Under the pieces are notes generated by a model. The model was not told the DNA's origin. It made no database searches and worked only from the letters and a program-made list of their open reading frames with translations. Shown here piece by piece: positions 1 through 64,000 of a DNA stretch of 64,000 nt. The DNA is from Alphaproteobacteria bacterium (GTDB taxonomy: Bacteria > Pseudomonadota > Alphaproteobacteria > Caulobacterales > Hyphomonadaceae): positions 1 through 64,000 of the forward strand of contig JAHJSB010000010.1 in the NCBI GenBank assembly GCA_018830285.1, written 5' to 3'. Position 1 is the stretch's first letter; each line of letters opens with the position of its first letter. The translations under genes and the position numbers were made by a program.

Positions 1-721
<721 letters not shown>

Positions 722-805
722 GTATTGTGGCAACTAACATTAGATACTAGAATTGCTTTTGAGCACTAAATACAGATTTCGTGGCATTGTCGGAAAGTAT
801 AGTTC

Positions 806-1960
806 TTGGAACCGAAGCTGCCCTATTTTTATGCGCTTGATTGCGTCAGGTTTGGCGCAGCGCTGGCTGTCGCGTTTTTTCACTTGGGATTTTATGCCTG
901 GGCAGCTGACACGTCGCCTCTCGATCCCATGTTCCGGCATGTGACGACATTCCATGCGCTTGCGCCGGTATCCTGGTTTGGCTGGGTCGGCGTCGAAGTC
1001 TTCTTCGTCCTGTCAGGTTTCGTGATTGCGAATTCAGCGAATGGCGCCACGCCGCTTTCCTTCCTGAAGGGCCGAATTTTGCGTCTCTACCCGGCAGTGT
1101 GGATATGCGCGACCATTTCATTGCTTGCCATCCTGAACATCGGCCAGGTCCAGATGAGCCAACTTTTGGTTCGCTACATACATGCGATTGGGCTCTGGCC
1201 GACGGGCGACTGGATTGACGCGGTTTATTGGACGCTTGCTGTCGAGATCACCTTCTACGCACTGGTATTCCTGCTCCTGGCCAGTGGACACTTTTCGCGG
1301 CTAACCTATCTGGCTTGGGCGATTACGTTGGTCAACGCGTTGTACTTTGTCACGATACAGACCGAATTGTTTCCGCGAGGAGGGTGGGTCTATTATCATT
1401 CAAGCACATTCCTATTGAGGCACGGTTCAGTGTTTGCGGTCGGAATATGGATGTGGCTGACAAGTCGGCGACTCATGAAGTTTTCCGATTGGTTTGGGCT
1501 TGCGTTTGCGTCCCTGGTTGCCTCGCTAGCGATCTGGGACCAGTCACACTTTTCGCTAGGCGTCACGATGGGATACTGGGTGGGGTGGCCGATCGCCCTA
1601 TGGGGCGCTGTCGTGCTCGCTCAGTTCGCGTTTACGCGGTGGCCTGAAAAATTTACTCCTGCAAAAATGCGGTCGCGCAAAATTCTGCGTGAAATCGGCA
1701 AGTCGACCTATCCTCTTTACCTCATACACGCCATGGTGGGATCTGGCCTGATCCGGGTATACATCGAATGGGGCTTGCGTCCGTTCGCTGCATTCCCTGC
1801 GGCCTTGTTGACGGTCGTGGCCGCAGCGTTGGTTATCTCGTTGTATTTTGAGCCCAAATTGCGCAGATTGTTGGCTTGGGCGCTTGATTTCATTGAGGCG
1901 AGGATTGCAAGGATACCGCTTTTGGGTTTTGTATTGCGGCCCGGCGGCGCAATCGGCTGA
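806..1960 (+). CDS. acyltransferase family 3 membrane protein
   Basis: A 384-residue integral membrane acyltransferase of the OafA/NodX type (Acyl_transf_3). These proteins move acetyl or other acyl groups across the inner membrane onto surface sugars. The N-terminus has the family layout ALDCVRFGAALAVAFFH, with the conserved Arg and the catalytic-type His near residue 27, followed by about ten hydrophobic segments. The start is TTG, preceded by GGAAAG; no in-frame ATG lies nearby. It follows an IS remnant and precedes a polysaccharide deacetylase on the same strand, so decoration of the local polysaccharide is the likely role. By eye its base composition is less GC-rich than the housekeeping genes, which may reflect transfer. 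The acyl group and the acceptor sugar cannot be told. Confidence 0.85.
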   Translation: MEPKLPYFYALDCVRFGAALAVAFFHLGFYAWAADTSPLDPMFRHVTTFHALAPVSWFGWVGVEVFFVLSGFVIANSANGATPLSFLKGRILRLYPAVWICATISLLAILNIGQVQMSQLLVRYIHAIGLWPTGDWIDAVYWTLAVEITFYALVFLLLASGHFSRLTYLAWAITLVNALYFVTIQTELFPRGGWVYYHSSTFLLRHGSVFAVGIWMWLTSRRLMKFSDWFGLAFASLVASLAIWDQSHFSLGVTMGYWVGWPIALWGAVVLAQFAFTRWPEKFTPAKMRSRKILREIGKSTYPLYLIHAMVGSGLIRVYIEWGLRPFAAFPAALLTVVAAALVISLYFEPKLRRLLAWALDFIEARIARIPLLGFVLRPGGAIG

Positions 1961-2021
1961 TATAGCTTTACCGTAAGAAAGGGATTTGGACCTGAGCCAG
2001 GTCTGGATAGGGGACGAATAG

Positions 2022-2810
2022 ATGAAAAGGGCCTTAAAACTGGCCGGGATCACGAGGGCAAGTATTGCACCGGTGCGCATGTGTTGCGAGCGCAATGTCA
2101 TTGCTGCGCTGGGCCAGGCACGAAAACGCTATATTGGCCGCATCCTCTGCTATCACACAGTCGGACAGTCCGAATGGGGCGTCAATGATGTGACGCCCTC
2201 GCAGTTTCGGCGCCAGTTGGAACGTGCGCTGGACGCGGGTTTCAACTTCGTGCCGGCCAGCGAAATCGTGCGCACGGGCGGTGGACCGAAGGACCTGGCG
2301 ATCACGTTTGATGACGGGCTCAAAAGCGTCTTGACGAACGCTGCGCCGATCCTGAAGGACCTGGCCTTGCCCTGGATGTTTTTCCCGGTGTCCGAATGGT
2401 CGGATGGTCGACACACGATGCCGGATGATTTTGTCTTGTCGTGGCGGGACATCGAGACGCTGCTTGCGGCAGGCGCTGAGATGGGTAGCCACTCAGCGAC
2501 GCACCCGCAGTTCAACTGCATTGGAGCCAGTCAGATGGTCGACGAGTTGGCAGGTTCCCGGGAATTGTTCGCCAATCGCCTGGGGTTTGCGCCGGAAACG
2601 TTTGCCATTCCCTTCGGACAATCGGGCAACTGGACAGAGGACGCGCGTAAGCTGGCGCGGGACGCAGGCTATTTGACGATTTATGCCCAGGCCGAGGAGA
2701 CCCGGCCAACCGATACCGTGGCCCGCACATTCGTGACCAAATATGATGGCGACTTCATCTTCGATGCCCTGCTGAAAGGCAAGTTCGATTCCTGGGAAGA
2801 GTGGTTCTGA
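2022..2810 (+). CDS. polysaccharide deacetylase (NodB-like)
   Basis: A 262-residue carbohydrate esterase family 4 protein, which removes N- or O-acetyl groups from glycans in a metal-dependent way. The NodB signatures are present: TFDDG near residue 95, with the catalytic base and a metal-ligand Asp, and HSATH near residue 160, with the metal-binding histidines. A YHTVG motif near residue 43 matches the N-terminal strand of the fold. No signal peptide is obvious, so it may act on lipid-linked or nucleotide-linked intermediates in the cytoplasm. Its stop overlaps the next start (TGATG), which indicates translational coupling to the glycosyltransferase at 2810. Confidence 0.88.
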   Translation: MKRALKLAGITRASIAPVRMCCERNVIAALGQARKRYIGRILCYHTVGQSEWGVNDVTPSQFRRQLERALDAGFNFVPASEIVRTGGGPKDLAITFDDGLKSVLTNAAPILKDLALPWMFFPVSEWSDGRHTMPDDFVLSWRDIETLLAAGAEMGSHSATHPQFNCIGASQMVDELAGSRELFANRLGFAPETFAIPFGQSGNWTEDARKLARDAGYLTIYAQAEETRPTDTVARTFVTKYDGDFIFDALLKGKFDSWEEWF

Positions 2811-3745
2811 TGACCGAACCTCGACTCGTATCCGTGATCGTCGCGACGCGTGACCGACCCAAATTGCTTGGCGAAGCGCTAGCATCTATTCGCGCGCTCG
2901 AAGGACCGGACCTGAAATTCGAAATTCTTGTTGGCGATAATGGCGGCCTGCCGGAAAGCAAGGAAGTCGCCGATCGCTTTGACGCCATCCATCAGTATAC
3001 GCCTAAAAACTACTGTCCGGCCCCGCGTAACCTTGCCATGCGCCGCGCGACGGGTGAGTTCATAGCCTTTCTGGACGACGACGATTTATGGCTGCCGGGG
3101 CATATTCGCACGCATATCAAGCTTCTTGACGCGAATCCCGACTTCGCGGGCGTATTTGGCCAAATTGTCTCGACGGACCCAGACCTTAATCCCCTGGATG
3201 ATCCGTGGCCAATGGAAGTTCCCGCAGATGGCGATTTTTTCATGATGCTGATGAACGGATACTTTCCACAGGTTGGCGGAACCCTGTTCCGGGCAAGCGT
3301 CCTCGAAACGCATGGATACATGGATGAATCGCTGATTGGGGATTCGGACTGGGATTGGCAAATTCGTATAGCGGCCGACAGCAAGTTCGGATTTGCTGCG
3401 GTGCCCTGTGTCCTGTTCCGGCAGAGGCCAAAAGGCACGTTCAACACGATGCAACTGCAGCGGTCGGCATTTACGCGGCGGATATTCCTGCGACACGCTA
3501 TGTCCCATCGCCGCAGGTGGCCCGGCTGGAAAGCCTTGGTTCGCTCCTATTATGCATGCCAGACTTATTACTGGCTGTATTTTCTGGATGTGGCGTCCCA
3601 GCGCTCCGAGGCAGGGGAGCGCTGGGGGGTTATCAAGGCTCTCTCGAGTGCATTTTGGATTATTCCGTCCAGAACATTGCGAAGCATTTTCAGCGATGCA
3701 GCCTTTCGGCGGGCAACGGCATCGATCTTCCAGTCGACGAAGTGA
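2810..3745 (+). CDS. family 2 glycosyltransferase
   Basis: A 311-residue GT-A fold transferase that adds one sugar from a nucleotide donor to a growing glycan. The N-terminal VSVIVATRDRPKLLGEAL motif and the FLDDDDLW acidic cluster near residue 85, which binds metal and donor, are typical of GT2. A GDSDWDWQIR segment near residue 178 fits the acceptor/base region. I take the ATG that overlaps the deacetylase stop rather than the in-frame GTG nine bases upstream. The C-terminal third is basic and rich in aromatics (RRRWPGWKALVRSYYACQ), suggesting membrane association. It ends 16 bases from a convergent glycosyltransferase. Confidence 0.88.
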   Translation: MTEPRLVSVIVATRDRPKLLGEALASIRALEGPDLKFEILVGDNGGLPESKEVADRFDAIHQYTPKNYCPAPRNLAMRRATGEFIAFLDDDDLWLPGHIRTHIKLLDANPDFAGVFGQIVSTDPDLNPLDDPWPMEVPADGDFFMMLMNGYFPQVGGTLFRASVLETHGYMDESLIGDSDWDWQIRIAADSKFGFAAVPCVLFRQRPKGTFNTMQLQRSAFTRRIFLRHAMSHRRRWPGWKALVRSYYACQTYYWLYFLDVASQRSEAGERWGVIKALSSAFWIIPSRTLRSIFSDAAFRRATASIFQSTK

Positions 3746-3761
3746 CCGTCTCTGTCTGATT

Positions 3762-5429
3762 CTATGTGTTGCGGATTCGGCGTGCGCGGGTTTTCAACCA
3801 TTCAGGAAGCAACAAGCGCAACGTTTCTGCGAGCGAGCGCAAGTGGCCTTTACCGGATAAATTTCGAATAGCCCGGATGCGTCCCTTGATCGATAAAAGG
3901 CCGATATAGTCTCGCTCGATGTCGACTAGAGACACGTCCGATCCATAGATGCTTTCATGCCGGCGATCAGGCTCGCCAAAGCAAGGCGTGTCGGTCGCAT
4001 CAGGCATTTCCACTGCGCCGTCGAGCAATGGTGGAAGCGCAAGTGCGTCGTCATAAGCGCGTTCAAGCCATTTTTTCCACGCGTCCGGTTGCGCGATACG
4101 AACAGACTCCCGCGCTGCGGAGCCCTGATCTCTCCGGAAGGATTCATCAGTTAGCAGGCGGGCTAGTGCCTGCTCCCAATCAGCTTTCGAGCGAGCCTGT
4201 ATCACGCCTCCGATCAATCCCAGATGGTTGATGCCGACCAGGCTCGCCGCATCCGGGGCGGTGAACAGTGTTACCAGCGGCAGTTCATAGCCTGCAGCTT
4301 CCATCAAGGATGTTGACGATGAAAATGGATATGAATCGACGTATATGTCTGCGGCTTCAAAATATTTCCAGGGATCTGCCTGCTCCGGCAAGCCAGCAAT
4401 CCGACCACCAGTCGCCTTCGCCGCCGCTTGCCAATCATTTGGCATTCCGGATCCGACGACGATGAGCCGCGCGTTCTTATGCTTTTGCAGAACCGGGACA
4501 AAGCGATCGGCGTAGGAGGGGCCTTCAGGCGAACGGTACTTTGCGCCCCGGGCAACTGAAAGAAGGACCAATTCGTCCTTGCTGATGCCAAGGGACTGGC
4601 GTGCTTGTTCTTTTGTCTGCCGCCATGTCGTGTTGTCGACCAGCGTTGGTAGCATCAGGCTCCTCTGCGCGGCGACGCCCCGACGATTGCGAGTGATTTC
4701 GTCAGCTGCATTGCGGAGGTTCAAAACGGCGTGAGCCGATCCTGGTCCCAGCCAGAACAGATGATCCGCGTGATTGAGAAGCAGGGCGGGCGGATGCTTT
4801 TCGCCTTCTGCGAAGGCAATCAGTGGAAGGACGTCTTCGCAATGGGTATGGAGGACGATCAAGTCAAAGTCCCTAGCGATCTGCCTCAGATGTCGAACCC
4901 AGTCCAGCATGGATCCAGTTTCCTGGTTCAGAAGATGGATCGTTCCACCGGACGACTTGACGGAGTCTTCGAGATGCGCCGGTATTGCTTTCCGGTATCG
5001 TGTCAGAACCAGCGAATTCGACCGATCGGGATCGGCCGATATCCACCGGCTTATCATGCGTGAAAGTCCGCCGACCTTGGAAACTTCGGACGCAATGTGC
5101 AGGACGCGTTTGACGTCAGTCGCGCGCGTCTTGCGAGGCACTGGTACATCATGGAAAACCAGTTTTTCGGATATCTTGCGGATGACCAGTTCGAGTCTCT
5201 TGCTCGCAAATATACCGCAGTGCGCGTGTGTCGCGATCGTCGCCGCCAGCATGGTTTGAAAAGCCGCCAATTCAAGATTGCCCTGGTCGAGAAAGGATTC
5301 CGCTTCCGAGACCCTCGCTTGGAACCGATTGAAATTGTCCAAAATCAACGTTTCTGCCGGATCGGCGTTCGTTGGTTCTGGCTGCGCTTCCCCTTTTCCG
5401 GGACCTTTTGTTTGAAACGCTTCTGCCAT
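3762..5429 (-). CDS. GT-B glycosyltransferase with N-terminal helical extension
   Basis: A 555-residue protein and the last gene of the long minus-strand polysaccharide run. Residues from about 108 on (RVLHIASEVSKVGGLSRMI) look like a GT4/GT1 fold, where the GG loop starts the acceptor domain. The C-terminal donor domain has LLSVARGAKYRSPEGPSYAD, LIVVGSG and an EAAGYELPLVT segment that stands in for the usual E-x7-E motif. The first 105 residues are not part of the usual fold and look helical (NFNRFQARVSEAESFLDQG), so they may be a protein-interaction or TPR-like module. There is also an extra tail after residue 470. Donor and linkage are unknown. Confidence 0.75.
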   Translation of the reverse strand: MAEAFQTKGPGKGEAQPEPTNADPAETLILDNFNRFQARVSEAESFLDQGNLELAAFQTMLAATIATHAHCGIFASKRLELVIRKISEKLVFHDVPVPRKTRATDVKRVLHIASEVSKVGGLSRMISRWISADPDRSNSLVLTRYRKAIPAHLEDSVKSSGGTIHLLNQETGSMLDWVRHLRQIARDFDLIVLHTHCEDVLPLIAFAEGEKHPPALLLNHADHLFWLGPGSAHAVLNLRNAADEITRNRRGVAAQRSLMLPTLVDNTTWRQTKEQARQSLGISKDELVLLSVARGAKYRSPEGPSYADRFVPVLQKHKNARLIVVGSGMPNDWQAAAKATGGRIAGLPEQADPWKYFEAADIYVDSYPFSSSTSLMEAAGYELPLVTLFTAPDAASLVGINHLGLIGGVIQARSKADWEQALARLLTDESFRRDQGSAARESVRIAQPDAWKKWLERAYDDALALPPLLDGAVEMPDATDTPCFGEPDRRHESIYGSDVSLVDIERDYIGLLSIKGRIRAIRNLSGKGHLRSLAETLRLLLPEWLKTRARRIRNT

Positions 5430-5595
5430 GTACCAAGTGCCTGTATCGAGAATTAATCCGGGTCCGATTTATGTCACGGACCTTTGCCTGATGCTATTGT
5501 TTTCGCTCCGGCTAGGCGCGCAGGTCGCGCTGGAATGGATGGCAGGCTATCGAATTTGATGGTGCAAAAAGTCGCCAGGAAAAAAGGTTCGCCAA

Positions 5596-6651
5596 TCAGA
5601 GGCGATAATCACGTGACCATTGCAAAGCTTCAAGCAGCTTTGGGCGAAAGGTCGCCGAATAGCGCTGCGTTGCGACAGGGCCCCAAAGTGACTTGTAGCC
5701 GTGTCCGCCTCCGAAATCGTGAACTTCGTATCCCACCGCAGCGGCGTGACTCAATGCCGCGTCCAAAACACGCGTGCCGACGCCGCGATTGCGATAAGCG
5801 TGAAGCTGGCCTAGACACTGGCCAAGCTGGTCTGCGCCGATGCTCGTTGCGATCGCGCCCGACACAGGTTTGTCTCCGTCGTAGAGTACATAGGTATGTA
5901 CCCGCATGGTGTCGTCCATTTCGGGTGTCGTCCGGAGCGACTTCCAGAAACGGATGCGGTCAGGCGCCGCGACGGTCTCTTGCGCAGCAGACGAGGACCA
6001 GTTCGTCTCCCATTGATTGACCGTCCATTCGAGATCGCCTTCATTATCGACGACGAGGTGCATACGTTTGCACTTTGACCGGGCGCTCGAGATATACTTC
6101 ATGTGCTTGCGGTCTTCGCGCAGCCAGTGTTCTTCATAGTCCGTCTGGAGGAATACGCGCACGACATCATAGGGCCAAGCATGCCTGGCGCCCATTTCCA
6201 AAGCTTCCTTGCCGAGACCAGACTCGATCTTCAATTCGATCCCGAGCGAATTGATCGCCCGACCCAGGGCGGCGTAGTCTGTAGCAGGTGCCACGAAGCC
6301 GGATAAGGCCTGGTAAGAAACGGGCTCCCAGGCCTTGGCGCGTTTGCGCATCGAGATGATCGAAATAGGTGTGTCCTTCTCGAGGACCAAGGCGTGGCGC
6401 TTCTTGTGTTGTGTCGGCAGCAAAAGCTCACGGTACTGGTCGCGGGAGACGCCAGGTGGTGGAGGAAGGTGATCCAGGGCCTCGTCCATTGTCGATGTCC
6501 AGGTGTCGGCCCATACGACTTTGAGGCCCTGACGACCACGAGTGAGCCGCGCGCTTTCAAAAGCGACTTTCTCCACCATCGGGCGTGCTGCCAGTGCGAC
6601 CGGCTTTGCGATTGTTTTGACTGAACGTTTGATTGTTTCGTGAAGGGCCAT
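5596..6651 (-). CDS. GNAT/FemAB-like acyltransferase
   Basis: A 351-residue protein of the GNAT superfamily with two GNAT-like halves, resembling FemAB/BioF2-like (Acetyltransf_6) proteins. The C-terminal half carries ARSKCKRMH, then PVSGAIATS and AYRNRGVGTRVLDAAL, the last being a glycine-rich acyl-CoA (or aminoacyl-tRNA) binding loop. It sits between an aminotransferase and a glycosyltransferase in the polysaccharide run, so it may acylate the amino group of a sugar made by its neighbours. Whether the donor is an acyl-CoA or an aminoacyl-tRNA cannot be decided here. The gap to the aminotransferase is under 80 bases. Confidence 0.7.
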   Translation of the reverse strand: MALHETIKRSVKTIAKPVALAARPMVEKVAFESARLTRGRQGLKVVWADTWTSTMDEALDHLPPPPGVSRDQYRELLLPTQHKKRHALVLEKDTPISIISMRKRAKAWEPVSYQALSGFVAPATDYAALGRAINSLGIELKIESGLGKEALEMGARHAWPYDVVRVFLQTDYEEHWLREDRKHMKYISSARSKCKRMHLVVDNEGDLEWTVNQWETNWSSSAAQETVAAPDRIRFWKSLRTTPEMDDTMRVHTYVLYDGDKPVSGAIATSIGADQLGQCLGQLHAYRNRGVGTRVLDAALSHAAAVGYEVHDFGGGHGYKSLWGPVATQRYSATFRPKLLEALQWSRDYRL

Positions 6652-6729
6652 TAATCCAAATCTCGAACTTGCTTTGATCTCTGATCAGGTTCCCTTACTG
6701 CATCGCGAGTTGACGCTGATATCCTGGCG

Positions 6730-7884
6730 CTACGAACCAACGAAACTTGCCTTTGTTGCCACTTTTAGCGCATCAACAACTTCCGATATGTCATCATCCG
6801 TCATCTGAGGGTACAACGGCAGGATGATTCGGTTGTCCTGTGCAAATTCGGAATGCGGCAGGGGCGCGCGCAGCGGCATCTGGTTATAGACTGCCTCGCG
6901 GTGTGCGCACATGATGCCGCGGCGCGTTGACACGCCTGCGTCGAGCATTTTCTGCATGACATCACGTTGGTCGCAATCGTCCGGTATCTGCACCGAAAAA
7001 CTCTGCCAGTTCGACCGCGCCCAAGTGGGCTCTTCGGGCAGGCCGATCCATTGGGCGGATGCCAGCTGGGCCTTGTACGCTTCGGCAATTTCGCGACGCC
7101 GTGCCGTTATGGCTGGCAGGCGCTTGAGTTGCTCCCGGCCGACGGCAGCCTGGATGTCAGTCATCCTATAATTGTAGCCCAGCACAGGGTGCGTTTCGAA
7201 GATCACGGTGTTGGCCTTGTGGCGCACCGTGTCAGGCACGCTCATACCATGCTGGCGCAAGAGGCGGAACTTTGCGGCCCAGTCGTCATGTGGCGTGGTG
7301 ATCATGCCGCCGTCGCCGGTGGACATGATCTTGCGCGGGTGGAACGAGAAAACGGCCGCGTCGCCGCGGACGCGCCCGACTTTCTCCCACTCACCCTGCC
7401 AGTTGATTTCGGAGCCAGCTGCACAGGCAGCATCTTCGATGACCTTGAGACCGTGCTTTCGGGCAATACCTACAATGGCGGACAGGTCGGCAGGCATGCC
7501 CATCTGGTGAACCAGCAGGATAGCCTTGGTGCGCGCTGTAATGGCGGCCTCGATCAGGGCAGGATCCATGTTGAAAGTTGCCGGATCGACGTCGACAAAG
7601 ACAGGTTCGGCGCCGCAATAGCGCACAACGTTGGCCGTCGCGATATAGGAGTGGCTGACCGTGACGACCTCGTCACCTGCCTCGACGCCGGCGCCCAGCA
7701 GGGCCAGGTGGAGCCCGGTGGTACAGTTCGATACGGCGACGGCATGCTCGGCCCCCATGAAGGACGCGAATTCTTTTTCAAACGCGGCGACTTCGGGACC
7801 TTGTGTGATCCAGCCTGACAGGATGACGCGAGCTGCGGCGTCAGCCTCTGCCTGGTCCATGACAGGTTTGATGATCGGGATCAT
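6730..7884 (-). CDS. DegT/DnrJ/EryC1 sugar aminotransferase (second copy)
   Basis: A 384-residue PLP-dependent sugar aminotransferase of the DegT/DnrJ/EryC1/StrS family, which turns a keto-sugar nucleotide into an amino sugar, usually with glutamate as donor. The cofactor lysine lies in SFHPRKIMSTGDGG; SNCTTGLHLAL near residue 55 and IEDAACAAG near residue 155 bind PLP. I place the start at MIPIIKPVM, whose ATG overlaps the stop of the upstream epimerase by four bases, instead of ten codons earlier. It differs from the family member at 8933-10045 (HPRK here, YPGK there), so the two probably act on different keto-sugars. Confidence 0.85.
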   Translation of the reverse strand: MIPIIKPVMDQAEADAAARVILSGWITQGPEVAAFEKEFASFMGAEHAVAVSNCTTGLHLALLGAGVEAGDEVVTVSHSYIATANVVRYCGAEPVFVDVDPATFNMDPALIEAAITARTKAILLVHQMGMPADLSAIVGIARKHGLKVIEDAACAAGSEINWQGEWEKVGRVRGDAAVFSFHPRKIMSTGDGGMITTPHDDWAAKFRLLRQHGMSVPDTVRHKANTVIFETHPVLGYNYRMTDIQAAVGREQLKRLPAITARRREIAEAYKAQLASAQWIGLPEEPTWARSNWQSFSVQIPDDCDQRDVMQKMLDAGVSTRRGIMCAHREAVYNQMPLRAPLPHSEFAQDNRIILPLYPQMTDDDISEVVDALKVATKASFVGS

Positions 7885-8858
7885 TCGAAAGCGTCCTTGT
7901 TTGCCTGCCACCATGATACCAGCCGCTTGAGGCCTTCTTCCAGGTCGATTTCGGCCTTGAAGCCGAGCATGCGTTCGGCCTTGGCCGTATCGGCCAGACG
8001 CCGGGCAACGGCGTTGACCGAACGCTCCGGACCGTATTCCGGAACCATTGCAGGGTCGGCACCCATGACTTTCATGAGGGCGGCGGCGAGTTCATTGAGG
8101 CTGGTCTCGACACCAGAGGCGATATTGAACACTTCGTCGGATACGTCGGATTTCAAGGCCAGAACATTGGCACGGGCAAGGTCTTCGATGTTGATGAAGT
8201 CCATCGAGGTCTTGCCGTCGCCGAGGATCAGCGGCGGTGTGCCTTCGGCGATGCGTTGCATCCAGCGAACGAGAACTTCCGTGTACTTGCCGTGGATATC
8301 CATGCGCGGACCGTAAACGTTGAAATAGCGGGTCGACACATAGTTCAGGCCATACATGTCATTGAACGACCGGAGCAGGCCTTCGAGCATGACCTTGGAG
8401 GCGCCGTACCAGGTCCGATTGTTGTAGGGGTGGTGTTCTTCGGTCGTCGGAAACGTGTCCGCCATGCCGTAGACGGATGCAGATGACGCCGCGAGCACTT
8501 TCTGGACGTCGCACTTCTGGGCCGCTTCGATCACATTATATGTGCCATCGCACATCACTTCCATGGCCTCGCGCGGTTCGGCGGCGCAGGCGGTGATGCG
8601 AATGGCCGCCATGTGGATGACGGCATCCATGCCTGACGTCACATCCATGACGGCCTTGGCATCGCGAATGTCGCCCTTCACGAGTTCGACTCGCGGGTCC
8701 TTCAGGATCTCGGCGACGTTTTGCATCGAACCGCGGACCAGGTTGTCAAAGATCACGATCTTTTTCGGGCTGCTTGTTGCGAGAATTTCGTCGATCGTTG
8801 TGGAGCCGATCAGGCCACACCCACCGGTGACCAGGATTTTCGCGTTATCTAGGTTCAT
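7881..8858 (-). CDS. NAD-dependent epimerase/dehydratase (extended SDR)
   Basis: A 325-residue extended short-chain dehydrogenase acting on a nucleotide sugar. The N-terminal Rossmann motif GGCGLIGS binds NAD, and SSASVYG followed by WYGASK gives the catalytic Ser/Tyr/Lys set. RYFNVYGPR is the substrate-side motif of the UDP-glucose 4-epimerase/decarboxylase group. The product could be a 4-epimer or a 4-keto sugar; the sequence alone does not decide. The second of two close ATGs is chosen because the AAAGG sequence is then about eight bases away. The stop overlaps the aminotransferase start, so the two enzymes are likely made together and may act in sequence. Confidence 0.85.
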   Translation of the reverse strand: MNLDNAKILVTGGCGLIGSTTIDEILATSSPKKIVIFDNLVRGSMQNVAEILKDPRVELVKGDIRDAKAVMDVTSGMDAVIHMAAIRITACAAEPREAMEVMCDGTYNVIEAAQKCDVQKVLAASSASVYGMADTFPTTEEHHPYNNRTWYGASKVMLEGLLRSFNDMYGLNYVSTRYFNVYGPRMDIHGKYTEVLVRWMQRIAEGTPPLILGDGKTSMDFINIEDLARANVLALKSDVSDEVFNIASGVETSLNELAAALMKVMGADPAMVPEYGPERSVNAVARRLADTAKAERMLGFKAEIDLEEGLKRLVSWWQANKDAFE

Positions 8859-8932
8859 TTCCATCGCCTTTATAGTCTACGCTGATTGTCGGTCACGCGT
8901 TTGCCGCAACCGCCGTTCAATCAATTTGCCGA

Positions 8933-10045
8933 TCAGGAATCTGCGAGTTGCATCTGGAGCGCTTTCACGGCGTCAACGACTTCCGCCTGCATGTCGGCTG
9001 TGATCTCCGGATACATCGGCAATGAGAGGACTTCGTTGCCTGCTTTTTCAGAATGCGGGAATTGTCCCTGCTTGTATCCAAGGTCGGCATATGCCGGAAG
9101 AAGGTGCACAGGGAAGGGGTAGTGGATCCCGGTCTGGATTTGTTTTTTGGAGAGCTCTTCTATCCACCGTGCGCGATCTGGCGTGCGAATAACATAGAGG
9201 TGATAGACGTGACGCCGATTGTCCAACTGGATCGGGGTGGCGACGCCGGTTCCGGCAAACATTTCATCATACCGGCCCGCTGCGTCACGGCGCATTTCGG
9301 TCCACTTCTCGATGTATTTCATCTTCACTCTCAGAACGGCGCCCTGAATGCCCTCGAGGCGCATGTTGAAGCCCTTGAGTTCGTGATGGTATTTCGTTTC
9401 CGCGCCCCAGTCGCGTAGCATACGGACCTTGCGGGCGTATTCAGGATTGCCGGTAACGACCATGCCACCTTCGCCAGCGGCGCCCAGATTCTTGCCGGGA
9501 TAAAACGAGAATCCGGCAAGGTCGCCGACTGAACCGGCGCGACGGCCATTGTATTCGGCTCCGTGCGCCTGGGCGGCATCTTCCAGAACCACGAGACCGT
9601 GTTTCTTCGCTATGGCCATGATCGGATCCATGTCGGCCATCTGCCCATACAGGTGAACGGGGATGATCGCTTTCGTGCGCGGCGTAATGGCAGCCTCGAG
9701 CGCTTCCGGATCCATCGTAAACGTCACCGGATCGATGTCGCAAAGCTTGATCGTTGCGCCAGTATAGTAGATCGCCGCCGCAGACGCGACGAAAGTGTGG
9801 GGCACGGTGATGACTTCATCACCCGGGCCAATGCCGGCCGCCAGAAGCGAAAGGTGCAGCGCACTTGTTCCATTGTTCACGCCAACCGCTTCAGCATTGT
9901 TACAGTAGTCGGCGTATTCCTTCTCCAATGCGAGAACGTCGGGGCCCAGCGTAAAAGCGCAGCTTTCAAGTACGCCTTGAATCGCCGCATCAATTTCAGG
10001 CTTGATCGAGTAATACTGGGCTTTGAGGTCAACAAACGGGATCAT
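8933..10045 (-). CDS. DegT/DnrJ/EryC1 sugar aminotransferase (WbpE/WlbC-like)
   Basis: A 370-residue PLP-dependent aminotransferase. The cofactor lysine is in SFYPGKNLGAAGEGG, the classic motif of this family; NNGTSALHLSL near residue 57 holds the PLP phosphate and LEDAAQAHGA near residue 155 stacks on the ring. It lies two bases downstream of a Gfo/Idh dehydrogenase that in turn follows a hexapeptide acetyltransferase. That trio matches WbpB/WbpE/WbpD (WlbA/C/B), which make a 3-acetamido-3-deoxy sugar acid. On that basis it would transaminate a 3-keto nucleotide sugar, but the actual substrate is inference. Confidence 0.87.
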   Translation of the reverse strand: MIPFVDLKAQYYSIKPEIDAAIQGVLESCAFTLGPDVLALEKEYADYCNNAEAVGVNNGTSALHLSLLAAGIGPGDEVITVPHTFVASAAAIYYTGATIKLCDIDPVTFTMDPEALEAAITPRTKAIIPVHLYGQMADMDPIMAIAKKHGLVVLEDAAQAHGAEYNGRRAGSVGDLAGFSFYPGKNLGAAGEGGMVVTGNPEYARKVRMLRDWGAETKYHHELKGFNMRLEGIQGAVLRVKMKYIEKWTEMRRDAAGRYDEMFAGTGVATPIQLDNRRHVYHLYVIRTPDRARWIEELSKKQIQTGIHYPFPVHLLPAYADLGYKQGQFPHSEKAGNEVLSLPMYPEITADMQAEVVDAVKALQMQLADS

Positions 10046-10047
10046 AT

Positions 10048-11097
10048 CTACTTTCCTTGGCGGGGGAGGTGAACGGTTTCGCCGCGGCCACGCATTGAGC
10101 TGGTTGCCGCTTCGATGACTTCGACCACGCGAAGGCCCAGATGGCCGTCCGTGAGGGGCTTTGTTCCATTGACGATACAGTCGACGAAATGCTCCCCTTC
10201 AACTCGGAGCGCTTCGGCGCCGTCGACCTTGGGTGCCCACATGTCACCGGTCCGGTAGCCAACCCGCATCTCGTGGATCTGTTTCGGATCGTCTGTGAAG
10301 CTGACGCCCTTGTCATAGATTTTTAGTTTTTCACTCGGCTCGAGATCGTCATACGTGATCATCTTGTCTGATCCACCGATGAGAATCTGGCGAACCTTGA
10401 CCGGCGCGAGCCAGGACACGTTGGCATGGGCGATCAAGCCGCTGTCGTAAAAGAGCGTGATATAGGCGAGGTTCTCGGGCGTGCCCGGGAAATGATTGAT
10501 GCCAGATGCCGACACGGCGACCGGATGCTCGTCAAACAGGTAATCAAGGATCGAGAAGTCGTGGACGCCGAGATCAGAAATCACGTTCACGTCGGTTTGG
10601 AACAGACCCAGGTTTACCCGGATTGAGTCGTAATAGAGTATCTTGCCGAGGTCGCCTGCGTCGACGAGCTCCTTAATCTTCCGGACTGTGCCGGTGTAGA
10701 TGAATGTATGGTCGACGTGCAGGATGAGGCCGCGCTTTTCGGCTTCCTCAACCAGCGAACGCGCCTGCAGAGACGTCTCCGCCATGGGCTTTTCGAGCCA
10801 GACGTGCTTGCCAGCCTTTAGCGCCGCCATGGCCAGCGAAAAGTGCGTATTGACCGGGGTGGCGATCGCGATGGCATCGATTTCCGGATCGCGGATCATT
10901 TCCTGGAAATCGGTGGTGGTCTTTGTTGCCGGAAAGCGGCGAGCGACGATTTCGAGCACTTTCGGATTGAGATCGGCAACCGTGTGAACGCGCGCGTCGT
11001 TCAGTTCGGAGAAATTGCGCACGAGGTTCGGCCCCCAGTAGCCGTAACCCACGACGCCGATATTGACGGTTTTCTTCTGGTCTTCTTCGGCGCTCAT
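10048..11097 (-). CDS. Gfo/Idh/MocA-family sugar dehydrogenase (WbpB/WlbA-like)
   Basis: A 349-residue NAD(P)-dependent oxidoreductase. The N-terminal Rossmann fold shows GVVGYGYWGPNLVRNF, and the family signature EKPMAETSLQA lies around residue 97. A DLGVHDFSILDYLF segment near residue 180 carries the conserved catalytic His of the WlbA-type sugar-3-dehydrogenases. It probably oxidises C3 of a UDP-hexuronate or related sugar, giving the keto-sugar used by the adjoining aminotransferase. The open frame extends into the upstream acetyltransferase; I use the ATG at 11097, which has AAAGGG eight bases before it. Two bases separate it from the next gene. Confidence 0.85.
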   Translation of the reverse strand: MSAEEDQKKTVNIGVVGYGYWGPNLVRNFSELNDARVHTVADLNPKVLEIVARRFPATKTTTDFQEMIRDPEIDAIAIATPVNTHFSLAMAALKAGKHVWLEKPMAETSLQARSLVEEAEKRGLILHVDHTFIYTGTVRKIKELVDAGDLGKILYYDSIRVNLGLFQTDVNVISDLGVHDFSILDYLFDEHPVAVSASGINHFPGTPENLAYITLFYDSGLIAHANVSWLAPVKVRQILIGGSDKMITYDDLEPSEKLKIYDKGVSFTDDPKQIHEMRVGYRTGDMWAPKVDGAEALRVEGEHFVDCIVNGTKPLTDGHLGLRVVEVIEAATSSMRGRGETVHLPRQGK

Positions 11098-11155
11098 TCT
11101 GGGCCCTTTACGTGGTTTTGCGGCGGGGCCGCGATCAATTGTGCCTGTGATGTTC

Positions 11156-11632
11156 TTACTTTTTCCGGACATCGCCCACCACCTTGGCTGGCACGCCAGC
11201 AACAATTGCGAAATCGGCAACATCCTGGGTCACGACGGCCCCGGCGGCGACAAGCGCGCCTTCGCCGATCGTGATGCCACACAGGATCGTCGCGTTCGAT
11301 CCAATCGACGCCTGTCGTTTCACTCGTGTGAATTCCAGAGTCCAGTCTGCCTCGGATTGGGCCGAACCGTCCGGATTCGTTGCGCGCGGAAAGCGATCAT
11401 TTGTGAACATTACACCGTGACCGATGAATACCTCGTCCTCAATCGTGACGCCTTCGCAAATGAATGTATGGGATGATATCTTGCAGCGCTCACCAATCAC
11501 TGCGCCTTTCTGGATCTCCACAAAGGACCCGATACGGCTGCCATCACGCACCTCGCACCCGTACAGGTTGACGAGTGCCGGATGATGCACGGTAACGTCC
11601 CCGATAAGTTTAACACTGTCAGATATTGGCAT
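11156..11632 (-). CDS. left-handed beta-helix sugar N-acetyltransferase (WbpD-like)
   Basis: A 158-residue trimeric hexapeptide-repeat acyltransferase. It has repeated I-G-x-x hexads ([19 protein letters not shown]) and, near the C-terminus, [29 protein letters not shown] loop about half way resembles the FTN-x-x-x-PR loop of WbpD, which N-acetylates UDP-2-acetamido-3-amino-3-deoxyglucuronate. Together with the following dehydrogenase and aminotransferase it completes a 3-N-acetyl amino sugar route. The ATG at 11632 is preferred over the GTG six codons earlier because GGGGA lies just upstream. Confidence 0.85.
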
Positions 11633-11827
11633 TGGCGATCCCCGATGCACTTGATGGCCCAGTGGAAAGCAAGTGTCAAACCACTTGCTGGGGCACTGGC
11701 GCCCCGGCTGTGGATTGAAGAACGTGACGCTTGCGCTTCGGTCGAATACTCTACCCTTGGTGGGTGTGAAATCGCCGAATAAAGTATTTGGCCTTGGAGT
11801 AATTCCCCGAACGAGCGAAATGCCCCG

Positions 11828-12877
11828 TTATTGCGTTTCGCGACTGTTCCAGTTGGCGGTCCGGGCCGCGTGCCTGTTTCCGAGCCGTGTGCCGAACGCG
11901 CTCACAAAGGGAAGCATGGCGACAGATGCCATCTTCTGCACTTTATGGCTCGATCCGACGAAGGGAACCTTGCGAACAGCCGGGAGCACGACGTTGTCAT
12001 GGTAACGCCAATTCTTCTGCTTGGCGTATTTGTCGAAATAGGGATCAGCCTGGAGGCCCCATTTCTTGCGAAAATAGCCCAGGCTTTCGCGTTGCCATTT
12101 TGGCGACCAGCGTAGGACAAACAAGGGCAAGTCCATCGCTTCCAAAGGATGGCATCTATCCGGATGGCAGACCGTCGCAATTGACGTTGGTTCCAGCATG
12201 ATCCTGCCGCCCTTGGCCCATACCGATATGCTGAAATCGACGTGATCTTTGGAATATGGCATCTTTTCATCGAAGTCGCCGACGCGCTCAAAAGCGTCGC
12301 GTCGCACCAGCATGCAATGGGTCTCGCAAACCTGCGTTTCGCTTCGCGCCAGGGCGACATCGCCCACCTGCTTGCCTTGATGCAGGAAGTGGCGATCCGC
12401 GAGGCGACGGGCGCCAACGGGTCCGTTGAAGAATCCGTCGAAATCGTTGGTGAAATTGCCACCCCCATGGTGGACTTCGGTGTGCAATGGTGCGCCCTGG
12501 CAAATCAGGGGCTGAACGACTTCAGCGCCCGTCTGTTCGGCGCACTCAATGAGGGGGGCGAGCCAGTTGTCTGCAACGAAGACATCGTTTTCCACGAACA
12601 CCACGTATTTCGTGCCAGCCATGTGATGGCCGCGGTTGCGGGATTGCGCGGGGCTCAGATAGTGGTCGATCCTGTGATACGTGAAACCCTGTTCAGCACA
12701 TATGCGTCGCAGTTCGGACGCAATGCCTTTAGGGCTGCCACCATCGATATAGATGAGGTCATACGGCGCCCGAGTTGCCGATACGATCGCATTTAGGGAT
12801 CGGACAGCCAGGCTGAACCGCTCCCTCGCCGAGACGATGATGGTGGCGTTCGGCGCATTGTCACTGTGATGTCGCAT
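11828..12877 (-). CDS. family 2 glycosyltransferase, tandem paralogue B
   Basis: A 349-residue GT-A glycosyltransferase closely related to the protein encoded directly upstream (12930-14009). Shared stretches include RFSLAV, LSPAQSRNRGH, HQGKQV, the SETQV/TETQV region and FVGSSHKVQK/FVGHSYKVQK. The donor-site acidic motif reads FVENDVFVADNW, so an Asp is kept. The start is placed at MRHHSDNAP because the longer open frame would run back into the upstream gene. The pair is a tandem duplication, and the two transferases may add successive or alternative sugars. The sugar is unknown. Confidence 0.8.
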   Translation of the reverse strand: MRHHSDNAPNATIIVSARERFSLAVRSLNAIVSATRAPYDLIYIDGGSPKGIASELRRICAEQGFTYHRIDHYLSPAQSRNRGHHMAGTKYVVFVENDVFVADNWLAPLIECAEQTGAEVVQPLICQGAPLHTEVHHGGGNFTNDFDGFFNGPVGARRLADRHFLHQGKQVGDVALARSETQVCETHCMLVRRDAFERVGDFDEKMPYSKDHVDFSISVWAKGGRIMLEPTSIATVCHPDRCHPLEAMDLPLFVLRWSPKWQRESLGYFRKKWGLQADPYFDKYAKQKNWRYHDNVVLPAVRKVPFVGSSHKVQKMASVAMLPFVSAFGTRLGNRHAARTANWNSRETQ

Positions 12878-12929
12878 GACGTTTCGATTCTTTGAGCAGG
12901 GCGGATTGGTCTGAGCTGCGCTTGACTGC

Positions 12930-14009
12930 TCAGAGCGAGTGGGCCGGGTTCCCGACCCTGCGCTGCGGGGAACGAGCCGTGTCCTCGACAAGCGTCTTTT
13001 CGTGGCTCTTTGCCAGCCAGAGGCCCAAGGCGACGACAATCGGTTCGAGCGCCAACATTACAATTTTCTGGACCTTGTAACTGTGTCCGACGAACGGAAT
13101 CCGACGGGCAAAAGGTTTCAGGATCGCTTCACGGTAGCGCCAGGTGATGATGTCGTTTCGTTTCTGGAAATACGGATCGCCTTCGAGGCCCCACTTCGTC
13201 TTGAAGTGATTGAGGCTGTCCGCTTGCCATTTGGGTGACCAGCGCAGGATGAAGTACGGATAGTCGGACAGCTGAATGGGATTGTGCCGGTTTGGAACAT
13301 AAAACGTCGCGACGGACGAAGGCTCGAGCATGATGCGGCCGCCATTCTTCCAGACGGTCATCGAAAAATTGAGGTGGTCCTTCGTTGACAGCATCGATTC
13401 ATCGAAATCGCCGAAGCGTTCGAACGTATCACGCTTGACCAGAAGGCAGTGGACCTCGGTCACCTGAGTTTCCGTTCGAGTGAGGGGAACGTCGGTGACT
13501 TGTTTGCCCTGGTGCATGTCGACGTCGCAAATGACGTGATCCTCGGGAGCGCCGTGGAAGAAAAGCTCCATGTTTTTCGTGAACGTTCCGCCAGCCTGGT
13601 GAATTTCCGTATGAAAAGGCTTGCCCTGGCACATGAGCGGCTGGATGACTTCAGCGCCAGTCTCTTCGGCGCACCTGATCAGTCTCTCCAGCCAGTTGTC
13701 CGCAACGAACGTACAGCTTTCAACGAAGGCGACGTATTTGGTGTCGCTCAGGCGATGGCCGCGATTTCGTGACTGGGCTGGACTCAGGAGTTCGTCATAA
13801 CGCGCGTAGCGAAAGCCACTCTGGTCGCAGATCCGTTTCAGTTCAGCGGCCACTTTGGGTGGGCTGCCTGCGTCAACGTAAAGCAGCTTGTAGGGGGTGT
13901 GAGTGGCCGCGATGATCTGATTCAGGCTTTCAACCGCAAGGCTGAACCGGTCGCGATGAACCACAATAATCGTGACATCGGGCGCGGTCTTGATCGTTTG
14001 GATTTTCAT
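12930..14009 (-). CDS. family 2 glycosyltransferase, tandem paralogue A
   Basis: A 359-residue GT-A transferase, paralogue of the next gene downstream (11828-12877). The N-terminal VTIIVVHRDRFSLAVESLN strand is typical of GT2. At the position where its twin has FVENDVFVADNW this protein has FVESCTFVADNW, so the acidic residue expected to hold the metal/donor is missing. Activity may therefore be altered or lost, or the metal may be bound differently. The start at 14009 has GGGAG seven bases upstream and avoids overlap with the GT4 gene. Confidence 0.78.
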   Translation of the reverse strand: MKIQTIKTAPDVTIIVVHRDRFSLAVESLNQIIAATHTPYKLLYVDAGSPPKVAAELKRICDQSGFRYARYDELLSPAQSRNRGHRLSDTKYVAFVESCTFVADNWLERLIRCAEETGAEVIQPLMCQGKPFHTEIHQAGGTFTKNMELFFHGAPEDHVICDVDMHQGKQVTDVPLTRTETQVTEVHCLLVKRDTFERFGDFDESMLSTKDHLNFSMTVWKNGGRIMLEPSSVATFYVPNRHNPIQLSDYPYFILRWSPKWQADSLNHFKTKWGLEGDPYFQKRNDIITWRYREAILKPFARRIPFVGHSYKVQKIVMLALEPIVVALGLWLAKSHEKTLVEDTARSPQRRVGNPAHSL

Positions 14010-14022
14010 AGTCTCCCAACCT

Positions 14023-15474
14023 TCACTCTGTAACAATTTGATGCTGGCTTTTGGAGGCTGGTCCCCCGCAGGCCAATTGCCGGACAGATTTGATCAATCT
14101 TGGTTCGGCGGAACTGAATATCGTTCCAGATCGCAACGCCTTAGGGGACGCAGACAGACTGGACGGGAAGTATTGCAGCAAGTTTCGTGCCTGCAATTTT
14201 TGCTGCGATCCCGACTGCAAAACCTTTGGCTGCCGGTTTTCCTCCGCGATTGTCCGTTCGTAAAGCGCTACAAGCTTTTGGGTTACCCGATCCAGATTAT
14301 ACATTTCTTCGACTTTTGCTCGTGCTCGCGTCACGAGTTGAGGCCAATTGGACCGCTGATCCATGAGTCGGTTGATAGCGGCACACAGGCTGTCGACATC
14401 GTTTTCAGTCGCCAGCACGCCCGTTTCTCCTTCGATAACGAGTTCCGGAATGCCGCCATGAATCGTACCAATCACCGGTCGACCGACCGCCATTGCTTCC
14501 TTCAACGTATTGACCGGAGCGTCCTGGCCGCCTTTGGCGCTCGTCATAGAGGGCGCAAGAAATACATCTGTGCGACGTAAAAAGCCTGCAATCTCGGAAT
14601 GTGTGCGCGCGCCGTGAAACTCTACTGAAGCGCCCAGCCCAAGATCATTGGCCAGTGATTCCAGATTTGCGCGCATCGCGCCATCGCCCACGACATCAAC
14701 CTTTACGGGCGTTTTCGTGAGTTGGGAGAACTGGGCGAGCGCGCGGAGCGCGACCTGGAACCCCTTTCGTTCGATCAACCGGCCAACCATGAGAAACCGG
14801 ACGTGGTTTTCTTCACGGTGGGTGGCTGGCTCAAAAGGGAAATTCTCGAGGCGGATGCCCGAGCCTATTACGTCAATCCTGTCTTCCGGGCATCCGATAT
14901 CGACGGCCCGGCTGCGAAAGTAGTCGCAGTTGGCAATATAACCTGATGCTTCGGGCCAAACATGATCATAAACGTGTGGCCCAATGGCTGCGACCGTTTC
15001 AGAGATGTCATATCCTCGGAAATTGACGATGATATGACCTTTCAGAAAACCCGCCTTGCGGTGCTTGATGACGCCTTCAGCGAGCGTGGCAAACTGGCAG
15101 TGAAGTATATCATATTCTCCATCGCCATCGAATGCGCTGGCCTGATAGAAGGCCGTTAGATCGCGCATCGAGCGCCGATAGATGTTCGGACGCAGCCTGC
15201 CGAGCGCTGCCACACCGTTCTTGCGCACAATCGTACCGAGGGCGCCTGGCAGGCCGGCAAGGCGCCCGACACCTGATGTTGGCCAGCGCATATTGACTGT
15301 CCGTTGCTCCAAATGGTGATCTTCAACCGATTTGACCGAAAGCCCCGTCGGCGCGGCGTTCCCGACTCCGAAAATGTCGACGCTGTGGCCCTGATCGATC
15401 AAGGCCGCCGCGCTGTTCGCAATGAACGCCTCTGACATCATCGGGAAGGCATTGACGAAGAATGCGATTTTCAT
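14023..15474 (-). CDS. family 4 glycosyltransferase (WcaL-like)
   Basis: A 483-residue GT-B retaining glycosyltransferase and the first gene of the ten-gene minus-strand run. KIAFFVNAFPMMSEAFI at the N-terminus resembles WcaL-type colanic acid transferases. The C-terminal donor half has FLMVGRLIERKGFQVAL, VVGDG and the E-x7-E site in KEAMAVGRPVIGTIHGGIPE. GGQDAPVNTLKEAM is the donor-binding region. The fold should end near residue 412, and the last 70 residues (from NRQPKVLQSGS) look low-complexity and basic with no family match I recognise. The 169-base gap to the divergent GT2 gene likely holds the promoters of both units. Confidence 0.87.
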   Translation of the reverse strand: MKIAFFVNAFPMMSEAFIANSAAALIDQGHSVDIFGVGNAAPTGLSVKSVEDHHLEQRTVNMRWPTSGVGRLAGLPGALGTIVRKNGVAALGRLRPNIYRRSMRDLTAFYQASAFDGDGEYDILHCQFATLAEGVIKHRKAGFLKGHIIVNFRGYDISETVAAIGPHVYDHVWPEASGYIANCDYFRSRAVDIGCPEDRIDVIGSGIRLENFPFEPATHREENHVRFLMVGRLIERKGFQVALRALAQFSQLTKTPVKVDVVGDGAMRANLESLANDLGLGASVEFHGARTHSEIAGFLRRTDVFLAPSMTSAKGGQDAPVNTLKEAMAVGRPVIGTIHGGIPELVIEGETGVLATENDVDSLCAAINRLMDQRSNWPQLVTRARAKVEEMYNLDRVTQKLVALYERTIAEENRQPKVLQSGSQQKLQARNLLQYFPSSLSASPKALRSGTIFSSAEPRLIKSVRQLACGGPASKSQHQIVTE

Positions 15475-15643
15475 TCTCGGGCGGTCCTTTGTGTTTTGCG
15501 GAAACCAATATGCTAAATTTGCGTATCGAAATTGGAACTGGCGCGCTATTTGCTACGATCTCAGGGAGCAAGTTCGGTGCCACGCTGCAGCAGATAGCGG
15601 CGAGGTGTTTAAGTTGGCCCAACAGTACGAGTCGGAATAAACA

Positions 15644-16852
15644 ATGAAGCCATATAACGTCACGGTTCTGATTCCGACTTTCAATAGGTCGGCCTTGCTG
15701 CTCGAAAGTCTGGAATCCATTCTGGCGCAGACCCGCCCAGCGCATGAAATCATCATCATTAACGATGGTTCAACGGATGACACACTTGAGCAACTGAAGG
15801 CCTTTGAAGGACGTATCCGTATTCTGTCCAAGTCCAATGCGGGTAAGTCTGCCGCCCTGAACTTTGGTCTGAAGCACGTCACGGGTGACCTCGTCTGGAT
15901 TTTTGACGACGACGATCTGGCCGCTCCAAAGGCGCTTGAAACCCTCGTCGGATTGCTTGAGGCTAAACCGGAGGCCGATATGGCATATGGGCGGCACGAG
16001 CGCTTTTCTGTCGATGGATCCGGAGAAGTGCGGTTACTTGGAACGGGATACTGGACCAATTGCGATTCCGATGAGTTCCTGACGGCTACGTTGGATGACA
16101 TGTTTGCCCACCAGCAAGGCATGATCGTGCGCAAGGAACTCTATGATCGTGTCGGTGCGTTCGATGAAAGTCTCATTCGGTCGCAGGATTACGACATGCT
16201 GATCCGCCTCGCGCGGGTTGGGACGCCTGTGTCCACAGAAGAATTCGTGTTCCGGCAACGCGTACATGATGGCATGCGGGGAACCCAGACCGAGCAAGTG
16301 CAGGCCGAGAAGAGAAGCGCGTCCTGGTCTCAGTTCGATAAAGTGATCTTCCGCAACTACTATCCGCAAATCAAACTGGATGAGTATTTGAGTGATGGGC
16401 GGTCTATATCCGATCCATTGAACAAGAGGCGCGCCCTTCTGCGACGCGCCAGTGTCATGGCTCGCAAGAAGCTATGGGAACTTGCGATCAAGGACTTGCG
16501 CGCCGCTGAAAGTGTGAGCGAGGCACCGTTATCCAAGCCTGAGATTGTCGCGTTGCGTTCCGCTTTTGCCTCAAAGTATGGTTGTGATGAAATTCTGACG
16601 AATTCCAACTTGATCGGCGAGCTGTGCCAACTTGCCGAAGTCTCGTCGGTCGGCGCAGAGATTGTTTCGTCTTTGGCGCGAGGCCTGCGCTGGAGAGTCC
16701 GCTCGGAATTTACAAAGATCAGGTTTTGGAATTCAGTTAGCTATTATCTGATAATGAACAAGTTCAGGAGAGCTGCTGCAATGTCGTCGAGTTCTGTGCC
16801 TTCGGCCACTGAGACCGTTGCTAGCCCGTTCGAAAAAATCGAGCGGTCATAA
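15644..16852 (+). CDS. family 2 glycosyltransferase
   Basis: A 402-residue GT-A transferase. The first 230 residues form a standard GT2 domain: VTVLIPTFNRSALLLESL, then NDGSTDD binding the nucleotide, then IFDDDDLAAP with the metal-binding Asp residues. QDYDMLIRLAR near residue 183 is the acceptor/catalytic-base region. Residues 250-400 are extra and helical, perhaps for membrane contact. A GGAA precedes the ATG by about six bases. Its stop overlaps the flippase start by one base, so both belong to one unit that adds a sugar and exports the lipid-linked product. Confidence 0.87.
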   Translation: MKPYNVTVLIPTFNRSALLLESLESILAQTRPAHEIIIINDGSTDDTLEQLKAFEGRIRILSKSNAGKSAALNFGLKHVTGDLVWIFDDDDLAAPKALETLVGLLEAKPEADMAYGRHERFSVDGSGEVRLLGTGYWTNCDSDEFLTATLDDMFAHQQGMIVRKELYDRVGAFDESLIRSQDYDMLIRLARVGTPVSTEEFVFRQRVHDGMRGTQTEQVQAEKRSASWSQFDKVIFRNYYPQIKLDEYLSDGRSISDPLNKRRALLRRASVMARKKLWELAIKDLRAAESVSEAPLSKPEIVALRSAFASKYGCDEILTNSNLIGELCQLAEVSSVGAEIVSSLARGLRWRVRSEFTKIRFWNSVSYYLIMNKFRRAAAMSSSSVPSATETVASPFEKIERS

Positions 16853-18357
16853 TGGCACAGAGCCTATTGAGGCGTGCCGGCAAAGCAGTGATGTTCAACG
16901 CTTTGGGCAACTGGTTCGGCATGCTCGGCGGAATACTGTCGCTTGTGTTCATCGCGCGCCTCCTGTCGCCGACGGACTTCGGCATCTACGGGATGACTCT
17001 CGTCACGTTCGCCATTCCGGAGATATTCGCGTCAGGAAGCTTGAATGAATCACTGATTCAGCGCCGCAATCTTCAAGCCGGGCATGTCAACTCCGTCTTC
17101 ATGCAGTCGCTATTCCTGGCGACCGTGTTCTGGCTCGGGACCTATCTTCTTGCGCCCTTGATCGCTCAGGCGTTCAATCACCCGGAACTGGTGCCCATGA
17201 TCAGGGTCTTCGCCGTTTCGCTATATTTCGGTGCGCTGACGTCCGTGCCTGCGGCTCTGCTCCAGCGTGACTTGCGGTATAGCGAAATTACCATCGTAGA
17301 CGTATTAGGCACCATTTGCGCGGCCGTAGTTGGTGTAACTCTGGCCTTCATACTCCAGAACGCCTGGGCATTGGTTTTCATGGAATTGTCGCGCCGCGTG
17401 ATCCGCTTGGTCGCTTTCGCGACATTGGCCAAATGGACACCATCGTTCAAATCGAGCTGGACCGAGACACGGGAACTGTCCCGATACAACTCGCTGAACA
17501 TGGCGACAAAGGTCGTTTACGCGATTGAAACAACGATTTCTCGAGGGCTCATCGGTGCGGTACTCGGTTCTGCGGCGCTCGGAATGTTCAACATGGCGGT
17601 TAGGCTCCAGGAGCAGGTGAAATCAGCCTTCGTGACGCCCTTTTCCGCGGTCGCCTTGCCTGTGGCTTCACAATCTCAGCACGATTTGCTGACGCTCCAC
17701 CGGGCGATTGAAGGCGCGATGAGGTTGGCCGGGCTCATCGCGTATCCGACGTTCATCGGCGCAAGCGTCATCGCACCTGTTGCTGTGCCCATTGTATTCG
17801 GCGAACAGTGGATTCCCGCTATTACGACGATTCAGATATTATTGCTTATGGGCTTGCGGTCACCGACGACGGCTTTCAATTCCGGCGTTCTGAACGGCGT
17901 TGGCCGTATTGACTGGACCTTCAAAATAACCCTTACGGGCATGATCGTGACGAGTATGGCCGTAGCGGCCACTATTCACATCAGTCTGGAGGCAGTGGCC
18001 GTCGCCTTGTTGATGCAATCCCTGCTCATTTGGGGCTTGGGTGCTTACGCTGTGAAATCATCGGTTGGTTTTCCTATGCATCGCCAGGTGCTTGCCGGCT
18101 CAACCGCATTGATTGGGTCCGTTATCATGGGTGCAGTCGTGTGGGTTGCCATGCAGTTCCAACCCGAGGCAATGACCGCACCCGTTCGCCTTCTGATGTT
18201 GGTGCTGATCGGGGTGCTAACCTATGCTGGAGCTTTGGCTTCACTGTCGCCGCGATTTGCAAGGCGCGCCTTGCAGGCCGCTATCATGCTCCTTCAGGGG
18301 CGCCGCGAAGAAGCGATCGCTTTGGTCAAAGGTGCGTCCATGGACAAAGCAAATTAA
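16852..18357 (+). CDS. Wzx-like oligosaccharide flippase (MOP superfamily)
   Basis: A 501-residue inner-membrane protein with roughly twelve to fourteen hydrophobic segments. It fits the polysaccharide-transporter branch of the MOP exporter superfamily (Wzx/MviN-like), which flips lipid-linked oligosaccharide units to the periplasmic face. RAGKAVMFNALGNWFGMLGG at the start and LLSPTDFGIYGMTLV near residue 40 are typical of the group. No Wzy polymerase, Wzz regulator or initiating phosphosugar transferase is visible in the window, so those steps must be encoded elsewhere. It ends in a four-base overlap with a convergent GT2 gene. Confidence 0.88.
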   Translation: MAQSLLRRAGKAVMFNALGNWFGMLGGILSLVFIARLLSPTDFGIYGMTLVTFAIPEIFASGSLNESLIQRRNLQAGHVNSVFMQSLFLATVFWLGTYLLAPLIAQAFNHPELVPMIRVFAVSLYFGALTSVPAALLQRDLRYSEITIVDVLGTICAAVVGVTLAFILQNAWALVFMELSRRVIRLVAFATLAKWTPSFKSSWTETRELSRYNSLNMATKVVYAIETTISRGLIGAVLGSAALGMFNMAVRLQEQVKSAFVTPFSAVALPVASQSQHDLLTLHRAIEGAMRLAGLIAYPTFIGASVIAPVAVPIVFGEQWIPAITTIQILLLMGLRSPTTAFNSGVLNGVGRIDWTFKITLTGMIVTSMAVAATIHISLEAVAVALLMQSLLIWGLGAYAVKSSVGFPMHRQVLAGSTALIGSVIMGAVVWVAMQFQPEAMTAPVRLLMLVLIGVLTYAGALASLSPRFARRALQAAIMLLQGRREEAIALVKGASMDKAN

Positions 18358-19376
18358 CCCGACGCGGACAGCATGGCCTCGATGCGCAGACGTTTGGCGG
18401 TGTTTCCAACAGAGTGCGGGACCGGTTCCAGGCCCATAGCATGCCGGCAAATGCGCAAGATGAGCGCTGCGGCGACGTCGGGCGGGGCGACCAGCGTGCG
18501 GACGGCGCCCGTGAGGTTTCGGTTTCTCACCATTTCGATCAATTGCATCCACGCCCAGTGCTTGTGGGCGAGGGTCTTATGCTCGCCGATGGCTTTGCGC
18601 TCATCTCGGCTGAGCGTCGGTTGCCGCAAAAATTCGATGTCCCGGTCCAGCACCTGGCGCAGATCGGCTGATGCATATTCCTTGGACAGGGAGTTTGGAT
18701 AATCGATTGAATAGTACCCGCATGGATCGATGAGGCCGAACCGCGCGCCAAAAAGCAGGGCGCGCATGTAGAGATCATAGTCCTCGGCGAGCCGCATTCC
18801 TTCATTGTAGGAGACGTCGTGCCTCGACAGAAATTCTTTGCGCATTAATGGCTTGAGGTATCCGAGTTCCCGCCGGCTGCCCGTGTATCTGTCGATGTTT
18901 TCCCGTGCGAACCGGGCAGCGTCTATCCGAACTAGTCCTATCGGATTGTCGGACCACAGGCGCGTGCCGATCTCGGGGTTGGGTTCGGCATCGACGCGGA
19001 TCAGGTCGTCCGCCACGATGTCGAGGTTCTCCGCCTTTGCGACCTGAAACATGCGCCGCAACCGGTCTGGATGCATATGGTCGTCGCCATCGAGTATCGC
19101 CACCCAGGGGGTCTCGGCGTGCGCTATCGCCCTGTTCCTCGCTGCGGACGGCCCCTGGTTGTGAGGCTGGACCAGCAAGGAAAGACGGGGCTCGCTCTCT
19201 GCCAGCCGTTGGACTATCTCAACCGAGTCATCCTTGGACGCGTCGTCGACGACGATGACCTTGACGGGCTCTGATTGCACCAGCGCGCTTTTGACTGCGG
19301 TTTCAATCGTGGCTGCACTATTATAGCATGGAATAATAACGGTAATTTCAGTCAATTCTGCGGCCTTTGAATCCAT
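18354..19376 (-). CDS. family 2 glycosyltransferase
   Basis: A 340-residue GT-A transferase with ITVIIPCYNSAATIETAV at the N-terminus, VVDDASKDDS for the nucleotide and AILDGDDHMHPDR for metal binding. AEDYDLYMRALL near residue 198 is the catalytic-base region. It is transcribed against the flippase and overlaps its stop, and forms a single-gene unit at the right end of the polysaccharide locus. The 146 bases beyond its start, up to the SDR gene, hold no gene I can see. Confidence 0.88.
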   Translation of the reverse strand: MDSKAAELTEITVIIPCYNSAATIETAVKSALVQSEPVKVIVVDDASKDDSVEIVQRLAESEPRLSLLVQPHNQGPSAARNRAIAHAETPWVAILDGDDHMHPDRLRRMFQVAKAENLDIVADDLIRVDAEPNPEIGTRLWSDNPIGLVRIDAARFARENIDRYTGSRRELGYLKPLMRKEFLSRHDVSYNEGMRLAEDYDLYMRALLFGARFGLIDPCGYYSIDYPNSLSKEYASADLRQVLDRDIEFLRQPTLSRDERKAIGEHKTLAHKHWAWMQLIEMVRNRNLTGAVRTLVAPPDVAAALILRICRHAMGLEPVPHSVGNTAKRLRIEAMLSASG

Positions 19377-19522
19377 GGCGAATGTTCAGTAAAGCGCTCC
19401 AGTAATTGCAAGACTCGCGCCGATGCAGGCAAACGTTTGGCTCAAGCTTGCTCCATTCCGGCAGACGTCCGGGTCTGTTTCGAAATTCGCCTTATAACGC
19501 CTTCCAACCTCTCTGCTTTCTC

Positions 19523-20341
19523 TCAACGGGCCGTCATCGCCCCGTCGACGACGTGTTCCTGTCCGCTGATATAGCTGGAGGCATCGCTCGCGAGGAAGAC
19601 CACGAGATCAGCAACTTCTTCTGGCCTGCCGGGACGGCCCATTGGCGTCGATTGCGAGGCGATTGCATGTGCATCCAGCGCATTGGCTCCTGCATGCGTG
19701 GCCAGCGCTGCCGCTTGATCGGCAGGCATGCTACCGGCCATGCGAGCGATGGACTTCTGCCAGATTGGAGTGTCGATGATCCCCGGATGTACTGAGTTCA
19801 CTCGGATGGGGAATCCCATCTGAGCGCACTCGAGCGCCGCAGCCTTTGTGAACAGGCGGACGCCGCCCTTGCTGGCGCAGTAGGCGCTGACCCCAGGGGC
19901 GCCGCGAAGGCCTGCGACGGAAGACAGGTTAATGATGGAGCCGCCAGTTGTCTGCATCGCTTTCATGGCCGCTCGCGTTCCGAGGAAGACGCTGTCCATG
20001 TTGACCGCCATCTGCTTTTGCCAATCGGCCAGGCTGAATTCGAGAATCGGGCCGCCAATCGCAATGCCCGCATTGTTCACCATCACGGAGGGTGTGCCCA
20101 GTTCAGTCTCACACAGGGACATTATGGCGTCCCAGCGATCTTCATCCGTGACGTCGTGATGGGCCGAGATGGCTTTGCCGCCCTCAGTCTCAATCAGCGC
20201 AACGGTCTGCCTGGCGCCGGCGTCGTCGATATCCGTTACCAGCACCGCGACCCCTTCGCGTGCCAGCCCCACGCAGCAGGCTCGGCCAATGCCACTGGCA
20301 CCACCGGTGACGATAGCCGTCCGTCCCTTCAGGTTTTTCAT
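19523..20341 (-). CDS. short-chain dehydrogenase/reductase (SDR)
   Basis: A 272-residue classical SDR that should oxidise or reduce a hydroxyl/keto group with NAD(P). TGGASGIGRA binds the cofactor, an Asp in VTDIDDAG suggests NAD preference, NNAG is kept, and the catalytic set is Ser in LSSVAG with YCASK. The C-terminus (GQEHVVDGAMTAR) is nearly repeated in the broken SDR copy at 21590-21958. GGGAGGAAG sits before the start. It is divergent from a dead rpsD fragment, mirroring the arrangement of the pseudogene and the real rpsD. The substrate is unknown. Confidence 0.88.
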   Translation of the reverse strand: MKNLKGRTAIVTGGASGIGRACCVGLAREGVAVLVTDIDDAGARQTVALIETEGGKAISAHHDVTDEDRWDAIMSLCETELGTPSVMVNNAGIAIGGPILEFSLADWQKQMAVNMDSVFLGTRAAMKAMQTTGGSIINLSSVAGLRGAPGVSAYCASKGGVRLFTKAAALECAQMGFPIRVNSVHPGIIDTPIWQKSIARMAGSMPADQAAALATHAGANALDAHAIASQSTPMGRPGRPEEVADLVVFLASDASSYISGQEHVVDGAMTAR

Positions 20342-20382
20342 TGTCTTCCTCCCAACGGTCTTTGCTTGTTTTGTACCGCAAC

Positions 20383-20606
20383 AGTAGCAGGCGTATGGCT
20401 CGGCACGCCAGTCAATTTGGTTGTTTTTCCCGCCGCTTATCTAAGGGTGGTGCGCAGCCGCCTATGGCGAATTAGCGATATCCACAGGCCCGCGTCAAAA
20501 TGAGGTACGACCATGTCACGTCGCTATAGTGTGAAGTACAAGATCTACCGCCGGGTCCGAGACAATATTTGGGCCGTTCCAACGTCCTCCTTCAACAAAC
20601 GCGGGA
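20383..20606 (+). repeat. degenerate direct repeat A (rpsD promoter and 5' end)
   Basis: This segment matches 21985-22220 over the upstream region and the first 30 or so codons of rpsD. Shared blocks include GTCAATTTGGT, CCCGCCGCTTATCTA, GGCCCGCGTC, AAATGAGGTAC and the ATGTCACGTCGC start. Differences are scattered through both coding and non-coding parts, as expected of an old copy without selection. The possible -35 element TTGACG of the intact copy has become TCGGCA here, so promoter loss is plausible. Confidence 0.85.
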
Positions 20607-20611
20607 ACTGA
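20513..20611 (+). pseudogene. rpsD: truncated duplicate of rpsD (30S ribosomal protein S4)
   Basis: A 32-codon reading frame starting MSRRYSVKYKIYRRVRDN, against [18 protein letters not shown] in the intact rpsD at 22126. The match runs on through IW and FNKR and then stops at a TGA; the rest of S4 (about 170 residues) is missing. The AATGAGGTAC upstream is the same as in the true gene, where it probably includes the ribosome binding site. The whole 341-base gap 20342-20682 otherwise holds nothing recognisable. It is inferred to be a dead product of a segmental duplication. Confidence 0.88.
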
Positions 20612-20682
20612 CAGTTTCGTTGGGACGAGGCGGGCGCACCGGATGCATCTGCTGCGCGTTCGAGCAAAATCGACGTAGCGGC

Positions 20683-21588
20683 TCAGGCCGCCAGCGACGT
20701 TTTTTGCCCGCCTAGGTGCCACGCAACCGGATCTGACTGGTAATGTAGAGGTGAGAGTGTTGAAATCTCGATACCCGCGTCACGAAACAGATCAGCGATT
20801 GTGTCCATGCCACTTTGATCTTGCGCCGCCAGCACCATTGCTTCGATACGCGCCGCATAAAGCGCGATCTCTGCAGATAGTTTCCCGGTGTTCTCGACCA
20901 GGTAGGCAGGCTCGAAGCGTTTCCAATTGTCGAGCAATTCACGAGAGAAGGAAAGCGCCCACGAAGTTGTTTCATCCTGTTCGCGAGCGTTGCGAAGGCG
21001 CTGCCAGGCTGCTTTGGCAGACATCTCTGTGGCAGAGGCGTCGACGCCGTCTTTATGAGCAAGTGCAAGGTTTCTCATCGCGATGAGTATTCCATCGTTT
21101 GCATTGACTTCCATCAACCGCTGGACGCGCCGTTTTGCGTCCGCGATCGCTGGGCCGCTTGAGTTGTGAATGATGAGGCACAGGTGCCCTGAGGGTTTGA
21201 GGACCCGAGCTGCCTCTGCCGAGGCTTGCGCTACATCAGCGTATTCAAAGCCAAACTGAGACACTACCGCATCAAAAGTCGCAGCTTCAAAAGGCAGGGA
21301 TTCCAGGTTGGTATTAGGATGAAGTTGAACTCCCGGCAGGCGTGGCAAGCTGTTCGCAAAGTCGACACCGTCGATGCGCAGCGAAGGGCTTGAGGCCCGA
21401 ATCTGCCGCGCAACGGTGCCTGCGCCGCAGGCCAGATCGATCACACGTTCGCCAGGACCGAGGCTGCGTGCAAACTTTAGCCATGTTGAAGGGAACGCCA
21501 CCGGCGTTTGCCCCATAAAGCAGCTTTCGGTCATGCCGCCCGCCCAGTAACGGGTCCATGCTTCAGATTGTGCTGGTACTGTCCTCAT
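20683..21588 (-). CDS. class I SAM-dependent methyltransferase
   Basis: A 301-residue methyltransferase with the Rossmann-like fold. The SAM-binding glycine loop is VIDLACGAGTVARQI near residue 50, followed by VDFANSLPRL (motif II), FDAVVSQFGFEYA (motif post-II/III) and VLKPSGHLCLII. No substrate-specific domain stands out. It lies between the two copies of the SDR/rpsD duplication and starts one base after the stop of the SDR pseudogene, on the same strand. It could have been inserted between the copies or belonged to the duplicated unit. Confidence 0.8.
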   Translation of the reverse strand: MRTVPAQSEAWTRYWAGGMTESCFMGQTPVAFPSTWLKFARSLGPGERVIDLACGAGTVARQIRASSPSLRIDGVDFANSLPRLPGVQLHPNTNLESLPFEAATFDAVVSQFGFEYADVAQASAEAARVLKPSGHLCLIIHNSSGPAIADAKRRVQRLMEVNANDGILIAMRNLALAHKDGVDASATEMSAKAAWQRLRNAREQDETTSWALSFSRELLDNWKRFEPAYLVENTGKLSAEIALYAARIEAMVLAAQDQSGMDTIADLFRDAGIEISTLSPLHYQSDPVAWHLGGQKTSLAA

Positions 21589-21589
21589 A

Positions 21590-21958
21590 CTAGCGCGCAG
21601 TCATTGCCCCATCGATACAGTGCTCCTGTCCGATGAGGTAACTGAAGGCAAGTGATGCGGGGGACACGATCAATTTGACGACCTCCTCTGGGCTGCCAGC
21701 GCGGCCTATGAGGGATGGCTGTGCGCCAATGGAGTCAACGTCCATCTTGTTTGCGTCAGAAGAAAAGGCCAGCTCTTGCGTCATTGTGTCCATCTTGGGC
21801 GGGACAGATTTCTGCCAGATCGGTGGATCGATGATGCCGGGGTGAACCACGTTCTCGCGAAGATTGAGCCCCTTTGGTGGACACGCGATAGCCGCTGCTC
21901 GTCCTGCTCTGCTACCCGCGCCAGTCACCCTTGCCGTTTTGCCGTAGATTTGTCCCAT
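21590..21958 (-). pseudogene. internally deleted SDR pseudogene
   Basis: A 122-codon frame that fuses the first 25 or so residues of an SDR (GKTARVTGAGSRAGRAAAIA) directly to its C-terminal part (NVVHPGIIDPPIWQKS ... GQEHCIDGAMTAR). The matching intact gene at 19523-20341 has NSVHPGIIDTPIWQKS and GQEHVVDGAMTAR. About 150 residues are gone, including NNAG, the catalytic Ser and YxxxK, and the cofactor loop is altered, so no SDR activity is expected. The frame is still open, so a short protein could be made. It is divergent from rpsD, as the intact copy is from the rpsD fragment. Confidence 0.85.
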
Positions 21959-21984
21959 TCACCATCCTTCTGAGTTCGCCTGTC

Positions 21985-22125
21985 TGTAGCAGCGTTTCGG
22001 CTTGACGCACCAGTCAATTTGGTGTTTTACCCGCCGCTTATCTACGGGCTGGTGCGGAGCCGCCGTTGAGATCGTGGGTGCGAATACGCGCCGCCCACCG
22101 GCCCGCGTCGAAATGAGGTACTACC
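21985..22125 (+). promoter_or_regulatory. rpsD upstream region, duplicated at 20383-20512
   Basis: Non-coding leader of rpsD. A possible promoter is TTGACG at 22002-22007 and TTTTAC at 22025-22030, 17 bases apart; the -10 match is poor. The block GTCAATTTGGT ... CCCGCCGCTTATCTA is kept in the duplicate copy. Since the copy is decaying, shared blocks may simply be remnants rather than conserved sites. Confidence 0.45.
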
Positions 22126-22743
22126 ATGTCACGTCGCCACAGCGCGAAGTACAAGATCGACCGTCGGGTCGGCGAAAATATTTGGGGACGTCCCAAATCC
22201 CCCGTCAACAAGCGCAACTACAAGCCCGGACAGCACGGCCAGAACCGCCGTAGCAAAGTCTCGGACTTCGGTATGCAGCTCATGGCGAAGCAAAAGCTCA
22301 AAGGCTACTACGGCGACATCACGGAGAAGCAGTTCTCCCGCGTGTACGTTGAAGCCAGCCGCATGAAGGGCAACGCCGCAGAAAACCTGATCGGCCTGCT
22401 GGAATCGCGCCTTGAAGCCTTCGTGTATCGTGCGAAATTCGTACCCACGATCTTTGCGGCCCGCCAGTTCGTGAATCACGGCCACGTCACGGTCAATGGT
22501 CGTCGCTGCAATATCGGTTCAGCTCGCCTGAAGCCAGGTGATGTCGTGCAAATTCGTGAAAAGTCGCGCAATATCGCACTGGTTCTCGAAGCCCTTGGCA
22601 GCCCCGAGCGCGATCTTCCGGAATATGTGGATGTCGATCCCAAAGCGATGTCGGCAACCTATGTCCGTGTGCCTGGACTGGCCGACGTGCCATATCCGGT
22701 TCAGATGGAACCAGCGCAAGTCGTCGAATTCTATTCGTCGTAA
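22126..22743 (+). CDS. rpsD: 30S ribosomal protein S4
   Basis: A 205-residue primary 16S rRNA-binding protein that nucleates assembly of the small subunit 5' domain and helps decoding accuracy. The N-terminus [20 protein letters not shown] and the S4 RNA-binding domain around residues 95-155 ([11 protein letters not shown] ... [16 protein letters not shown]) are typical. Length matches the alphaproteobacterial S4. It is monocistronic, followed by a strong terminator hairpin at 22770. Part of its 5' end has a dead copy at 20513. Confidence 0.97.
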
Positions 22744-22769
22744 GAGACCTGTTTTTCTTGAAGTTTTGA

Positions 22770-22798
22770 AAAGGCCGCGCCAGACTGGTGCGGCCTTT
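22770..22798 (+). terminator. rho-independent terminator after rpsD
   Basis: AAAGGCCGC pairs with GCGGCCTTT, with a further CCA/TGG pairing inside the loop, and TTTCTCG follows. It lies 27 bases after the rpsD stop. Confidence 0.85.
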
Positions 22799-22818
22799 CT
22801 CGTTCCGGAGACCATTCC

Positions 22819-23646
22819 ATGCCCATACCCAGCATCGCCGCGACCCGACGGGCGCTCGTCGCCACACCGGGCAGGCCATTTGACCTCGCCTCGCGGGATT
22901 CCGGGGATCGATCATTGTTCGACGACAAGGAAGCAGCCAAAACCAGCCTCAAGAAAGACGCGGCCGTCATCAACGAGTTGAAAGACAGGCTGTACGCCGA
23001 AAAGAAGCGGTCCCTGCTGGTCGTCCTGCAAGGCATGGATACGTCAGGGAAGTCCGGAACGATCAAAGGCGTGTTTTCCGATACGACGCCCCTCGGCATG
23101 GAAGTGAAGGCGTTTAAGGCGCCCAGCTCCAACGAATTGGCGCGTGACTATCTGTGGCGCGTTCACAATGCCGTTCCGGCCAAGGGGCGGATCGGCATTT
23201 TTGATCGATCGCATTATGAGGATGTGCTTGTGGTTAAGGTGCGCGGTTTTGCACCGGCCGAGACAGTCGAGCAGCGCTACGGGCAGATCAACGCGTTCGA
23301 AAAGCACCTCGCAGAAAACGACGTGACCATTGTCAAATGCATGCTCAATGTTGGCCATGAGGAGCAGGGGGTCCGCCTCGCCGAACGGCTGGAGGAGCCG
23401 CACAAGCTTTGGAAGTTCAACCCGGCAGATCTAGAGGACCGCAAGCTGTGGCCCGAATTCATGTCGGCATACGAAACAGCCATCGCACGTTGCTCGACCC
23501 GACATGCGCCATGGTATGTCATTCCGGCGGACAGTCGTACGCGGCGAAATGCCATGATTGCCCGGTTGGTGCGCGGCGCGCTTGAGGACATGAAGCTTGA
23601 ATGGCCCGGCTCGAAATACAAGCCGGGCGAATTCAGTATCGGCTAG
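22819..23646 (+). CDS. ppk2: PPK2-family polyphosphate:nucleotide phosphotransferase
   Basis: A 275-residue polyphosphate kinase 2, which transfers phosphate between polyphosphate and nucleotides. Walker A is QGMDTSGKSGTIKG near residue 76; the lid and Walker B region shows FDRSHYEDVLVVKV near residue 130. A single domain of this length fits classes I and III of the family; which nucleotide is preferred cannot be read off. GGAGA precedes the start. It is convergent with a DUF2807 gene and overlaps its stop by four bases. Confidence 0.9.
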   Translation: MPIPSIAATRRALVATPGRPFDLASRDSGDRSLFDDKEAAKTSLKKDAAVINELKDRLYAEKKRSLLVVLQGMDTSGKSGTIKGVFSDTTPLGMEVKAFKAPSSNELARDYLWRVHNAVPAKGRIGIFDRSHYEDVLVVKVRGFAPAETVEQRYGQINAFEKHLAENDVTIVKCMLNVGHEEQGVRLAERLEEPHKLWKFNPADLEDRKLWPEFMSAYETAIARCSTRHAPWYVIPADSRTRRNAMIARLVRGALEDMKLEWPGSKYKPGEFSIG

Positions 23647-24275
23647 TGGAAGGTCGTCGAGCCGCCGGAAACGGAGTGATTGGCCTCGCGGTCGGCTGGA
23701 TCACCATAGATGTCGACGCTTCCGCCGCTCGATGTATGGCTCTTGGCCTCTGCTGATGCGTAGGCTCTGGCAGAGCCTCCGCTGGACGCATTGGCGGCGA
23801 CTTTCTGGCAGACTACGTCCTTCGCAGATGCAGAGCCGCCCGAATTGGCCACGATTTTCAGCGAGCCGCACTTGCCTTCGGCCTTGATGCTGGCACCGCT
23901 GGAGGCGTCGAGAACGAGGATGTCGGAATCAATGCCGGTTGCACGGATGCTCGACCCGGAACTGGCCTCTATCTCTTCAAGATGCGGCGACGTCACGCGC
24001 ACCTTGGCCCTGACCTTGTCTCTCCATCCAGATGTTGCCTTGCGCGCGATATAGAGCCGGGATCCGTCCTGGCGCAGCTTCATGTCGTCAGGGCCACCCT
24101 GTTTGAAATCGATGATGACCGTATAGTCCGGCCCGGCTTCATAGGTGACATCGACGCCTGCCGAGATGTCGAGTTCGTCAAAACCGGTGAAGTCGTAGGT
24201 CTTCGTGCTGTCCGCGAGAACGGCGCCGGGGGCGAGGAGGGTGAGGCAGAGGGCTGCCAGTAGGGGCTTTAGCAT
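23643..24275 (-). CDS. exported DUF2807 (GIN-domain) protein
   Basis: A 210-residue secreted protein with a signal peptide (LLAALCLTLLAPGAVLA, cleavage near residue 22). The rest fits DUF2807, a putative adhesin/beta-solenoid domain: FDELDISAGVDVTYEAGPDY, then repeated strands built on SSGASI/SSGGSA every 18-20 residues. It probably forms a right-handed beta-helix in the periplasm or on the surface. The next gene upstream (24296) encodes a longer protein of the same family, 20 bases away on the same strand. Function is not known for the family. Confidence 0.82.
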   Translation of the reverse strand: MLKPLLAALCLTLLAPGAVLADSTKTYDFTGFDELDISAGVDVTYEAGPDYTVIIDFKQGGPDDMKLRQDGSRLYIARKATSGWRDKVRAKVRVTSPHLEEIEASSGSSIRATGIDSDILVLDASSGASIKAEGKCGSLKIVANSGGSASAKDVVCQKVAANASSGGSARAYASAEAKSHTSSGGSVDIYGDPADREANHSVSGGSTTFH

Positions 24276-24295
24276 GGGGTTGGTTCCTTGGGGAT

Positions 24296-25225
24296 TTAGC
24301 CGTTTATCTCGATATCGCCGCCGCTGGATTTGCTCACGTTGCGCGATGGCGGGTTTCCCGCGACAGAGATGTCCGCGCCACTCGAGGCCTTCGCTTCGAC
24401 GCTGTCGTTCAGAAATGCCGAGACATCTGCGCCGCTGCTGGCCTGGATATCACCCGTTGCGCATGTGAGGTCGTGGGCTTCCACATCTGCGCTTGAGGAG
24501 GCTGAGATTTCCAGCGCCTGGCAGGTCCCCGAAAGCTCGACGTCCGCGCTGGACGAGGCATCAACGGCGACTTTGGTTGCGCTGATCGCTGTAACAGTCA
24601 CGTCGGCGCTGGACGATACGTCAACGTCAAGCGTGCCGTCGCGGACCAGGGCGAGGGCATCGGCACTGGAGGAAACGTCCAGTTTCAATGCGTGTGCCTC
24701 GAGGTTCGATGCGTCGAGGTCCGCGCTCGACGAGGCACGCAGGTCGACGTCTCCGGCGGTGCCGGACAAGATCAGATCGGAACTGGATGAGACCGACCCG
24801 GAGAATGTCGGACTATCGAGACCCGTCGCGGTCATCGAGGATGAATTCGAAACGGATGCGTCTGCAAGCGCCGGTGCGATGACACGGACAGTATAAGCGG
24901 GCACTCGCTTTCCATTGACCTTGACGACCTTGCGTCCATTGTCGGACTTGACGGACACATTGCGTGACCAGCCGAACCCTTCGCGAAGACTGTTCCGACC
25001 GATCTCGAGCGTGTCACCAGATTGCTCGATATAGATATCGCTGAAGTCGCCGTTTTCCTCGTCCACGTGGATCGACGCAATCGGACCGGTTTCAAAGACG
25101 ACATCAATCACGCCCCGGGTATCTATCCCGGTGAAGTCGCCAGCAGGATAGGACTTGGTGTCGGCGCCTGCGAGCGGAGCCAGGATGGCGGCCAGGGTGA
25201 GCAAAGGCATTGCGGGGCGGGTCAT
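24296..25225 (-). CDS. exported DUF2807 protein with SSSADV repeats
   Basis: A 309-residue secreted protein. The open frame begins 73 codons earlier, but MTRPAMPLLTLAAILAPLAG is a good signal peptide with GGAGAAA just before its ATG, so 25225 is used. FTGIDTRGVIDVVFETGP and VIAPALADASVSNSSSMTATG match the GIN domain, and the C-terminal half is a run of near-identical rungs (SSSADL, SSSADA, SSSADV, SSGADV, SSGADI, SSGGDI). It shares an operon with the shorter DUF2807 gene downstream. Its promoter region contains overlapping inverted repeats. Confidence 0.8.
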   Translation of the reverse strand: MTRPAMPLLTLAAILAPLAGADTKSYPAGDFTGIDTRGVIDVVFETGPIASIHVDEENGDFSDIYIEQSGDTLEIGRNSLREGFGWSRNVSVKSDNGRKVVKVNGKRVPAYTVRVIAPALADASVSNSSSMTATGLDSPTFSGSVSSSSDLILSGTAGDVDLRASSSADLDASNLEAHALKLDVSSSADALALVRDGTLDVDVSSSADVTVTAISATKVAVDASSSADVELSGTCQALEISASSSADVEAHDLTCATGDIQASSGADVSAFLNDSVEAKASSGADISVAGNPPSRNVSKSSGGDIEING

Positions 25226-25248
25226 GAGGTTTCTCCAAGTTGATTTTA

Positions 25249-25283
25249 GTTGACTATGAAATATCGAAATACGATAAGTCAAC
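25249..25283. promoter_or_regulatory. palindromic operator in a divergent promoter
   Basis: Between the DUF2807 gene (minus) and the lipoprotein gene (plus) lie two overlapping inverted repeats: GTTGACT ... AGTCAAC (25249-25255, 25277-25283) and TATCG-AAATA-CGATA (25262-25276). TTGACT on each strand could serve as a -35 element for each direction, so a dimeric repressor bound here could shut off both units. No candidate regulator gene is next to it. Confidence 0.6.
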
Positions 25284-25312
25284 ATATTGTTTTTCAATAA
25301 GGAGAAATATTT

Positions 25313-25687
25313 GTGAAACCAAGGACTTTTGCGTTTCTGGCTGTCGCAGCTGCCAGCCTGTCTGCCTGTATCATCATCGATGCAGACGAATCCGACCGTG
25401 ACAATTTCCATGTTGTGACCCAATTCGGCCTGCCTCACCTGCATTCTGTATCGATTGGGCAGGGGGTCGTGACTGTCGAAATTCCCGGTTCCTGCGCCAC
25501 CAAGCAGAACGTCGAGGCGGAAGTGGATAGGGACGGCCGACGGGCATATGAGATCGGGATCGACTATTCAGACCATGATGCCTGCAACGAGGATTCACCT
25601 GGACTGGCGCAGCTGAGTTGGACCTATGACGAACTTGGTATTCCGCACGAATCGACGGTTCGCGTGATCAACAAGATCGCCCGCTAG
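25313..25687 (+). CDS. small lipoprotein of unknown function
   Basis: A 124-residue predicted lipoprotein. The signal sequence [13 protein letters not shown] ends in a lipobox with the Cys near residue 19. The mature part is short and acidic, with two further Cys residues (GSCATKQN and DACNEDS) that could form a disulfide. I recognise no family. The start is GTG with AAGGAGAAA upstream. It is divergent from two DUF2807 genes and shares their palindromic promoter region, so the three probably respond to the same signal. Its stop overlaps that of rimO by four bases. Confidence 0.75.
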
Positions 25688-27021
25688 GCAGGCTCGGCAT
25701 AGAGATCATACTCGTCCGCATCAGTGATGCGGGCGGGTATGATATCCCCGGATTTCAGGTGGCCAGCATTGGACACGAAGACGACGGCATCGACTTCCGG
25801 GGCGTCTGCCTTGGTGCGCCCCAGCATTTCACCGTCTTCTTCGCCCGGGCCGTCGATAATCACGTCCTGGGTCGTGCCGATCTGGGCCGCGGCGCGGGCG
25901 GCGCTGACTTCGGACTGCGTTTGCATGAAGCGGTGCCAGCGGTCTTCCTTGACGTCTTCGTCGACATGACCGGGCAGGGCCCGGCTGTCGGCATGAGCAA
26001 CATTCTCGTACTTGAAGCACCCTGCGCGGTCGATTTTGGCTTCACGGACGAAATCCAGCAGGATCTGGAAGTCTTCTTCGGTTTCGCCAGGAAATCCGAC
26101 AATGAAAGTCGAGCGAATGGCGAGGTCCGGCACGTCGCGGCGCCACTGCTGGATGCGCTCGAGGACTCGGTCCTGTTTCGCCGGGCGTTTCATCGCCTTC
26201 AGGACGTTGGCGGAGGCGTGCTGGAAGGGGATGTCGAGATAAGGAGTGATCAGCCCTTCGGCCATCAGCGGGATGACATTGTCGACATGGGGATAGGGAT
26301 AGACATAGTGCATGCGCGTCCATACGCCGAGACTGCCCAGACCCTTGGCGAGGTCGAGGAAGCGCGTCTCGTATTCGGTGCCGCGCCATGTTTCCGGCTT
26401 GTAGCGGACGTCGAGGCCGTAAGCTGACGTATCCTGGCTGATGACGAGCAGTTCCTTCACACCAGCGCGGACGAGCTGTTCGGCTTCGGTGAGGACGTGG
26501 TGGATCGGCCGGGAGGCGAGATCGCCGCGCAGTTTCGGGATGATGCAGAAGCTGCAGCGATTGTTGCAGCCTTCAGAAATCTTGAGATAGGCATAGTGGC
26601 GCGGCGTGAGGCGAATGCCGGACTCGGGCACGAGGTCGAGGTGGGGGTTGTGTGGGGGTGTCAGGTGGGTGTGGACCGCCGCCATGACGTCTTCGTACTG
26701 GTGCGGTCCGGTGATTGCGAGGACCTTCGGATGCGCCTTCTGGATGACTTCCGGCTCGGCACCGAGGCAACCGGTAACAATGACCTTCCCGTTGGCCTGA
26801 ATAGCTTCGCCGATTGCCTCAAGGCTTTCGTCGCGCGCGCTGTCGAGGAAGCCGCAGGTGTTGACCAGCACGAGGTCGGCGCCGGCATAGTCGGGCGCGA
26901 TCTGGTAGCCTTCGGCGCGTAGGCGCGTGATGATACGTTCGGAATCCACGAGGGCCTTCGGGCAGCCGAGGGACACGATACCGACTTTCGGCGCGCTGGT
27001 GCGGAGTGTGGTTGTTGTCAT
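25684..27021 (-). CDS. rimO: ribosomal protein S12 methylthiotransferase RimO
   Basis: A 445-residue radical-SAM enzyme that adds a methylthio group to the conserved Asp of ribosomal protein S12. The N-terminal UPF0004 domain starts [17 protein letters not shown], with other cluster cysteines in NTCGFLDSA and TGCLGAEPE. The radical-SAM CxxxCxxC is CNNRCSFC near residue 153. A TRAM domain fills the last 65 residues. [10 protein letters not shown] and [12 protein letters not shown] separate RimO from the tRNA enzyme MiaB. It is transcribed alone. Confidence 0.95.
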
Positions 27022-27195
27022 GGCGGGCGCTTTAGCACATCGCGAGACGTTTGCGAGCCGATTGTCTCAGCCGTCTGACCCGTGTCTGCGGTTAATACCG
27101 GGTAAATATGTTCATCCAATTTCCTGCATCGCGTTTTCGCGACGGAAAACACGCCTGTGCTAGAAAACGCCCATGGAGGCGACGCGGAGGTTTCG

Positions 27196-27456
27196 ATGGC
27201 AGTGTTTGGCGCAAGCGCGTTGTATTGGCTCGCATCCGGTGTGGGACTGTACCTTATCGGCTACGTGCTCGTCCGCTGGCGCAAATCTGCACGGGCCTGT
27301 TACCCGATGCCCTTCCGCCGGCGCAAAGGCTATTTGTCGGGGCTCCTGTTCAGCCTCATTGTCATGTTTGTGCCGTTGAGCCTGCGCCCGAACAATTGCG
27401 CGGGCTGCGCTCTGGCTGCGGCGCCGGATATGGTCGCGAGCCTCATAAACAACTAG
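27196..27456 (+). CDS. small membrane protein, unknown
   Basis: An 86-residue protein with two hydrophobic segments (ALYWLASGVGLYLIGYVLV, then YLSGLLFSLIVMFVPLSL) joined by a very basic loop. I start it at MAVFGAS, after GAGG, rather than at an in-frame codon 13 residues earlier. It ends with CAGC and a short tail. I recognise no family. It sits 70 bases before another small membrane protein on the same strand; the two may be co-transcribed. Confidence 0.55.
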   Translation: MAVFGASALYWLASGVGLYLIGYVLVRWRKSARACYPMPFRRRKGYLSGLLFSLIVMFVPLSLRPNNCAGCALAAAPDMVASLINN

Positions 27457-27525
27457 AAGGCTGGCGGGTACAGTTCCGCGCACAAATTTGCTATAAGCCT
27501 TCCCATCGCCGCGAAGGGGACTCGC

Positions 27526-27918
27526 ATGGATCAGCAGCCGGACTTCAAAACGTTGCGCCTGCTACAGGTTGGCGGGCTGGTCGCGGGCGCAGCAGTTTTC
27601 GTTTTATCACTGTGGTTGATGGGCCAATTCCGACAGCAGGAACTCGTGCCGTTTGTCATGAGCTTCGCTTTTGCGGGCATCACTTTTAGCGGCCTGTTCT
27701 ATTTCGGCGCCCTGCTGACAGAAGGGTCCCTGCAGAAATACATCGTGTCCGATGACACAATTATAAAAGGCGAGAGGGTCGAAATGGTGACGACCACGGC
27801 GTCATCGGGTGATCCGGAGATCGACAAATGGATCGGGACTTACACTTTCACGCGCAACCTGTTCGGCATGTCGATCATACCATTGCTGATCCTGGGCGGG
27901 CTCTACCTGTTCGCCTGA
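27526..27918 (+). CDS. membrane protein, unknown
   Basis: A 130-residue protein with three hydrophobic segments: residues 14-33 (VGGLVAGAAVFVLSLWLM), 42-64 and the C-terminal NLFGMSIIPLLILGGLYLF. The soluble loop between the second and third is acidic. AAGGGG precedes the ATG. It ends two bases from the convergent grxD. No family is recognised and no function can be offered. Confidence 0.6.
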   Translation: MDQQPDFKTLRLLQVGGLVAGAAVFVLSLWLMGQFRQQELVPFVMSFAFAGITFSGLFYFGALLTEGSLQKYIVSDDTIIKGERVEMVTTTASSGDPEIDKWIGTYTFTRNLFGMSIIPLLILGGLYLFA

Positions 27919-27920
27919 GA

Positions 27921-28259
27921 TCAGGCCGCCTCGACTTCGACGCCCTTGTCCTGGAAGAAGTCGCGCAACTCGCCGCTTTCGAACATTTCCTTGACGATGT
28001 CACAGCCGCCAACGAATTCGCCCTTCACGTAAAGCTGAGGGATCGTGGGCCATTGCGAATAGGCTTTGATGCCTTCGCGAACGGCGGCGTCCTCGAGCAC
28101 GTTGGTCGAGACGTATTCAACGCCGAGATAGTCGAGGACCTGCACGACGACTGACGAGAATCCGCACTGGGGAAACGTGGGCGTGCCCTTCATGAACAAG
28201 ACGACGTCGTTCGCGTTGACGGCCTTTTCGATGGCCTCGAGTGTGGTCTTGTCGGTCAT
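27921..28259 (-). CDS. grxD: monothiol glutaredoxin, Grx4 family
   Basis: A 112-residue monothiol glutaredoxin that binds a [2Fe-2S] cluster with glutathione and works with BolA proteins in iron-sulfur trafficking. The active site CGFSS follows KGTPTFPQ at residues 25-32, and the glutathione-binding WPTIPQLYV and GGCDIV are present. Usual length for the family. A bolA gene lies 2.6 kb away on the same strand (30862-31098); in many alphaproteobacteria the two are adjacent. Confidence 0.95.
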
Positions 28260-28347
28260 GGCAGGTTCCTGAAATTCGTGTTCCCGGCTGATGTGTGGTG
28301 CGCGGCGGCCCTAGTCAAGCGGGCGACCGCGCACAACAGCATTGAGC

Positions 28348-30213
28348 CTATTCGGATTCAGCTTCGTCCCAGCCGCAAGACTGATCGGCATTCTGGTCCT
28401 TGAGGTAGACCATCAGCGGATCGAAATACTCGACAATTGCGCTTCCATCCATCTCGCGTGTGCCCGTGAACGATTCCAAGGCATCAGGCCAGGGCTTCGA
28501 TGCGCCCATTTCCATCATCGCATTGAAGCGCTCGCCGACGTCCTTGTTGTTATAGATCGAACAGCGGTGAAGCGGGCCTTCCCACCCAGCCTGCTCGCAA
28601 GCTGCTTTGTGGAACTGGAACTGCATCACGTATGACAGGAAGTAGCGCAGGTAAGGCGTATTGCCTGGTATGTGGTATTTGGCGCCCGGGTCGAATGCAT
28701 CGGCGGGGCGTTCGCCGGGGGGCACGATGCCCTGCAGTTCGAGGCGTTTGGCCCACCAGGCATCATTGTAGTCTTCCGGCGCGGTCTCGCCCGACAGCAC
28801 ATCCCAGCGCCAGCCGTCGACTGTGAGCGCGAAGGGCAGGAAGGCGACCTTCTTGAGGGCGACGTTGAGAAGGAGGGCCGTGTCAGCGTCAGCTGGCGGC
28901 ATCTCGCTCTCATCAATCAAGCCGATCTGCTTCAGGTATTCAGGCGTGATCGACAGCCCGATGAAATCGCCAATGGCTTCGTGGAAGCCGTCATGGGCAC
29001 CGTCCTTGTAGAGGAAGTCCTGGTCCTTGTAGGCGCGCTGGTAGAAATTGTGCCCGAGTTCATGATGGACCGTGTCGAAGTCTTCCTCGTTGACCTCCGT
29101 GCACATCTTGATGCGAACATCTTCCTTATTGTCGAGGTCCCAGGCCGATGCGTGGCAGACGACTTCGCGTCCTTCCGGTCGCGTGATCATGGAGCGCTCC
29201 CAGAACGTGGCCGGAAGTGGCGCGAGCCCGAGAGATGTGAAGAAACCTTCGCCGGTCTTGACCATCTTGAGCGGGTCGTAGCCTTTTTCGACAAGGCGAG
29301 CGGTCAGGTTATAGCTCGGTCCCGGCGTGTCGGTCTTCACGACATCATAGATGCCCGACCAATCCTGCGCCCACATGTTGCCGAGAAGGTCGGCGCGGAT
29401 GGGGCCGGTTTTGGGCTGGATGTCATCGCCATACTGCGCGTTGAGCCGGTTGCGGGCATAGCAGTGGAGCTCCTTGTACAGCGGTTCGACCTGTCCCCAG
29501 AGTCGGTCGACTTCCGCCTCCATCTCTTCAGGGGCCATGTCGTAATTCGACAGCCACATCTGGTCGAGGCTTGGGTAGCCCAGTTCCCGGGCGCCCTCAT
29601 TGGCGATCTCCACCATGCGGGCATAGGCATCCTTCATGACGGGAGAAATCGTGCGCCAGCCTTCCCATACGGCTTTCAACTCTTCCGGATCGCGCGAGGT
29701 TTCGATGATCGTGGACAGCTCGTCCAGTGTCAGGTCCTTGCCTTTGTAATTGAACGTGCCGGTTCCATATGCCGCGTCGAGGCCCGTCGTGATATTGGCG
29801 AGCTCTTCGGCTGCACCTTCGGTGGAAGGGGCCGGGATCGTGATGCCGGCGCGCAGGCGGGTCATCTTGCGAGCAAGTTCCGGGGGCAGGTCGGCGAGAT
29901 TGAATTTCTTGGATTCATTCGCGAGCGACACGGCCAGCTTCGTGTAACGCGCGCCAACTTCGGCGGCCGCAGCGTTTGTCTCGTCGGTGATGTTGGTCGC
30001 CTGCGCCCAGAACACCAGGCTCGCTTCGTCCGACATGTCGGAAAGTTCCGACTCAGCGCGCGCCATGAAGGCCTTGGCTTCAGTGACTGTGGCTGACTCA
30101 GTGACGGCCTCGGCAGCAACTGGCGCTGTTTCCTGAAGGGTTTCTTTTGGTGCCGCACAGCTGGCGAGGGCAATAGTTAGCGCGATAGCACTGGTTGCGA
30201 GTGAAAAACGCAT
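28348..30213 (-). CDS. M2-family peptidyl-dipeptidase lipoprotein
   Basis: A 621-residue zinc dipeptidyl carboxypeptidase of the angiotensin-converting-enzyme family. The N-terminus has a lipoprotein signal (IALTIALASC), so it is tethered to a membrane facing the periplasm. The zinc site is HHELGH near residue 389 and the third ligand is in GFHEAIGDFIGLS about 25 residues on, as in ACE. It would release C-terminal dipeptides from short peptides, for nutrition or turnover. It lies between grxD and bolA. Confidence 0.92.
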   Translation of the reverse strand: MRFSLATSAIALTIALASCAAPKETLQETAPVAAEAVTESATVTEAKAFMARAESELSDMSDEASLVFWAQATNITDETNAAAAEVGARYTKLAVSLANESKKFNLADLPPELARKMTRLRAGITIPAPSTEGAAEELANITTGLDAAYGTGTFNYKGKDLTLDELSTIIETSRDPEELKAVWEGWRTISPVMKDAYARMVEIANEGARELGYPSLDQMWLSNYDMAPEEMEAEVDRLWGQVEPLYKELHCYARNRLNAQYGDDIQPKTGPIRADLLGNMWAQDWSGIYDVVKTDTPGPSYNLTARLVEKGYDPLKMVKTGEGFFTSLGLAPLPATFWERSMITRPEGREVVCHASAWDLDNKEDVRIKMCTEVNEEDFDTVHHELGHNFYQRAYKDQDFLYKDGAHDGFHEAIGDFIGLSITPEYLKQIGLIDESEMPPADADTALLLNVALKKVAFLPFALTVDGWRWDVLSGETAPEDYNDAWWAKRLELQGIVPPGERPADAFDPGAKYHIPGNTPYLRYFLSYVMQFQFHKAACEQAGWEGPLHRCSIYNNKDVGERFNAMMEMGASKPWPDALESFTGTREMDGSAIVEYFDPLMVYLKDQNADQSCGWDEAESE

Positions 30214-30358
30214 GGTGAAATGGGACTCCCGTGGTAAAATTTTGCCCGAAGTGACAGGATTGGCGCAATGCCGTCAATCGGAACAGCCGACAAAATAATG
30301 ATTGTTTCTTTCATCGTTCAGGAGCTAAGGTCTGCCCAACACATGGAGCTGAAATTCG

Positions 30359-30865
30359 ATGACCGATACCCTGTCCTACGTTCTCAAGACCTCCGTCAAT
30401 CAGATACTTGGATCGACCCGGAGCACCCTCAAAAAGGGTGAAGAGCATGCCCGCGCCCTGGGTGTCGAAGATTCGGTGATGCTGGCTGCGCGTCTCTACC
30501 CGGACATGCTGCCGCTCAGCCGTCAGGTGCAAATCGCCTGCGACAACGCCGCTCGCGGTGCCGCTCGTCTTGCCGGTCTTGAGATGCCGAGTTTTCCCGA
30601 CACCGAGACAACCTTTCCGGAACTGATGGCGCGTTGCGACGCCGCCATGGCGTTCGTCAACTCGACCGATGATGCCAAGATAAATGCCAACGCACTTGAA
30701 ACGCTGCAGATTCCGCTCGGCCCGCAGACTGTGCCGATGCAGGGCCGCCAGTACCTGACCTCTTTCGTGCTGGCGAACATGCTGTTCCACGCCACGATGG
30801 CCTATGGCTTGCTGCGCCATCAAGGTGTTGTGCTGGGCAAGCGGGACTTCCTGGTTGCTGGCTAG
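30359..30865 (+). CDS. DUF1993-family protein
   Basis: A 168-residue soluble protein matching DUF1993, a helical DinB-like family of unknown activity. Typical features are LYPDMLPLSRQVQIACDNA near residue 46, a central helix (TFPELMARCDAAMAFV) and a late NMLFHATMAYGLLRHQG, whose His would fit a metal-binding four-helix bundle. It lies between the divergently transcribed M2 peptidase and the convergent bolA, whose stop it overlaps by four bases. Confidence 0.82.
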   Translation: MTDTLSYVLKTSVNQILGSTRSTLKKGEEHARALGVEDSVMLAARLYPDMLPLSRQVQIACDNAARGAARLAGLEMPSFPDTETTFPELMARCDAAMAFVNSTDDAKINANALETLQIPLGPQTVPMQGRQYLTSFVLANMLFHATMAYGLLRHQGVVLGKRDFLVAG

Positions 30866-31098
30866 GCGTCGGGCGCTTTCGTCTTGAGGGCGAGGGCGTG
30901 CAGTTCGCCGCCCATCGTTCCCTTGAGTGCGGCATAGACCAGCTGGTGCTGTTTCACACGCGCAAGCCCCGCAAATTGCGGACTGATGATTTCAGCCTGC
31001 CAGTGATTGTCGTCTCCGGCGAGGTCGGTCAGCGTGATTTCGGCGTCCGGGAAAGCGTCGGTCAGGTAGCCGAGCAGGGTGTCGCGGTTCATGGCCAT
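30862..31098 (-). CDS. bolA: BolA-family protein
   Basis: A 78-residue BolA/IbaG-like protein with the class II KH-like fold. LTDLAGDDNHWQAEIIS followed by FAGLARVKQHQLVYAAL carries the conserved His that coordinates the shared [2Fe-2S] cluster with Grx4. It most likely pairs with the GrxD encoded at 27921. GAGGACA precedes the first of two ATGs. It lies between a DUF1993 gene and an M28 peptidase gene instead of between purL and grxD. Confidence 0.93.
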   Translation of the reverse strand: MAMNRDTLLGYLTDAFPDAEITLTDLAGDDNHWQAEIISPQFAGLARVKQHQLVYAALKGTMGGELHALALKTKAPDA

Positions 31099-31178
31099 GG
31101 CAGCGTGTCCTCAATTCAGCTAGGCACATGGACGCGGGCTCCTGAGGGGTCAAGGTTTCTGGCAGAGTGGATGCAGCG

Positions 31179-32180
31179 ATGAGAAGCAGGAAAGCGTGGG
31201 GCCTGGCGGCTATTCTGGGGCTTGTGTCGGTGGTGGTTGGCGGCGTTTTGTTGACACTGGACCGAGATGTCGTGGAGCCGAGCCTCGTCCAATACCACGC
31301 CCAGTTCATTGATGCAGGGGCCATGCTGCGTCTGACCGAAACCCTGTCGAGTGACGCGCTGGAAGGCCGGGCGACGGGATCGCGAGGCAATGAGGCGGCG
31401 CGGGACTTCATCCAGAAGCGGTTCGAGACGCTCGGGCTGAGACAGTTCGGCGACACGTATTTCCAGTCGTTCACAGCGGTGCCTGAAGAGCAGGGCGAGG
31501 CACCAGTTTCCGGTGTGAACGTCGTCGGCTGGATCGCCGGGAAAACGCCTGGCGATGGTCCGGCCATCGTGATCACAGCGCATTATGATCATCTCGGGAT
31601 CGTCGATGGTGAAATTTACAATGGCGCGGATGACAATGCGTCCGGCGTAGCAGCCCTGATTGCCGTGGCCCAGTATTTCGCGTTGAATGCGCCGAGGCAT
31701 GACATAATTTTCGCGGTCGTCGATGCCGAAGAGATCGGCCATCTCGGGTCGCGTGCCTTTGTCGCCTCACCGCCTGTACTTCTGGAGCGGATCGCCCTGA
31801 ACATCAACTACGACATGGTCAGTCGGTCACCCGCTGGTGAAATCTATGTCGCGGGTACTTTTCATACGCCCGAACTGAAGTCGCTCGTGGAAACGGTTGC
31901 GACAGAGGCGCCGGTCAGGGTCCTGATGGGGCATGATGATCCCGCCTTGGGCGAGGTAGACGACTGGACCCTTCTTTCGGATCATGAGCCGTTCCACGAA
32001 TCAGGAATCCCGTTCCTGTATTTCAGCGTGGAGTACCATCCCGGCTATCACAAGCCGAGCGACGACTATTCAGAAATCACGCCGGACTTCTTCGCCCGCG
32101 CAGGCGACACGCTCGTGATAGCGGCAATGGCGGCCGACGATGACCTGGAGGCCATTGAAGTCATGAGGCAGGCAGACTAG
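31179..32180 (+). CDS. M28-family metallopeptidase, membrane-anchored
   Basis: A 333-residue zinc aminopeptidase-type protein. The N-terminal [20 protein letters not shown] is a signal anchor, so the catalytic part is periplasmic. M28 ligands are visible in order: [24 protein letters not shown] (general base Glu and ligand), INYDMVSR and the C-terminal YHKPSDDY. Length is normal for a single-domain M28. I prefer the ATG four codons after the first possible GTG. It is convergent with purL and shares four bases with its stop. Confidence 0.88.
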
Positions 32181-34465
32181 TCGACTTCGTTCATGTAGTT
32201 TGGCAACCAGCCTTCATGTGCTTCCCGGAGCCGGGAGAGGGGCAGTTCAGCCACTTTTCGAGCTTTGACCGGCTCTTCAATGAAGACGAGATAATCGCCT
32301 TGGACACTTCCGCACCATCCCGCATTGATGGACAATTCGTTGCCTCTCCGCACGATCTCGGCCTGTGACGACTGCGGAACAGCCATCAGGTAACGCGCCG
32401 AGGCTTCGCAGAACAGGTTCATTGCGGTGGCCTTGTCCCGGCCTATATCTTCGATCGAGACTGTCATTCCCATGCCACTCGCCAGCGCCAATTCGGCTGC
32501 AGCACAAGCAATTCCACCATCGCTGACATCGTGCACGGCATGGACAAGCCCGTCGTGAATGAGTTGCCTTACGAAAGTCGCGTGCTTCTTCTCGATTTCG
32601 AGGTCGATGGGTGGCGGCGATCCGAGATCTTCCCCTTTCAGTCCAAGCCATTCGCGCGCAAAAAGTGAGGCACCGAACTGGCCAGTCGTGTCGCCAACGA
32701 AAATCAGCACGTCGTCTTTTTCTGCGCCCTTGAGCGTCGCTATCTTGCTGACATCCTCGATCAGTCCGATCCCGCCCACGACCGGCGTCGGTGGAATGGC
32801 CACGCCGTCGGTCTCGTTATAGAGCGAGACGTTGCCGGACACGACGGGGAAGTCGAGCACGCGGCAGGCCTCGGCCATGCCTTCGATGGCCTTGACGATG
32901 TAGCCCATCGTGGCGGGCTTTTCCGGGTTGCCGAAATTCAGGTTGTCGGTGATTGCAATCGGTGTGGCACCGACTGATGACAGGTTGCGATAGGCTTCTG
33001 CAACAGCCTGCTTGCCGCCCTCATAAGGGTCGGCGGCGACATAGTGCGGGTTGCAGTCGGAACAGATGGCGAGTGCCTTGTTCGTGCCGTGGATGCGCAC
33101 GATGGCGGCGTTGCCCATGCTCTGGCTGCTGTCGAGCGTGTCGTTCATCACGTGGCGGTCATACTGTTCCCAGATCCAGCGCTTGGACGCCATGTCCGGG
33201 CAGGACATGAGCTTGAGCACCACGTCGCCATAATCCCCGGGCTCAGGGAATCTGGAGATGTCGAGTACGGCGCGTTTTGGCGGCTCGATCCATGGCCGGT
33301 CATAATTGGGAGCGTCTTCAGCCAGCGGTGCGACAGGGATATCGCACACGACCTGGCCAAACTGCGTGAGCACGAGGTGGCCGGTATCCGTCGTCTCGCC
33401 GATAACTTCGGCGGAGAGATCGTACTTGTCGAAAATCGCCTTCGCCATGTCGATCTTGTCGGGATAAAGCACCATGAGCATGCGCTCCTGGCTTTCCGAC
33501 AGCATGATCTCATAGGCGGTCATGCCCTCTTCGCGCTGGGGCACCTTGTCGAGGTCCATGACCACGCCGATCCCTTCGCCATTGGCGCCGCCACTGGCGG
33601 CCATTTCGACGCTGGACGATGTCAGGCCCGCTGCGCCCATGTCCTGGATCGCCTGGATCGCGTCAGTCGCCATCAGCTCGAGGCAGGCTTCGATCAGCAG
33701 TTTTTCGGTGAACGGGTCGCCGACCTGGACTGTGGGGCGCTTCTCCTCGTCACCTTCCGAGAATTCAGCCGAGGCCATGGTCGCGCCGTGGATTCCGTCG
33801 CGGCCCGTCTTGGATCCGACATAGAAAATCGGGTTGCCTGGCGTCGCGCCGCGCGCATAGAAAATCTTGTCCTGGTCGGCGAGGCCGACGGCCATCGCGT
33901 TGACAAGGATGTTGCCGTTGTAACCGGCGTCGAACTGGGTCTCGCCAGCGACCGTCGGCACGCCAACGCAATTGCCGTAGCCGCCAATGCCGGCGACGAC
34001 GCCCGCGACGAGGCTGCGGGTCTTCGGGTGGCTCGGGTCGCCGAAGCGCAGGGCATTCACCAGCGCGATCGGCCGCGCGCCCATGGTGAAGACGTCACGC
34101 AGGATGCCGCCGACGCCGGTGGCCGCGCCCTGGTAGGGCTCAATGTAGGATGGGTGGTTGTGGCTCTCCATCTTGAAGATGGCGGCCTGGCCGTCGCCGA
34201 TATCGATCACGCCAGCATTCTCGCCGGGACCCTGGATGACGCGGGCATTCTTGGTCGGGAATTTCGACAGGTGGCGCCGGGATGACTTGTACGAGCAATG
34301 CTCGGACCACATCACCGAATAGATGCCGAGCTCAACAAGGTTCGGCTCGCGACCAAGGCGGGTGACGAGGCGTTCCCACTCATCGGCCTTGATGCCGTGT
34401 TCGACGCCTTCTTTGGCGGTCTGAGTCGTGGTCAGGCGGGCGAGTATCGCAGATGTATCAGGCAT
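32177..34465 (-). CDS. purL: phosphoribosylformylglycinamidine synthase subunit PurL
   Basis: A 762-residue small-type PurL that makes FGAM from FGAR, ATP and ammonia in purine synthesis, working with PurQ (glutaminase) and PurS. Signatures include [13 protein letters not shown] near residue 55, [20 protein letters not shown] near residue 97, and [15 protein letters not shown] in the second AIRS-like half. Length fits the alphaproteobacterial three-subunit type. PurQ lies 3.8 kb upstream on the same strand with three unrelated genes between. PurS is not in the window. Confidence 0.96.
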
Positions 34466-34512
34466 GCGGGCGCTTTAACCGCAAAGCGCCCGAGTCGCCA
34501 GCCTGATTGTGC

Positions 34513-35697
34513 TCACTCGGCGTTTTGGGCCGCATGCCAAGCGGCACCCTCGGATTTGGCCAGTTCGACGAGATTGCCCATCGCGAGGTTCATATCAACG
34601 AGATGCAGGCCCCAGTCGGCCAGGATTTCGCCGTTGACGACTACGTCCCCGGGAATGTCATCGGCGCGCGGGTCTTCAAGATTGGCATTGATTGTAACGG
34701 CCAACCAGTCGTGCGTATCATTTGCCTCGCACGTCGCCGTCAGCAGGCCCGGCAGCGATACGAACGGTGTTGCCACGGGTACGCCATAGTCGTTTGGCGC
34801 AGGGCGTCCGAGGCTTTGGCGCGGCATGAAGGCGTTCAGGGCATCGGCGTCGCCCGTGAGCGCAGCAGGATTATTGCAGACGGCGCGTTGGTTACCATCC
34901 GTTAGTCCGAACCGGGAGTCGGTTGGTGGTGGATTGGTCGCGCGGAAGCTCTCGAAATTTACGAGGCAGCCGGTTTCGGTGCCCGATTTGCAGACGGGCA
35001 GGCCAGCTGCCTTGCCGGTTGCCGCATTAATCGTGGTTGGAAACCCGATCGCGTGTACGGCAATAAGATTGTCCTGTGCGGTGGATCCGACGATATCGGT
35101 CTCTAGCATGTCGTAGATCATGCCGGCGCCCTGTGAATGACCGATCAGGACCACGCCGCGACCATTGTTCTGGTGCTTCATGTATGTGTTCCAGCTATCG
35201 ATCACGTCGGCATAGCGCATCTCTGCATTGGCCGTGGACTGGCCCGTCATCATCTGCGTGCGCAACTCGAGCAGCGTGCGCTGACGGTAGATGGGTGCAA
35301 ACAGGCGACATGTCTCGCCGTAGCGTGCGAACTGGTTTGCTACGACATTCAGTTCTTCGGGCCCGGGAGTCATGTCGCTGTTGGGCGTCGGGTCAAACGA
35401 GACGGTGGGATAGATGTAGAAGCAATCAAACGCAGGATCGACGGCAGGTTCGAACGGGATGATCGAGGTCGTGCCGTCGGCAGCGATGGCGGTCGCAGTC
35501 AGGTCAACCGCACAGGCATCTGACGCCTTGTCGGGGTGGCACAGCCAGTTTGCCATGTCGGCGTAATCATTGTGTTCGAAACCTGGGACTTCCGCCGCAA
35601 CTGGCGCGGCGACGGGCGTTCCGTTGGTCTTCGGTGCGTCTTTGGAGCACGATGACAGGACGAGCGCGGCAGCGCCGATCAACAGCTTCTTCAACAT
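34513..35697 (-). CDS. DUF3089 alpha/beta-hydrolase lipoprotein
   Basis: A 394-residue predicted lipoprotein (LLIGAAALVLSSC) of the DUF3089 family, an alpha/beta-hydrolase type. FDCFYIYPTVS near residue 90 and the nucleophile elbow GHSQGAG near residue 190 are typical; CAVDLTATAIAADG near the start is the family N-terminus. It is likely an esterase or lipase in the cell envelope; the substrate is unknown. It lies 47 bases upstream of purL and 38 downstream of the adenine deaminase gene, so it seems to be part of one transcription unit with purine genes. Confidence 0.82.
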   Translation of the reverse strand: MLKKLLIGAAALVLSSCSKDAPKTNGTPVAAPVAAEVPGFEHNDYADMANWLCHPDKASDACAVDLTATAIAADGTTSIIPFEPAVDPAFDCFYIYPTVSFDPTPNSDMTPGPEELNVVANQFARYGETCRLFAPIYRQRTLLELRTQMMTGQSTANAEMRYADVIDSWNTYMKHQNNGRGVVLIGHSQGAGMIYDMLETDIVGSTAQDNLIAVHAIGFPTTINAATGKAAGLPVCKSGTETGCLVNFESFRATNPPPTDSRFGLTDGNQRAVCNNPAALTGDADALNAFMPRQSLGRPAPNDYGVPVATPFVSLPGLLTATCEANDTHDWLAVTINANLEDPRADDIPGDVVVNGEILADWGLHLVDMNLAMGNLVELAKSEGAAWHAAQNAE

Positions 35698-35735
35698 GGA
35701 TGTTTCCTCGGATTTTTGCTTGCCGAGGAGTGCTG

Positions 35736-36746
35736 TCAGATTCCCAGCGCCTTGTCGATTTCTGAAAGGTGGCGGGCCTTGTCGGCGTCGCTGAGAAAGG
35801 CGCCGGTGAAACTGTTTCGGGCGAGTTGAACGAGTTGATCGCCGCTGAGGTCGAGTGCGTCGGCGATCTCAAGATAGTTCTGGTTTATGTACCCCCCGAA
35901 ATAGGCGGGGTCATCCGAGTTGACCGTCACAAGCAAGCCCGCTTCCAGCTGTGTCTTCAGCGGGCTGGCGCGAAGGTCGTCGATGACGCAGAGCGACAGG
36001 TTGGAAAGGGGGCAGTTGGTCAGTGGCGTTTGCGAATCGAGCAGGACCTGGACCAGTCCGGCATCCTCCATTGACCGGTTGCCATGGTCGATGCGGTCGG
36101 CGCCGATATCGATGAGCGCTTCGCGGACATATTCCGGCGGTCCTTCCTCGCCGGCATGGAGACAGAGCTTGAATCCCAATTCCCGGCATTTCGCAAATAG
36201 GCGCGCAAACTTGGACGGCGGGTGGCCGACTTCTGAACTGTCCAGGCCGACACCAATGAAACGGTCGTGATAAGGCGTCGACTCGTCCAGGAGCGCGAAG
36301 CCGTCCGCCTCACTCAGATGGCGCAGGAAGCTCATGATCAGGCGTGACGTGATGCCGAGTTTTTCCTCGCCGTCGTTCAGCGCGCGGAGAATGCCATCAG
36401 CGACCGTCGCAAAGGCGACGCCGCGTTCGGTGTGTGCCTGCGGGTCGAAGAATATCTCTGCATGGCGGACATTGTCGGCGGCTACGCGTTGAAGATAGGC
36501 CCATGTCAGGTCGTAGAAATCCTGCTCATGGAGAAGGACGGCCATGCCCTGATAGTAGATGTCGAGGAATTCCTGAAGATTGGAGAAGGCGTACGCAGCC
36601 CGGGCCTCCTGCAGAGTCTTGAAGGGCACCGTAATCTTGTTGCGCTCCGCAATTGCCATCATCAGTTCGGGCTCGAAGCTACCTTCGATGTGGAGGTGGA
36701 GTTCGGCTTTGGGCAGTTTTGCGATCAGCGAAGCACGGTCAGTCAT
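35736..36746 (-). CDS. adenine deaminase (adenosine deaminase-like fold)
   Basis: A 336-residue zinc amidohydrolase. LPKAELHLHIEGSFEPEL holds the metal-binding HxH, LHAGEEGPPEYV the His and catalytic Glu, RIDHG another His, and TVNSDDPAYFGG the final Asp pair. FFDPQAHTERGV, GLDSSEVGHPPSKF and PLTNCPLSNLSLCV are typical of the adenine (not adenosine) deaminase branch, which turns adenine into hypoxanthine for salvage. It overlaps the upstream TPR-sulfotransferase by eight bases and sits between purQ and purL, a fitting place for purine salvage. Adenosine deaminase remains the alternative. Confidence 0.85.
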   Translation of the reverse strand: MTDRASLIAKLPKAELHLHIEGSFEPELMMAIAERNKITVPFKTLQEARAAYAFSNLQEFLDIYYQGMAVLLHEQDFYDLTWAYLQRVAADNVRHAEIFFDPQAHTERGVAFATVADGILRALNDGEEKLGITSRLIMSFLRHLSEADGFALLDESTPYHDRFIGVGLDSSEVGHPPSKFARLFAKCRELGFKLCLHAGEEGPPEYVREALIDIGADRIDHGNRSMEDAGLVQVLLDSQTPLTNCPLSNLSLCVIDDLRASPLKTQLEAGLLVTVNSDDPAYFGGYINQNYLEIADALDLSGDQLVQLARNSFTGAFLSDADKARHLSEIDKALGI

Positions 36747-38211
36747 TCAAGGCCTCCAGGAGTGGTCCTAGGTGGGATTCATAGTTCCGCCAGCGACCCG
36801 AAGAACGCTGGTAGAGCGGTTCGCGCACTTGCCAGACGCTGGCCGTCTTAACAGGCGTGCGGCTGTTGTGAAAGTCGAGGCAGGCAGCGTCAAACGGCAG
36901 GTTGAGGAAGGTCAGGACCTTCCGGATTTCGAGTTCAGGCGATCGTACCAGCGCATCATAATCCACATCGATAATCTTGTCCGGAGCGATGGATTTCCAA
37001 TGCGCCATGAGCTCTTGATAAGCACGGTATTGGTGGCCGAGATGGGCGAGGTCGAGGGCGTGAGGCTGCGTGTGGCTGAGGTGGAGGAAATAGTTCGACA
37101 GGCACGTGTCGAGGGGGTCTCGGACCGTGTGAAGAATGCGCGCATCCGGAAACAACCTGAGTATGAGACCGATATGGTAGAAATTGTCGGGGCGTTTGTC
37201 CGTGAAGATGCCTGAAGCGCCAGGCAAGCGGAGCGCTACGCCTGAGAGATACACGTCGCGCAGCTCGGCGGCTCGTGCGGTAGAAAGATTGGCCAGGCTT
37301 TGCGGGTAAGGTCTCAGGTCGCGCGCTGCGATCGTGCCCAGAAGGGGAAGTTCTCCGCCCGTTGTAACGGCGGTGTGCGCGGACAAGACCTGTTCCAGCA
37401 AAGTCGAACCGGACCGGAACTGGCCGAGGATGAACACAGGTGAAAGCGCGCCAGTGCTGGTAGGAGTGATCGGCCCGGGAGCCGGCAGGGACATGAGCGC
37501 TGCTACCAGCGCATCCTGGCGCGCAGGATCGTAGTCAGGTTGCTTCGGGTCGCGCGCCGCAAGGCTCTGGGCATTCGCGTTCTTGAACGCCTCAAATGCG
37601 CGATCATAGGCGCCGACCTGATCGAGCAGGCGACCGAGCGCAAATCCAAGACTCGTCCGGGCGGAGGCGGGCAAGTCGGGACGAACAAGCGCAGATTGAA
37701 TCTGTACGACAAGCTCATCATCCGGCGAATCGATTTTCGACAAATTGGCGAGGCGGGCGAGGGGTTCCGGTTCGCTCGGCGATTGTTGGAGCAGTGTACG
37801 GTATTCGGATGCCGCGCCCTCACGGTCGCCCAGGTCTTCAAGCGTGTTGGCGAGATTGAACCGGGCGTGTCCATAGCCGGGATTGATCGCGAGTGCGGCG
37901 CGGTACGAGTCCTGAGCCTTGGCTGGGTCAAGCAAATCGTCGGCAAAGATCACCCCCTTGTTGAGGAGCACTTCTTCGGGACCGCTGACATTGAGCCCGA
38001 TGGCGCGATCATAGGCGGTAATGGCGGCAGTCGGGTCGCCGGCACGCCGCAGAAGCCAGCCGAGATTGTACCAGCTATCAGGAAGGTTCGGCGCTTCGGC
38101 CAGCACGGCGCGATAGGCGGCTATGGCTTCGGGCACTTTGCCGGATTCCCTGAGCATCGATGCTTGGGCAAGGCGTTGGGCAATACGCGGGGGCAGTGGT
38201 TTTTGTGTCAT
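36739..38211 (-). CDS. TPR-repeat sulfotransferase-like protein
   Basis: A 490-residue two-part protein. Residues 1-200 contain about four TPR units (PDSWYNLGWLLRRAGDPTAA, YGHARFNLANTLEDLGDREG and similar). Residues 245-490 form a sulfotransferase domain: FILGQFRSGSTLLEQVLSAH is the 5'-phosphosulfate loop of PAPS-dependent enzymes, and HTVRDPLDTCLSNYF carries the 3'-phosphate motif. Related proteins are common in alphaproteobacteria, and some modify tyrosines or glycans; the target here is unknown. No signal peptide is visible. It lies between purQ and the adenine deaminase gene. Confidence 0.85.
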   Translation of the reverse strand: MTQKPLPPRIAQRLAQASMLRESGKVPEAIAAYRAVLAEAPNLPDSWYNLGWLLRRAGDPTAAITAYDRAIGLNVSGPEEVLLNKGVIFADDLLDPAKAQDSYRAALAINPGYGHARFNLANTLEDLGDREGAASEYRTLLQQSPSEPEPLARLANLSKIDSPDDELVVQIQSALVRPDLPASARTSLGFALGRLLDQVGAYDRAFEAFKNANAQSLAARDPKQPDYDPARQDALVAALMSLPAPGPITPTSTGALSPVFILGQFRSGSTLLEQVLSAHTAVTTGGELPLLGTIAARDLRPYPQSLANLSTARAAELRDVYLSGVALRLPGASGIFTDKRPDNFYHIGLILRLFPDARILHTVRDPLDTCLSNYFLHLSHTQPHALDLAHLGHQYRAYQELMAHWKSIAPDKIIDVDYDALVRSPELEIRKVLTFLNLPFDAACLDFHNSRTPVKTASVWQVREPLYQRSSGRWRNYESHLGPLLEALND

Positions 38212-38255
38212 GCTGCCTGTCGTTTTAAGTGTGACGGGCGCGCGTGGCCAGCGGA

Positions 38256-38924
38256 TCAGGCGGCGCTGACGAGGCTTTCGAAAACGCCCAGTCCATCAAG
38301 GCCACCTTCGTTGCCGCCGACGGCGCGTTCAGGGTGTGGCATCATACCGAGCACACGACCATTTTCACTGAGGATGCCAGCGATATCACGCGCGGCTCCG
38401 TTCGGGTTTTCGCCCTGAACATAGCGGAACGTTACGCGGCCTTCGCCTTCGAGTCGGTCGAGCGTCTCGTCATCAGCGAAAAAGTTGCCGTCGTGGTGGG
38501 CGATCGGGAAGGTGACCGTGTCGCGCCCGGCATAGGCGCTGGTAAAGGCGGTATTGGCGCTTTCCACGGACAGGCGTTGTGGCTTGCAAACGAAGTGAAG
38601 TGACGCATTGCGCATCAGCGCACCCGGCAGGAGACGCGTTTCGCAGAGGATCTGGAAGCCATTGCAGACGCCCAGAACATAGCCGCCGCGTCTGGCGTGC
38701 GCGGTCAATTGTTCGATGATTGGCGAGTTGCCGGCAATCGCGCCGCACCGCAGGTAATCCCCGTAGGAAAAGCCTCCGGGCACCATGACAAGGTCGGTGT
38801 CGGACGGGATCGTCCCGTCCTTGTGCCAGACCATGGCCGGGGCCTTGCCCGTGACCTTGGCCAGGGCATCCTGCGCGTCCCGGTCACAGTTGGATCCGGG
38901 AAAAACGATGACGGCGGTTTTCAT
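38256..38924 (-). CDS. purQ: phosphoribosylformylglycinamidine synthase subunit PurQ
   Basis: A 222-residue class I glutamine amidotransferase that feeds ammonia to PurL. The nucleophile is the Cys of [10 protein letters not shown] near residue 87, with the catalytic His-x-Glu in PHPERAVGG near residue 198. [11 protein letters not shown] at the N-terminus and [14 protein letters not shown] are the PurQ signatures. Full length. It is the first gene of the minus-strand run ending with purL; no purS is visible upstream before the next plus-strand gene. Confidence 0.96.
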
Positions 38925-39089
38925 GCGCGTCCTTTAGCAGGGAGTCGGAGGAAAAGGGAACTGGTTTTGGTGGAATCGGCTGCATGGGACGAAACAATTC
39001 ACGACGGGACGGCCGGTGCGAAACTACTGCTTGCCGGTTCCCGATTAGATGCTCATCATAAATCGCTCAGTCGAGAAGGAGAGCATTCC

Positions 39090-39242
39090 ATGAAAAAGTT
39101 TCTGATCGCCCTTATGGCCGTTTCTTATGTGCCGTTCGTCACCGCCTGCAACACAGTCGAAGGCGTTGGCAAAGACGTTGAAGCGGGCGGCGAAGTTGTC
39201 CAGGATGTCGCCAAGGACGTCAAAGAAGAAATCACAGAATAG
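39090..39242 (+). CDS. entericidin-like small lipoprotein
   Basis: A 50-residue lipoprotein. KKFLIALMAVSYVPFVTAC is a short signal ending in a lipobox Cys at residue 20, and the mature peptide NTVEGVGKDVEAGGEVVQ matches the entericidin A/B family of tiny membrane lipoproteins, which has been linked to stress-induced lysis in enterobacteria. The role in this organism is not known. AGAAGGAGAG lies just before the ATG. A GC-rich hairpin follows its stop. Confidence 0.85.
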   Translation: MKKFLIALMAVSYVPFVTACNTVEGVGKDVEAGGEVVQDVAKDVKEEITE

Positions 39243-39249
39243 TCCGGTT

Positions 39250-39279
39250 GGCGCCCGGGGGCATTTCCAGCCGGGCGCC
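39250..39279 (+). terminator. GC-rich hairpin after the entericidin-like gene
   Basis: GGCGCCCGG (39250-39258) pairs perfectly with CCGGGCGCC (39271-39279) eight bases after the stop codon. There is no T run on either strand, so termination strength is doubtful. Confidence 0.5.
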
Positions 39280-39309
39280 GCCACCGCACAGTGTGATCAA
39301 CTTTGCGGG

Positions 39310-40416
39310 TCAGGAATTATCCATGAATTTCAAGTCGATATGGCGCTTCAGAGCCCAAAGTCCCGGCAAGTTCAGAGTGATACCCCATTTTTCAGCGATC
39401 GCGCGGCGGCGACCGAGGCTGACGAGCTTCAGGTAGTCCTTCTGCGGGTGGTATTGAGCGAGCGGCTGATTGATGGCGAGCCTGGCTATCTGTTCCGCCA
39501 GGACCGCGCCTTGTCGGACGGCGAAAACACCGGCTTTGGGCCGTGGATCAAGCGCCAGGTGGGCGGTGTCACCACACGCGAAGACGTTGGGGTGGCTGAC
39601 GGTTTGAAGCGTCCGAATCACGGAAACGAATCCGTCGTGCAGGGTGAGCCCTGTCCCGGCCAGCCAGGCCTGTGGGCGGGCGCCCGTCGCGAGGGCCACG
39701 AAGCCTGCCGGGACATGTTCGCGAGATGCGAGACGGAGGCCACTCTCGTTGGCATCTGCAACAGTTTCGCCTGTGAATATTGCTACGCAAGCCCGCTGTA
39801 GCTCGCGCTGCAGCTGAGCGCGCATTGATACATTGCCGCCTGGCAGAAGCTCGGTCCCGCGTTCGATCAATGACACGCGGACAGGACGGGAAAGGCCCAG
39901 TTCGTCCAACCGATACTTCATCGACAAGGCCAGTTCGACGCCCGCTGTTCCGGCACCGAGAATGGCCGCGTGAGGCTGAATCTTGCCGGTCTCTACCTGG
40001 GAAACGAACGCCGACCAGCGGTCCGCGAACGGGCCCAGCGGCTTCACGGGAACGCCGAGTGTTCGCAGGGTTTCCGGACCCGGGACTTCAGCAATTGCGC
40101 CGATATCCAGGGATGCAAAGTCGAATGAAAGCGTGCCACCGCTAGCGAGATCAACGGTCTGTGCGACGGGGTCCAGTGAGGTAACGCGGGTGGAATGCAA
40201 GGTGGCACCAGCGGTGCGGCAAAGAGGCGGGAGGGGTATTTCAAGGGCGTGGCGCGTCCAGTGTCCGGCAATGTGACCGGGCAACAATCCGCTGTATGAT
40301 GTCGTGAGATCCGGGCTGACGAGGTGAATGTCGAGTCCCGCAAGCTTGCGCCGCCCGAGGTGCCTCAGCGCCACGACGTGCGAGTGTCCTCCTCCGATCA
40401 GGAGGATGCGGGTCAT
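39310..40416 (-). CDS. FAD/NAD(P)-dependent oxidoreductase (SelD-associated type)
   Basis: A 368-residue NDH-2-like flavoprotein. ILLIGGGHSHVVALRHLG at the N-terminus is the FAD-binding motif of the family that in some bacteria is fused to the front of selenide water dikinase (SelD). AAILGAGTAGVELALSMKYR near residue 150 is the NAD(P) site and NVFACGDTAHL near residue 300 the second FAD motif. No SelD domain follows here. The ATG overlaps the rlmJ stop by four bases, so the longer open frame is not used. The electron acceptor is unknown. Confidence 0.82.
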   Translation of the reverse strand: MTRILLIGGGHSHVVALRHLGRRKLAGLDIHLVSPDLTTSYSGLLPGHIAGHWTRHALEIPLPPLCRTAGATLHSTRVTSLDPVAQTVDLASGGTLSFDFASLDIGAIAEVPGPETLRTLGVPVKPLGPFADRWSAFVSQVETGKIQPHAAILGAGTAGVELALSMKYRLDELGLSRPVRVSLIERGTELLPGGNVSMRAQLQRELQRACVAIFTGETVADANESGLRLASREHVPAGFVALATGARPQAWLAGTGLTLHDGFVSVIRTLQTVSHPNVFACGDTAHLALDPRPKAGVFAVRQGAVLAEQIARLAINQPLAQYHPQKDYLKLVSLGRRRAIAEKWGITLNLPGLWALKRHIDLKFMDNS

Positions 40417-41210
40417 GCGCTGGTTGCCGGCGATGACCACCAGGACTGGATGGCGGCGGCGATGGCGTGGCTTGGGTCGCTGGCGGCAGCGGGAGCGCGG
40501 AAGGCGACGACGGCCGAGCCCTCGAGCGCGCTTTCGTCGTTGACGTCCACCGGCCATCTGGCGCCGGCTATGATGCAGTCGTCGAGGCTGGACAGGTATT
40601 CACCAAACTCAGCCTCGCGGCCGTCTCGGAAGAGGGGCAGCCAGAGGATCAGGATGCCTTGCGGCCAGCGCTTGAGGGCGCGCGGTGTCCACAGGGCAAG
40701 GGCGTCAATGTCACGGCTGGTCTCATAACTCGGGTCAACAAAGCAGACCATCTGTTCGCCGCCACGGGGCGACAGTTTCAGCGCTCCGGAATAACCATCG
40801 GAAGGCTTGACCTGAACGCGGGGGTCTTTGCCGACGGCGGCTTCCAGCGTGGCGTACTCTGCGGGGTGCTTTTCGAAAAACACCATGCGGGCTGTCGGCG
40901 GCAACAGCTGAAGCGCAAGATCAGGAGAGCCCGGATAGCTTTTCATGCCGCATGCTTCGACATGAGATACCCACGGCTTCAGGGCGCGCGGAGGCTTGCC
41001 ACGGTGCAAGGCCAGGATGCCTGCTTCCGCCTCGCCGCCCTTGCGTGCCTGTTCGCCTGTCAGGTCATAGCGTCCGCGCCCAGAATGCGTTTCGACATAG
41101 AGGATCGGCCTGCCGGTCGCCGCGATATGTCCGAGCAGCGCGTGAAGGACGGCGTGCTTGAGCACGTCGGCGCGGTTTCCTGCGTGGTAGCCATGTTGGT
41201 AGGAGAGCAT
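40413..41210 (-). CDS. rlmJ: 23S rRNA (adenine(2030)-N6)-methyltransferase RlmJ
   Basis: A 265-residue rRNA methyltransferase that modifies A2030 of 23S rRNA. MLSYQHGYHAGNRADVLKH is the highly conserved RlmJ N-terminus, ETHSGRGRYDL carries the SAM loop and CFVDPSYET is the DPPY-type catalytic motif (DPSY here, a common form in this family). Slightly short of the E. coli length of about 280. It is translationally coupled to the oxidoreductase downstream. Confidence 0.92.
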   Translation of the reverse strand: MLSYQHGYHAGNRADVLKHAVLHALLGHIAATGRPILYVETHSGRGRYDLTGEQARKGGEAEAGILALHRGKPPRALKPWVSHVEACGMKSYPGSPDLALQLLPPTARMVFFEKHPAEYATLEAAVGKDPRVQVKPSDGYSGALKLSPRGGEQMVCFVDPSYETSRDIDALALWTPRALKRWPQGILILWLPLFRDGREAEFGEYLSSLDDCIIAGARWPVDVNDESALEGSAVVAFRAPAAASDPSHAIAAAIQSWWSSPATSA

Positions 41211-41240
41211 GGAGGCGTCTTTCTGGCGTCAGAATGAAAT

Positions 41241-41273
41241 AGTCCCGAACGACCGTCAGGGCCGTCCGGGACT
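41241..41273 (-). terminator. hairpin after the M28 lipoprotein gene
   Basis: AGTCCCGAACG pairs with CGTCCGGGACT, an 11-base-pair stem with one G-T pair and an 11-base loop. It lies between the stop at 41295 and the rlmJ start; on the minus strand it is followed by ATTTCATT. Probable terminator. Confidence 0.6.
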
Positions 41274-41294
41274 AAGACGTTTGGGCGTTCGCGT

Positions 41295-43037
41295 CTATTC
41301 GGAAGCGAGCGATTCCTTGCGGGCGGCCTCGAACTCGTTGCCCGGATACCAGGTCGGCCAGTCGGACGAATCGGCGATGCCTTTACCCACGGCATAGAGC
41401 GCCTGGATGTCCTCGGTGAAGCCGGAGAGGTCCCAGTTATCCGAATATTCGTCCATGGGCTTGTGGTAGCGCTCGGCTGTGTAAGCCGCTGCTGCGGCCT
41501 TGCCAGCGGCTACGCCGCCTTCAAGCTTGTCCTCGCCACCGTCGGCATAAAGCATCGGCACGCCGCGCTTGGCGAGCGAGATGTGGTCGGACCGGTAGAA
41601 GTATCCCGCTTCCGGTTTGCCGTCCGGTGTGATGACGCGGTCATTGGCCTTCAGGATGGCCGCGAGGCGGTCCTCAAGTTGGGATGCGCCATAGCCAATC
41701 ACGACCATGTTGCGCGTACGGCCGATAGGCAGCGCGCCGTCCATGTTCACGCCGGCGACGATCCGGTTGAGCGGCACTGTTGGATGCTCGGCGAAAAACT
41801 CGGAGCCGAGCAGGCCGGACTCTTCAAGCGTCACCGATACGAATAACAGCGAACGATCGTGCGGCTCGGCGGCAAAAGCCTCGGCCAGTTCGAGCAGGGC
41901 CGAAGCGCCGGTCGCGTTGTCCACTGCGCCATTGAATATCTGGTCGTCATAAAAGTCTTCACCCGGGGCGCCGGTTTTCTGGCCCGTCTTCTTGCCGAGG
42001 TGATCCCAGTGCGCCGTGTAGAGCACATATTCGTCTGGCGTGGTTGCGCCCGGAAGGACACCGATCACGTTACGGCTGTCGAGGTTTTCGATCGTTTGCA
42101 CGATTTCCCCCGTCGCCTTGACGCCGGTCAGGGGGACCGCCTGGAAGCCGGGCGTTTTCGCGGCGGTTTTCATCGCTTCGAAATCCTTGCCGGCGGAGGC
42201 GACAAGCTTTTCAGCCATCGCACGGCTGATCCAGCCTTCCATCAGGGCCCGGTTGGCGCCGCCATCGGCGCGAACAAGGTCAGACTGTGCGCCCGACCAG
42301 GAGTTCTTCACAACATCCCAGCCATAAGAAGCTGGTTCGGTCTCGTGGACGATTATCGCGGCGGAGGCACCCTGACGGGCCGCCTCTTCGTACTTGTAAG
42401 TCCAGCGACCGTAATAGGTCATGGCCTTGCCATTGAAGAGATCCGTGTCGCCCGTGGCAAAACCAGGATCATTCACGAGGATGACCACTGTCTTGCCGGT
42501 GACGTCCTGGCCGGCATAGTCGTTCCAGTCATATTCCGGCGCGACAACGCCGTAGCCGACGAAGACGACGTCGGACGGTGCGAATGAAATTGTCGCGGAA
42601 TCCTGATGCTTGGTCCAGATGACCGAATCTTCCTTCAGGACGGTCGGCATTTCCGTGCCGTCCGGCACCGTGAAAGTGAGGAAGGATTGTGCGGGGTCAA
42701 TGGTCTGGTTGACCATGGCAACCTTCTGGAAATACGTGCCGTCGTCACCGCCGGGCTGGAGGCCGATGCGCGCCATTTCGGCGCCGATCCAGGCAGCCGC
42801 GGCCTCGCCGATTGGCGTGCCGGGGCCGCGACCTTCGAACGTGTCGTCAGCCAGCGCTTTGATGCGCTGGGCAAGGTCACTTGCGTTAATATCAGCTGTC
42901 GTATCGGCTGGGAGCGGTAGGAGCAGCGTTTCGGCTGGCGGCGTTTCGGCGACGGGTGCTTCGACAGGTAAGTCCTGTTTCGGGCCACCGCATGCAGCGA
43001 GCGCAATTAGCGACACGGCGAGTGCGAGATGTTTCAT
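41295..43037 (-). CDS. M28-family aminopeptidase lipoprotein with PA domain
   Basis: A 580-residue lipoprotein (HLALAVSLIALAAC) of the M28 zinc peptidases. Residues 100-290 include a protease-associated (PA) insert (VVAPEYDWNDYAGQDVTGKT, AIIVHETEPASYGW). The catalytic part has the ligands AHWDHLG, NGAVDNATG, VTLEESGLLGSE and a late RSDHISLAKRGVP. GGAGGGG precedes the ATG at 43037, which I prefer to a start 18 codons earlier. Likely a periplasmic or surface aminopeptidase for peptide uptake. A terminator hairpin separates it from the Ala-rich lipoprotein gene upstream. Confidence 0.9.
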   Translation of the reverse strand: MKHLALAVSLIALAACGGPKQDLPVEAPVAETPPAETLLLPLPADTTADINASDLAQRIKALADDTFEGRGPGTPIGEAAAAWIGAEMARIGLQPGGDDGTYFQKVAMVNQTIDPAQSFLTFTVPDGTEMPTVLKEDSVIWTKHQDSATISFAPSDVVFVGYGVVAPEYDWNDYAGQDVTGKTVVILVNDPGFATGDTDLFNGKAMTYYGRWTYKYEEAARQGASAAIIVHETEPASYGWDVVKNSWSGAQSDLVRADGGANRALMEGWISRAMAEKLVASAGKDFEAMKTAAKTPGFQAVPLTGVKATGEIVQTIENLDSRNVIGVLPGATTPDEYVLYTAHWDHLGKKTGQKTGAPGEDFYDDQIFNGAVDNATGASALLELAEAFAAEPHDRSLLFVSVTLEESGLLGSEFFAEHPTVPLNRIVAGVNMDGALPIGRTRNMVVIGYGASQLEDRLAAILKANDRVITPDGKPEAGYFYRSDHISLAKRGVPMLYADGGEDKLEGGVAAGKAAAAAYTAERYHKPMDEYSDNWDLSGFTEDIQALYAVGKGIADSSDWPTWYPGNEFEAARKESLASE

Positions 43038-43139
43038 GATTGTCTGCCCCTCCAATGGGCGTCGTGTAGTATTTGGAACAGGGTCTGGCATGCGGAGCGT
43101 TCAGCTTCAAGATGCCGGTGACAAGACCGGGCAAAGCAA

Positions 43140-43171
43140 AAAGGCGTGCTCCATCGCTGGAACACGCCTTT
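43140..43171 (-). terminator. rho-independent terminator after the Ala-rich lipoprotein gene
   Basis: AAAGGCGTG (43140-43148) pairs with CACGCCTTT (43163-43171), with an inner TCCA/TGGA stem. On the minus strand the stem is followed by a T run. It ends the unit of the gene at 43196-43600. Confidence 0.85.
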
Positions 43172-43195
43172 CTTGGTCTTTGGAAGTGCCTGAAA

Positions 43196-43600
43196 CTATT
43201 CAGCAGCCTGCTCGGCAGCAGCGTCAGCTTCTTCGGCTGCTTCGTCAGCGACTTCTGCCGTTGCAACAGCAGTGGCTTCGGTTGCGACTGCGGCAGCGTC
43301 GGCAGCAGCTTCAGCGGCATCTTCTGCAACGTCGGCGGCTTCTGCAGCGACGGTTGCATCTTCGGTAACTTCAGCGACTTCAGCAGCGACAGCGGCTTCG
43401 ACGGCAGCTTCTTCTGCCACTTCAGCGGCAGGAGCAGCTTCTTCGGCGGAATCAGCTGCGTCTGCAGCCACGTCAGCAGAAACCTCTGCCGATGCGGCGT
43501 CGAGGCTAGCAGCGGTTTCGGATTCGGCAACGGTTGGTGTTGCGCAAGCAGCCAGCATAGCCATCGATGCGGCGGCACCGGCGATAAGTTTGATGTTCAT
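43196..43600 (-). CDS. alanine/glutamate-rich repetitive lipoprotein
   Basis: A 134-residue predicted lipoprotein. NIKLIAGAAASMAMLAAC is a lipoprotein signal, and the mature part is almost only Ala, Glu, Val, Asp and Thr (AEVAEEAAVEAAVAAEVAEV and similar), so it should be a long acidic helix or coiled coil. Because of GCN-rich codons the opposite strand is also open. ATG 43600 is preferred to the GTG three codons upstream (GAGGG lies at a good distance). No family is recognised; a structural or envelope-spacing role in the style of Lpp is a guess only. Confidence 0.65.
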   Translation of the reverse strand: MNIKLIAGAAASMAMLAACATPTVAESETAASLDAASAEVSADVAADAADSAEEAAPAAEVAEEAAVEAAVAAEVAEVTEDATVAAEAADVAEDAAEAAADAAAVATEATAVATAEVADEAAEEADAAAEQAAE

Positions 43601-43696
43601 GAATTTCACCCTCTCTGAGACTTTATTGTCTTGTGTATGGCGAACGCCCTTCCCGGAATTCGCCTAAGGCGGGCGTGTCAATCAAATGCGGCGATT

Positions 43697-44593
43697 TCAG
43701 GGCAGGGGAATCCATTCTGTCTCGTCACCCGGTACCAGCGGGAACCGGTCTGTGCCGTGTGACTGCGAGTATTCATTCCAGTCCTGCTTGGCCTGCTCAA
43801 TCATGGCCTCATCGGATGCGACAAAATTCCAGTCGATCTTTCGGGGTCCATCCATCGGCGCGCCGCCACAGACCACGGCCTTCGTGCCCGGCAGGAATTC
43901 CACCGGAATGTCACTGCCCGGCGTGAGGATGAGCATGACGCCTTCTTCGAAGCGTTCGCCATCCACGCTTACGCCGCCTGAAACCAGGTAGAGCGCGCGT
44001 TCCTCGGCGAGGCTGGCGGTTAGTATCAGGCTGGCGCTGGCTGGTGCTTCAATCGCAACATATAGAATGGGCCATGGGAATTCGACGGGCGAGCGGTGGC
44101 TCCAGGCTTCGCCGGCGAGGATGCGGACGTCAGCGCCGTTCTGTTTGAACGCGGGTAGCGTGTCGGCGGCGTGGTGCACGAATGACGGCGCGATGGCTTC
44201 GTGGCTGAGTGGCAGGGCGACCCATGTCTGCAGGCCGTGCATGCTCTGGCCGGCGTCGCGCTCGGGCGTTGGTGTGCGTTCGGAATGGACGATGCCGTGG
44301 CCGGCGGTCATCCAGTTTACGGCACCCGGTCGGATGACGAGATCTGTCCCGAGGCTGTCCTGATGGCGGATGGCGCCTTCGAACAGGTAGGTCACGGTGG
44401 CGAGGCCGATATGAGGATGCGGACGCACGTCAAACCCATCGCCCGGCGCATACTCCACCGGACCGAAATGGTCGAAGAAAATGAAAGGTCCGACCATCTT
44501 GTGCGCGTGGTGTGGCAACACACGTCGGACCCGGAAACCACCGCCAAGGTCGCGTGCACGCGGCTCTATCTTCCTGACAATTTCGTTAGTCAT
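43697..44593 (-). CDS. pirin-family protein
   Basis: A 298-residue bicupin of the pirin family. The N-terminal cupin holds the metal ligands in FDVRPHPHIGLATVTYLFEG and MTAGHGIVHSER, giving the three His and one Glu set. Some bacterial pirins have quercetin dioxygenase activity and others bind metabolic enzymes; the role here is open. I start at MTNEIVRKI, with AGGAAAGG upstream, ten codons after the first possible start. It is divergent from the uracil-DNA glycosylase-family gene. Confidence 0.9.
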   Translation of the reverse strand: MTNEIVRKIEPRARDLGGGFRVRRVLPHHAHKMVGPFIFFDHFGPVEYAPGDGFDVRPHPHIGLATVTYLFEGAIRHQDSLGTDLVIRPGAVNWMTAGHGIVHSERTPTPERDAGQSMHGLQTWVALPLSHEAIAPSFVHHAADTLPAFKQNGADVRILAGEAWSHRSPVEFPWPILYVAIEAPASASLILTASLAEERALYLVSGGVSVDGERFEEGVMLILTPGSDIPVEFLPGTKAVVCGGAPMDGPRKIDWNFVASDEAMIEQAKQDWNEYSQSHGTDRFPLVPGDETEWIPLP

Positions 44594-44640
44594 GGGACCA
44601 AAGCCTTTCCTGAGCTGCATCAATGCTCGAATATGGCCAC

Positions 44641-45234
44641 ATGACGGACAATCTCAAATCATATCTCGATCAGATCCGAGCTTGCCGTCTGTGTGAGTAT
44701 GAGATGCGCCGCGCGCCGAACCCTGTGCTGCAGGTGAGCGACAGTGCGAGGATACTGATAGCAGGCCAAGCTCCGGGAAACCTGGCCGATGTGACGGGCA
44801 CGCCGTTCAATGATCCGTCGGGTGTTCGCTTGCGCGAATGGATGGGTGTGACCGAGGCCGAGTTCTACGATGAGACGCGGGTGGCCATCGTGCCAATGGG
44901 CTTCTGCTTTCCCGGAAACGATAAAAAGGGCGGCGACTTGCCGCCGATGAAACGCTGCGCCGAAACATGGCGCGCGAACGTCCTTGCGCAGTTGCCGGAC
45001 CTCAAGGTGAGTATTCTTGTCGGCAGCTATGCGCAAAAATGGCATCTCGGCAAACGCGCCGGGACGTCGCTGACGGAAACGGTCCGGAACTGGAAGGCAT
45101 TTAAAGGTGAGCGTATGTTCACTACACCGCACCCTAGTTGGAGAAACACCGGATGGCTAAAGCGAAATCCATGGTTCGATGCCGACGTGCTGCCGGAACT
45201 CCGGCGCGCCGTGCGGGATGCCTTGGACTCCTGA
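44641..45234 (+). CDS. uracil-DNA glycosylase family protein
   Basis: A 197-residue member of the uracil-DNA glycosylase superfamily. LIAGQAPGNLADVTGTPFND carries the GQ(A/D)PG motif I, and TTPHPSWRN near residue 163 is motif II (HPS) that grips the DNA. Two Cys (ACRLCEYE) near the start could be part of an iron-sulfur site, but the other two are not obvious. It resembles the loosely defined family 4/5-like group, so activity on uracil is likely but not certain. Its 3' end overlaps the following lipoprotein hydrolase gene by 82 bases in another frame. Confidence 0.82.
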   Translation: MTDNLKSYLDQIRACRLCEYEMRRAPNPVLQVSDSARILIAGQAPGNLADVTGTPFNDPSGVRLREWMGVTEAEFYDETRVAIVPMGFCFPGNDKKGGDLPPMKRCAETWRANVLAQLPDLKVSILVGSYAQKWHLGKRAGTSLTETVRNWKAFKGERMFTTPHPSWRNTGWLKRNPWFDADVLPELRRAVRDALDS

Positions 45235-46211
45235 CGCTCCTGATCGCTGCTTTCGCGGTCGCCAGTTGCACCCATCCCTTAACCCAGGGGGGCTTCGTGA
45301 TGCCTGCACCAGTCACGCCGCGTTTCGATCCTGAAAATCATGTGTTCGTTGCCGAGGACGGTGCGAGGCTGGGTCTTACGGTCTGGCCGGCCCAGGGTGT
45401 CGAGACTCCGGACCTTGTCGTGGTTGGCGTCCATGGCATGAACGATTATGCGAACGCCTTCCATATGGCGGCGCCGTACTGGGCGGCGAATGGCGTGACG
45501 ACTTATGCCTATGACCAGCGCGGGTTTGGCCGGTCGCCCGGTCGCGGGATATGGCCCCAAGAGGAATTGATGCGTGAGGACCTGCGCACGGCTGTAAGTG
45601 TCGCGCGGGCCAGGCACCCAAAAGCGGTTATTACGGTGGTTGGCATCTCGATGGGCGGGTCTGTCGCCATGAGCGCGTTTGGATCGGACCGGCCTCCGGC
45701 GGCTGACAGGCTGATCGCGTCGGGGCCGGGCCTGCGCGGGTGGGGGGCCATGAATCCCGTCTACAAGGCGAGCCTCTGGGCCTCGACCCATGCGCGCCCG
45801 GGCTGGATCGTGAGACCGCCGCGCCGCCTGGTGAAGATCGAACCATCGGACAATGTCGAGATGCTGCGCCGGACATGGTCTGATCCCCTGATGATGCCCT
45901 TTAACCGGATTGACCAGGTGTATGGCGTCGTCAGCCTTATGGAGACAGCGCACATGCGGGCCGGGCGACTACCGGCTGGCTTACCGACCTTGTTGTCATA
46001 TGGGGCGAACGACCTCGTGATACCGCCTGCTGGCGTGAAACGGACAACGAAAAGCCTGCCGGACGGTGTTCGCACCGTGTACTATCCGAACGGTTATCAT
46101 ATGCTCTTGCGAGACCTTCAGGCCGAATCCGTGCAGGCTGACTATCTCGCGTTCATGAGGGACCCGGTATCGCCCTTGCCAAGCGGCGGGTCGGAATGGC
46201 CGTGGCGCTGA
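45153..46211 (+). CDS. alpha/beta-hydrolase lipoprotein (monoacylglycerol lipase-like)
   Basis: A 352-residue alpha/beta hydrolase. After a basic start, GLLTLLIAAFAVASC is a lipoprotein signal, so the enzyme is in the envelope. VVGVHGMNDYA forms the oxyanion region, YDQRGFGRSPG the usual loop, GISMGGSVA the nucleophile elbow with Ser, YGANDLVIP the acid and GYHMLLRD the His. This fits the monoacylglycerol lipase/lysophospholipase (Hydrolase_4) family. The start has GGAGAAAC upstream but lies within the preceding gene; starting at 45300 would avoid the overlap and lose the signal peptide. Confidence 0.85.
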   Translation: MAKAKSMVRCRRAAGTPARRAGCLGLLTLLIAAFAVASCTHPLTQGGFVMPAPVTPRFDPENHVFVAEDGARLGLTVWPAQGVETPDLVVVGVHGMNDYANAFHMAAPYWAANGVTTYAYDQRGFGRSPGRGIWPQEELMREDLRTAVSVARARHPKAVITVVGISMGGSVAMSAFGSDRPPAADRLIASGPGLRGWGAMNPVYKASLWASTHARPGWIVRPPRRLVKIEPSDNVEMLRRTWSDPLMMPFNRIDQVYGVVSLMETAHMRAGRLPAGLPTLLSYGANDLVIPPAGVKRTTKSLPDGVRTVYYPNGYHMLLRDLQAESVQADYLAFMRDPVSPLPSGGSEWPWR

Positions 46212-46329
46212 AGCGCGCATTCCACAGCCCAAAGCCCCTTGCGGTCAGTCGTGCGTGGACAAATATAGGTCATTCTGCCAGTTCTGGCAGAATAGAGATT
46301 CCTGACAGCCAGCCCTGAGGCCTGATTTC

Positions 46330-46953
46330 ATGACGAGTTCGTACCAGACTGCCCTCAACCTTGTTCCCATGGTGGTGGAACAGACCAGCCGGGGGGAGCG
46401 GGCGTTTGATATCTTTTCGCGCCTTCTGAAAGAGCGAATCATTTTCGTCACGGGCGGAATTGACGACAGCATGGCCGCGTTGATCACGTCGCAGCTGTTG
46501 TTCCTCGAGTCGGAAAACCCGAAAAAAGACATCGCCATGTATATTAACAGTCCCGGCGGTTACGTCACATCGGGCCTCGCGATCTATGATACGATGCAAT
46601 ATATTCGCTGCCCGATCTCGACTGTTTGCTTCGGCCAGGCGGCCAGCATGGGCTCGCTTCTGCTGGCTGCGGGCCAGCATGACATGCGCACCTGCCTGCC
46701 CAATGCCCGCGTTATGCTGCACCAGCCATCGGGCGGATACTCAGGCGTTGCTACAGATATCGAGCGTCATGCGCAGGATATTATCGACCTGAAGCGGCGC
46801 CTCAACAATATTTACGTCAAGCATACCGGTCAGGAATATGACGTGATCGAGCGTAAGCTCGACCGGGATACGTTCCTGACGGCGGAAGAAGCGGTCGAGT
46901 TCGGCATAGTCGACAAGGTGTTTGAGCGCCGCGACGCTGAGGACGAAAAATAG
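46330..46953 (+). CDS. clpP: ATP-dependent Clp protease proteolytic subunit
   Basis: A 207-residue ClpP serine protease that forms a double heptamer and degrades proteins unfolded by ClpX or ClpA. The catalytic Ser is in [12 protein letters not shown], the His in MLHQPSGG, and the Asp in [32 protein letters not shown] is the typical N-terminus. clpX follows 128 bases later. In many alphaproteobacteria tig lies directly upstream of this pair, but here tig is 6.6 kb downstream of clpP. Confidence 0.97.
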
Positions 46954-47081
46954 GCGGCGACGCTCCCCACCAATTGCGGCCCGCCTCTTGCAGGGTGGGC
47001 CATGACCCTTATTGTCATATTAAGAAACCGGGTGAGGGCGCTTAAAGGCCCCGTTAAACCTTACCCGGCATTGAGGACGGC

Positions 47082-48344
47082 ATGACCAAGCAAAACGGCT
47101 CAGGCGATTCGAAGAATACGCTATATTGTTCTTTCTGCGGAAAGAGCCAGCACGAAGTTAAGAAGCTTATCGCCGGACCTACGGTGTTCATCTGCGACGA
47201 GTGCGTCGAACTTTGCATGGACATCATCCGCGAAGAAAACAAAACGGCCATGGTCCGGTCGCGCGAAGGCGTGCCTACACCTCAGGAAATCTGTGACGTG
47301 CTGGATGACTATGTCATCGGGCAACGTCATGCCAAGCGCATCCTGTCGGTTGCCGTGCACAATCACTACAAGCGCCTGTCGCATGCCGGCAAGACGGACG
47401 GCGTGGAACTGGCGAAATCGAATATCCTGCTGGTTGGCCCGACGGGTTGCGGCAAGACGTTGCTAGCGCAGACGCTGGCCCGCATCCTGGATGTGCCCTT
47501 CACCATGGCTGATGCCACGACTCTGACCGAAGCCGGTTATGTCGGCGAGGATGTCGAAAACATTGTTCTGAAGCTGCTGCAGTCGGCTGACTATAATGTT
47601 GAACGCGCCCAGCGCGGCATCGTCTATATCGATGAGATCGACAAGATTTCACGCAAGTCCGACAATCCGTCCATTACTCGCGATGTGTCGGGTGAGGGTG
47701 TCCAGCAGGCGCTGCTCAAGATCATGGAAGGCACGGTTGCTGCCGTGCCGCCCCAGGGCGGCCGCAAGCATCCCCAGCAGGAATTCCTGCAAGTCGACAC
47801 GACGAACATCCTGTTCATCTGTGGCGGTGCCTTTTCCGGGCTCGACAAGATCATTTCCTCGCGCGGCGAGAATGCCTCGATCGGCTTTGGCGCGTCGCTC
47901 AAGGACCCGGAAGCACGCGGCGTGGGAGAAATCCTGCGCAACACGGAGCCGGAAGACCTGCAGCGCTTCGGCCTGATCCCCGAATTCATCGGTCGCCTTC
48001 CGGTCATCGCGACCCTGGAAGATCTTGATGAAGGCGCGCTTATCGAGATCCTGACCCAGCCGAAGAATGCACTGCTCAAGCAGTACCAGAAACTGTTCGA
48101 CATGGAGAATGTCTCACTGACGTTCACGCCTGAAGCCCTGACGAGCGTTGCGCGTCGCGCGATCGGTCGCAAGACCGGTGCCCGTGGCCTGCGTTCGATC
48201 ATGGAATCGATCCTGCTCGACACGATGTTCGAATTGCCCAACCTGCGCGGTGTCGAAGAGGTCGTCATCAATGGCGAAGTGGTCGAAGGCAATGCCGAGC
48301 CGCTTTACGTGCATTCAAAGAAGAGCCAGCCTGAAGCCGGCTGA
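47082..48344 (+). CDS. clpX: ATP-dependent Clp protease ATPase subunit ClpX
   Basis: A 420-residue AAA+ unfoldase that recognises substrates and feeds them to ClpP. The N-terminal zinc-binding domain shows [11 protein letters not shown] and [10 protein letters not shown]. Walker A is [18 protein letters not shown] near residue 120, Walker B is YIDEIDKIS, and the RKH loop sits in [10 protein letters not shown]. The IGF loop that docks on ClpP is SIGFGAS. Full length. A strong terminator follows. In related bacteria ClpXP drives cell-cycle protein turnover; that role here is inferred. Confidence 0.97.
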
Positions 48345-48368
48345 GCTATCTGACACAATCAAGACGTG

Positions 48369-48400
48369 AAAAGCCCTGGACCTTCGGTCCGGGGCTTTTT
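48369..48400 (+). terminator. rho-independent terminator after clpX
   Basis: AAAAGCCCTGGACC pairs with GGTCCGGGGCTTTT around a TTC loop, with a T run at the end. It is 24 bases after the clpX stop. Confidence 0.9.
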
Positions 48401-48427
48401 CTTGGCGAACATGCCGGGCAAAGAAAA

Positions 48428-48451
48428 GGCCGGCACCCGAAGATGCCGGCC
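48428..48451 (-). terminator. rho-independent terminator after glnA
   Basis: GGCCGGCA pairs with TGCCGGCC over an 8-base loop; on the minus strand TTTTCTTT follows. It serves the glnB-glnA unit, which converges on clpX. Confidence 0.85.
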
Positions 48452-48482
48452 CCACAAGGCTTAAGAGAGAGAGATTCGGCTC

Positions 48483-49886
48483 TTAAACCTTGTAGTACAT
48501 TTCGAATTCCACCGGATGCGGGTGGAGCTCATAGCGCATGTTCTCTTCCATTTTCAGCTCGATATAGGCATCGATCTGATCATCGTCGAAAACACCGCCT
48601 TTGGTGAGAAACTTACGGTCCGCGTCGAGCGCCGCAAGGGCTTCGCGCAGTGATCCACACACTTGCGGGATGGCTTTGGCCTCTTCGGGTGGCAGATCGT
48701 AGAGATCCTTGTCCATGGCATCGCCCGGATGGATCTTGTTTTCGATACCATCGAGACCGGCCATGAGCAGCGCGGCGAAAGCCAGGTAGGGGTTTGCCGC
48801 CGGATCCGGGAAGCGTGTTTCGATGCGCTTGGCTTTCGGGTTCGAGCCGAACGGAATGCGGATCGAAGCCGACCGGTTGCGGGCCGAATAGGCCAGCATG
48901 ACGGGCGCTTCGTAACCCGGGACCAGACGCTTGTAGCTGTTGGTCGACGGGTTGGTGATCGCGTTCAGCGCCTTGGCGTGCTTGATGATGCCGCCGATAT
49001 AATAAAGGCACATTTCGGACAGGCCGGCATATTTGTCGCCCGCGAAGAGTGGCTTTCCGCCGCCCCAGATCGACTGGTGCACGTGCATGCCTGACCCGTT
49101 GTCCTTAAACATCGGCTTGGGCATGAAAGTCGCTGTCTTGCCGTACGATGCCGCCACGTTGTGGATGACATATTTGTAGAGCTGCAGGCGATCGGCCATG
49201 ACGGTCAGGGTCGAGAATTTCAGGCCCAGTTCGTGTTGGGCAGGTGCCACTTCGTGGTGATGCTTCTCGGGATCAAGGCCGATGTCGAACATGACCGACA
49301 GCATTTCGCCGCGCATGTCCTGTTCGGAATCGATCGGCGGCACGGGAAAATAGCCGCCCTTTGGACCTGGGCGGTGGCCCATGTTGCCCATCGGGTATTC
49401 TTTGTTCGTGTTGATCGGCAGTTCGGTCGAATCGAAACTGTAGCCGGTCGAATGCGGCTCGACAGACCAGCGCACGTCGTCGAATACGAAGAACTCGGCT
49501 TCCGGGCCGAAGAATACCGTGTCACCCACGCCTGCCGCTTTCACGTAGGCTTCGGCTTTCTTTGCAGTCGTGCGCGGATCGCGGTTGTAGGGCTGTCCGG
49601 AGACCGGATCGAGCACGTCACACATCACCGCCAGCGTCGTTTGCTGGAAGAATGGGTCGATAATGGCCGTGTCCTGATCCGGCATCAGCAGCATGTCGGA
49701 TTCGTTAATAGCCTTCCAGCCTGCGACGGACGAACCGTCGAACATCTGGCCTTCGGAGAAGAAATCGTCTTCGACCATGTTCTTGTGGAATGTCACGTGC
49801 TGCATCTTGCCGCGCGGATCGGTGAAACGAAGATCGACGTATTGTACGTCTTCGTCTTTCATCATTTTGATTAGCTTGTCAGCCAT
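48483..49886 (-). CDS. glnA: glutamine synthetase, type I
   Basis: A 467-residue type I glutamine synthetase that joins ammonia to glutamate using [20 protein letters not shown] near the N-terminus, [12 protein letters not shown] with metal-binding Glu residues and [15 protein letters not shown] are typical. [16 protein letters not shown] keeps the tyrosine that GlnE adenylylates in this subtype, so covalent control is expected. glnB lies 58 bases upstream on the same strand, the common alphaproteobacterial arrangement. Confidence 0.97.
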
Positions 49887-49944
49887 TGGATTTGCCCTCC
49901 AGGATTGTGCGGTTTGCTGAGTCTAGAATGTTACTATTGCAGGA

Positions 49945-50403
<459 letters not shown>

Positions 50404-50451
50404 TCAGTGCCCAAGTTTTGTGCGCCGACCGATTGGATCCGATTAACGACG

Positions 50452-50467
50452 GTGACGCTAGCGTCAC
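50452..50467. promoter_or_regulatory. perfect 16-base palindrome between glnB and coq4
   Basis: GTGACGCTAGCGTCAC reads identically on both strands. It lies 60 bases before the coq4 start and 169 bases from the glnB start, where an operator for a dimeric regulator would be expected. No regulator can be named from the sequence. Confidence 0.55.
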
Positions 50468-50527
50468 TTTTATTGTCAGGCGGCATATGGTATTCAGGGG
50501 ACGAAATTGCAGCGAGAGCAGAATTCT

Positions 50528-51298
50528 ATGACCGAAGTGTTCGTCCATCCAGATCGCCGTCCGGCCAGGTTTCGTCCGCTGGTCGCCTGGAAGCACATGC
50601 AGAAGCTTATCGCCGACAAGGAAGACACCGAACAGGTCTTTCATATTATCGAGGCACTCAACGGACGTTCGTTCGAGAAGAATTTCGGCGCCTTCGCTGC
50701 TAGCGACGCGGGACAGGCGCTGCTCGCCAAGAAGGAGGACCTGCCACCCTTGCTGGACGACCATGATTGGATCCGCGCACTGCCAGAGGGCACGGTAGGC
50801 CGCGCCTATGTCGATTTCATGGAGCGCGAAGGGCTCTCAGCCCAGGGGCTTGTCGAGGAAAGCGAGAAATTCAAAGGCGCGATGCGCGACTTTGACGACG
50901 ACTATTTCTGGTACGGCAACCGCCTGCGCGATACGCACGACCTGTTCCACGTGCTCTCCGGGTATGGCCGCGATGCGCTTGGCGAGGCGAGCCTGCTTGC
51001 TTTCACCTACAGCCAGAACCCCGGATTGGGCGTCATCTTCATTTCCTTCATGGGCACCCGCCAGATCATGAAGAGCGTACCGAAAGAGGCGCGCGTGATG
51101 GATTGCTTCCGGGAAGGCAAGCGAAACGGGGCTGTAGCATCTCGCATCGTTAGAGAGGACATCATCGCGCTATTGCATGAACCCCTCGCGGCGGCCCGTG
51201 CGCGCCTGAATATCGCCACGCCGGTTGCCTACCTGCATGCGCTTGACGTGTGTGCCGACATCGGCATCGAGGCTGACCAGATTCAGATCGCCGCGTGA
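50528..51298 (+). CDS. coq4: ubiquinone biosynthesis protein Coq4
   Basis: A 256-residue Coq4-family protein, needed for ubiquinone synthesis; in eukaryotes it organises the biosynthetic complex and has been linked to C1 decarboxylation. The zinc motif HDLFHVLSGYGRDALGE, the HDxxH-x11-E signature, is present near residue 139. The start MTEVFVHPDRRPARF is preferred to an in-frame codon seven residues earlier. GTGA links its stop to the start of the histidine phosphatase gene, so the two are coupled. Confidence 0.9.
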   Translation: MTEVFVHPDRRPARFRPLVAWKHMQKLIADKEDTEQVFHIIEALNGRSFEKNFGAFAASDAGQALLAKKEDLPPLLDDHDWIRALPEGTVGRAYVDFMEREGLSAQGLVEESEKFKGAMRDFDDDYFWYGNRLRDTHDLFHVLSGYGRDALGEASLLAFTYSQNPGLGVIFISFMGTRQIMKSVPKEARVMDCFREGKRNGAVASRIVREDIIALLHEPLAAARARLNIATPVAYLHALDVCADIGIEADQIQIAA

Positions 51299-51834
51299 TT
51301 TATCTTGTACGGCACGGTGAGGCCGCAGCCACTTGGGGCGATCACCCGGATCCGGGACTAAGCGAGCTTGGGCAGAAGCAGGCGGCAGTTGCGGCGGACG
51401 CGTTGATGGCGCTCGGGGCGACGTCTGCCATTACCAGCCCGATGCTGCGATGCCGGGAAACAGCCTTGCCGTTCGAACAACGCACGGGCCTGGTCGCCAC
51501 AGTCGCGCCGGAAGTCTCCGAGATCGATACGCCGGAAGGCATAGATGACCGCGTCACCTGGCTTCGCACGCTGATGGCGGGGGAGTGGCAGGGCAGCACG
51601 CACAGCTTCAATGATTGGCGCGGCACCATGCTGGACTTCGTCGCAGGGCTTCCCGACCAGACAGTGGTTTTCTCGCACTTCGTCGCGATCAATGCGCTCG
51701 TCGGAATGATCGGGGCGGATCCGAGGGTCGTCGTGTTTCGTCCGGGGCATTGTTCTGTAACGAAATTGGTGCGGGCAAACGGCGCACTTTCAGTTGCTGA
51801 ATATGGAAGCGAATCCGCAACACGCGTGTTATGA
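51295..51834 (+). CDS. histidine phosphatase family protein
   Basis: A 179-residue phosphoglycerate-mutase-like phosphatase. IYLVRHGEAAATW contains the RHG motif with the phospho-accepting His, SPMLRCRETALPFE the second Arg, and FSHFVAINALVG the second His. The small size suggests a phosphohistidine phosphatase or small phosphomonoesterase; the substrate is unknown. It starts with GTG overlapping the coq4 stop and is followed nine bases later by nnr. Confidence 0.85.
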   Translation: MIYLVRHGEAAATWGDHPDPGLSELGQKQAAVAADALMALGATSAITSPMLRCRETALPFEQRTGLVATVAPEVSEIDTPEGIDDRVTWLRTLMAGEWQGSTHSFNDWRGTMLDFVAGLPDQTVVFSHFVAINALVGMIGADPRVVVFRPGHCSVTKLVRANGALSVAEYGSESATRVL

Positions 51835-51843
51835 GGTCGCCCC

Positions 51844-53286
51844 ATGGGCAGACCAATCATTACACCACAGGAAATGGCCGCCGCTGAACAGGCGGCCTTC
51901 GCAGCCGGCACAGACAGTTTTGAGGTAATGACGCGCGCTGGAACGGCCGTCGCAGAGTTCCTCCACGCACGCTGGCCTGAAGGCATAGTACAAGTCCTGT
52001 GCGGGCCGGGCGGTAACGGCGGTGACGGGTTCGTTGCAGCGGCACGTCTGTCCAAGCTCTGGCGCAAGGTCGACGTATTCTGCTCCGTTGAAACGACATC
52101 CCTGACGGGCGACGCGGCGAAGGCAGCGGCGCTCTGGGACGGTGAAGTTCATCCACTCGAAGCAGCCGTGCAGGCGCCGCATGCTGTCGTACTTGATGCG
52201 CTGTTTGGTGGCGGGCTGTCGCGCCCGCTCGACGGGGTGGCAGCAGTGCTGGCGCAGCGCGGCGGCAGGGTCGTGTCGGTTGATGTGCCATCGGGGATCG
52301 ACGGCTTGACGGCCAGACCGCTCGGACCTTGTTTTCGCGCCGAGGGCACAATGACGTTTGGAGGCCTGCGTCCGGCGCATGTCCTTCAGCCTGCAGCAGC
52401 GTATTGCGGACTGGTTGCCGCGGCCGATATCGGCGTGCCGGTCCGGACATCCGCGTTCGAAAACAGTCCGGTCCTGTGGGCGCCGATCATGCCGCGTCCG
52501 GGGCAGGCCGCTTACAAGCATCAGCGCGGTCATCTTAAGGTCATCAGCGGGCCGGCATCGGCGACAGGCGCTGCGCGCCTGGCTGCCACGGCGGGGCTGA
52601 GGGTCGGAGCTGGCCTGGTGACGGTCCTGTCGCCGCCAGGCGCAGTGGCCACGAATGCGAACCACCTAACCGCTGTCATGTTGCAGCCTATCAATGGCTC
52701 CGACGACCTGGAAGCGGCTGCAGCGACCGCCCAAGTGGTCGTGATCGGCCCGGCTGCCGGCATCACGCCTGCGACCCGCGCTAATGTCGAACTCCTGCTG
52801 AAATCGGCTGCGCGGGTGCTGCTGGACGCTGACGCGCTGACCGTTTTTGACAGCGCGCCGAAATCGCTCTTCAAGCGCTTGCGGCCGGACGACATCATGA
52901 CACCTCACGTCGGTGAGTTCCGTCGGCTCTTCGGAGACATCGGAGAATCCGAGGTTAACAAGATCGAGACCGCGCGGCGGGCAGCCCGGGAGGCGGGATG
53001 CGTGGTGCTGCTCAAGGGGGCGGACACCTTGATTGCGGCGCCTGACGGGCGCGCGATCGTCAACACGCATGCGACTCCCTGGCTGGCAACCGCGGGTTCC
53101 GGCGATGTCCTGGCAGGATTGATCGCCGGCCTCATGGCACAGGGCATGCCGACGTTTGAGGCCGCCGCAATGGCCGCATGGCTGCACGGTGAAGCGGGCA
53201 GGCGGGTCGGCGCCGGGCTTGTTTCCGAGGATCTGGAGCGGCAAATTCCGGCCATTCTCGGCGCTCTGCACGGCGAAAAGGCCTGA
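51844..53286 (+). CDS. nnr: bifunctional NAD(P)H-hydrate epimerase/dehydratase
   Basis: A 480-residue repair enzyme that restores damaged NAD(P)H hydrates. The N-terminal YjeF domain (residues 1-210) epimerises R and S forms and has CGPGGNGGDGFVAA near residue 55 and SVDVPSGIDG near 143. The C-terminal ribokinase-like domain (220-480) is the ADP/ATP-dependent dehydratase, with VVLLKGADTLIAAPDG and WLATAGSGDVLAGLIAGLMA. Both domains look intact. It ends 63 bases before the tRNA-Leu gene. Confidence 0.95.
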   Translation: MGRPIITPQEMAAAEQAAFAAGTDSFEVMTRAGTAVAEFLHARWPEGIVQVLCGPGGNGGDGFVAAARLSKLWRKVDVFCSVETTSLTGDAAKAAALWDGEVHPLEAAVQAPHAVVLDALFGGGLSRPLDGVAAVLAQRGGRVVSVDVPSGIDGLTARPLGPCFRAEGTMTFGGLRPAHVLQPAAAYCGLVAAADIGVPVRTSAFENSPVLWAPIMPRPGQAAYKHQRGHLKVISGPASATGAARLAATAGLRVGAGLVTVLSPPGAVATNANHLTAVMLQPINGSDDLEAAAATAQVVVIGPAAGITPATRANVELLLKSAARVLLDADALTVFDSAPKSLFKRLRPDDIMTPHVGEFRRLFGDIGESEVNKIETARRAAREAGCVVLLKGADTLIAAPDGRAIVNTHATPWLATAGSGDVLAGLIAGLMAQGMPTFEAAAMAAWLHGEAGRRVGAGLVSEDLERQIPAILGALHGEKA

Positions 53287-53349
53287 AAATTCGGGCCCAT
53301 GGTGTTTCCTGTTGAAACGCCCTGCCTGCTCGCGTAGGAACCGCGCATC

Positions 53350-53434
53350 GCGGGTGTGGCGGAATTGGTAGACGCACTGGATTTAGGTTCCAGCGCCGCA
53401 AGGCGTGGAGGTTCGAGTCCTCTCATCCGCACCA
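53350..53434 (+). tRNA. tRNA-Leu (anticodon UAG)
   Basis: An 85-base class II tRNA including the encoded CCA end. The acceptor GCGGGTG pairs with CATCCGC, the anticodon stem CTGGA/TCCAG frames the loop TTTAGGT with TAG at 53384-53386, a long variable arm follows, and the T loop is GGTTCGAGTCC. It decodes CUA and by wobble other CUN leucine codons. It precedes tig. Confidence 0.96.
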
Positions 53435-53578
53435 GGCTCCTGAACATGCAGCATATCCCGCAGAGTCTGCGTGGACAGGGGCTTTAGCCTATGACATAAG
53501 CCGCGCCTTCAGACAGGTTTCACACAGCCTCCAGCGTGCTTTTTTGCCTCGCGACCCCAAAAACGGATGAATAAACCA

Positions 53579-54916
53579 ATGGAAGTTACCCAGACCAAGG
53601 CAGAAGGTCTTAGCCGCACATTCGAAGTGAAGGTTCCGGCGAGCGAACTCAAAACGAAGCTTGATGCGCGGATCGAGGAAATTCGCCCGCAAATGAAGAT
53701 TAAGGGGTTCCGCCCGGGCAAGGTGCCAGCTGCGCACGTTCGCAAGATGTTCGGTCGTGACCTGATGGGGGAATTGGTCAACAAGCTTGTCGACGAGACC
53801 AACCAGAAAGCGCTCGAGGAAAACGAACTGCGTCCTGCGGGCCAGCCAAACGTTCAGCTCAATGCCGACATGGAAGCCGTCGTCAAAGGCGAGGCCGACC
53901 TTTCCTACCACATGCATATCGATGTGATGCCAGAATTCACGCCAGCCGACATTTCGGCCCTCGCGATCACGCGTCCCGTGGCCGAAGTTTCCGACGAACA
54001 GATCGATGAGGCCCTCGGCCGTATTGCCGAGCAGAACATCCAGTACGAGCCGCGTGCCAAGACGGCGAAAGCCAAGGATGGCGACGCTGTTGTCATCGAC
54101 TTCGTCGGCAAGGTCGACGGCGTTGCGTTTGAAGGCGGCACGGCTGAGCAACAATCAGTTGTTCTCGGTGCCAACCGGTTCATCCCGGGCTTTGAAGAAC
54201 AGCTTCTCGGCGTCAAAACCGGCGAGGAAAAAGAGCTGAACGTTACCTTCCCCGAGGACTACCCATCGGCGGACCTGGCTGGGAAAGCTGCGGTATTCGA
54301 GGTCAAGGTCAGTGAAGTTCGCGCACCAAAATCACCCGAACTCGATGATGACTTCGCGAAGGGCCTCGGCCTGGATGACCTGGCGCAGCTGAGGGGCCTT
54401 GTGAAGGACCAGCTTAAGGCCGAGCATGACAATGTCTCGCGCGCCAAGGCAAAGCGCGACCTGCTGGACAAGCTGGACGATGCGCACGATTTCGATCTGC
54501 CGCCGAACATGGTCGAGCAGGAGTTCAGCCAGATCTGGCAACAGTTGCAGACCGAAATGGACGCCGGTCGCGTGTCTGACGAGGACAAGGCCAAGTCGGA
54601 AGACGAGCTGAAAGACGAGTACCGCAAGATTTCCGAACGCCGCGTGCGCCTCGGGCTTGTGCTCGCCGAAATCGGTCGCATCGCCGACGTTCGCATCACG
54701 GAGCAGGAAGTGAACCAGGCGCTGATCGCGGAAGCCCGACAGTATCCGGGCCAGGAAAGGCAGGTCGTCGAGTTCTTCCAGAAGAACCCGAATGCGATGG
54801 CCCAGCTTCGCGCGCCAATCTACGAAGACAAAGTTGTCGATCACATCCTGATGACGGCCAAGGTTACCGACGAGACTGTGTCTCGCGAGGACCTCTTCAA
54901 GGAAGAAGACGACTAG
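53579..54916 (+). CDS. tig: trigger factor
   Basis: A 445-residue ribosome-bound chaperone and peptidyl-prolyl isomerase. The N-terminal ribosome-binding domain has the signature GFRPGKVP near residue 46. The FKBP-like domain spans about 160-250 (GDAVVIDFVGKVDGVAFEGG). The C-terminal helical cradle takes the rest, ending with an acidic tail. The second ATG is used because related proteins start at MEVTQT; an ATG four codons earlier is possible. It is followed by a terminator and is separate from clpP-clpX. Confidence 0.95.
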   Translation: MEVTQTKAEGLSRTFEVKVPASELKTKLDARIEEIRPQMKIKGFRPGKVPAAHVRKMFGRDLMGELVNKLVDETNQKALEENELRPAGQPNVQLNADMEAVVKGEADLSYHMHIDVMPEFTPADISALAITRPVAEVSDEQIDEALGRIAEQNIQYEPRAKTAKAKDGDAVVIDFVGKVDGVAFEGGTAEQQSVVLGANRFIPGFEEQLLGVKTGEEKELNVTFPEDYPSADLAGKAAVFEVKVSEVRAPKSPELDDDFAKGLGLDDLAQLRGLVKDQLKAEHDNVSRAKAKRDLLDKLDDAHDFDLPPNMVEQEFSQIWQQLQTEMDAGRVSDEDKAKSEDELKDEYRKISERRVRLGLVLAEIGRIADVRITEQEVNQALIAEARQYPGQERQVVEFFQKNPNAMAQLRAPIYEDKVVDHILMTAKVTDETVSREDLFKEEDD

Positions 54917-54940
54917 TTTCGACCAATCCGGAACAAAAAC

Positions 54941-54978
54941 AAAGGCGCCGGGCTTCAGATAAGAAGCCCGGCGCCTTT
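54941..54978 (+). terminator. rho-independent terminator after tig
   Basis: AAAGGCGCCGGGCTTC pairs perfectly with GAAGCCCGGCGCCTTT over a 6-base loop, 25 bases after the tig stop. Confidence 0.92.
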
Positions 54979-55069
54979 CGTTTGCATGACAGTGGGCAAG
55001 GCTGGTAAACGCTGTGTTAACCGCACTAGGCGAAGTTCATGGATAGCGATTCTGAAGGAATACGGCCCA

Positions 55070-56230
55070 ATGAGCGTTCAGAGCATAAGACCGCAACTGA
55101 CCGAGCAGGATATCGAACGCCTGATGCGGGGGGAAACCCCTGAGCAGCGCGCGTCGGTGGCCCACAGGGTGTGCCGGCGTATTGCGCTGGACGTGCTGAG
55201 CGACCGGGAAAAGGCCTTCGCAGATGAGATTATGGGAATCCTCGCTGAGGATTCAGCCGACCTTGTTCGTCGTACGTTGTCCGTCACACTGAGAAATTCA
55301 CCCGTCCTGCCACGCGCAATCGCGCTGAAACTGGCGCAGGATATTGAGGCCGTCGCGATTCCGGTGCTTCAGGATTCGCCGGTCTTTACCGATGAGGACC
55401 TGATCGAACTGGTGCTTGCCGTGACCGCAGCCAAACAGGCCGCGATCGCCAATCGGGAAACGCTCTCGATTACGCTCACTGAAGTCATTTCGGAACATGG
55501 TGCCGTCGAGGCCGTCAGGGCCGTGTCCAGGAATGAAGGTGCCGAATTCAGCGACAAGGCTTATGACGACACCCTTCGGCGTTTCGGTCAGGACGAAATC
55601 GTCCAGACTGGCCTGATCAAGCGGGAGTTCATCCCGACTCACATCGCCGAGAAGATGGTGTCGCTGGTGTCAGGCCAGCTGTTCGACCTGCTCGTCAACC
55701 GGCACGAGCTTCCGGCCCAGATGGCGATTGACCTTGCGGGCAGTGCCCGCGAGCGCGCCACGATTGACCTGGTTGAACAGGCAGGGCGGACTCACGACCT
55801 TCCGCGCTTCGTGTCACAGCTGAACCTGAATGGTCGCCTGAGCCATTCGCTGATCATGCGCGCGCTCTGCTGCGGGCAAATGCCATTCGTCGAACACGCG
55901 CTTGCCGAACTCTCGGGCGTTGGGCACCAGCGTGTCTGGCTTATGATTCATGATGCCGGCCCGCTCGGCCTGCAGGCGGTGTTCGATCGCGCCGGCCTGC
56001 CACGCAAGATGCTTCCGGCGTTTCGGGCGGCCGTGAACGTCTTCCATGAAACCAGCCATGACGGTGGTCCGAATGATCGGGCGCGTTTCCGCGCCCGCAT
56101 GATCGAACGCGTGCTGACGCAGTTCCAGGCCATCCCGAAGGATGATCTCGAATACCTGCTCGACAAGCTCGACTATTATTCTGAAATGGCAGCTGAAGAA
56201 GACGTGGAGCAGGAGACCGACGCAGCTTAG
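55070..56230 (+). CDS. DUF2336-family protein
   Basis: A 386-residue cytoplasmic protein of DUF2336, a helical, HEAT-like family found mainly in alphaproteobacteria and of unknown function. Typical segments are VAHRVCRRIALDVLSDREKA, LARTL-like repeats in VLPRAIALKLAQDIEAVAIP and a conserved DLVEQAGRTHDLPRFVSQL. The ATG at 55070 follows AAGGAA and gives the usual length; an open frame extends 28 codons upstream. A TAAA-N7-TTAAC sequence at 55006-55021 resembles a CtrA site with one mismatch. The gene is convergent with the EAL-like gene. Confidence 0.78.
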   Translation: MSVQSIRPQLTEQDIERLMRGETPEQRASVAHRVCRRIALDVLSDREKAFADEIMGILAEDSADLVRRTLSVTLRNSPVLPRAIALKLAQDIEAVAIPVLQDSPVFTDEDLIELVLAVTAAKQAAIANRETLSITLTEVISEHGAVEAVRAVSRNEGAEFSDKAYDDTLRRFGQDEIVQTGLIKREFIPTHIAEKMVSLVSGQLFDLLVNRHELPAQMAIDLAGSARERATIDLVEQAGRTHDLPRFVSQLNLNGRLSHSLIMRALCCGQMPFVEHALAELSGVGHQRVWLMIHDAGPLGLQAVFDRAGLPRKMLPAFRAAVNVFHETSHDGGPNDRARFRARMIERVLTQFQAIPKDDLEYLLDKLDYYSEMAAEEDVEQETDAA

Positions 56231-56910
56231 GCGTCTGTTCTGGGACGCGTGGCGGCATGGACGCCGATATTCGCTAGGTATTCACCGTCGCGCCAATGGG
56301 CGTTTTCTGCCACGATCAGGATGCCGGATGCGTCGGCGACTTCGACCAGGTCCAGCAGATCGGAATTGGTTTCCAGCGCGCGGGCATCGACGCGAATCGT
56401 ATCAATCAGCAGGCGGAGTGCATCGTTGAGCGGTGTCTGCCACGAACGACGCATGTCGATTGCGACGCGGAAACCGTGGCGGCGCAGGTGGCCGACGCGG
56501 CTGACATAATCGCTGACGCCGCCCGCGAAGGCGGAATCTGAAAATTCGAGACACACTTCCTGTTGGCAGAGCGAAGTCCGGCGGATTGCCGCGTCGCAGG
56601 CGACAGCCGTGTTGGCATGCGCGAGGGACGCGACCGGCGCGGGTACGAGAATAGGGCGCTGGCTTGTTGGCTGCCCATGCGTTGCGCTGGCGATTTGCGT
56701 CAATTGTTCTGACAGCCATTTCGCGGGGTTGGCCACTTCGGTCGGCTGGGTCCGAGGGCCAAACACGACGCGCTCTTCGAATGCCAGGGGCGTTTCACAA
56801 ACTTGGCCGAGCGAATCACCGCTCAAAAGGTGGACCACGCTATGAAAGCGGAACGCCGGGGGAGGGGAAAGACGGCTCTGACGATCGAGCGGGGAGTGAG
56901 TGGCGCGCAT
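56227..56910 (-). CDS. degenerate EAL-domain-like protein
   Basis: A 227-residue protein whose last 120 residues follow the layout of an EAL domain: QEVCLEFSDSAF (for the E-L-T-E strand), HLRRHGFRVAIDM, LLIDTIRVD, and SGILIVAENAHWRDGEYL at the place of the usual AEGVE helix. The EAL motif, the DDFGTG loop and the catalytic Lys are absent, so no cyclic-di-GMP hydrolysis is expected; it may bind the nucleotide or a partner. The N-terminal 100 residues match nothing I know. It overlaps the DUF2336 stop by four bases. Confidence 0.6.
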   Translation of the reverse strand: MRATHSPLDRQSRLSPPPAFRFHSVVHLLSGDSLGQVCETPLAFEERVVFGPRTQPTEVANPAKWLSEQLTQIASATHGQPTSQRPILVPAPVASLAHANTAVACDAAIRRTSLCQQEVCLEFSDSAFAGGVSDYVSRVGHLRRHGFRVAIDMRRSWQTPLNDALRLLIDTIRVDARALETNSDLLDLVEVADASGILIVAENAHWRDGEYLANIGVHAATRPRTDA

Positions 56911-57023
56911 GGCCTGTGCTTTCCTGTGTGTTGTCTATTGCCTTCCCTAAGGGCGAGAGTTGAACATCACGCGCAGATATTCGGCTGTATTTTTGCGAAA
57001 TTTGACCAATCGAGGTTACGAGC

Positions 57024-57827
57024 ATGACAAAGACCCCTTCGGATCCCCGGCTTTCCGCCACCGTCCTGATCATCCGGGACGGCGAAAAGATGCCCGAAGT
57101 GCTGATGGTGAAGCGGCACTACGAGATCGATTTTGCGGCGGGTGCGCTTGTGTTTCCGGGCGGCAAGGCGAACGATGAAGACTCGGATGCCGCTTGGGAC
57201 GCCTTCACGGATGGTGATTTCGGGCCTGTCCAGCAGGATGCGCGGATCGCCGCCGTTCGGGAGGCATTTGAGGAATCCGGGCTCTTGCTGGCGCGGCATG
57301 CCAACAGGCGCGGCCCCGGCGCACCACTCGTGGGGCCGGCCATTTCTGAATTGCTGGCGCCACACCGCGGCCCGGTCGACAGGCGGGAAGAAAGCTTTCT
57401 GGGCTTGATGCGCCAGCACGACCTCGTCCTCGCGCTCGACAGCCTGATTCATTTCGGACACTGGATCACGCCGGAAATGATGCCGAAACGCTTCGACACC
57501 CATTTCTATCTTGCGCCAGCGCCAAAGGATCAGATCGCGGCGCATGACGGCCGCGAAACGACGGATGCCGTCTGGCTCGGCGCGCAGGAGGCGCTCGACA
57601 TGGAATTGGCGGGAGAGGCCACGATCATCTTTCCCACACGCATGAACCTGGTGAAACTGGCCCGCGGCACGTCAGTCGCGGACGCAGCTGAGCGGTTCGG
57701 GGCCGAAGACGTCGTCAAGGTCCTGCCGCATGCCGGCAAGGACGAATCCGGCCAACCTTGCCTGTTCATACCGGAAGAGGCGGGCTACGGGCAGACCGTC
57801 GAGTTGCTGTCGCGTGTCAACGTCTGA
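57024..57827 (+). CDS. NUDIX hydrolase
   Basis: A 267-residue NUDIX pyrophosphohydrolase. The fold begins with RLSATVLIIRDGEKMPEVLM, and the box is built from FPGGKANDED then, after an insert, REAFEESGLLL, giving the metal-binding REx2EExG. The long insert between the glycine and the RE part is typical of the NUDT8/NUDT19 group, some of which split acyl-CoA. The substrate here is not certain. Its stop abuts the stop of the convergent Hpt gene. Confidence 0.87.
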   Translation: MTKTPSDPRLSATVLIIRDGEKMPEVLMVKRHYEIDFAAGALVFPGGKANDEDSDAAWDAFTDGDFGPVQQDARIAAVREAFEESGLLLARHANRRGPGAPLVGPAISELLAPHRGPVDRREESFLGLMRQHDLVLALDSLIHFGHWITPEMMPKRFDTHFYLAPAPKDQIAAHDGRETTDAVWLGAQEALDMELAGEATIIFPTRMNLVKLARGTSVADAAERFGAEDVVKVLPHAGKDESGQPCLFIPEEAGYGQTVELLSRVNV

Positions 57828-58388
57828 TTATTTGCGGGCGGTTTTCGCTGCGACGCTCTGTTCCAGTGCGTCGCAGACCGCGTCAGCAACTGACGCCGCG
57901 CTGTCGCCAGACCCGACACCCACGAAGGCTGCCCTGCACGCTTCAATGTGCAGATTGATGAGGGCGGAATTTTCACCCGGGTGTGTGTCGCTGAGCAGGG
58001 TGCACAGCGAGCCGCAAAGCCTGGAGATGGCGGGGTAACCGTATGAGCCCGCGACACCCTGGATATTGTGCGAGGCAGTGAAGACGGCCCGGTAGGATTC
58101 CGGCGTGGCTTCGGGTGCTTGCGCGTCCCTCCATGCGGCGACCAGCTTGTCGAGGTCGGTCGTCATCCATGCTTCAAATTGACCTGAAAGGGAGTCGACC
58201 GCCGCCTCGGCGCGATCGGCCATGTCCGCCGGATCGGCGCTTTGGACGATGTCTGACTCTGCTTCTGGCGCAGGCACAGCCGGGCGAATCTTGATGACGC
58301 GGGAAATATCAGGCGTTTGAATCTGTTTGGCATCCGCCATTGAGGCAGTCTTTGACGGCAGGAATTTTCCAAATAGCTTGCTGATCAT
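57828..58388 (-). CDS. orphan Hpt (histidine phosphotransfer) domain protein
   Basis: A 186-residue protein with a C-terminal four-helix Hpt domain from about residue 90 to 180. The phosphorylated His is in TASHNIQGVAGSYGYPAI, where H-N-I-Q-G takes the place of the usual H-x-x-K-G, so the Lys is a Gln. The first 80 residues are low-complexity and Ala/Pro-rich. It would carry phosphate between a hybrid sensor kinase and a response regulator, but no such partner is near. ATG 58388 is used instead of a start 13 codons earlier. Confidence 0.75.
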   Translation of the reverse strand: MISKLFGKFLPSKTASMADAKQIQTPDISRVIKIRPAVPAPEAESDIVQSADPADMADRAEAAVDSLSGQFEAWMTTDLDKLVAAWRDAQAPEATPESYRAVFTASHNIQGVAGSYGYPAISRLCGSLCTLLSDTHPGENSALINLHIEACRAAFVGVGSGDSAASVADAVCDALEQSVAAKTARK

Positions 58389-58464
58389 CGTTTCGTCCCG
58401 AGTTTGTCGGACGAATGTAACCAGCAAGGCTTAAAAAACCGCTGACAAATCAGGGTCGGCAAAT

Positions 58465-59232
58465 TTAGAAAGCAAATTGTTCGCGCAAGATCCGTTCGTC
58501 CAGCGCATGGCCCGGGTCAAACAGCATCGTGAGGCGCCGGTCGCGGCTCTCGCGCACCTGCACATGGACGATGTCCCTGACCTCCTGGTTGTCGGCCGCA
58601 GCGGCGACGGGCCGACGATCCGGCGCAATCACGTCGATATTCACGGTCGCATCATGACGCAGGAGCGCGCCTTTCCAGCGGCGCGGACGGAAGGCGCTGA
58701 CCGGGGTCAGCGCCAGCAGGTTGGCGCCAATCGGTAGGATCGGGCCGTGGGCTGACAGATTGTAGGCGGTTGAGCCAGCGGGCGTTGCCACCATCACGCC
58801 GTCGCACGTGAGTTCCTCCATCCGGATCCGGTCGTCGACCGTGATTTTCAGGCGCGCCGACTGGGCCGTCTGCCGCAGTAGCGAGACTTCGTTGATCGCC
58901 AGCGCCCGGTGCTGTTTCCCGTGCATGTCAGTGGCGATCATGCGCAAGGGAATGATGCTGGCGCGTTCCGCCGCGTTGATGCGCTCAACCAGTCCATCAA
59001 GACAGTAATCATTCATCAGGAACCCGACTGTGCCGCGGTGCATGCCGTAGACAGCCTTGTTGTCGTCGAATCGGCGCCGCAACGTGTCGAGCATGGCGCC
59101 GTCGCCGCCAATCGCGACGATGACATCGGCGTCGGTTTCGGACACCTGCCCATAGCGTCGGATCAATTCCGGCAGGGCGTCCTGGGCTTCAGGACGTTTC
59201 GAGGCGAAAAATGCAAGGCGGAGCTGGGTCAT
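58465..59232 (-). CDS. nadK: NAD kinase
   Basis: A 255-residue kinase that makes NADP from NAD and ATP. The GGDG motif is in DVIVAIGGDGAML near residue 43, the NE motif in ALAINEVSLLR, and the substrate site in MVATPAGSTAYNLSAHGPIL. Length fits the short alphaproteobacterial NadK. The start MTQLRLAFFASKRPE is three codons into the open frame. It lies 76 bases upstream of the Hpt gene on the same strand. Confidence 0.93.
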   Translation of the reverse strand: MTQLRLAFFASKRPEAQDALPELIRRYGQVSETDADVIVAIGGDGAMLDTLRRRFDDNKAVYGMHRGTVGFLMNDYCLDGLVERINAAERASIIPLRMIATDMHGKQHRALAINEVSLLRQTAQSARLKITVDDRIRMEELTCDGVMVATPAGSTAYNLSAHGPILPIGANLLALTPVSAFRPRRWKGALLRHDATVNIDVIAPDRRPVAAAADNQEVRDIVHVQVRESRDRRLTMLFDPGHALDERILREQFAF

Positions 59233-59399
59233 TGCGACCACATGTCGGCGGCGTTGCCTGAATCGTCAAGGATTTCGCGAATTCTTCGGCAGGGAGCCAG
59301 CACCCGCCGAGGTGCGCCCTGATGACGCCTGCGTCAGGTTTAACTGGCGCAGGACTGCAATTTCCGCTACTTTCGCCTCAAAACATGGAGGAGATGAAT

Positions 59400-60176
59400 A
59401 TGGCCGATGGTGCCCAGAAAGTGGATATTCGCGGATCCGTCAGCGCTGAAGAGTGGAAAGCGCGCGTTGATCTGGCGGCCATGTATCGCCTCGTTGCCCT
59501 GCACGGCTGGGACGACATGATCTTCACGCACATTTCCCACCGCGTGCCCGGCCCCGAACATCATTTCCTGATCAACCCATACGGCATGCTGTTTGAAGAG
59601 ATCACCGCGTCCTCACTCGTCAAGGTCGATCTTGATGGCAATGTCATCCAGGAAACCGAGTATTTCATCAATCCGGCGGGCTTCACGATCCACTCTGCTG
59701 TCCATGCGGCGCGCGACGACGCCCATGTCGTCATGCACCTGCATACGAATGATGGCGTTGCCGTTTCGTGCCAGAAGGAGGGCCTGATGCCGCTTAGCCA
59801 GACATCGATGCTGGTACGTCACGATCTGGCCTATCATGACTATGAAGGCGTCGCGCTGGATCTTGGCGAACGCGAACGCCTCGTCGCGGACATCGGCACC
59901 AAGAACAACATGCTGCTTTACAATCACGGCACCATGACGGTGGGTGGCACGGCAGCCGAAACCTTCCTGCGCATGTTTTTCCTCGAGCGTGCGTGCACCA
60001 TGCAGGTCCGGGCGCTTTCAGCCGGACGGGATGGCGTCATCCTTGCCCCGGAATCCGTTCAGAATGTTGTCAAAGGGCAGAGCAATCCGGAAGGCACGAA
60101 CGTGCTCGCCAATCGCTTGGCCTGGCCAGCGCTGCTGCGCAAACTGGATCGCGAGTCGCCCGGATACGATTCCTAA
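59400..60176 (+). CDS. class II aldolase/adducin-family protein
   Basis: A 258-residue protein of the class II aldolase/adducin head family. The zinc ligands appear in VVMHLHTNDGVAVSCQ (H-x-H) and in LLYNHGTMTVGGTAAE (third His). FTHISHRVPGPEHHFLINPYG is the typical N-terminal part. The substrate could be a phosphorylated sugar, but many members have none assigned. A strong GGAGGAG precedes the ATG at 59400; the open frame extends 26 codons further. It lies 109 bases before hemA. Confidence 0.87.
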   Translation: MADGAQKVDIRGSVSAEEWKARVDLAAMYRLVALHGWDDMIFTHISHRVPGPEHHFLINPYGMLFEEITASSLVKVDLDGNVIQETEYFINPAGFTIHSAVHAARDDAHVVMHLHTNDGVAVSCQKEGLMPLSQTSMLVRHDLAYHDYEGVALDLGERERLVADIGTKNNMLLYNHGTMTVGGTAAETFLRMFFLERACTMQVRALSAGRDGVILAPESVQNVVKGQSNPEGTNVLANRLAWPALLRKLDRESPGYDS

Positions 60177-60285
60177 GGGTATCCACGTATGCGACAAATA
60201 CAGCCTTTGTCGTAGTTGAGGATTATCAAGCGGGCTGCGCCCGCCTATTTAACCGCCAGACCTAGTATGAGGGCGTTGTACAGCC

Positions 60286-61503
60286 ATGAAGCATCTCAAA
60301 GCATTCGAAGACGCCCTTGGCGAAATCCATGGCGAAGGCCGCTATCGGGTATTCATCGACCTTCACCGTCATCGGGGGCGCTTCCCGAAGGCGACCGCCC
60401 GATTTGAGGATGGCGAGCGCGAAGTCACGATCTGGTGCTCCAACGACTATCTTGGCATGGGTCAGGACGATGATGTCATCAATGCGATGCACGAGGCGAT
60501 CGACAGTTTTGGCGCCGGTTCCGGCGGTACGCGCAACATTTCCGGCACGACCCGCTACCATGTCGATCTCGAACGCGAACTGGCCGACCTTCATGGCAAG
60601 GAATCGGCACTCCTGTTCACGTCGGGTTATGTGTCCAATGAGGCAACCCTGTCGACGCTGGGCAAGATCCTGCCCAACATGATCATCTATTCTGACGCGC
60701 TGAACCATGCCTCCATGATTGAAGGCATTCGCCGTTCGGGTCTGGACCGCAGGATTTTCCGTCACAATGACGTCGACCACCTTCGCGCCTTGCTGGAACT
60801 TGATGATCCGGATCGTCCCAAGCTCATTGCGTTCGAAAGCGTCTACTCGATGGATGGCGATTTCGGTCGGATGGAAGAGCTTTGCGATCTGGCTGATGAG
60901 TTCAATGCCCTGACCTATCTCGACGAAGTCCATGCGGTCGGTCTCTACGGGCACAACGGGGCGGGGGTGGCCGAGATGCAGGGCCTGGCTGACCGTATCG
61001 ACATAATTGAAGGGACGCTCGGCAAGGCTTATGGTGTCATGGGCGGTTATATCGCCGGGCACACGACCGTGATCGACTCGATTCGCTCGATGGCGTCCGG
61101 TTTTATCTTCACGACATCAACGTGCCCGGTCATGGCCGCTGGTGCACTTGCAAGCGTCTCGAAACTGCGGACAGATGAAGGGCGCCGTTTGCGTTCGGTG
61201 CATCAGGCCAACGCAGCGTTGCTCAAGCAGAAATTCACCGATGCAGGCCTGCCTGTCATGGAATCACCGTCGCATATCGTGCCATTGCTCGTCGGTGATC
61301 CTGAGCGCTGCAAGGCGCTGTCTGATACATTGCTGTTCGACTTCGGCATCTATGTGCAGCCGATCAATTTTCCCACGGTCCCGCGCGGAACCGAGCGCCT
61401 GCGATTCACGCCAAGCCCGGTGCACGGTGAGGCGATGATGGACGAACTGGTCGCGGCCATTCTTGCCGTCTGGAAGCAGCTGGGGCTCGACAAGGCCGCT
61501 TGA
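60286..61503 (+). CDS. hemA: 5-aminolevulinate synthase
   Basis: A 405-residue PLP enzyme that condenses glycine with succinyl-CoA, the first step of the C4 route to haem. ICSNDYLGM-type motif ([13 protein letters not shown]), [37 protein letters not shown] for PLP and [18 protein letters not shown] with the Schiff-base Lys are all present. This enzyme among bacteria is typical of alphaproteobacteria and so supports the placement of the window. It is convergent with mucR. Confidence 0.96.
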
Positions 61504-61544
61504 GTCGGTTCGTTTTACTTAAACTACATTGAATACTATAAGAA

Positions 61545-61949
61545 TTATGATGACCTCTTCTTGCCGAGGCCGATATCCTTGGCGTGTTGCGACCTGAGTT
61601 TTGCATAATTCGGGGCGACCATCGGATAGTCAGCAGGCAGGTTCCAGCGCGTCCGGTATTCTTCTGGTGTCATGTCGTAGCGTGAGCGAAGGTAGCGTTT
61701 CAGCATCTTCAGCTTACGGCCATCCTCGAGACAAACCAGGTATTCCGGCGTGACGGACTTCGCAATGGAGACTGCAGGTTGCGGCGCTTCTTCTTGGGGT
61801 GGGGAGCCCTTTGAAAGATCAATGATCGTGGTGTGCACGGTTCTGATCAGGTCTGGCAGGTCTGCTGCGGGTACTGCATTATTGGCAACGAAAGCCGAGA
61901 TGATACCCGTCGCCATCTTCAGCACATCAGTGTCGTCGATCTCACCCAT
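61545..61949 (-). CDS. mucR: MucR/Ros-family transcriptional regulator with altered zinc site
   Basis: A 134-residue DNA-binding protein that in related bacteria silences genes for exopolysaccharide, motility and the cell cycle at AT-rich sites. The DNA-binding part is CLEDGRKLKMLKRYLRSRYD followed by MTPEEYRTRWNLPADYPMVA, clearly MucR. The zinc site keeps Cys and Asp, but the two His of Ros/MucR are Tyr and a non-ligand, so zinc binding is doubtful; some related rhizobial proteins also bind DNA without zinc. The ATG at 61949 gives the usual length; the open frame extends 46 codons upstream. The 220 bases between it and glyA hold no other gene. Confidence 0.9.
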   Translation of the reverse strand: MGEIDDTDVLKMATGIISAFVANNAVPAADLPDLIRTVHTTIIDLSKGSPPQEEAPQPAVSIAKSVTPEYLVCLEDGRKLKMLKRYLRSRYDMTPEEYRTRWNLPADYPMVAPNYAKLRSQHAKDIGLGKKRSS

Positions 61950-62169
61950 GTCGCTCTTAGCCCCGTTGCGGTAAATATGCGCAGATCTCCAAGCAATTCG
62001 ATCTTGGCAAGGCTTAATACCATATAGATCGAAGTAATGGCACACAATACTCAAGACCGGATGTAAACAAGAATGTGGCGTGCGCATGCACTTCTAAGCA
62101 ATTCGTCGCGGTTGCAGCAGGAGTGCAGGCGGCGTAAAGACTTTGTGACCCTTGCCACAGGAGATTCTC

Positions 62170-63477
62170 ATGGCTGATACGGCGGCTCCGGCGCAGGCCA
62201 GAAATAGCGGATTTTTTACAACGCCGCTCGCGGATGCGGATCCGGAATTGTTCGCGGCGATCGCGGATGAACGCACGCGCCAGCAGCACCAGATCGAGCT
62301 TATCGCGTCGGAAAACATCGTCTCGAAAGCGGTGCTTGAAGCGCAAGGGTCGATCCTGACGAACAAGTATGCCGAAGGCTATCCCGGCAAACGCTATTAT
62401 GGCGGCTGCGAATTCGTGGATGTCGCCGAAAATCTCGCGATTGAGCGTGCGAAGGCGCTGTTCAGCTGCGGCTATGCCAACGTCCAGCCAAACTCAGGCA
62501 GTCAGGCGAACCAGGGCGTCTTCCAGGCAATGATAAAGCCGGGCGACACGATCCTCGGCATGAGCCTCGATGCAGGTGGCCACCTGACGCATGGTGCCAA
62601 GCCGAACCAGTCGGGCAAATGGTTCAATGCCGTCCAGTACGGTGTCAGCCGTGACGATGATCAGATCGACTTCGTCGAGGTCGAGCGTCTGGCGAAAGTC
62701 CATCGTCCGCAAATGATCATCGCAGGTGGGTCTGCCTACCCGCGTCAGATCGATTTCAGGAAATTCCGCGAGATAGCAGACGAAGTCGGCGCGCTCTTCC
62801 TTGTCGACATGGCGCACTTTGCCGGTCTCGTGGCAGGCGGCGTTCACCCGAACCCTCTGGAGCACTGCCACATCGCGACGACGACGACGCACAAGACCCT
62901 TCGCGGACCGCGTGGCGGCATGATCCTCACAAATGACGAGGCCATGGCGAAGAAGATCAATTCGGCAATCTTCCCAGGGATACAGGGCGGCCCGCTTATG
63001 CACGTCATCGCAGCCAAGGCCGTCGCATTCGGTGAAGCTCTGAGGCCGGAATTCAAAGCCTACGCCGCACAGGTTGTCGCGAATGCGCAGGCGATGGCAG
63101 CCGCCTGCAAGTCGGGCGGATTGGACGTTGTCTCCGGCGGCACAGACACGCATCTCGCACTGATCGACCTGCGTCCGAAGAAGGTCACCGGTCGCGATGC
63201 CGAACACGCGCTCGAGCGGGCATTCATCACCTGCAACAAGAATGGCGTGCCATTCGACCCCGAAAAACCGACCATCACCAGCGGCATACGCGTTGGCTCG
63301 CCTGCTGGCACGACCCGCGGTTTTGGCGAGGAAGAGTTCACGCAGATCGGCGACTGGATCGGCGAAGTCGTCGGCGCGGTCGCAGCGGGTGAAAGCACAA
63401 TAGTCGAAGACAAGGTCCGCGCCGAGGTAAAGGCCCTGACAGCGCGATTCCCGATCTACAACGGCTTGGGAGCTTGA
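62170..63477 (+). CDS. glyA: serine hydroxymethyltransferase
   Basis: A 435-residue PLP enzyme that converts serine and tetrahydrofolate to glycine and methylene-THF. [40 protein letters not shown] and the Schiff-base Lys in [16 protein letters not shown] are diagnostic. Its glycine product could feed the nearby hemA enzyme, though they are not co-transcribed. ATG 62170 has AGGAGA just before it. nrdR follows after six bases. Confidence 0.97.
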
Positions 63478-63483
63478 TGCGTT

Positions 63484-63954
63484 TTGCGCTGTCCGTTCTG
63501 TGGTTCTGAAAATACAGCCGTAAAGGACAGCCGATCGGCTGAGGACGACACTGCCGTGCGTCGCCGCCGCGTATGCGAAAGCTGCGGTGCGCGCTTCACG
63601 ACGTTCGAGCGGGTCCAGCTGCGAGAGATCGTCGTGATCAAGCGCGATGGCAAACGGTCGCTTTTCGAACGTGACAAGTTGTTCCGATCGATCTCAGTTG
63701 CCGTGCGCAAGCGGCCGGTGGACCGCGACCGGATTGACCAGATGGTGTCCGGCATCGTGCGCAAGCTTGAGAGTGGCGGCGAGTCGGAAGTGCCGTCGTC
63801 CCAGCTTGGCGAACTCGTCATGGAATCGCTGAAACGCGTCGATCCGGTTGGGTATGTCCGCTACGCCAGCGTGTATCGCGACTTCAAGGATCCGAGCGAT
63901 TTCGCCCAGTTCATCGAAAAGACCGCGCTCGAAGAAGATATCGACGAGTCATGA
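63484..63954 (+). CDS. nrdR: transcriptional repressor NrdR
   Basis: A 156-residue repressor of ribonucleotide reductase genes. The zinc ribbon is [15 protein letters not shown] and [14 protein letters not shown], followed by the ATP-cone domain ([20 protein letters not shown]). The conserved start RCPFCGS leaves only TTG at 63484 as a start in this frame; GGGAG lies about a dozen bases before it, inside the end of glyA. A rare start would keep its level low and tied to glyA translation. It overlaps the next gene by ATGA. Confidence 0.95.
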
Positions 63955-64000
63955 GCGGTGTGAGGGTTACCCTCAAGATCGCGACCTCGCTTGATGCGCG
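63951..64000 (+). CDS. RibD-family reductase, 5' end only
   Basis: Only 16 codons lie in the window. The ATG overlaps the nrdR stop. The peptide [14 protein letters not shown] resembles the first strand of the RibD C-terminal reductase (dihydrofolate-reductase fold), where VTLKLATSLDGR is typical. In many alphaproteobacteria ribD follows nrdR, but a full RibD would start with the deaminase domain, so this may be a reductase-only protein. Partial at the window edge. Confidence 0.5.

Follow-up and report, generated by a model that had tools for sequence, protein, structure and literature searches.

Old genes were reportedly displaced by homology-facilitated illegitimate recombination in a study of E. 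coli. Such displacement is also described for the immunity-gene arrays of Vibrio cholerae in the available part of PMC5361080. For ribosomal protein S4, known leaders include the rpsD leader of Bacillus subtilis and the alpha-operon pseudoknot of E. coli; furthermore, rpsD of alpha-proteobacteria lies apart from the alpha operon, as it does in B. subtilis (PMC10931766, available sections). S4 r-leader motifs are reported from Bacteroidia, Clostridia, Flavobacteria, and Fusobacteriales, where they precede operons with rpoA and rplQ, and Table 1 of the same paper lists no S4 leader for Alphaproteobacteria (PMC7247131, available sections).

The window analyzed here is the whole stretch of 64,000 nucleotides; its host is a marine bacterium of the genus Hyphomonas. 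An SDR gene on the minus strand faces rpsD on the plus strand twice, in the same order and orientation. The features of this region are the following:

19523..20341, minus strand: intact SDR oxidoreductase of the left block, ORF of 272 aa, Pfam adh_short / adh_short_C2
20342..20512: left intergenic copy, SDR side kept and rpsD side decayed, with an 11-nt deletion in the leader hairpin
20443..20497, plus strand: ruined copy of the rpsD leader RNA, with weak model scores and broken pairs
20513..20611, plus strand: 5' remnant of rpsD, a pseudogene, with ATG at 20513, 32 codons, and TGA at 20609-20611
20612..20682: spacer from the rpsD remnant to the 3' end of the methyltransferase gene, rpsD similarity having already ended
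20683..21588, minus strand: SAM-dependent methyltransferase gene, 301 aa, with no counterpart detected at this place in relatives
21590..21958, minus strand: truncated SDR of the right block, still an open frame of 122 aa after the loss of about 150 internal residues
21959..22125: right intergenic copy, conserved towards rpsD and diverged towards the SDR
22044..22110, plus strand: predicted structured rpsD leader RNA, 67 nt
22126..22743, plus strand: intact rpsD encoding ribosomal protein S4, 205 aa, NF003717 with E 9e-75
22819..23646, plus strand: right neighbour of rpsD, which we take to be a PPK2-type kinase gene

An earlier note on this DNA had described two blocks of like arrangement about 1.6 kb apart, the left one with an intact SDR and an rpsD remnant, the right one with an intact rpsD and an SDR short by about 150 residues, and a methyltransferase gene between them. 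This description was borne out throughout. The two rpsD starts lie 1613 bp apart, and self-comparison aligned the intergenic region and the rpsD 5' end of both blocks with 78% identity over 233 columns (E 3e-47). Of the SDRs, only short pieces align (75% over 57 and 78% over 41 columns). The left SDR matches adh_short with E 3e-55. The right SDR reaches only E 3e-4 and 20.9 bits, under the Pfam cut-off of 27 bits, and its Rossmann core is incomplete (122 vs 272 residues). Its stop codon lies one base before the ATG of the gene between the blocks, which matches Methyltransf_11 with E 3e-12.

A search for rpsD in 61 genomes returned a second rpsD piece only in the window's own genome (G000; E 6e-16), and this piece is therefore not a chance match. 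rpsD is present in 35 of the 36 other genomes of the genus. The loci of all 35 were compared; 34 of them reach the SDR gene, the remaining one (L061) starting 67 bases before rpsD. The single-copy arrangement that the earlier note had suggested looking for in close relatives, one SDR facing rpsD, was found in all 34, and the PPK2 gene follows rpsD in 34 of the 35 loci (the contig of L066 ends inside rpsD). A further SDR copy, seen in Hyphomonas sp. BRH_c22 (L088), was considered as a shared duplication and rejected: the contig in question matches the native locus at 91% and 94% in two stretches, so that it probably reflects a strain mixture in that assembly. A literature search for comparable duplications returned none. 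The proposal that the duplication marks the arrival of the adjoining polysaccharide locus found no support. Homologues of GT18 and wzx lie next to SDR-rpsD in the five nearest single-copy relatives as well, and judging from these loci the polysaccharide border is therefore older than the duplication.

The reciprocal loss of genes claimed before was confirmed, and it extends into the intergenic region. Towards the SDR, the left intergenic copy departs from the consensus of five relatives in 20 of 65 columns and the right copy in 39 of 64; towards rpsD, the corresponding counts are 41 of 114 and 9 of 114. Fisher's test gave p 4e-7 for this reciprocity and 2e-5 with another split point, columns being not independent and the 11-nt deletion being counted per column. 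The rpsD remnant can be aligned to intact rpsD over 90 nt (20513-20602), corresponding to 30 codons, and shows 66.7% protein identity at 78.9% DNA identity, whereas three intact rpsD copies (window, BRH_c22, johnsonii) show 100% protein identity at 90-93% DNA identity. By this measure of its codons the 32-codon frame is therefore a pseudogene under relaxed protein constraint. The frame of the right SDR is still open, as it would be after random decay in 5-11% of simulations. Its protein identity to the nearest relative is 57%, as compared to 39% expected under neutral decay, and this excess may reflect past time as a functional gene. Duplication alone would be an ordinary trace of genome change; here, a tidy complementary decay reaches into the shared intergenic region.

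The methyltransferase gene had no match in the 35 relatives' loci (tblastn, E ≤ 1e-4), four of which hold less than 7 kb upstream. Its best relative in the genus is 34% identical, and identities in the nearest relatives are 28-35%. At 57%, its GC3 is lower than in any other of the twelve full genes listed; this composition is weak evidence because two glycosyltransferase genes to the left are also at 60-61%. Matches were found in 2 of 385 genomes of the class at E 1e-20 or better and in 4 of 398 genomes of the phylum at E 1e-25 or better, its own genome being counted in both cases. Additionally, 35 plasmid records match, with 32% identity or less among the 10 matches listed, and phages gave no match at E 1e-5. 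The gene looks foreign, and the class, phylum, plasmid, and phage searches returned no donor.

From the sequence comparisons, we favour the right block as an inserted copy over a recent self-duplication. A second SDR-rpsD border, with the methyltransferase on its SDR side, would have joined into the native locus of the strain's ancestor. The native rpsD would have been broken after about codon 30, where the rpsD similarity of the left block stops, and its function would have been taken over by the complete rpsD to the right. Recombination anchored by SDR-rpsD homology at one end, with an illegitimate join at the other, would fit best. On the rpsD side no breakpoint was located: a scan along rpsD-PPK2 revealed no clear switch of nearest relative, and none that was sharp. 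Each block would then have lost what the other supplied, the left one keeping the SDR and the SDR side, the right one rpsD and the rpsD side, since a cell requires one S4 and no more than one of these SDRs.

The earlier note had read the locus as a segmental duplication, a view against which a placement of the two SDRs in separate clades was to count. Homology of the blocks stands; a plain local duplication became doubtful because most tests part the two SDRs, the third codon positions being the exception. In its explicit form, this alternative has the stretch bounded by the SDR 3' end and rpsD codon 30 copied in place within the lineage, the methyltransferase inserted at or carried into the junction, and reciprocal decay thereafter; we regard it as possible but rather doubtful. 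A tandem duplication truncated at one end would have this layout; the need for a separate arrival of the methyltransferase argues against the alternative. In AU tests, holding the two SDRs together was rejected on DNA with 36 rows (p 0.0001), with codon positions unlinked (p 0.02 for the SDR alone, 0.035 for all parts), and narrowly on protein (p 0.048), whereas third positions alone did not reject it (p 0.41). Tests of the intergenic copies were borderline (p 0.064 and 0.026; 0.061 with the rpsD codons). The right SDR fell outside the native clade in most tests, but neither protein (0.19) nor third positions (0.30) nor the combined parts (0.67) could reject a position inside, and the long branch (1.42) of a decayed copy can misplace that copy. 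The left SDR is closest to that of Hyphomonas sp. BRH_c22 (81-82%), and the left intergenic region with its rpsD piece joins BRH_c22 at 99/88 and not the right block. Furthermore, parE+gyrB+rimO places the window with BRH_c22 and johnsonii at 94/99, and rpsD-PPK2 groups it with BRH_c22 at 86/81; the left block thus fits vertical descent. In the SDR tree, a group of BRH_c22 and three further members excludes the left copy, though with weak support (82/63). Shared differences are balanced, with 19 sites common to the left block and BRH_c22 against the right block and 18 common to both blocks against BRH_c22, the latter being in line with local duplication. Since the right intergenic region and rpsD-PPK2 fall into one clade with the left block, either a donor, if there was one, was closely related, or the foreign part is limited to the SDR and the methyltransferase.

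The right block branches at the base of, or just outside, the johnsonii/BRH_c22/oceanitis clade, as it would if the duplication predated the split of this clade and all other lineages had lost one block. Such an old paralogy appears improbable: several independent clean losses would be needed, and at the cut-offs used the relatives show neither a second rpsD piece nor a second SDR piece beside rpsD. An assembly artefact, in which contigs of two strains were joined in a mixed assembly, could be suspected because two contigs of this genome end in gyrB, the copies sharing 93% identity along 1114 nt, a sign of mixture or breakage, and because a search for rpoB returned nothing in it, as in 2 of the 15 other genomes covered. 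However, decay has affected the rpsD piece as well as the right SDR, which would not be expected of two functional alleles joined by mistake, and we consider this explanation very improbable. Insertion of the right block, reciprocal decay, and an S4 autoregulatory leader together give the best joint explanation of the locus, one that we place slightly on the probable side.

Comparison of what each copy had kept or lost led to the leader RNA located before rpsD. It is an 18-pair irregular hairpin with a conserved one-sided bulge of 11 nt (CCGTTGAGATC in the window). Among 29 distinct sequences of the genus, 98.7% of cells pair, and 30 double-change cells were counted as compared to 7.5 in shuffles; none of 500 shuffles was as high for cells paired, double-change cells, or covariation score. 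Double changes occur in six pairs (7 of 500 shuffles as high), and 136 of 500 shuffles were as high for further pair types. For 94 matches, 94.1% of cells pair with 324 double-change cells vs 92 in shuffles (0/500), and 14 of 18 pairs carry double changes (4/500); these counts lean towards the structure because the order alignment (A3) was fitted to the model. Sliding the partner destroys the signal. When three leader copies were folded as single sequences, only that of L064 took the covarying fold; those of the window and BRH_c22 prefer another helix and are no stabler than shuffles (z -0.65 and -0.68). The helix that the window copy takes in such folding, an alternative outer one (columns 2-11 with 59-68), was rejected, being 89.3% paired with no double changes and no better than shuffles. 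The leader at intact rpsD scores 83.6 bits, as compared to 14.6 bits (E 0.7) at the remnant (R1); a further value for the remnant copy (R2) is 15.1 bits with E 0.48.

The order bearing the leader is, we assume, Caulobacterales. Its genomes carry the element in 104 of 200 cases with the genus model and in 159 of 200 with the order model, with one match per genome among the matches listed. The order model lacks a match in 41 of 200, and the 20 misses listed all belong to one family (f3); the lone match of this family among those listed (G868, locus L304) has no S4 beside it. Of 107 leader loci, 106 hold S4. The distance to rpsD was measured for 94 matches, and in 93 of them the element ends 11-21 nt (median 16) upstream of the gene, on its strand. 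In 289 genomes of the class, the genus model had matches in 6 at E 0.001. The order model had matches in 8 at E 0.01, namely four of this order, three of another family (f8), and one genome (G243, E 0.007) with no convincing S4 beside the match. Rfam 15 gave no match in 19300-23700 of the window up to E 1; in nine relatives, up to E 0.1, Rfam returned only BjrC68, with 23 bits vs a cut-off of 39 and away from the leader.

Covariation, fixed place, and wide conservation in the order identify the element, at the level of sequence, as a structured rpsD mRNA leader, and it is presumably transcribed. By analogy with S4 leaders of other phyla, the RNA at 22044-22110 is probably an S4 autoregulatory leader. 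It would bind S4 and repress rpsD translation at S4 excess, and thereby provide feedback control specific to rpsD in a lineage in which this gene is not part of the alpha operon. We regard as fairly probable that the 67-nt element is a new S4-binding leader RNA, present in most of the order and in one further family and exerting autogenous control of a detached rpsD, and that the decayed duplicate in the window is a natural loss-of-function copy, ruined when there was no longer an rpsD relying on it. That the structure serves another purpose, for instance mRNA stability or the binding of some other protein, seems rather unlikely: S4 binding is a prediction, but the fixed spacing resembles that of leaders binding the protein encoded downstream. 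A likeness of GUGC..AGCCGC to the 530-loop region of 16S rRNA was rejected as mimicry, since shuffles equalled it in 36% of 2000 draws (p 0.36), which leaves room for another role.

Compared with the V. cholerae arrays, as described in the available part of PMC5361080, the proposed insertion is alike in that a conserved stretch anchors incoming DNA while the other end joins without homology, and in that the old gene copy is left as an orphan beside the new one. It differs in that incoming DNA would be anchored by an SDR-rpsD border, which includes an essential gene, no effectors being involved, and in that the mechanism is deduced from one decayed locus.

Like the S4 leaders of B. subtilis and E. 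coli (PMC10931766, available sections), the element is a structured 5' leader of an S4 mRNA; unlike them, it is an irregular hairpin with an 11-nt bulge, located in another bacterial class, and S4 binding is predicted for it. With no match in Rfam 15 and none in the passages surveyed from the r-leader literature, it appears to be new. Like the motifs of PMC7247131, it stands upstream of rpsD or its operon, was detected through covariation, and is restricted to a lineage; those motifs, as described in the available sections, precede rpoA/rplQ operons. Its spread, defined structure, and fixed spacing make S4 balance in the order directly testable, and the class, which is without an S4 leader in Table 1 of that paper, would gain one.

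The window lies inside contig C3 of a 3.56 Mb genome (G000), and a search with the left SDR gave mostly Hyphomonas as its closest named relatives. The genes of the locus are arranged in the following order; GT18, wzx and PPK2 serve as provisional gene names.

First in order, minus strand: GT18 gene
19523-20341, minus strand: intact SDR gene (left block)
20513-20611, plus strand: rpsD remnant (left block)
20683-21588, minus strand: methyltransferase gene
21590-21958, minus strand: truncated SDR gene (right block)
22126-22743, plus strand: intact rpsD (right block)
Last in order, plus strand: PPK2 gene

Comparison of the window with itself revealed 78% identity over 233 columns between the two blocks, covering the intergenic region and the first 90 nt of rpsD. 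The left rpsD piece translates as MSRRYSVKYKIYRRVRDNIWAVPTSSFNKR; over the 30 codons compared with the intact gene, protein identity was 66.7% and DNA identity 78.9%, whereas three intact rpsD copies were 90-93% identical in DNA and 100% identical in protein over the same codons. By this comparison, the left piece is a pseudogene. The right SDR retained about the first 24 residues, a limit set by hand, and the C-terminal part, and about 150 residues between them are gone. Both genes had been described in this way in the earlier note, and the alignment bears this out. The stop codon of the truncated SDR is separated by one base from the methyltransferase start (TAG-T-ATG, minus strand, 21586-21592); the truncated frame is still open and could act as a leader frame to which translation of the methyltransferase is coupled. 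A 29-base inverted repeat directly 3' of rpsD (22770-22798) is probably its terminator.

Decay of the intergenic region was counted as columns differing from the consensus of five relatives, Hyphomonas sp. BRH_c22 among them. On the SDR side, 20 of 65 columns differed in the left block (BRH_c22 itself 17/64, H. johnsonii 27/64) and 39 of 64 in the right block; on the rpsD side, 41 of 114 differed in the left block (BRH_c22 10/115, H. johnsonii 18/115) and 9 of 114 in the right block. The contrast gave a Fisher P-value of 4e-7, or 2e-5 with the split moved to the leader start, in a test where columns are not independent and gaps are counted per column. Each intergenic copy retained the half serving its surviving gene.

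Among 61 genomes searched, 58 contain rpsD, and only the window's genome has a second rpsD piece. Within the genus, window excluded, 35 of 36 genomes carry rpsD; the SDR was reached in 34 of these 35 loci, and all 34 show the single-copy arrangement, with one SDR facing rpsD. The methyltransferase had no match in the 35 loci, some with little upstream sequence. Next to the SDR, five relatives (G029, a metagenome-assembled genome; H. chukchiensis, H. johnsonii, BRH_c22, and H. oceanitis) carry homologues of GT18 and wzx; the loci of the remaining relatives gave no such homologues. These five are the nearest to the window in both the rpsD-PPK2 and parE/gyrB/rimO trees; because they have GT18 and wzx there, the polysaccharide border predates the duplication and was not produced by it. 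The earlier proposal that the duplication marks the join of the polysaccharide locus is thus not upheld. The G029 locus carries a pair of wzx-like genes upstream of rpsD, within 7 kb; their identity to the wzx of the window is 48% and 72%, and they are perhaps another duplication at the same border. Segments 12029-12658 and 13161-13787 of the window (66% identity, 634 columns) are probably tandem glycosyltransferase paralogues. Three loci labeled Acidobacteria or Sulfopaludibacter (L096, L103, L104) contain Hyphomonas-like SDR genes (65-66% identity) and are probably mislabeled bins.

In the combined parE, gyrB, and rimO tree, the window, BRH_c22, and H. johnsonii group together (94/99), adjoining the chukchiensis/oceanitis group; single-gene trees disagree, rimO pointing to BRH_c22 (90/93), parE (59/56) and gyrB (55/47) to johnsonii. 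In the rpsD-PPK2 tree, the window paired with BRH_c22 (86/81). BRH_c22 was also the partner of the left intergenic region joined with its rpsD piece (99/88), and the right counterpart fell within the same seven-row clade, outside that pair. The left SDR falls in this native clade as well (99/95), where a weakly supported branching (82/63) puts it outside BRH_c22 and three others. By DNA identity, the right SDR is closest to L-53-1-40 (65.6%) and atlantica (64.8%), with 57% to the left SDR. Two gyrB copies, 93% identical over 1114 nt, stand at the ends of two G000 contigs (C47, C59), and rpoB was not found in this genome, signs that the assembly containing the window may be incomplete or a mixture. 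BRH_c22 has two GT18-SDR versions on separate contigs (two stretches, 91% and 94% identical), and its assembly seems to mix strains.

Placement of the two SDRs in separate clades, which the earlier note had set against a duplication, was found in part. In AU tests, their sisterhood was rejected on DNA (P = 0.0001), with codon positions unlinked (0.02), and on protein (0.048), but not on third codon positions (0.41), and shared-site counts tie (19 for left plus BRH_c22 vs 18 for left plus right). An in-place duplication, under which the two blocks would be sisters, is a less probable origin of the second block than insertion. The right SDR within the native clade was rejected on DNA (0.012) and with unlinked positions (0.015), and was not rejected by protein (0.19) or third positions (0.30). 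A joint test of SDR, intergenic region, and rpsD piece gave P = 0.035 for left plus right and P = 0.67 for right in the native clade. These data speak, with moderate strength, for an origin of the right block in another lineage, either within the native clade or near it, with the methyltransferase carried along. The nearest homologues of the latter are 28-35% identical; at 57%, its GC3 is below that of every other full gene listed, but two glycosyltransferase genes have 60-61%. We lean toward an inserted copy, which would have arisen by recombination with the SDR-rpsD border of a second lineage. Old paralogy is improbable beside 34 single-copy loci, and an artefact, with reciprocal decay in both blocks, highly improbable.

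The half retained in the right block harbors a structured RNA leader (22044-22110, plus strand) with strong genus conservation (29 distinct sequences all agree at 31 of the 67 positions) and a hairpin of which both arms covary. In the genus alignment, built without structure, the 18-pair RNAalifold consensus from a longer alignment was paired in 98.7% of cells. Double-change cells numbered 30 vs 7.5 in shuffles (0/500 as high), distributed over six pairs (7/500 as high); the number of further pair types was not unusual (136/500). In 94 aligned matches (89 distinct), fitted to the covariance model, 94.1% of cells were paired, and double changes occurred in 14 of 18 pairs (4/500) and 324 cells vs 92 (0/500). 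Among three leader copies folded singly, only L064 had the covarying fold as its best; those of the window and BRH_c22 favor another helix without covariation support. The model scored 83.6 bits at intact rpsD vs 14.6 at the remnant. The leader is almost certainly real.

Of 200 genomes from the order, taken to be Caulobacterales as the order of Hyphomonas, 104 were matched by this genus covariance model. S4 is present in 106 of 107 leader loci (all 104 order places plus three from the class). The leader holds a constant position, ending 11-21 nt (median 16) before S4 on the same strand in 93 of 94 aligned loci; the exception, L304, lacks S4. An order model matched 159 of the 200 genomes, one match per genome among those listed; of the 41 misses, the 20 listed all belong to family f3. 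Eight matches of this model in 289 class genomes comprise four from this order, three from one further family (f8), and G243, an apparent false positive.

The leader would be transcribed as part of the rpsD mRNA and bind S4 as its ligand, and the bound form would repress translation; such putative S4 autoregulation is fairly probable. Searched at E-values up to 1, positions 19300-23700 of the window had no counterpart in Rfam 15; nine relatives, searched up to E 0.1, gave one weak sRNA-family score only, below cut-off and away from the leader. The literature titles and abstract openings covered did not name an S4 leader from Alphaproteobacteria. A review describes alpha-proteobacterial rpsD as distantly located, leaving the reason open (PMC10931766), and a candidate table of r-leaders lists S4 leaders in Bacteroidia, Clostridia, Flavobacteria, and Fusobacteriales, its text mentioning an earlier one from Firmicutes (PMC7247131).
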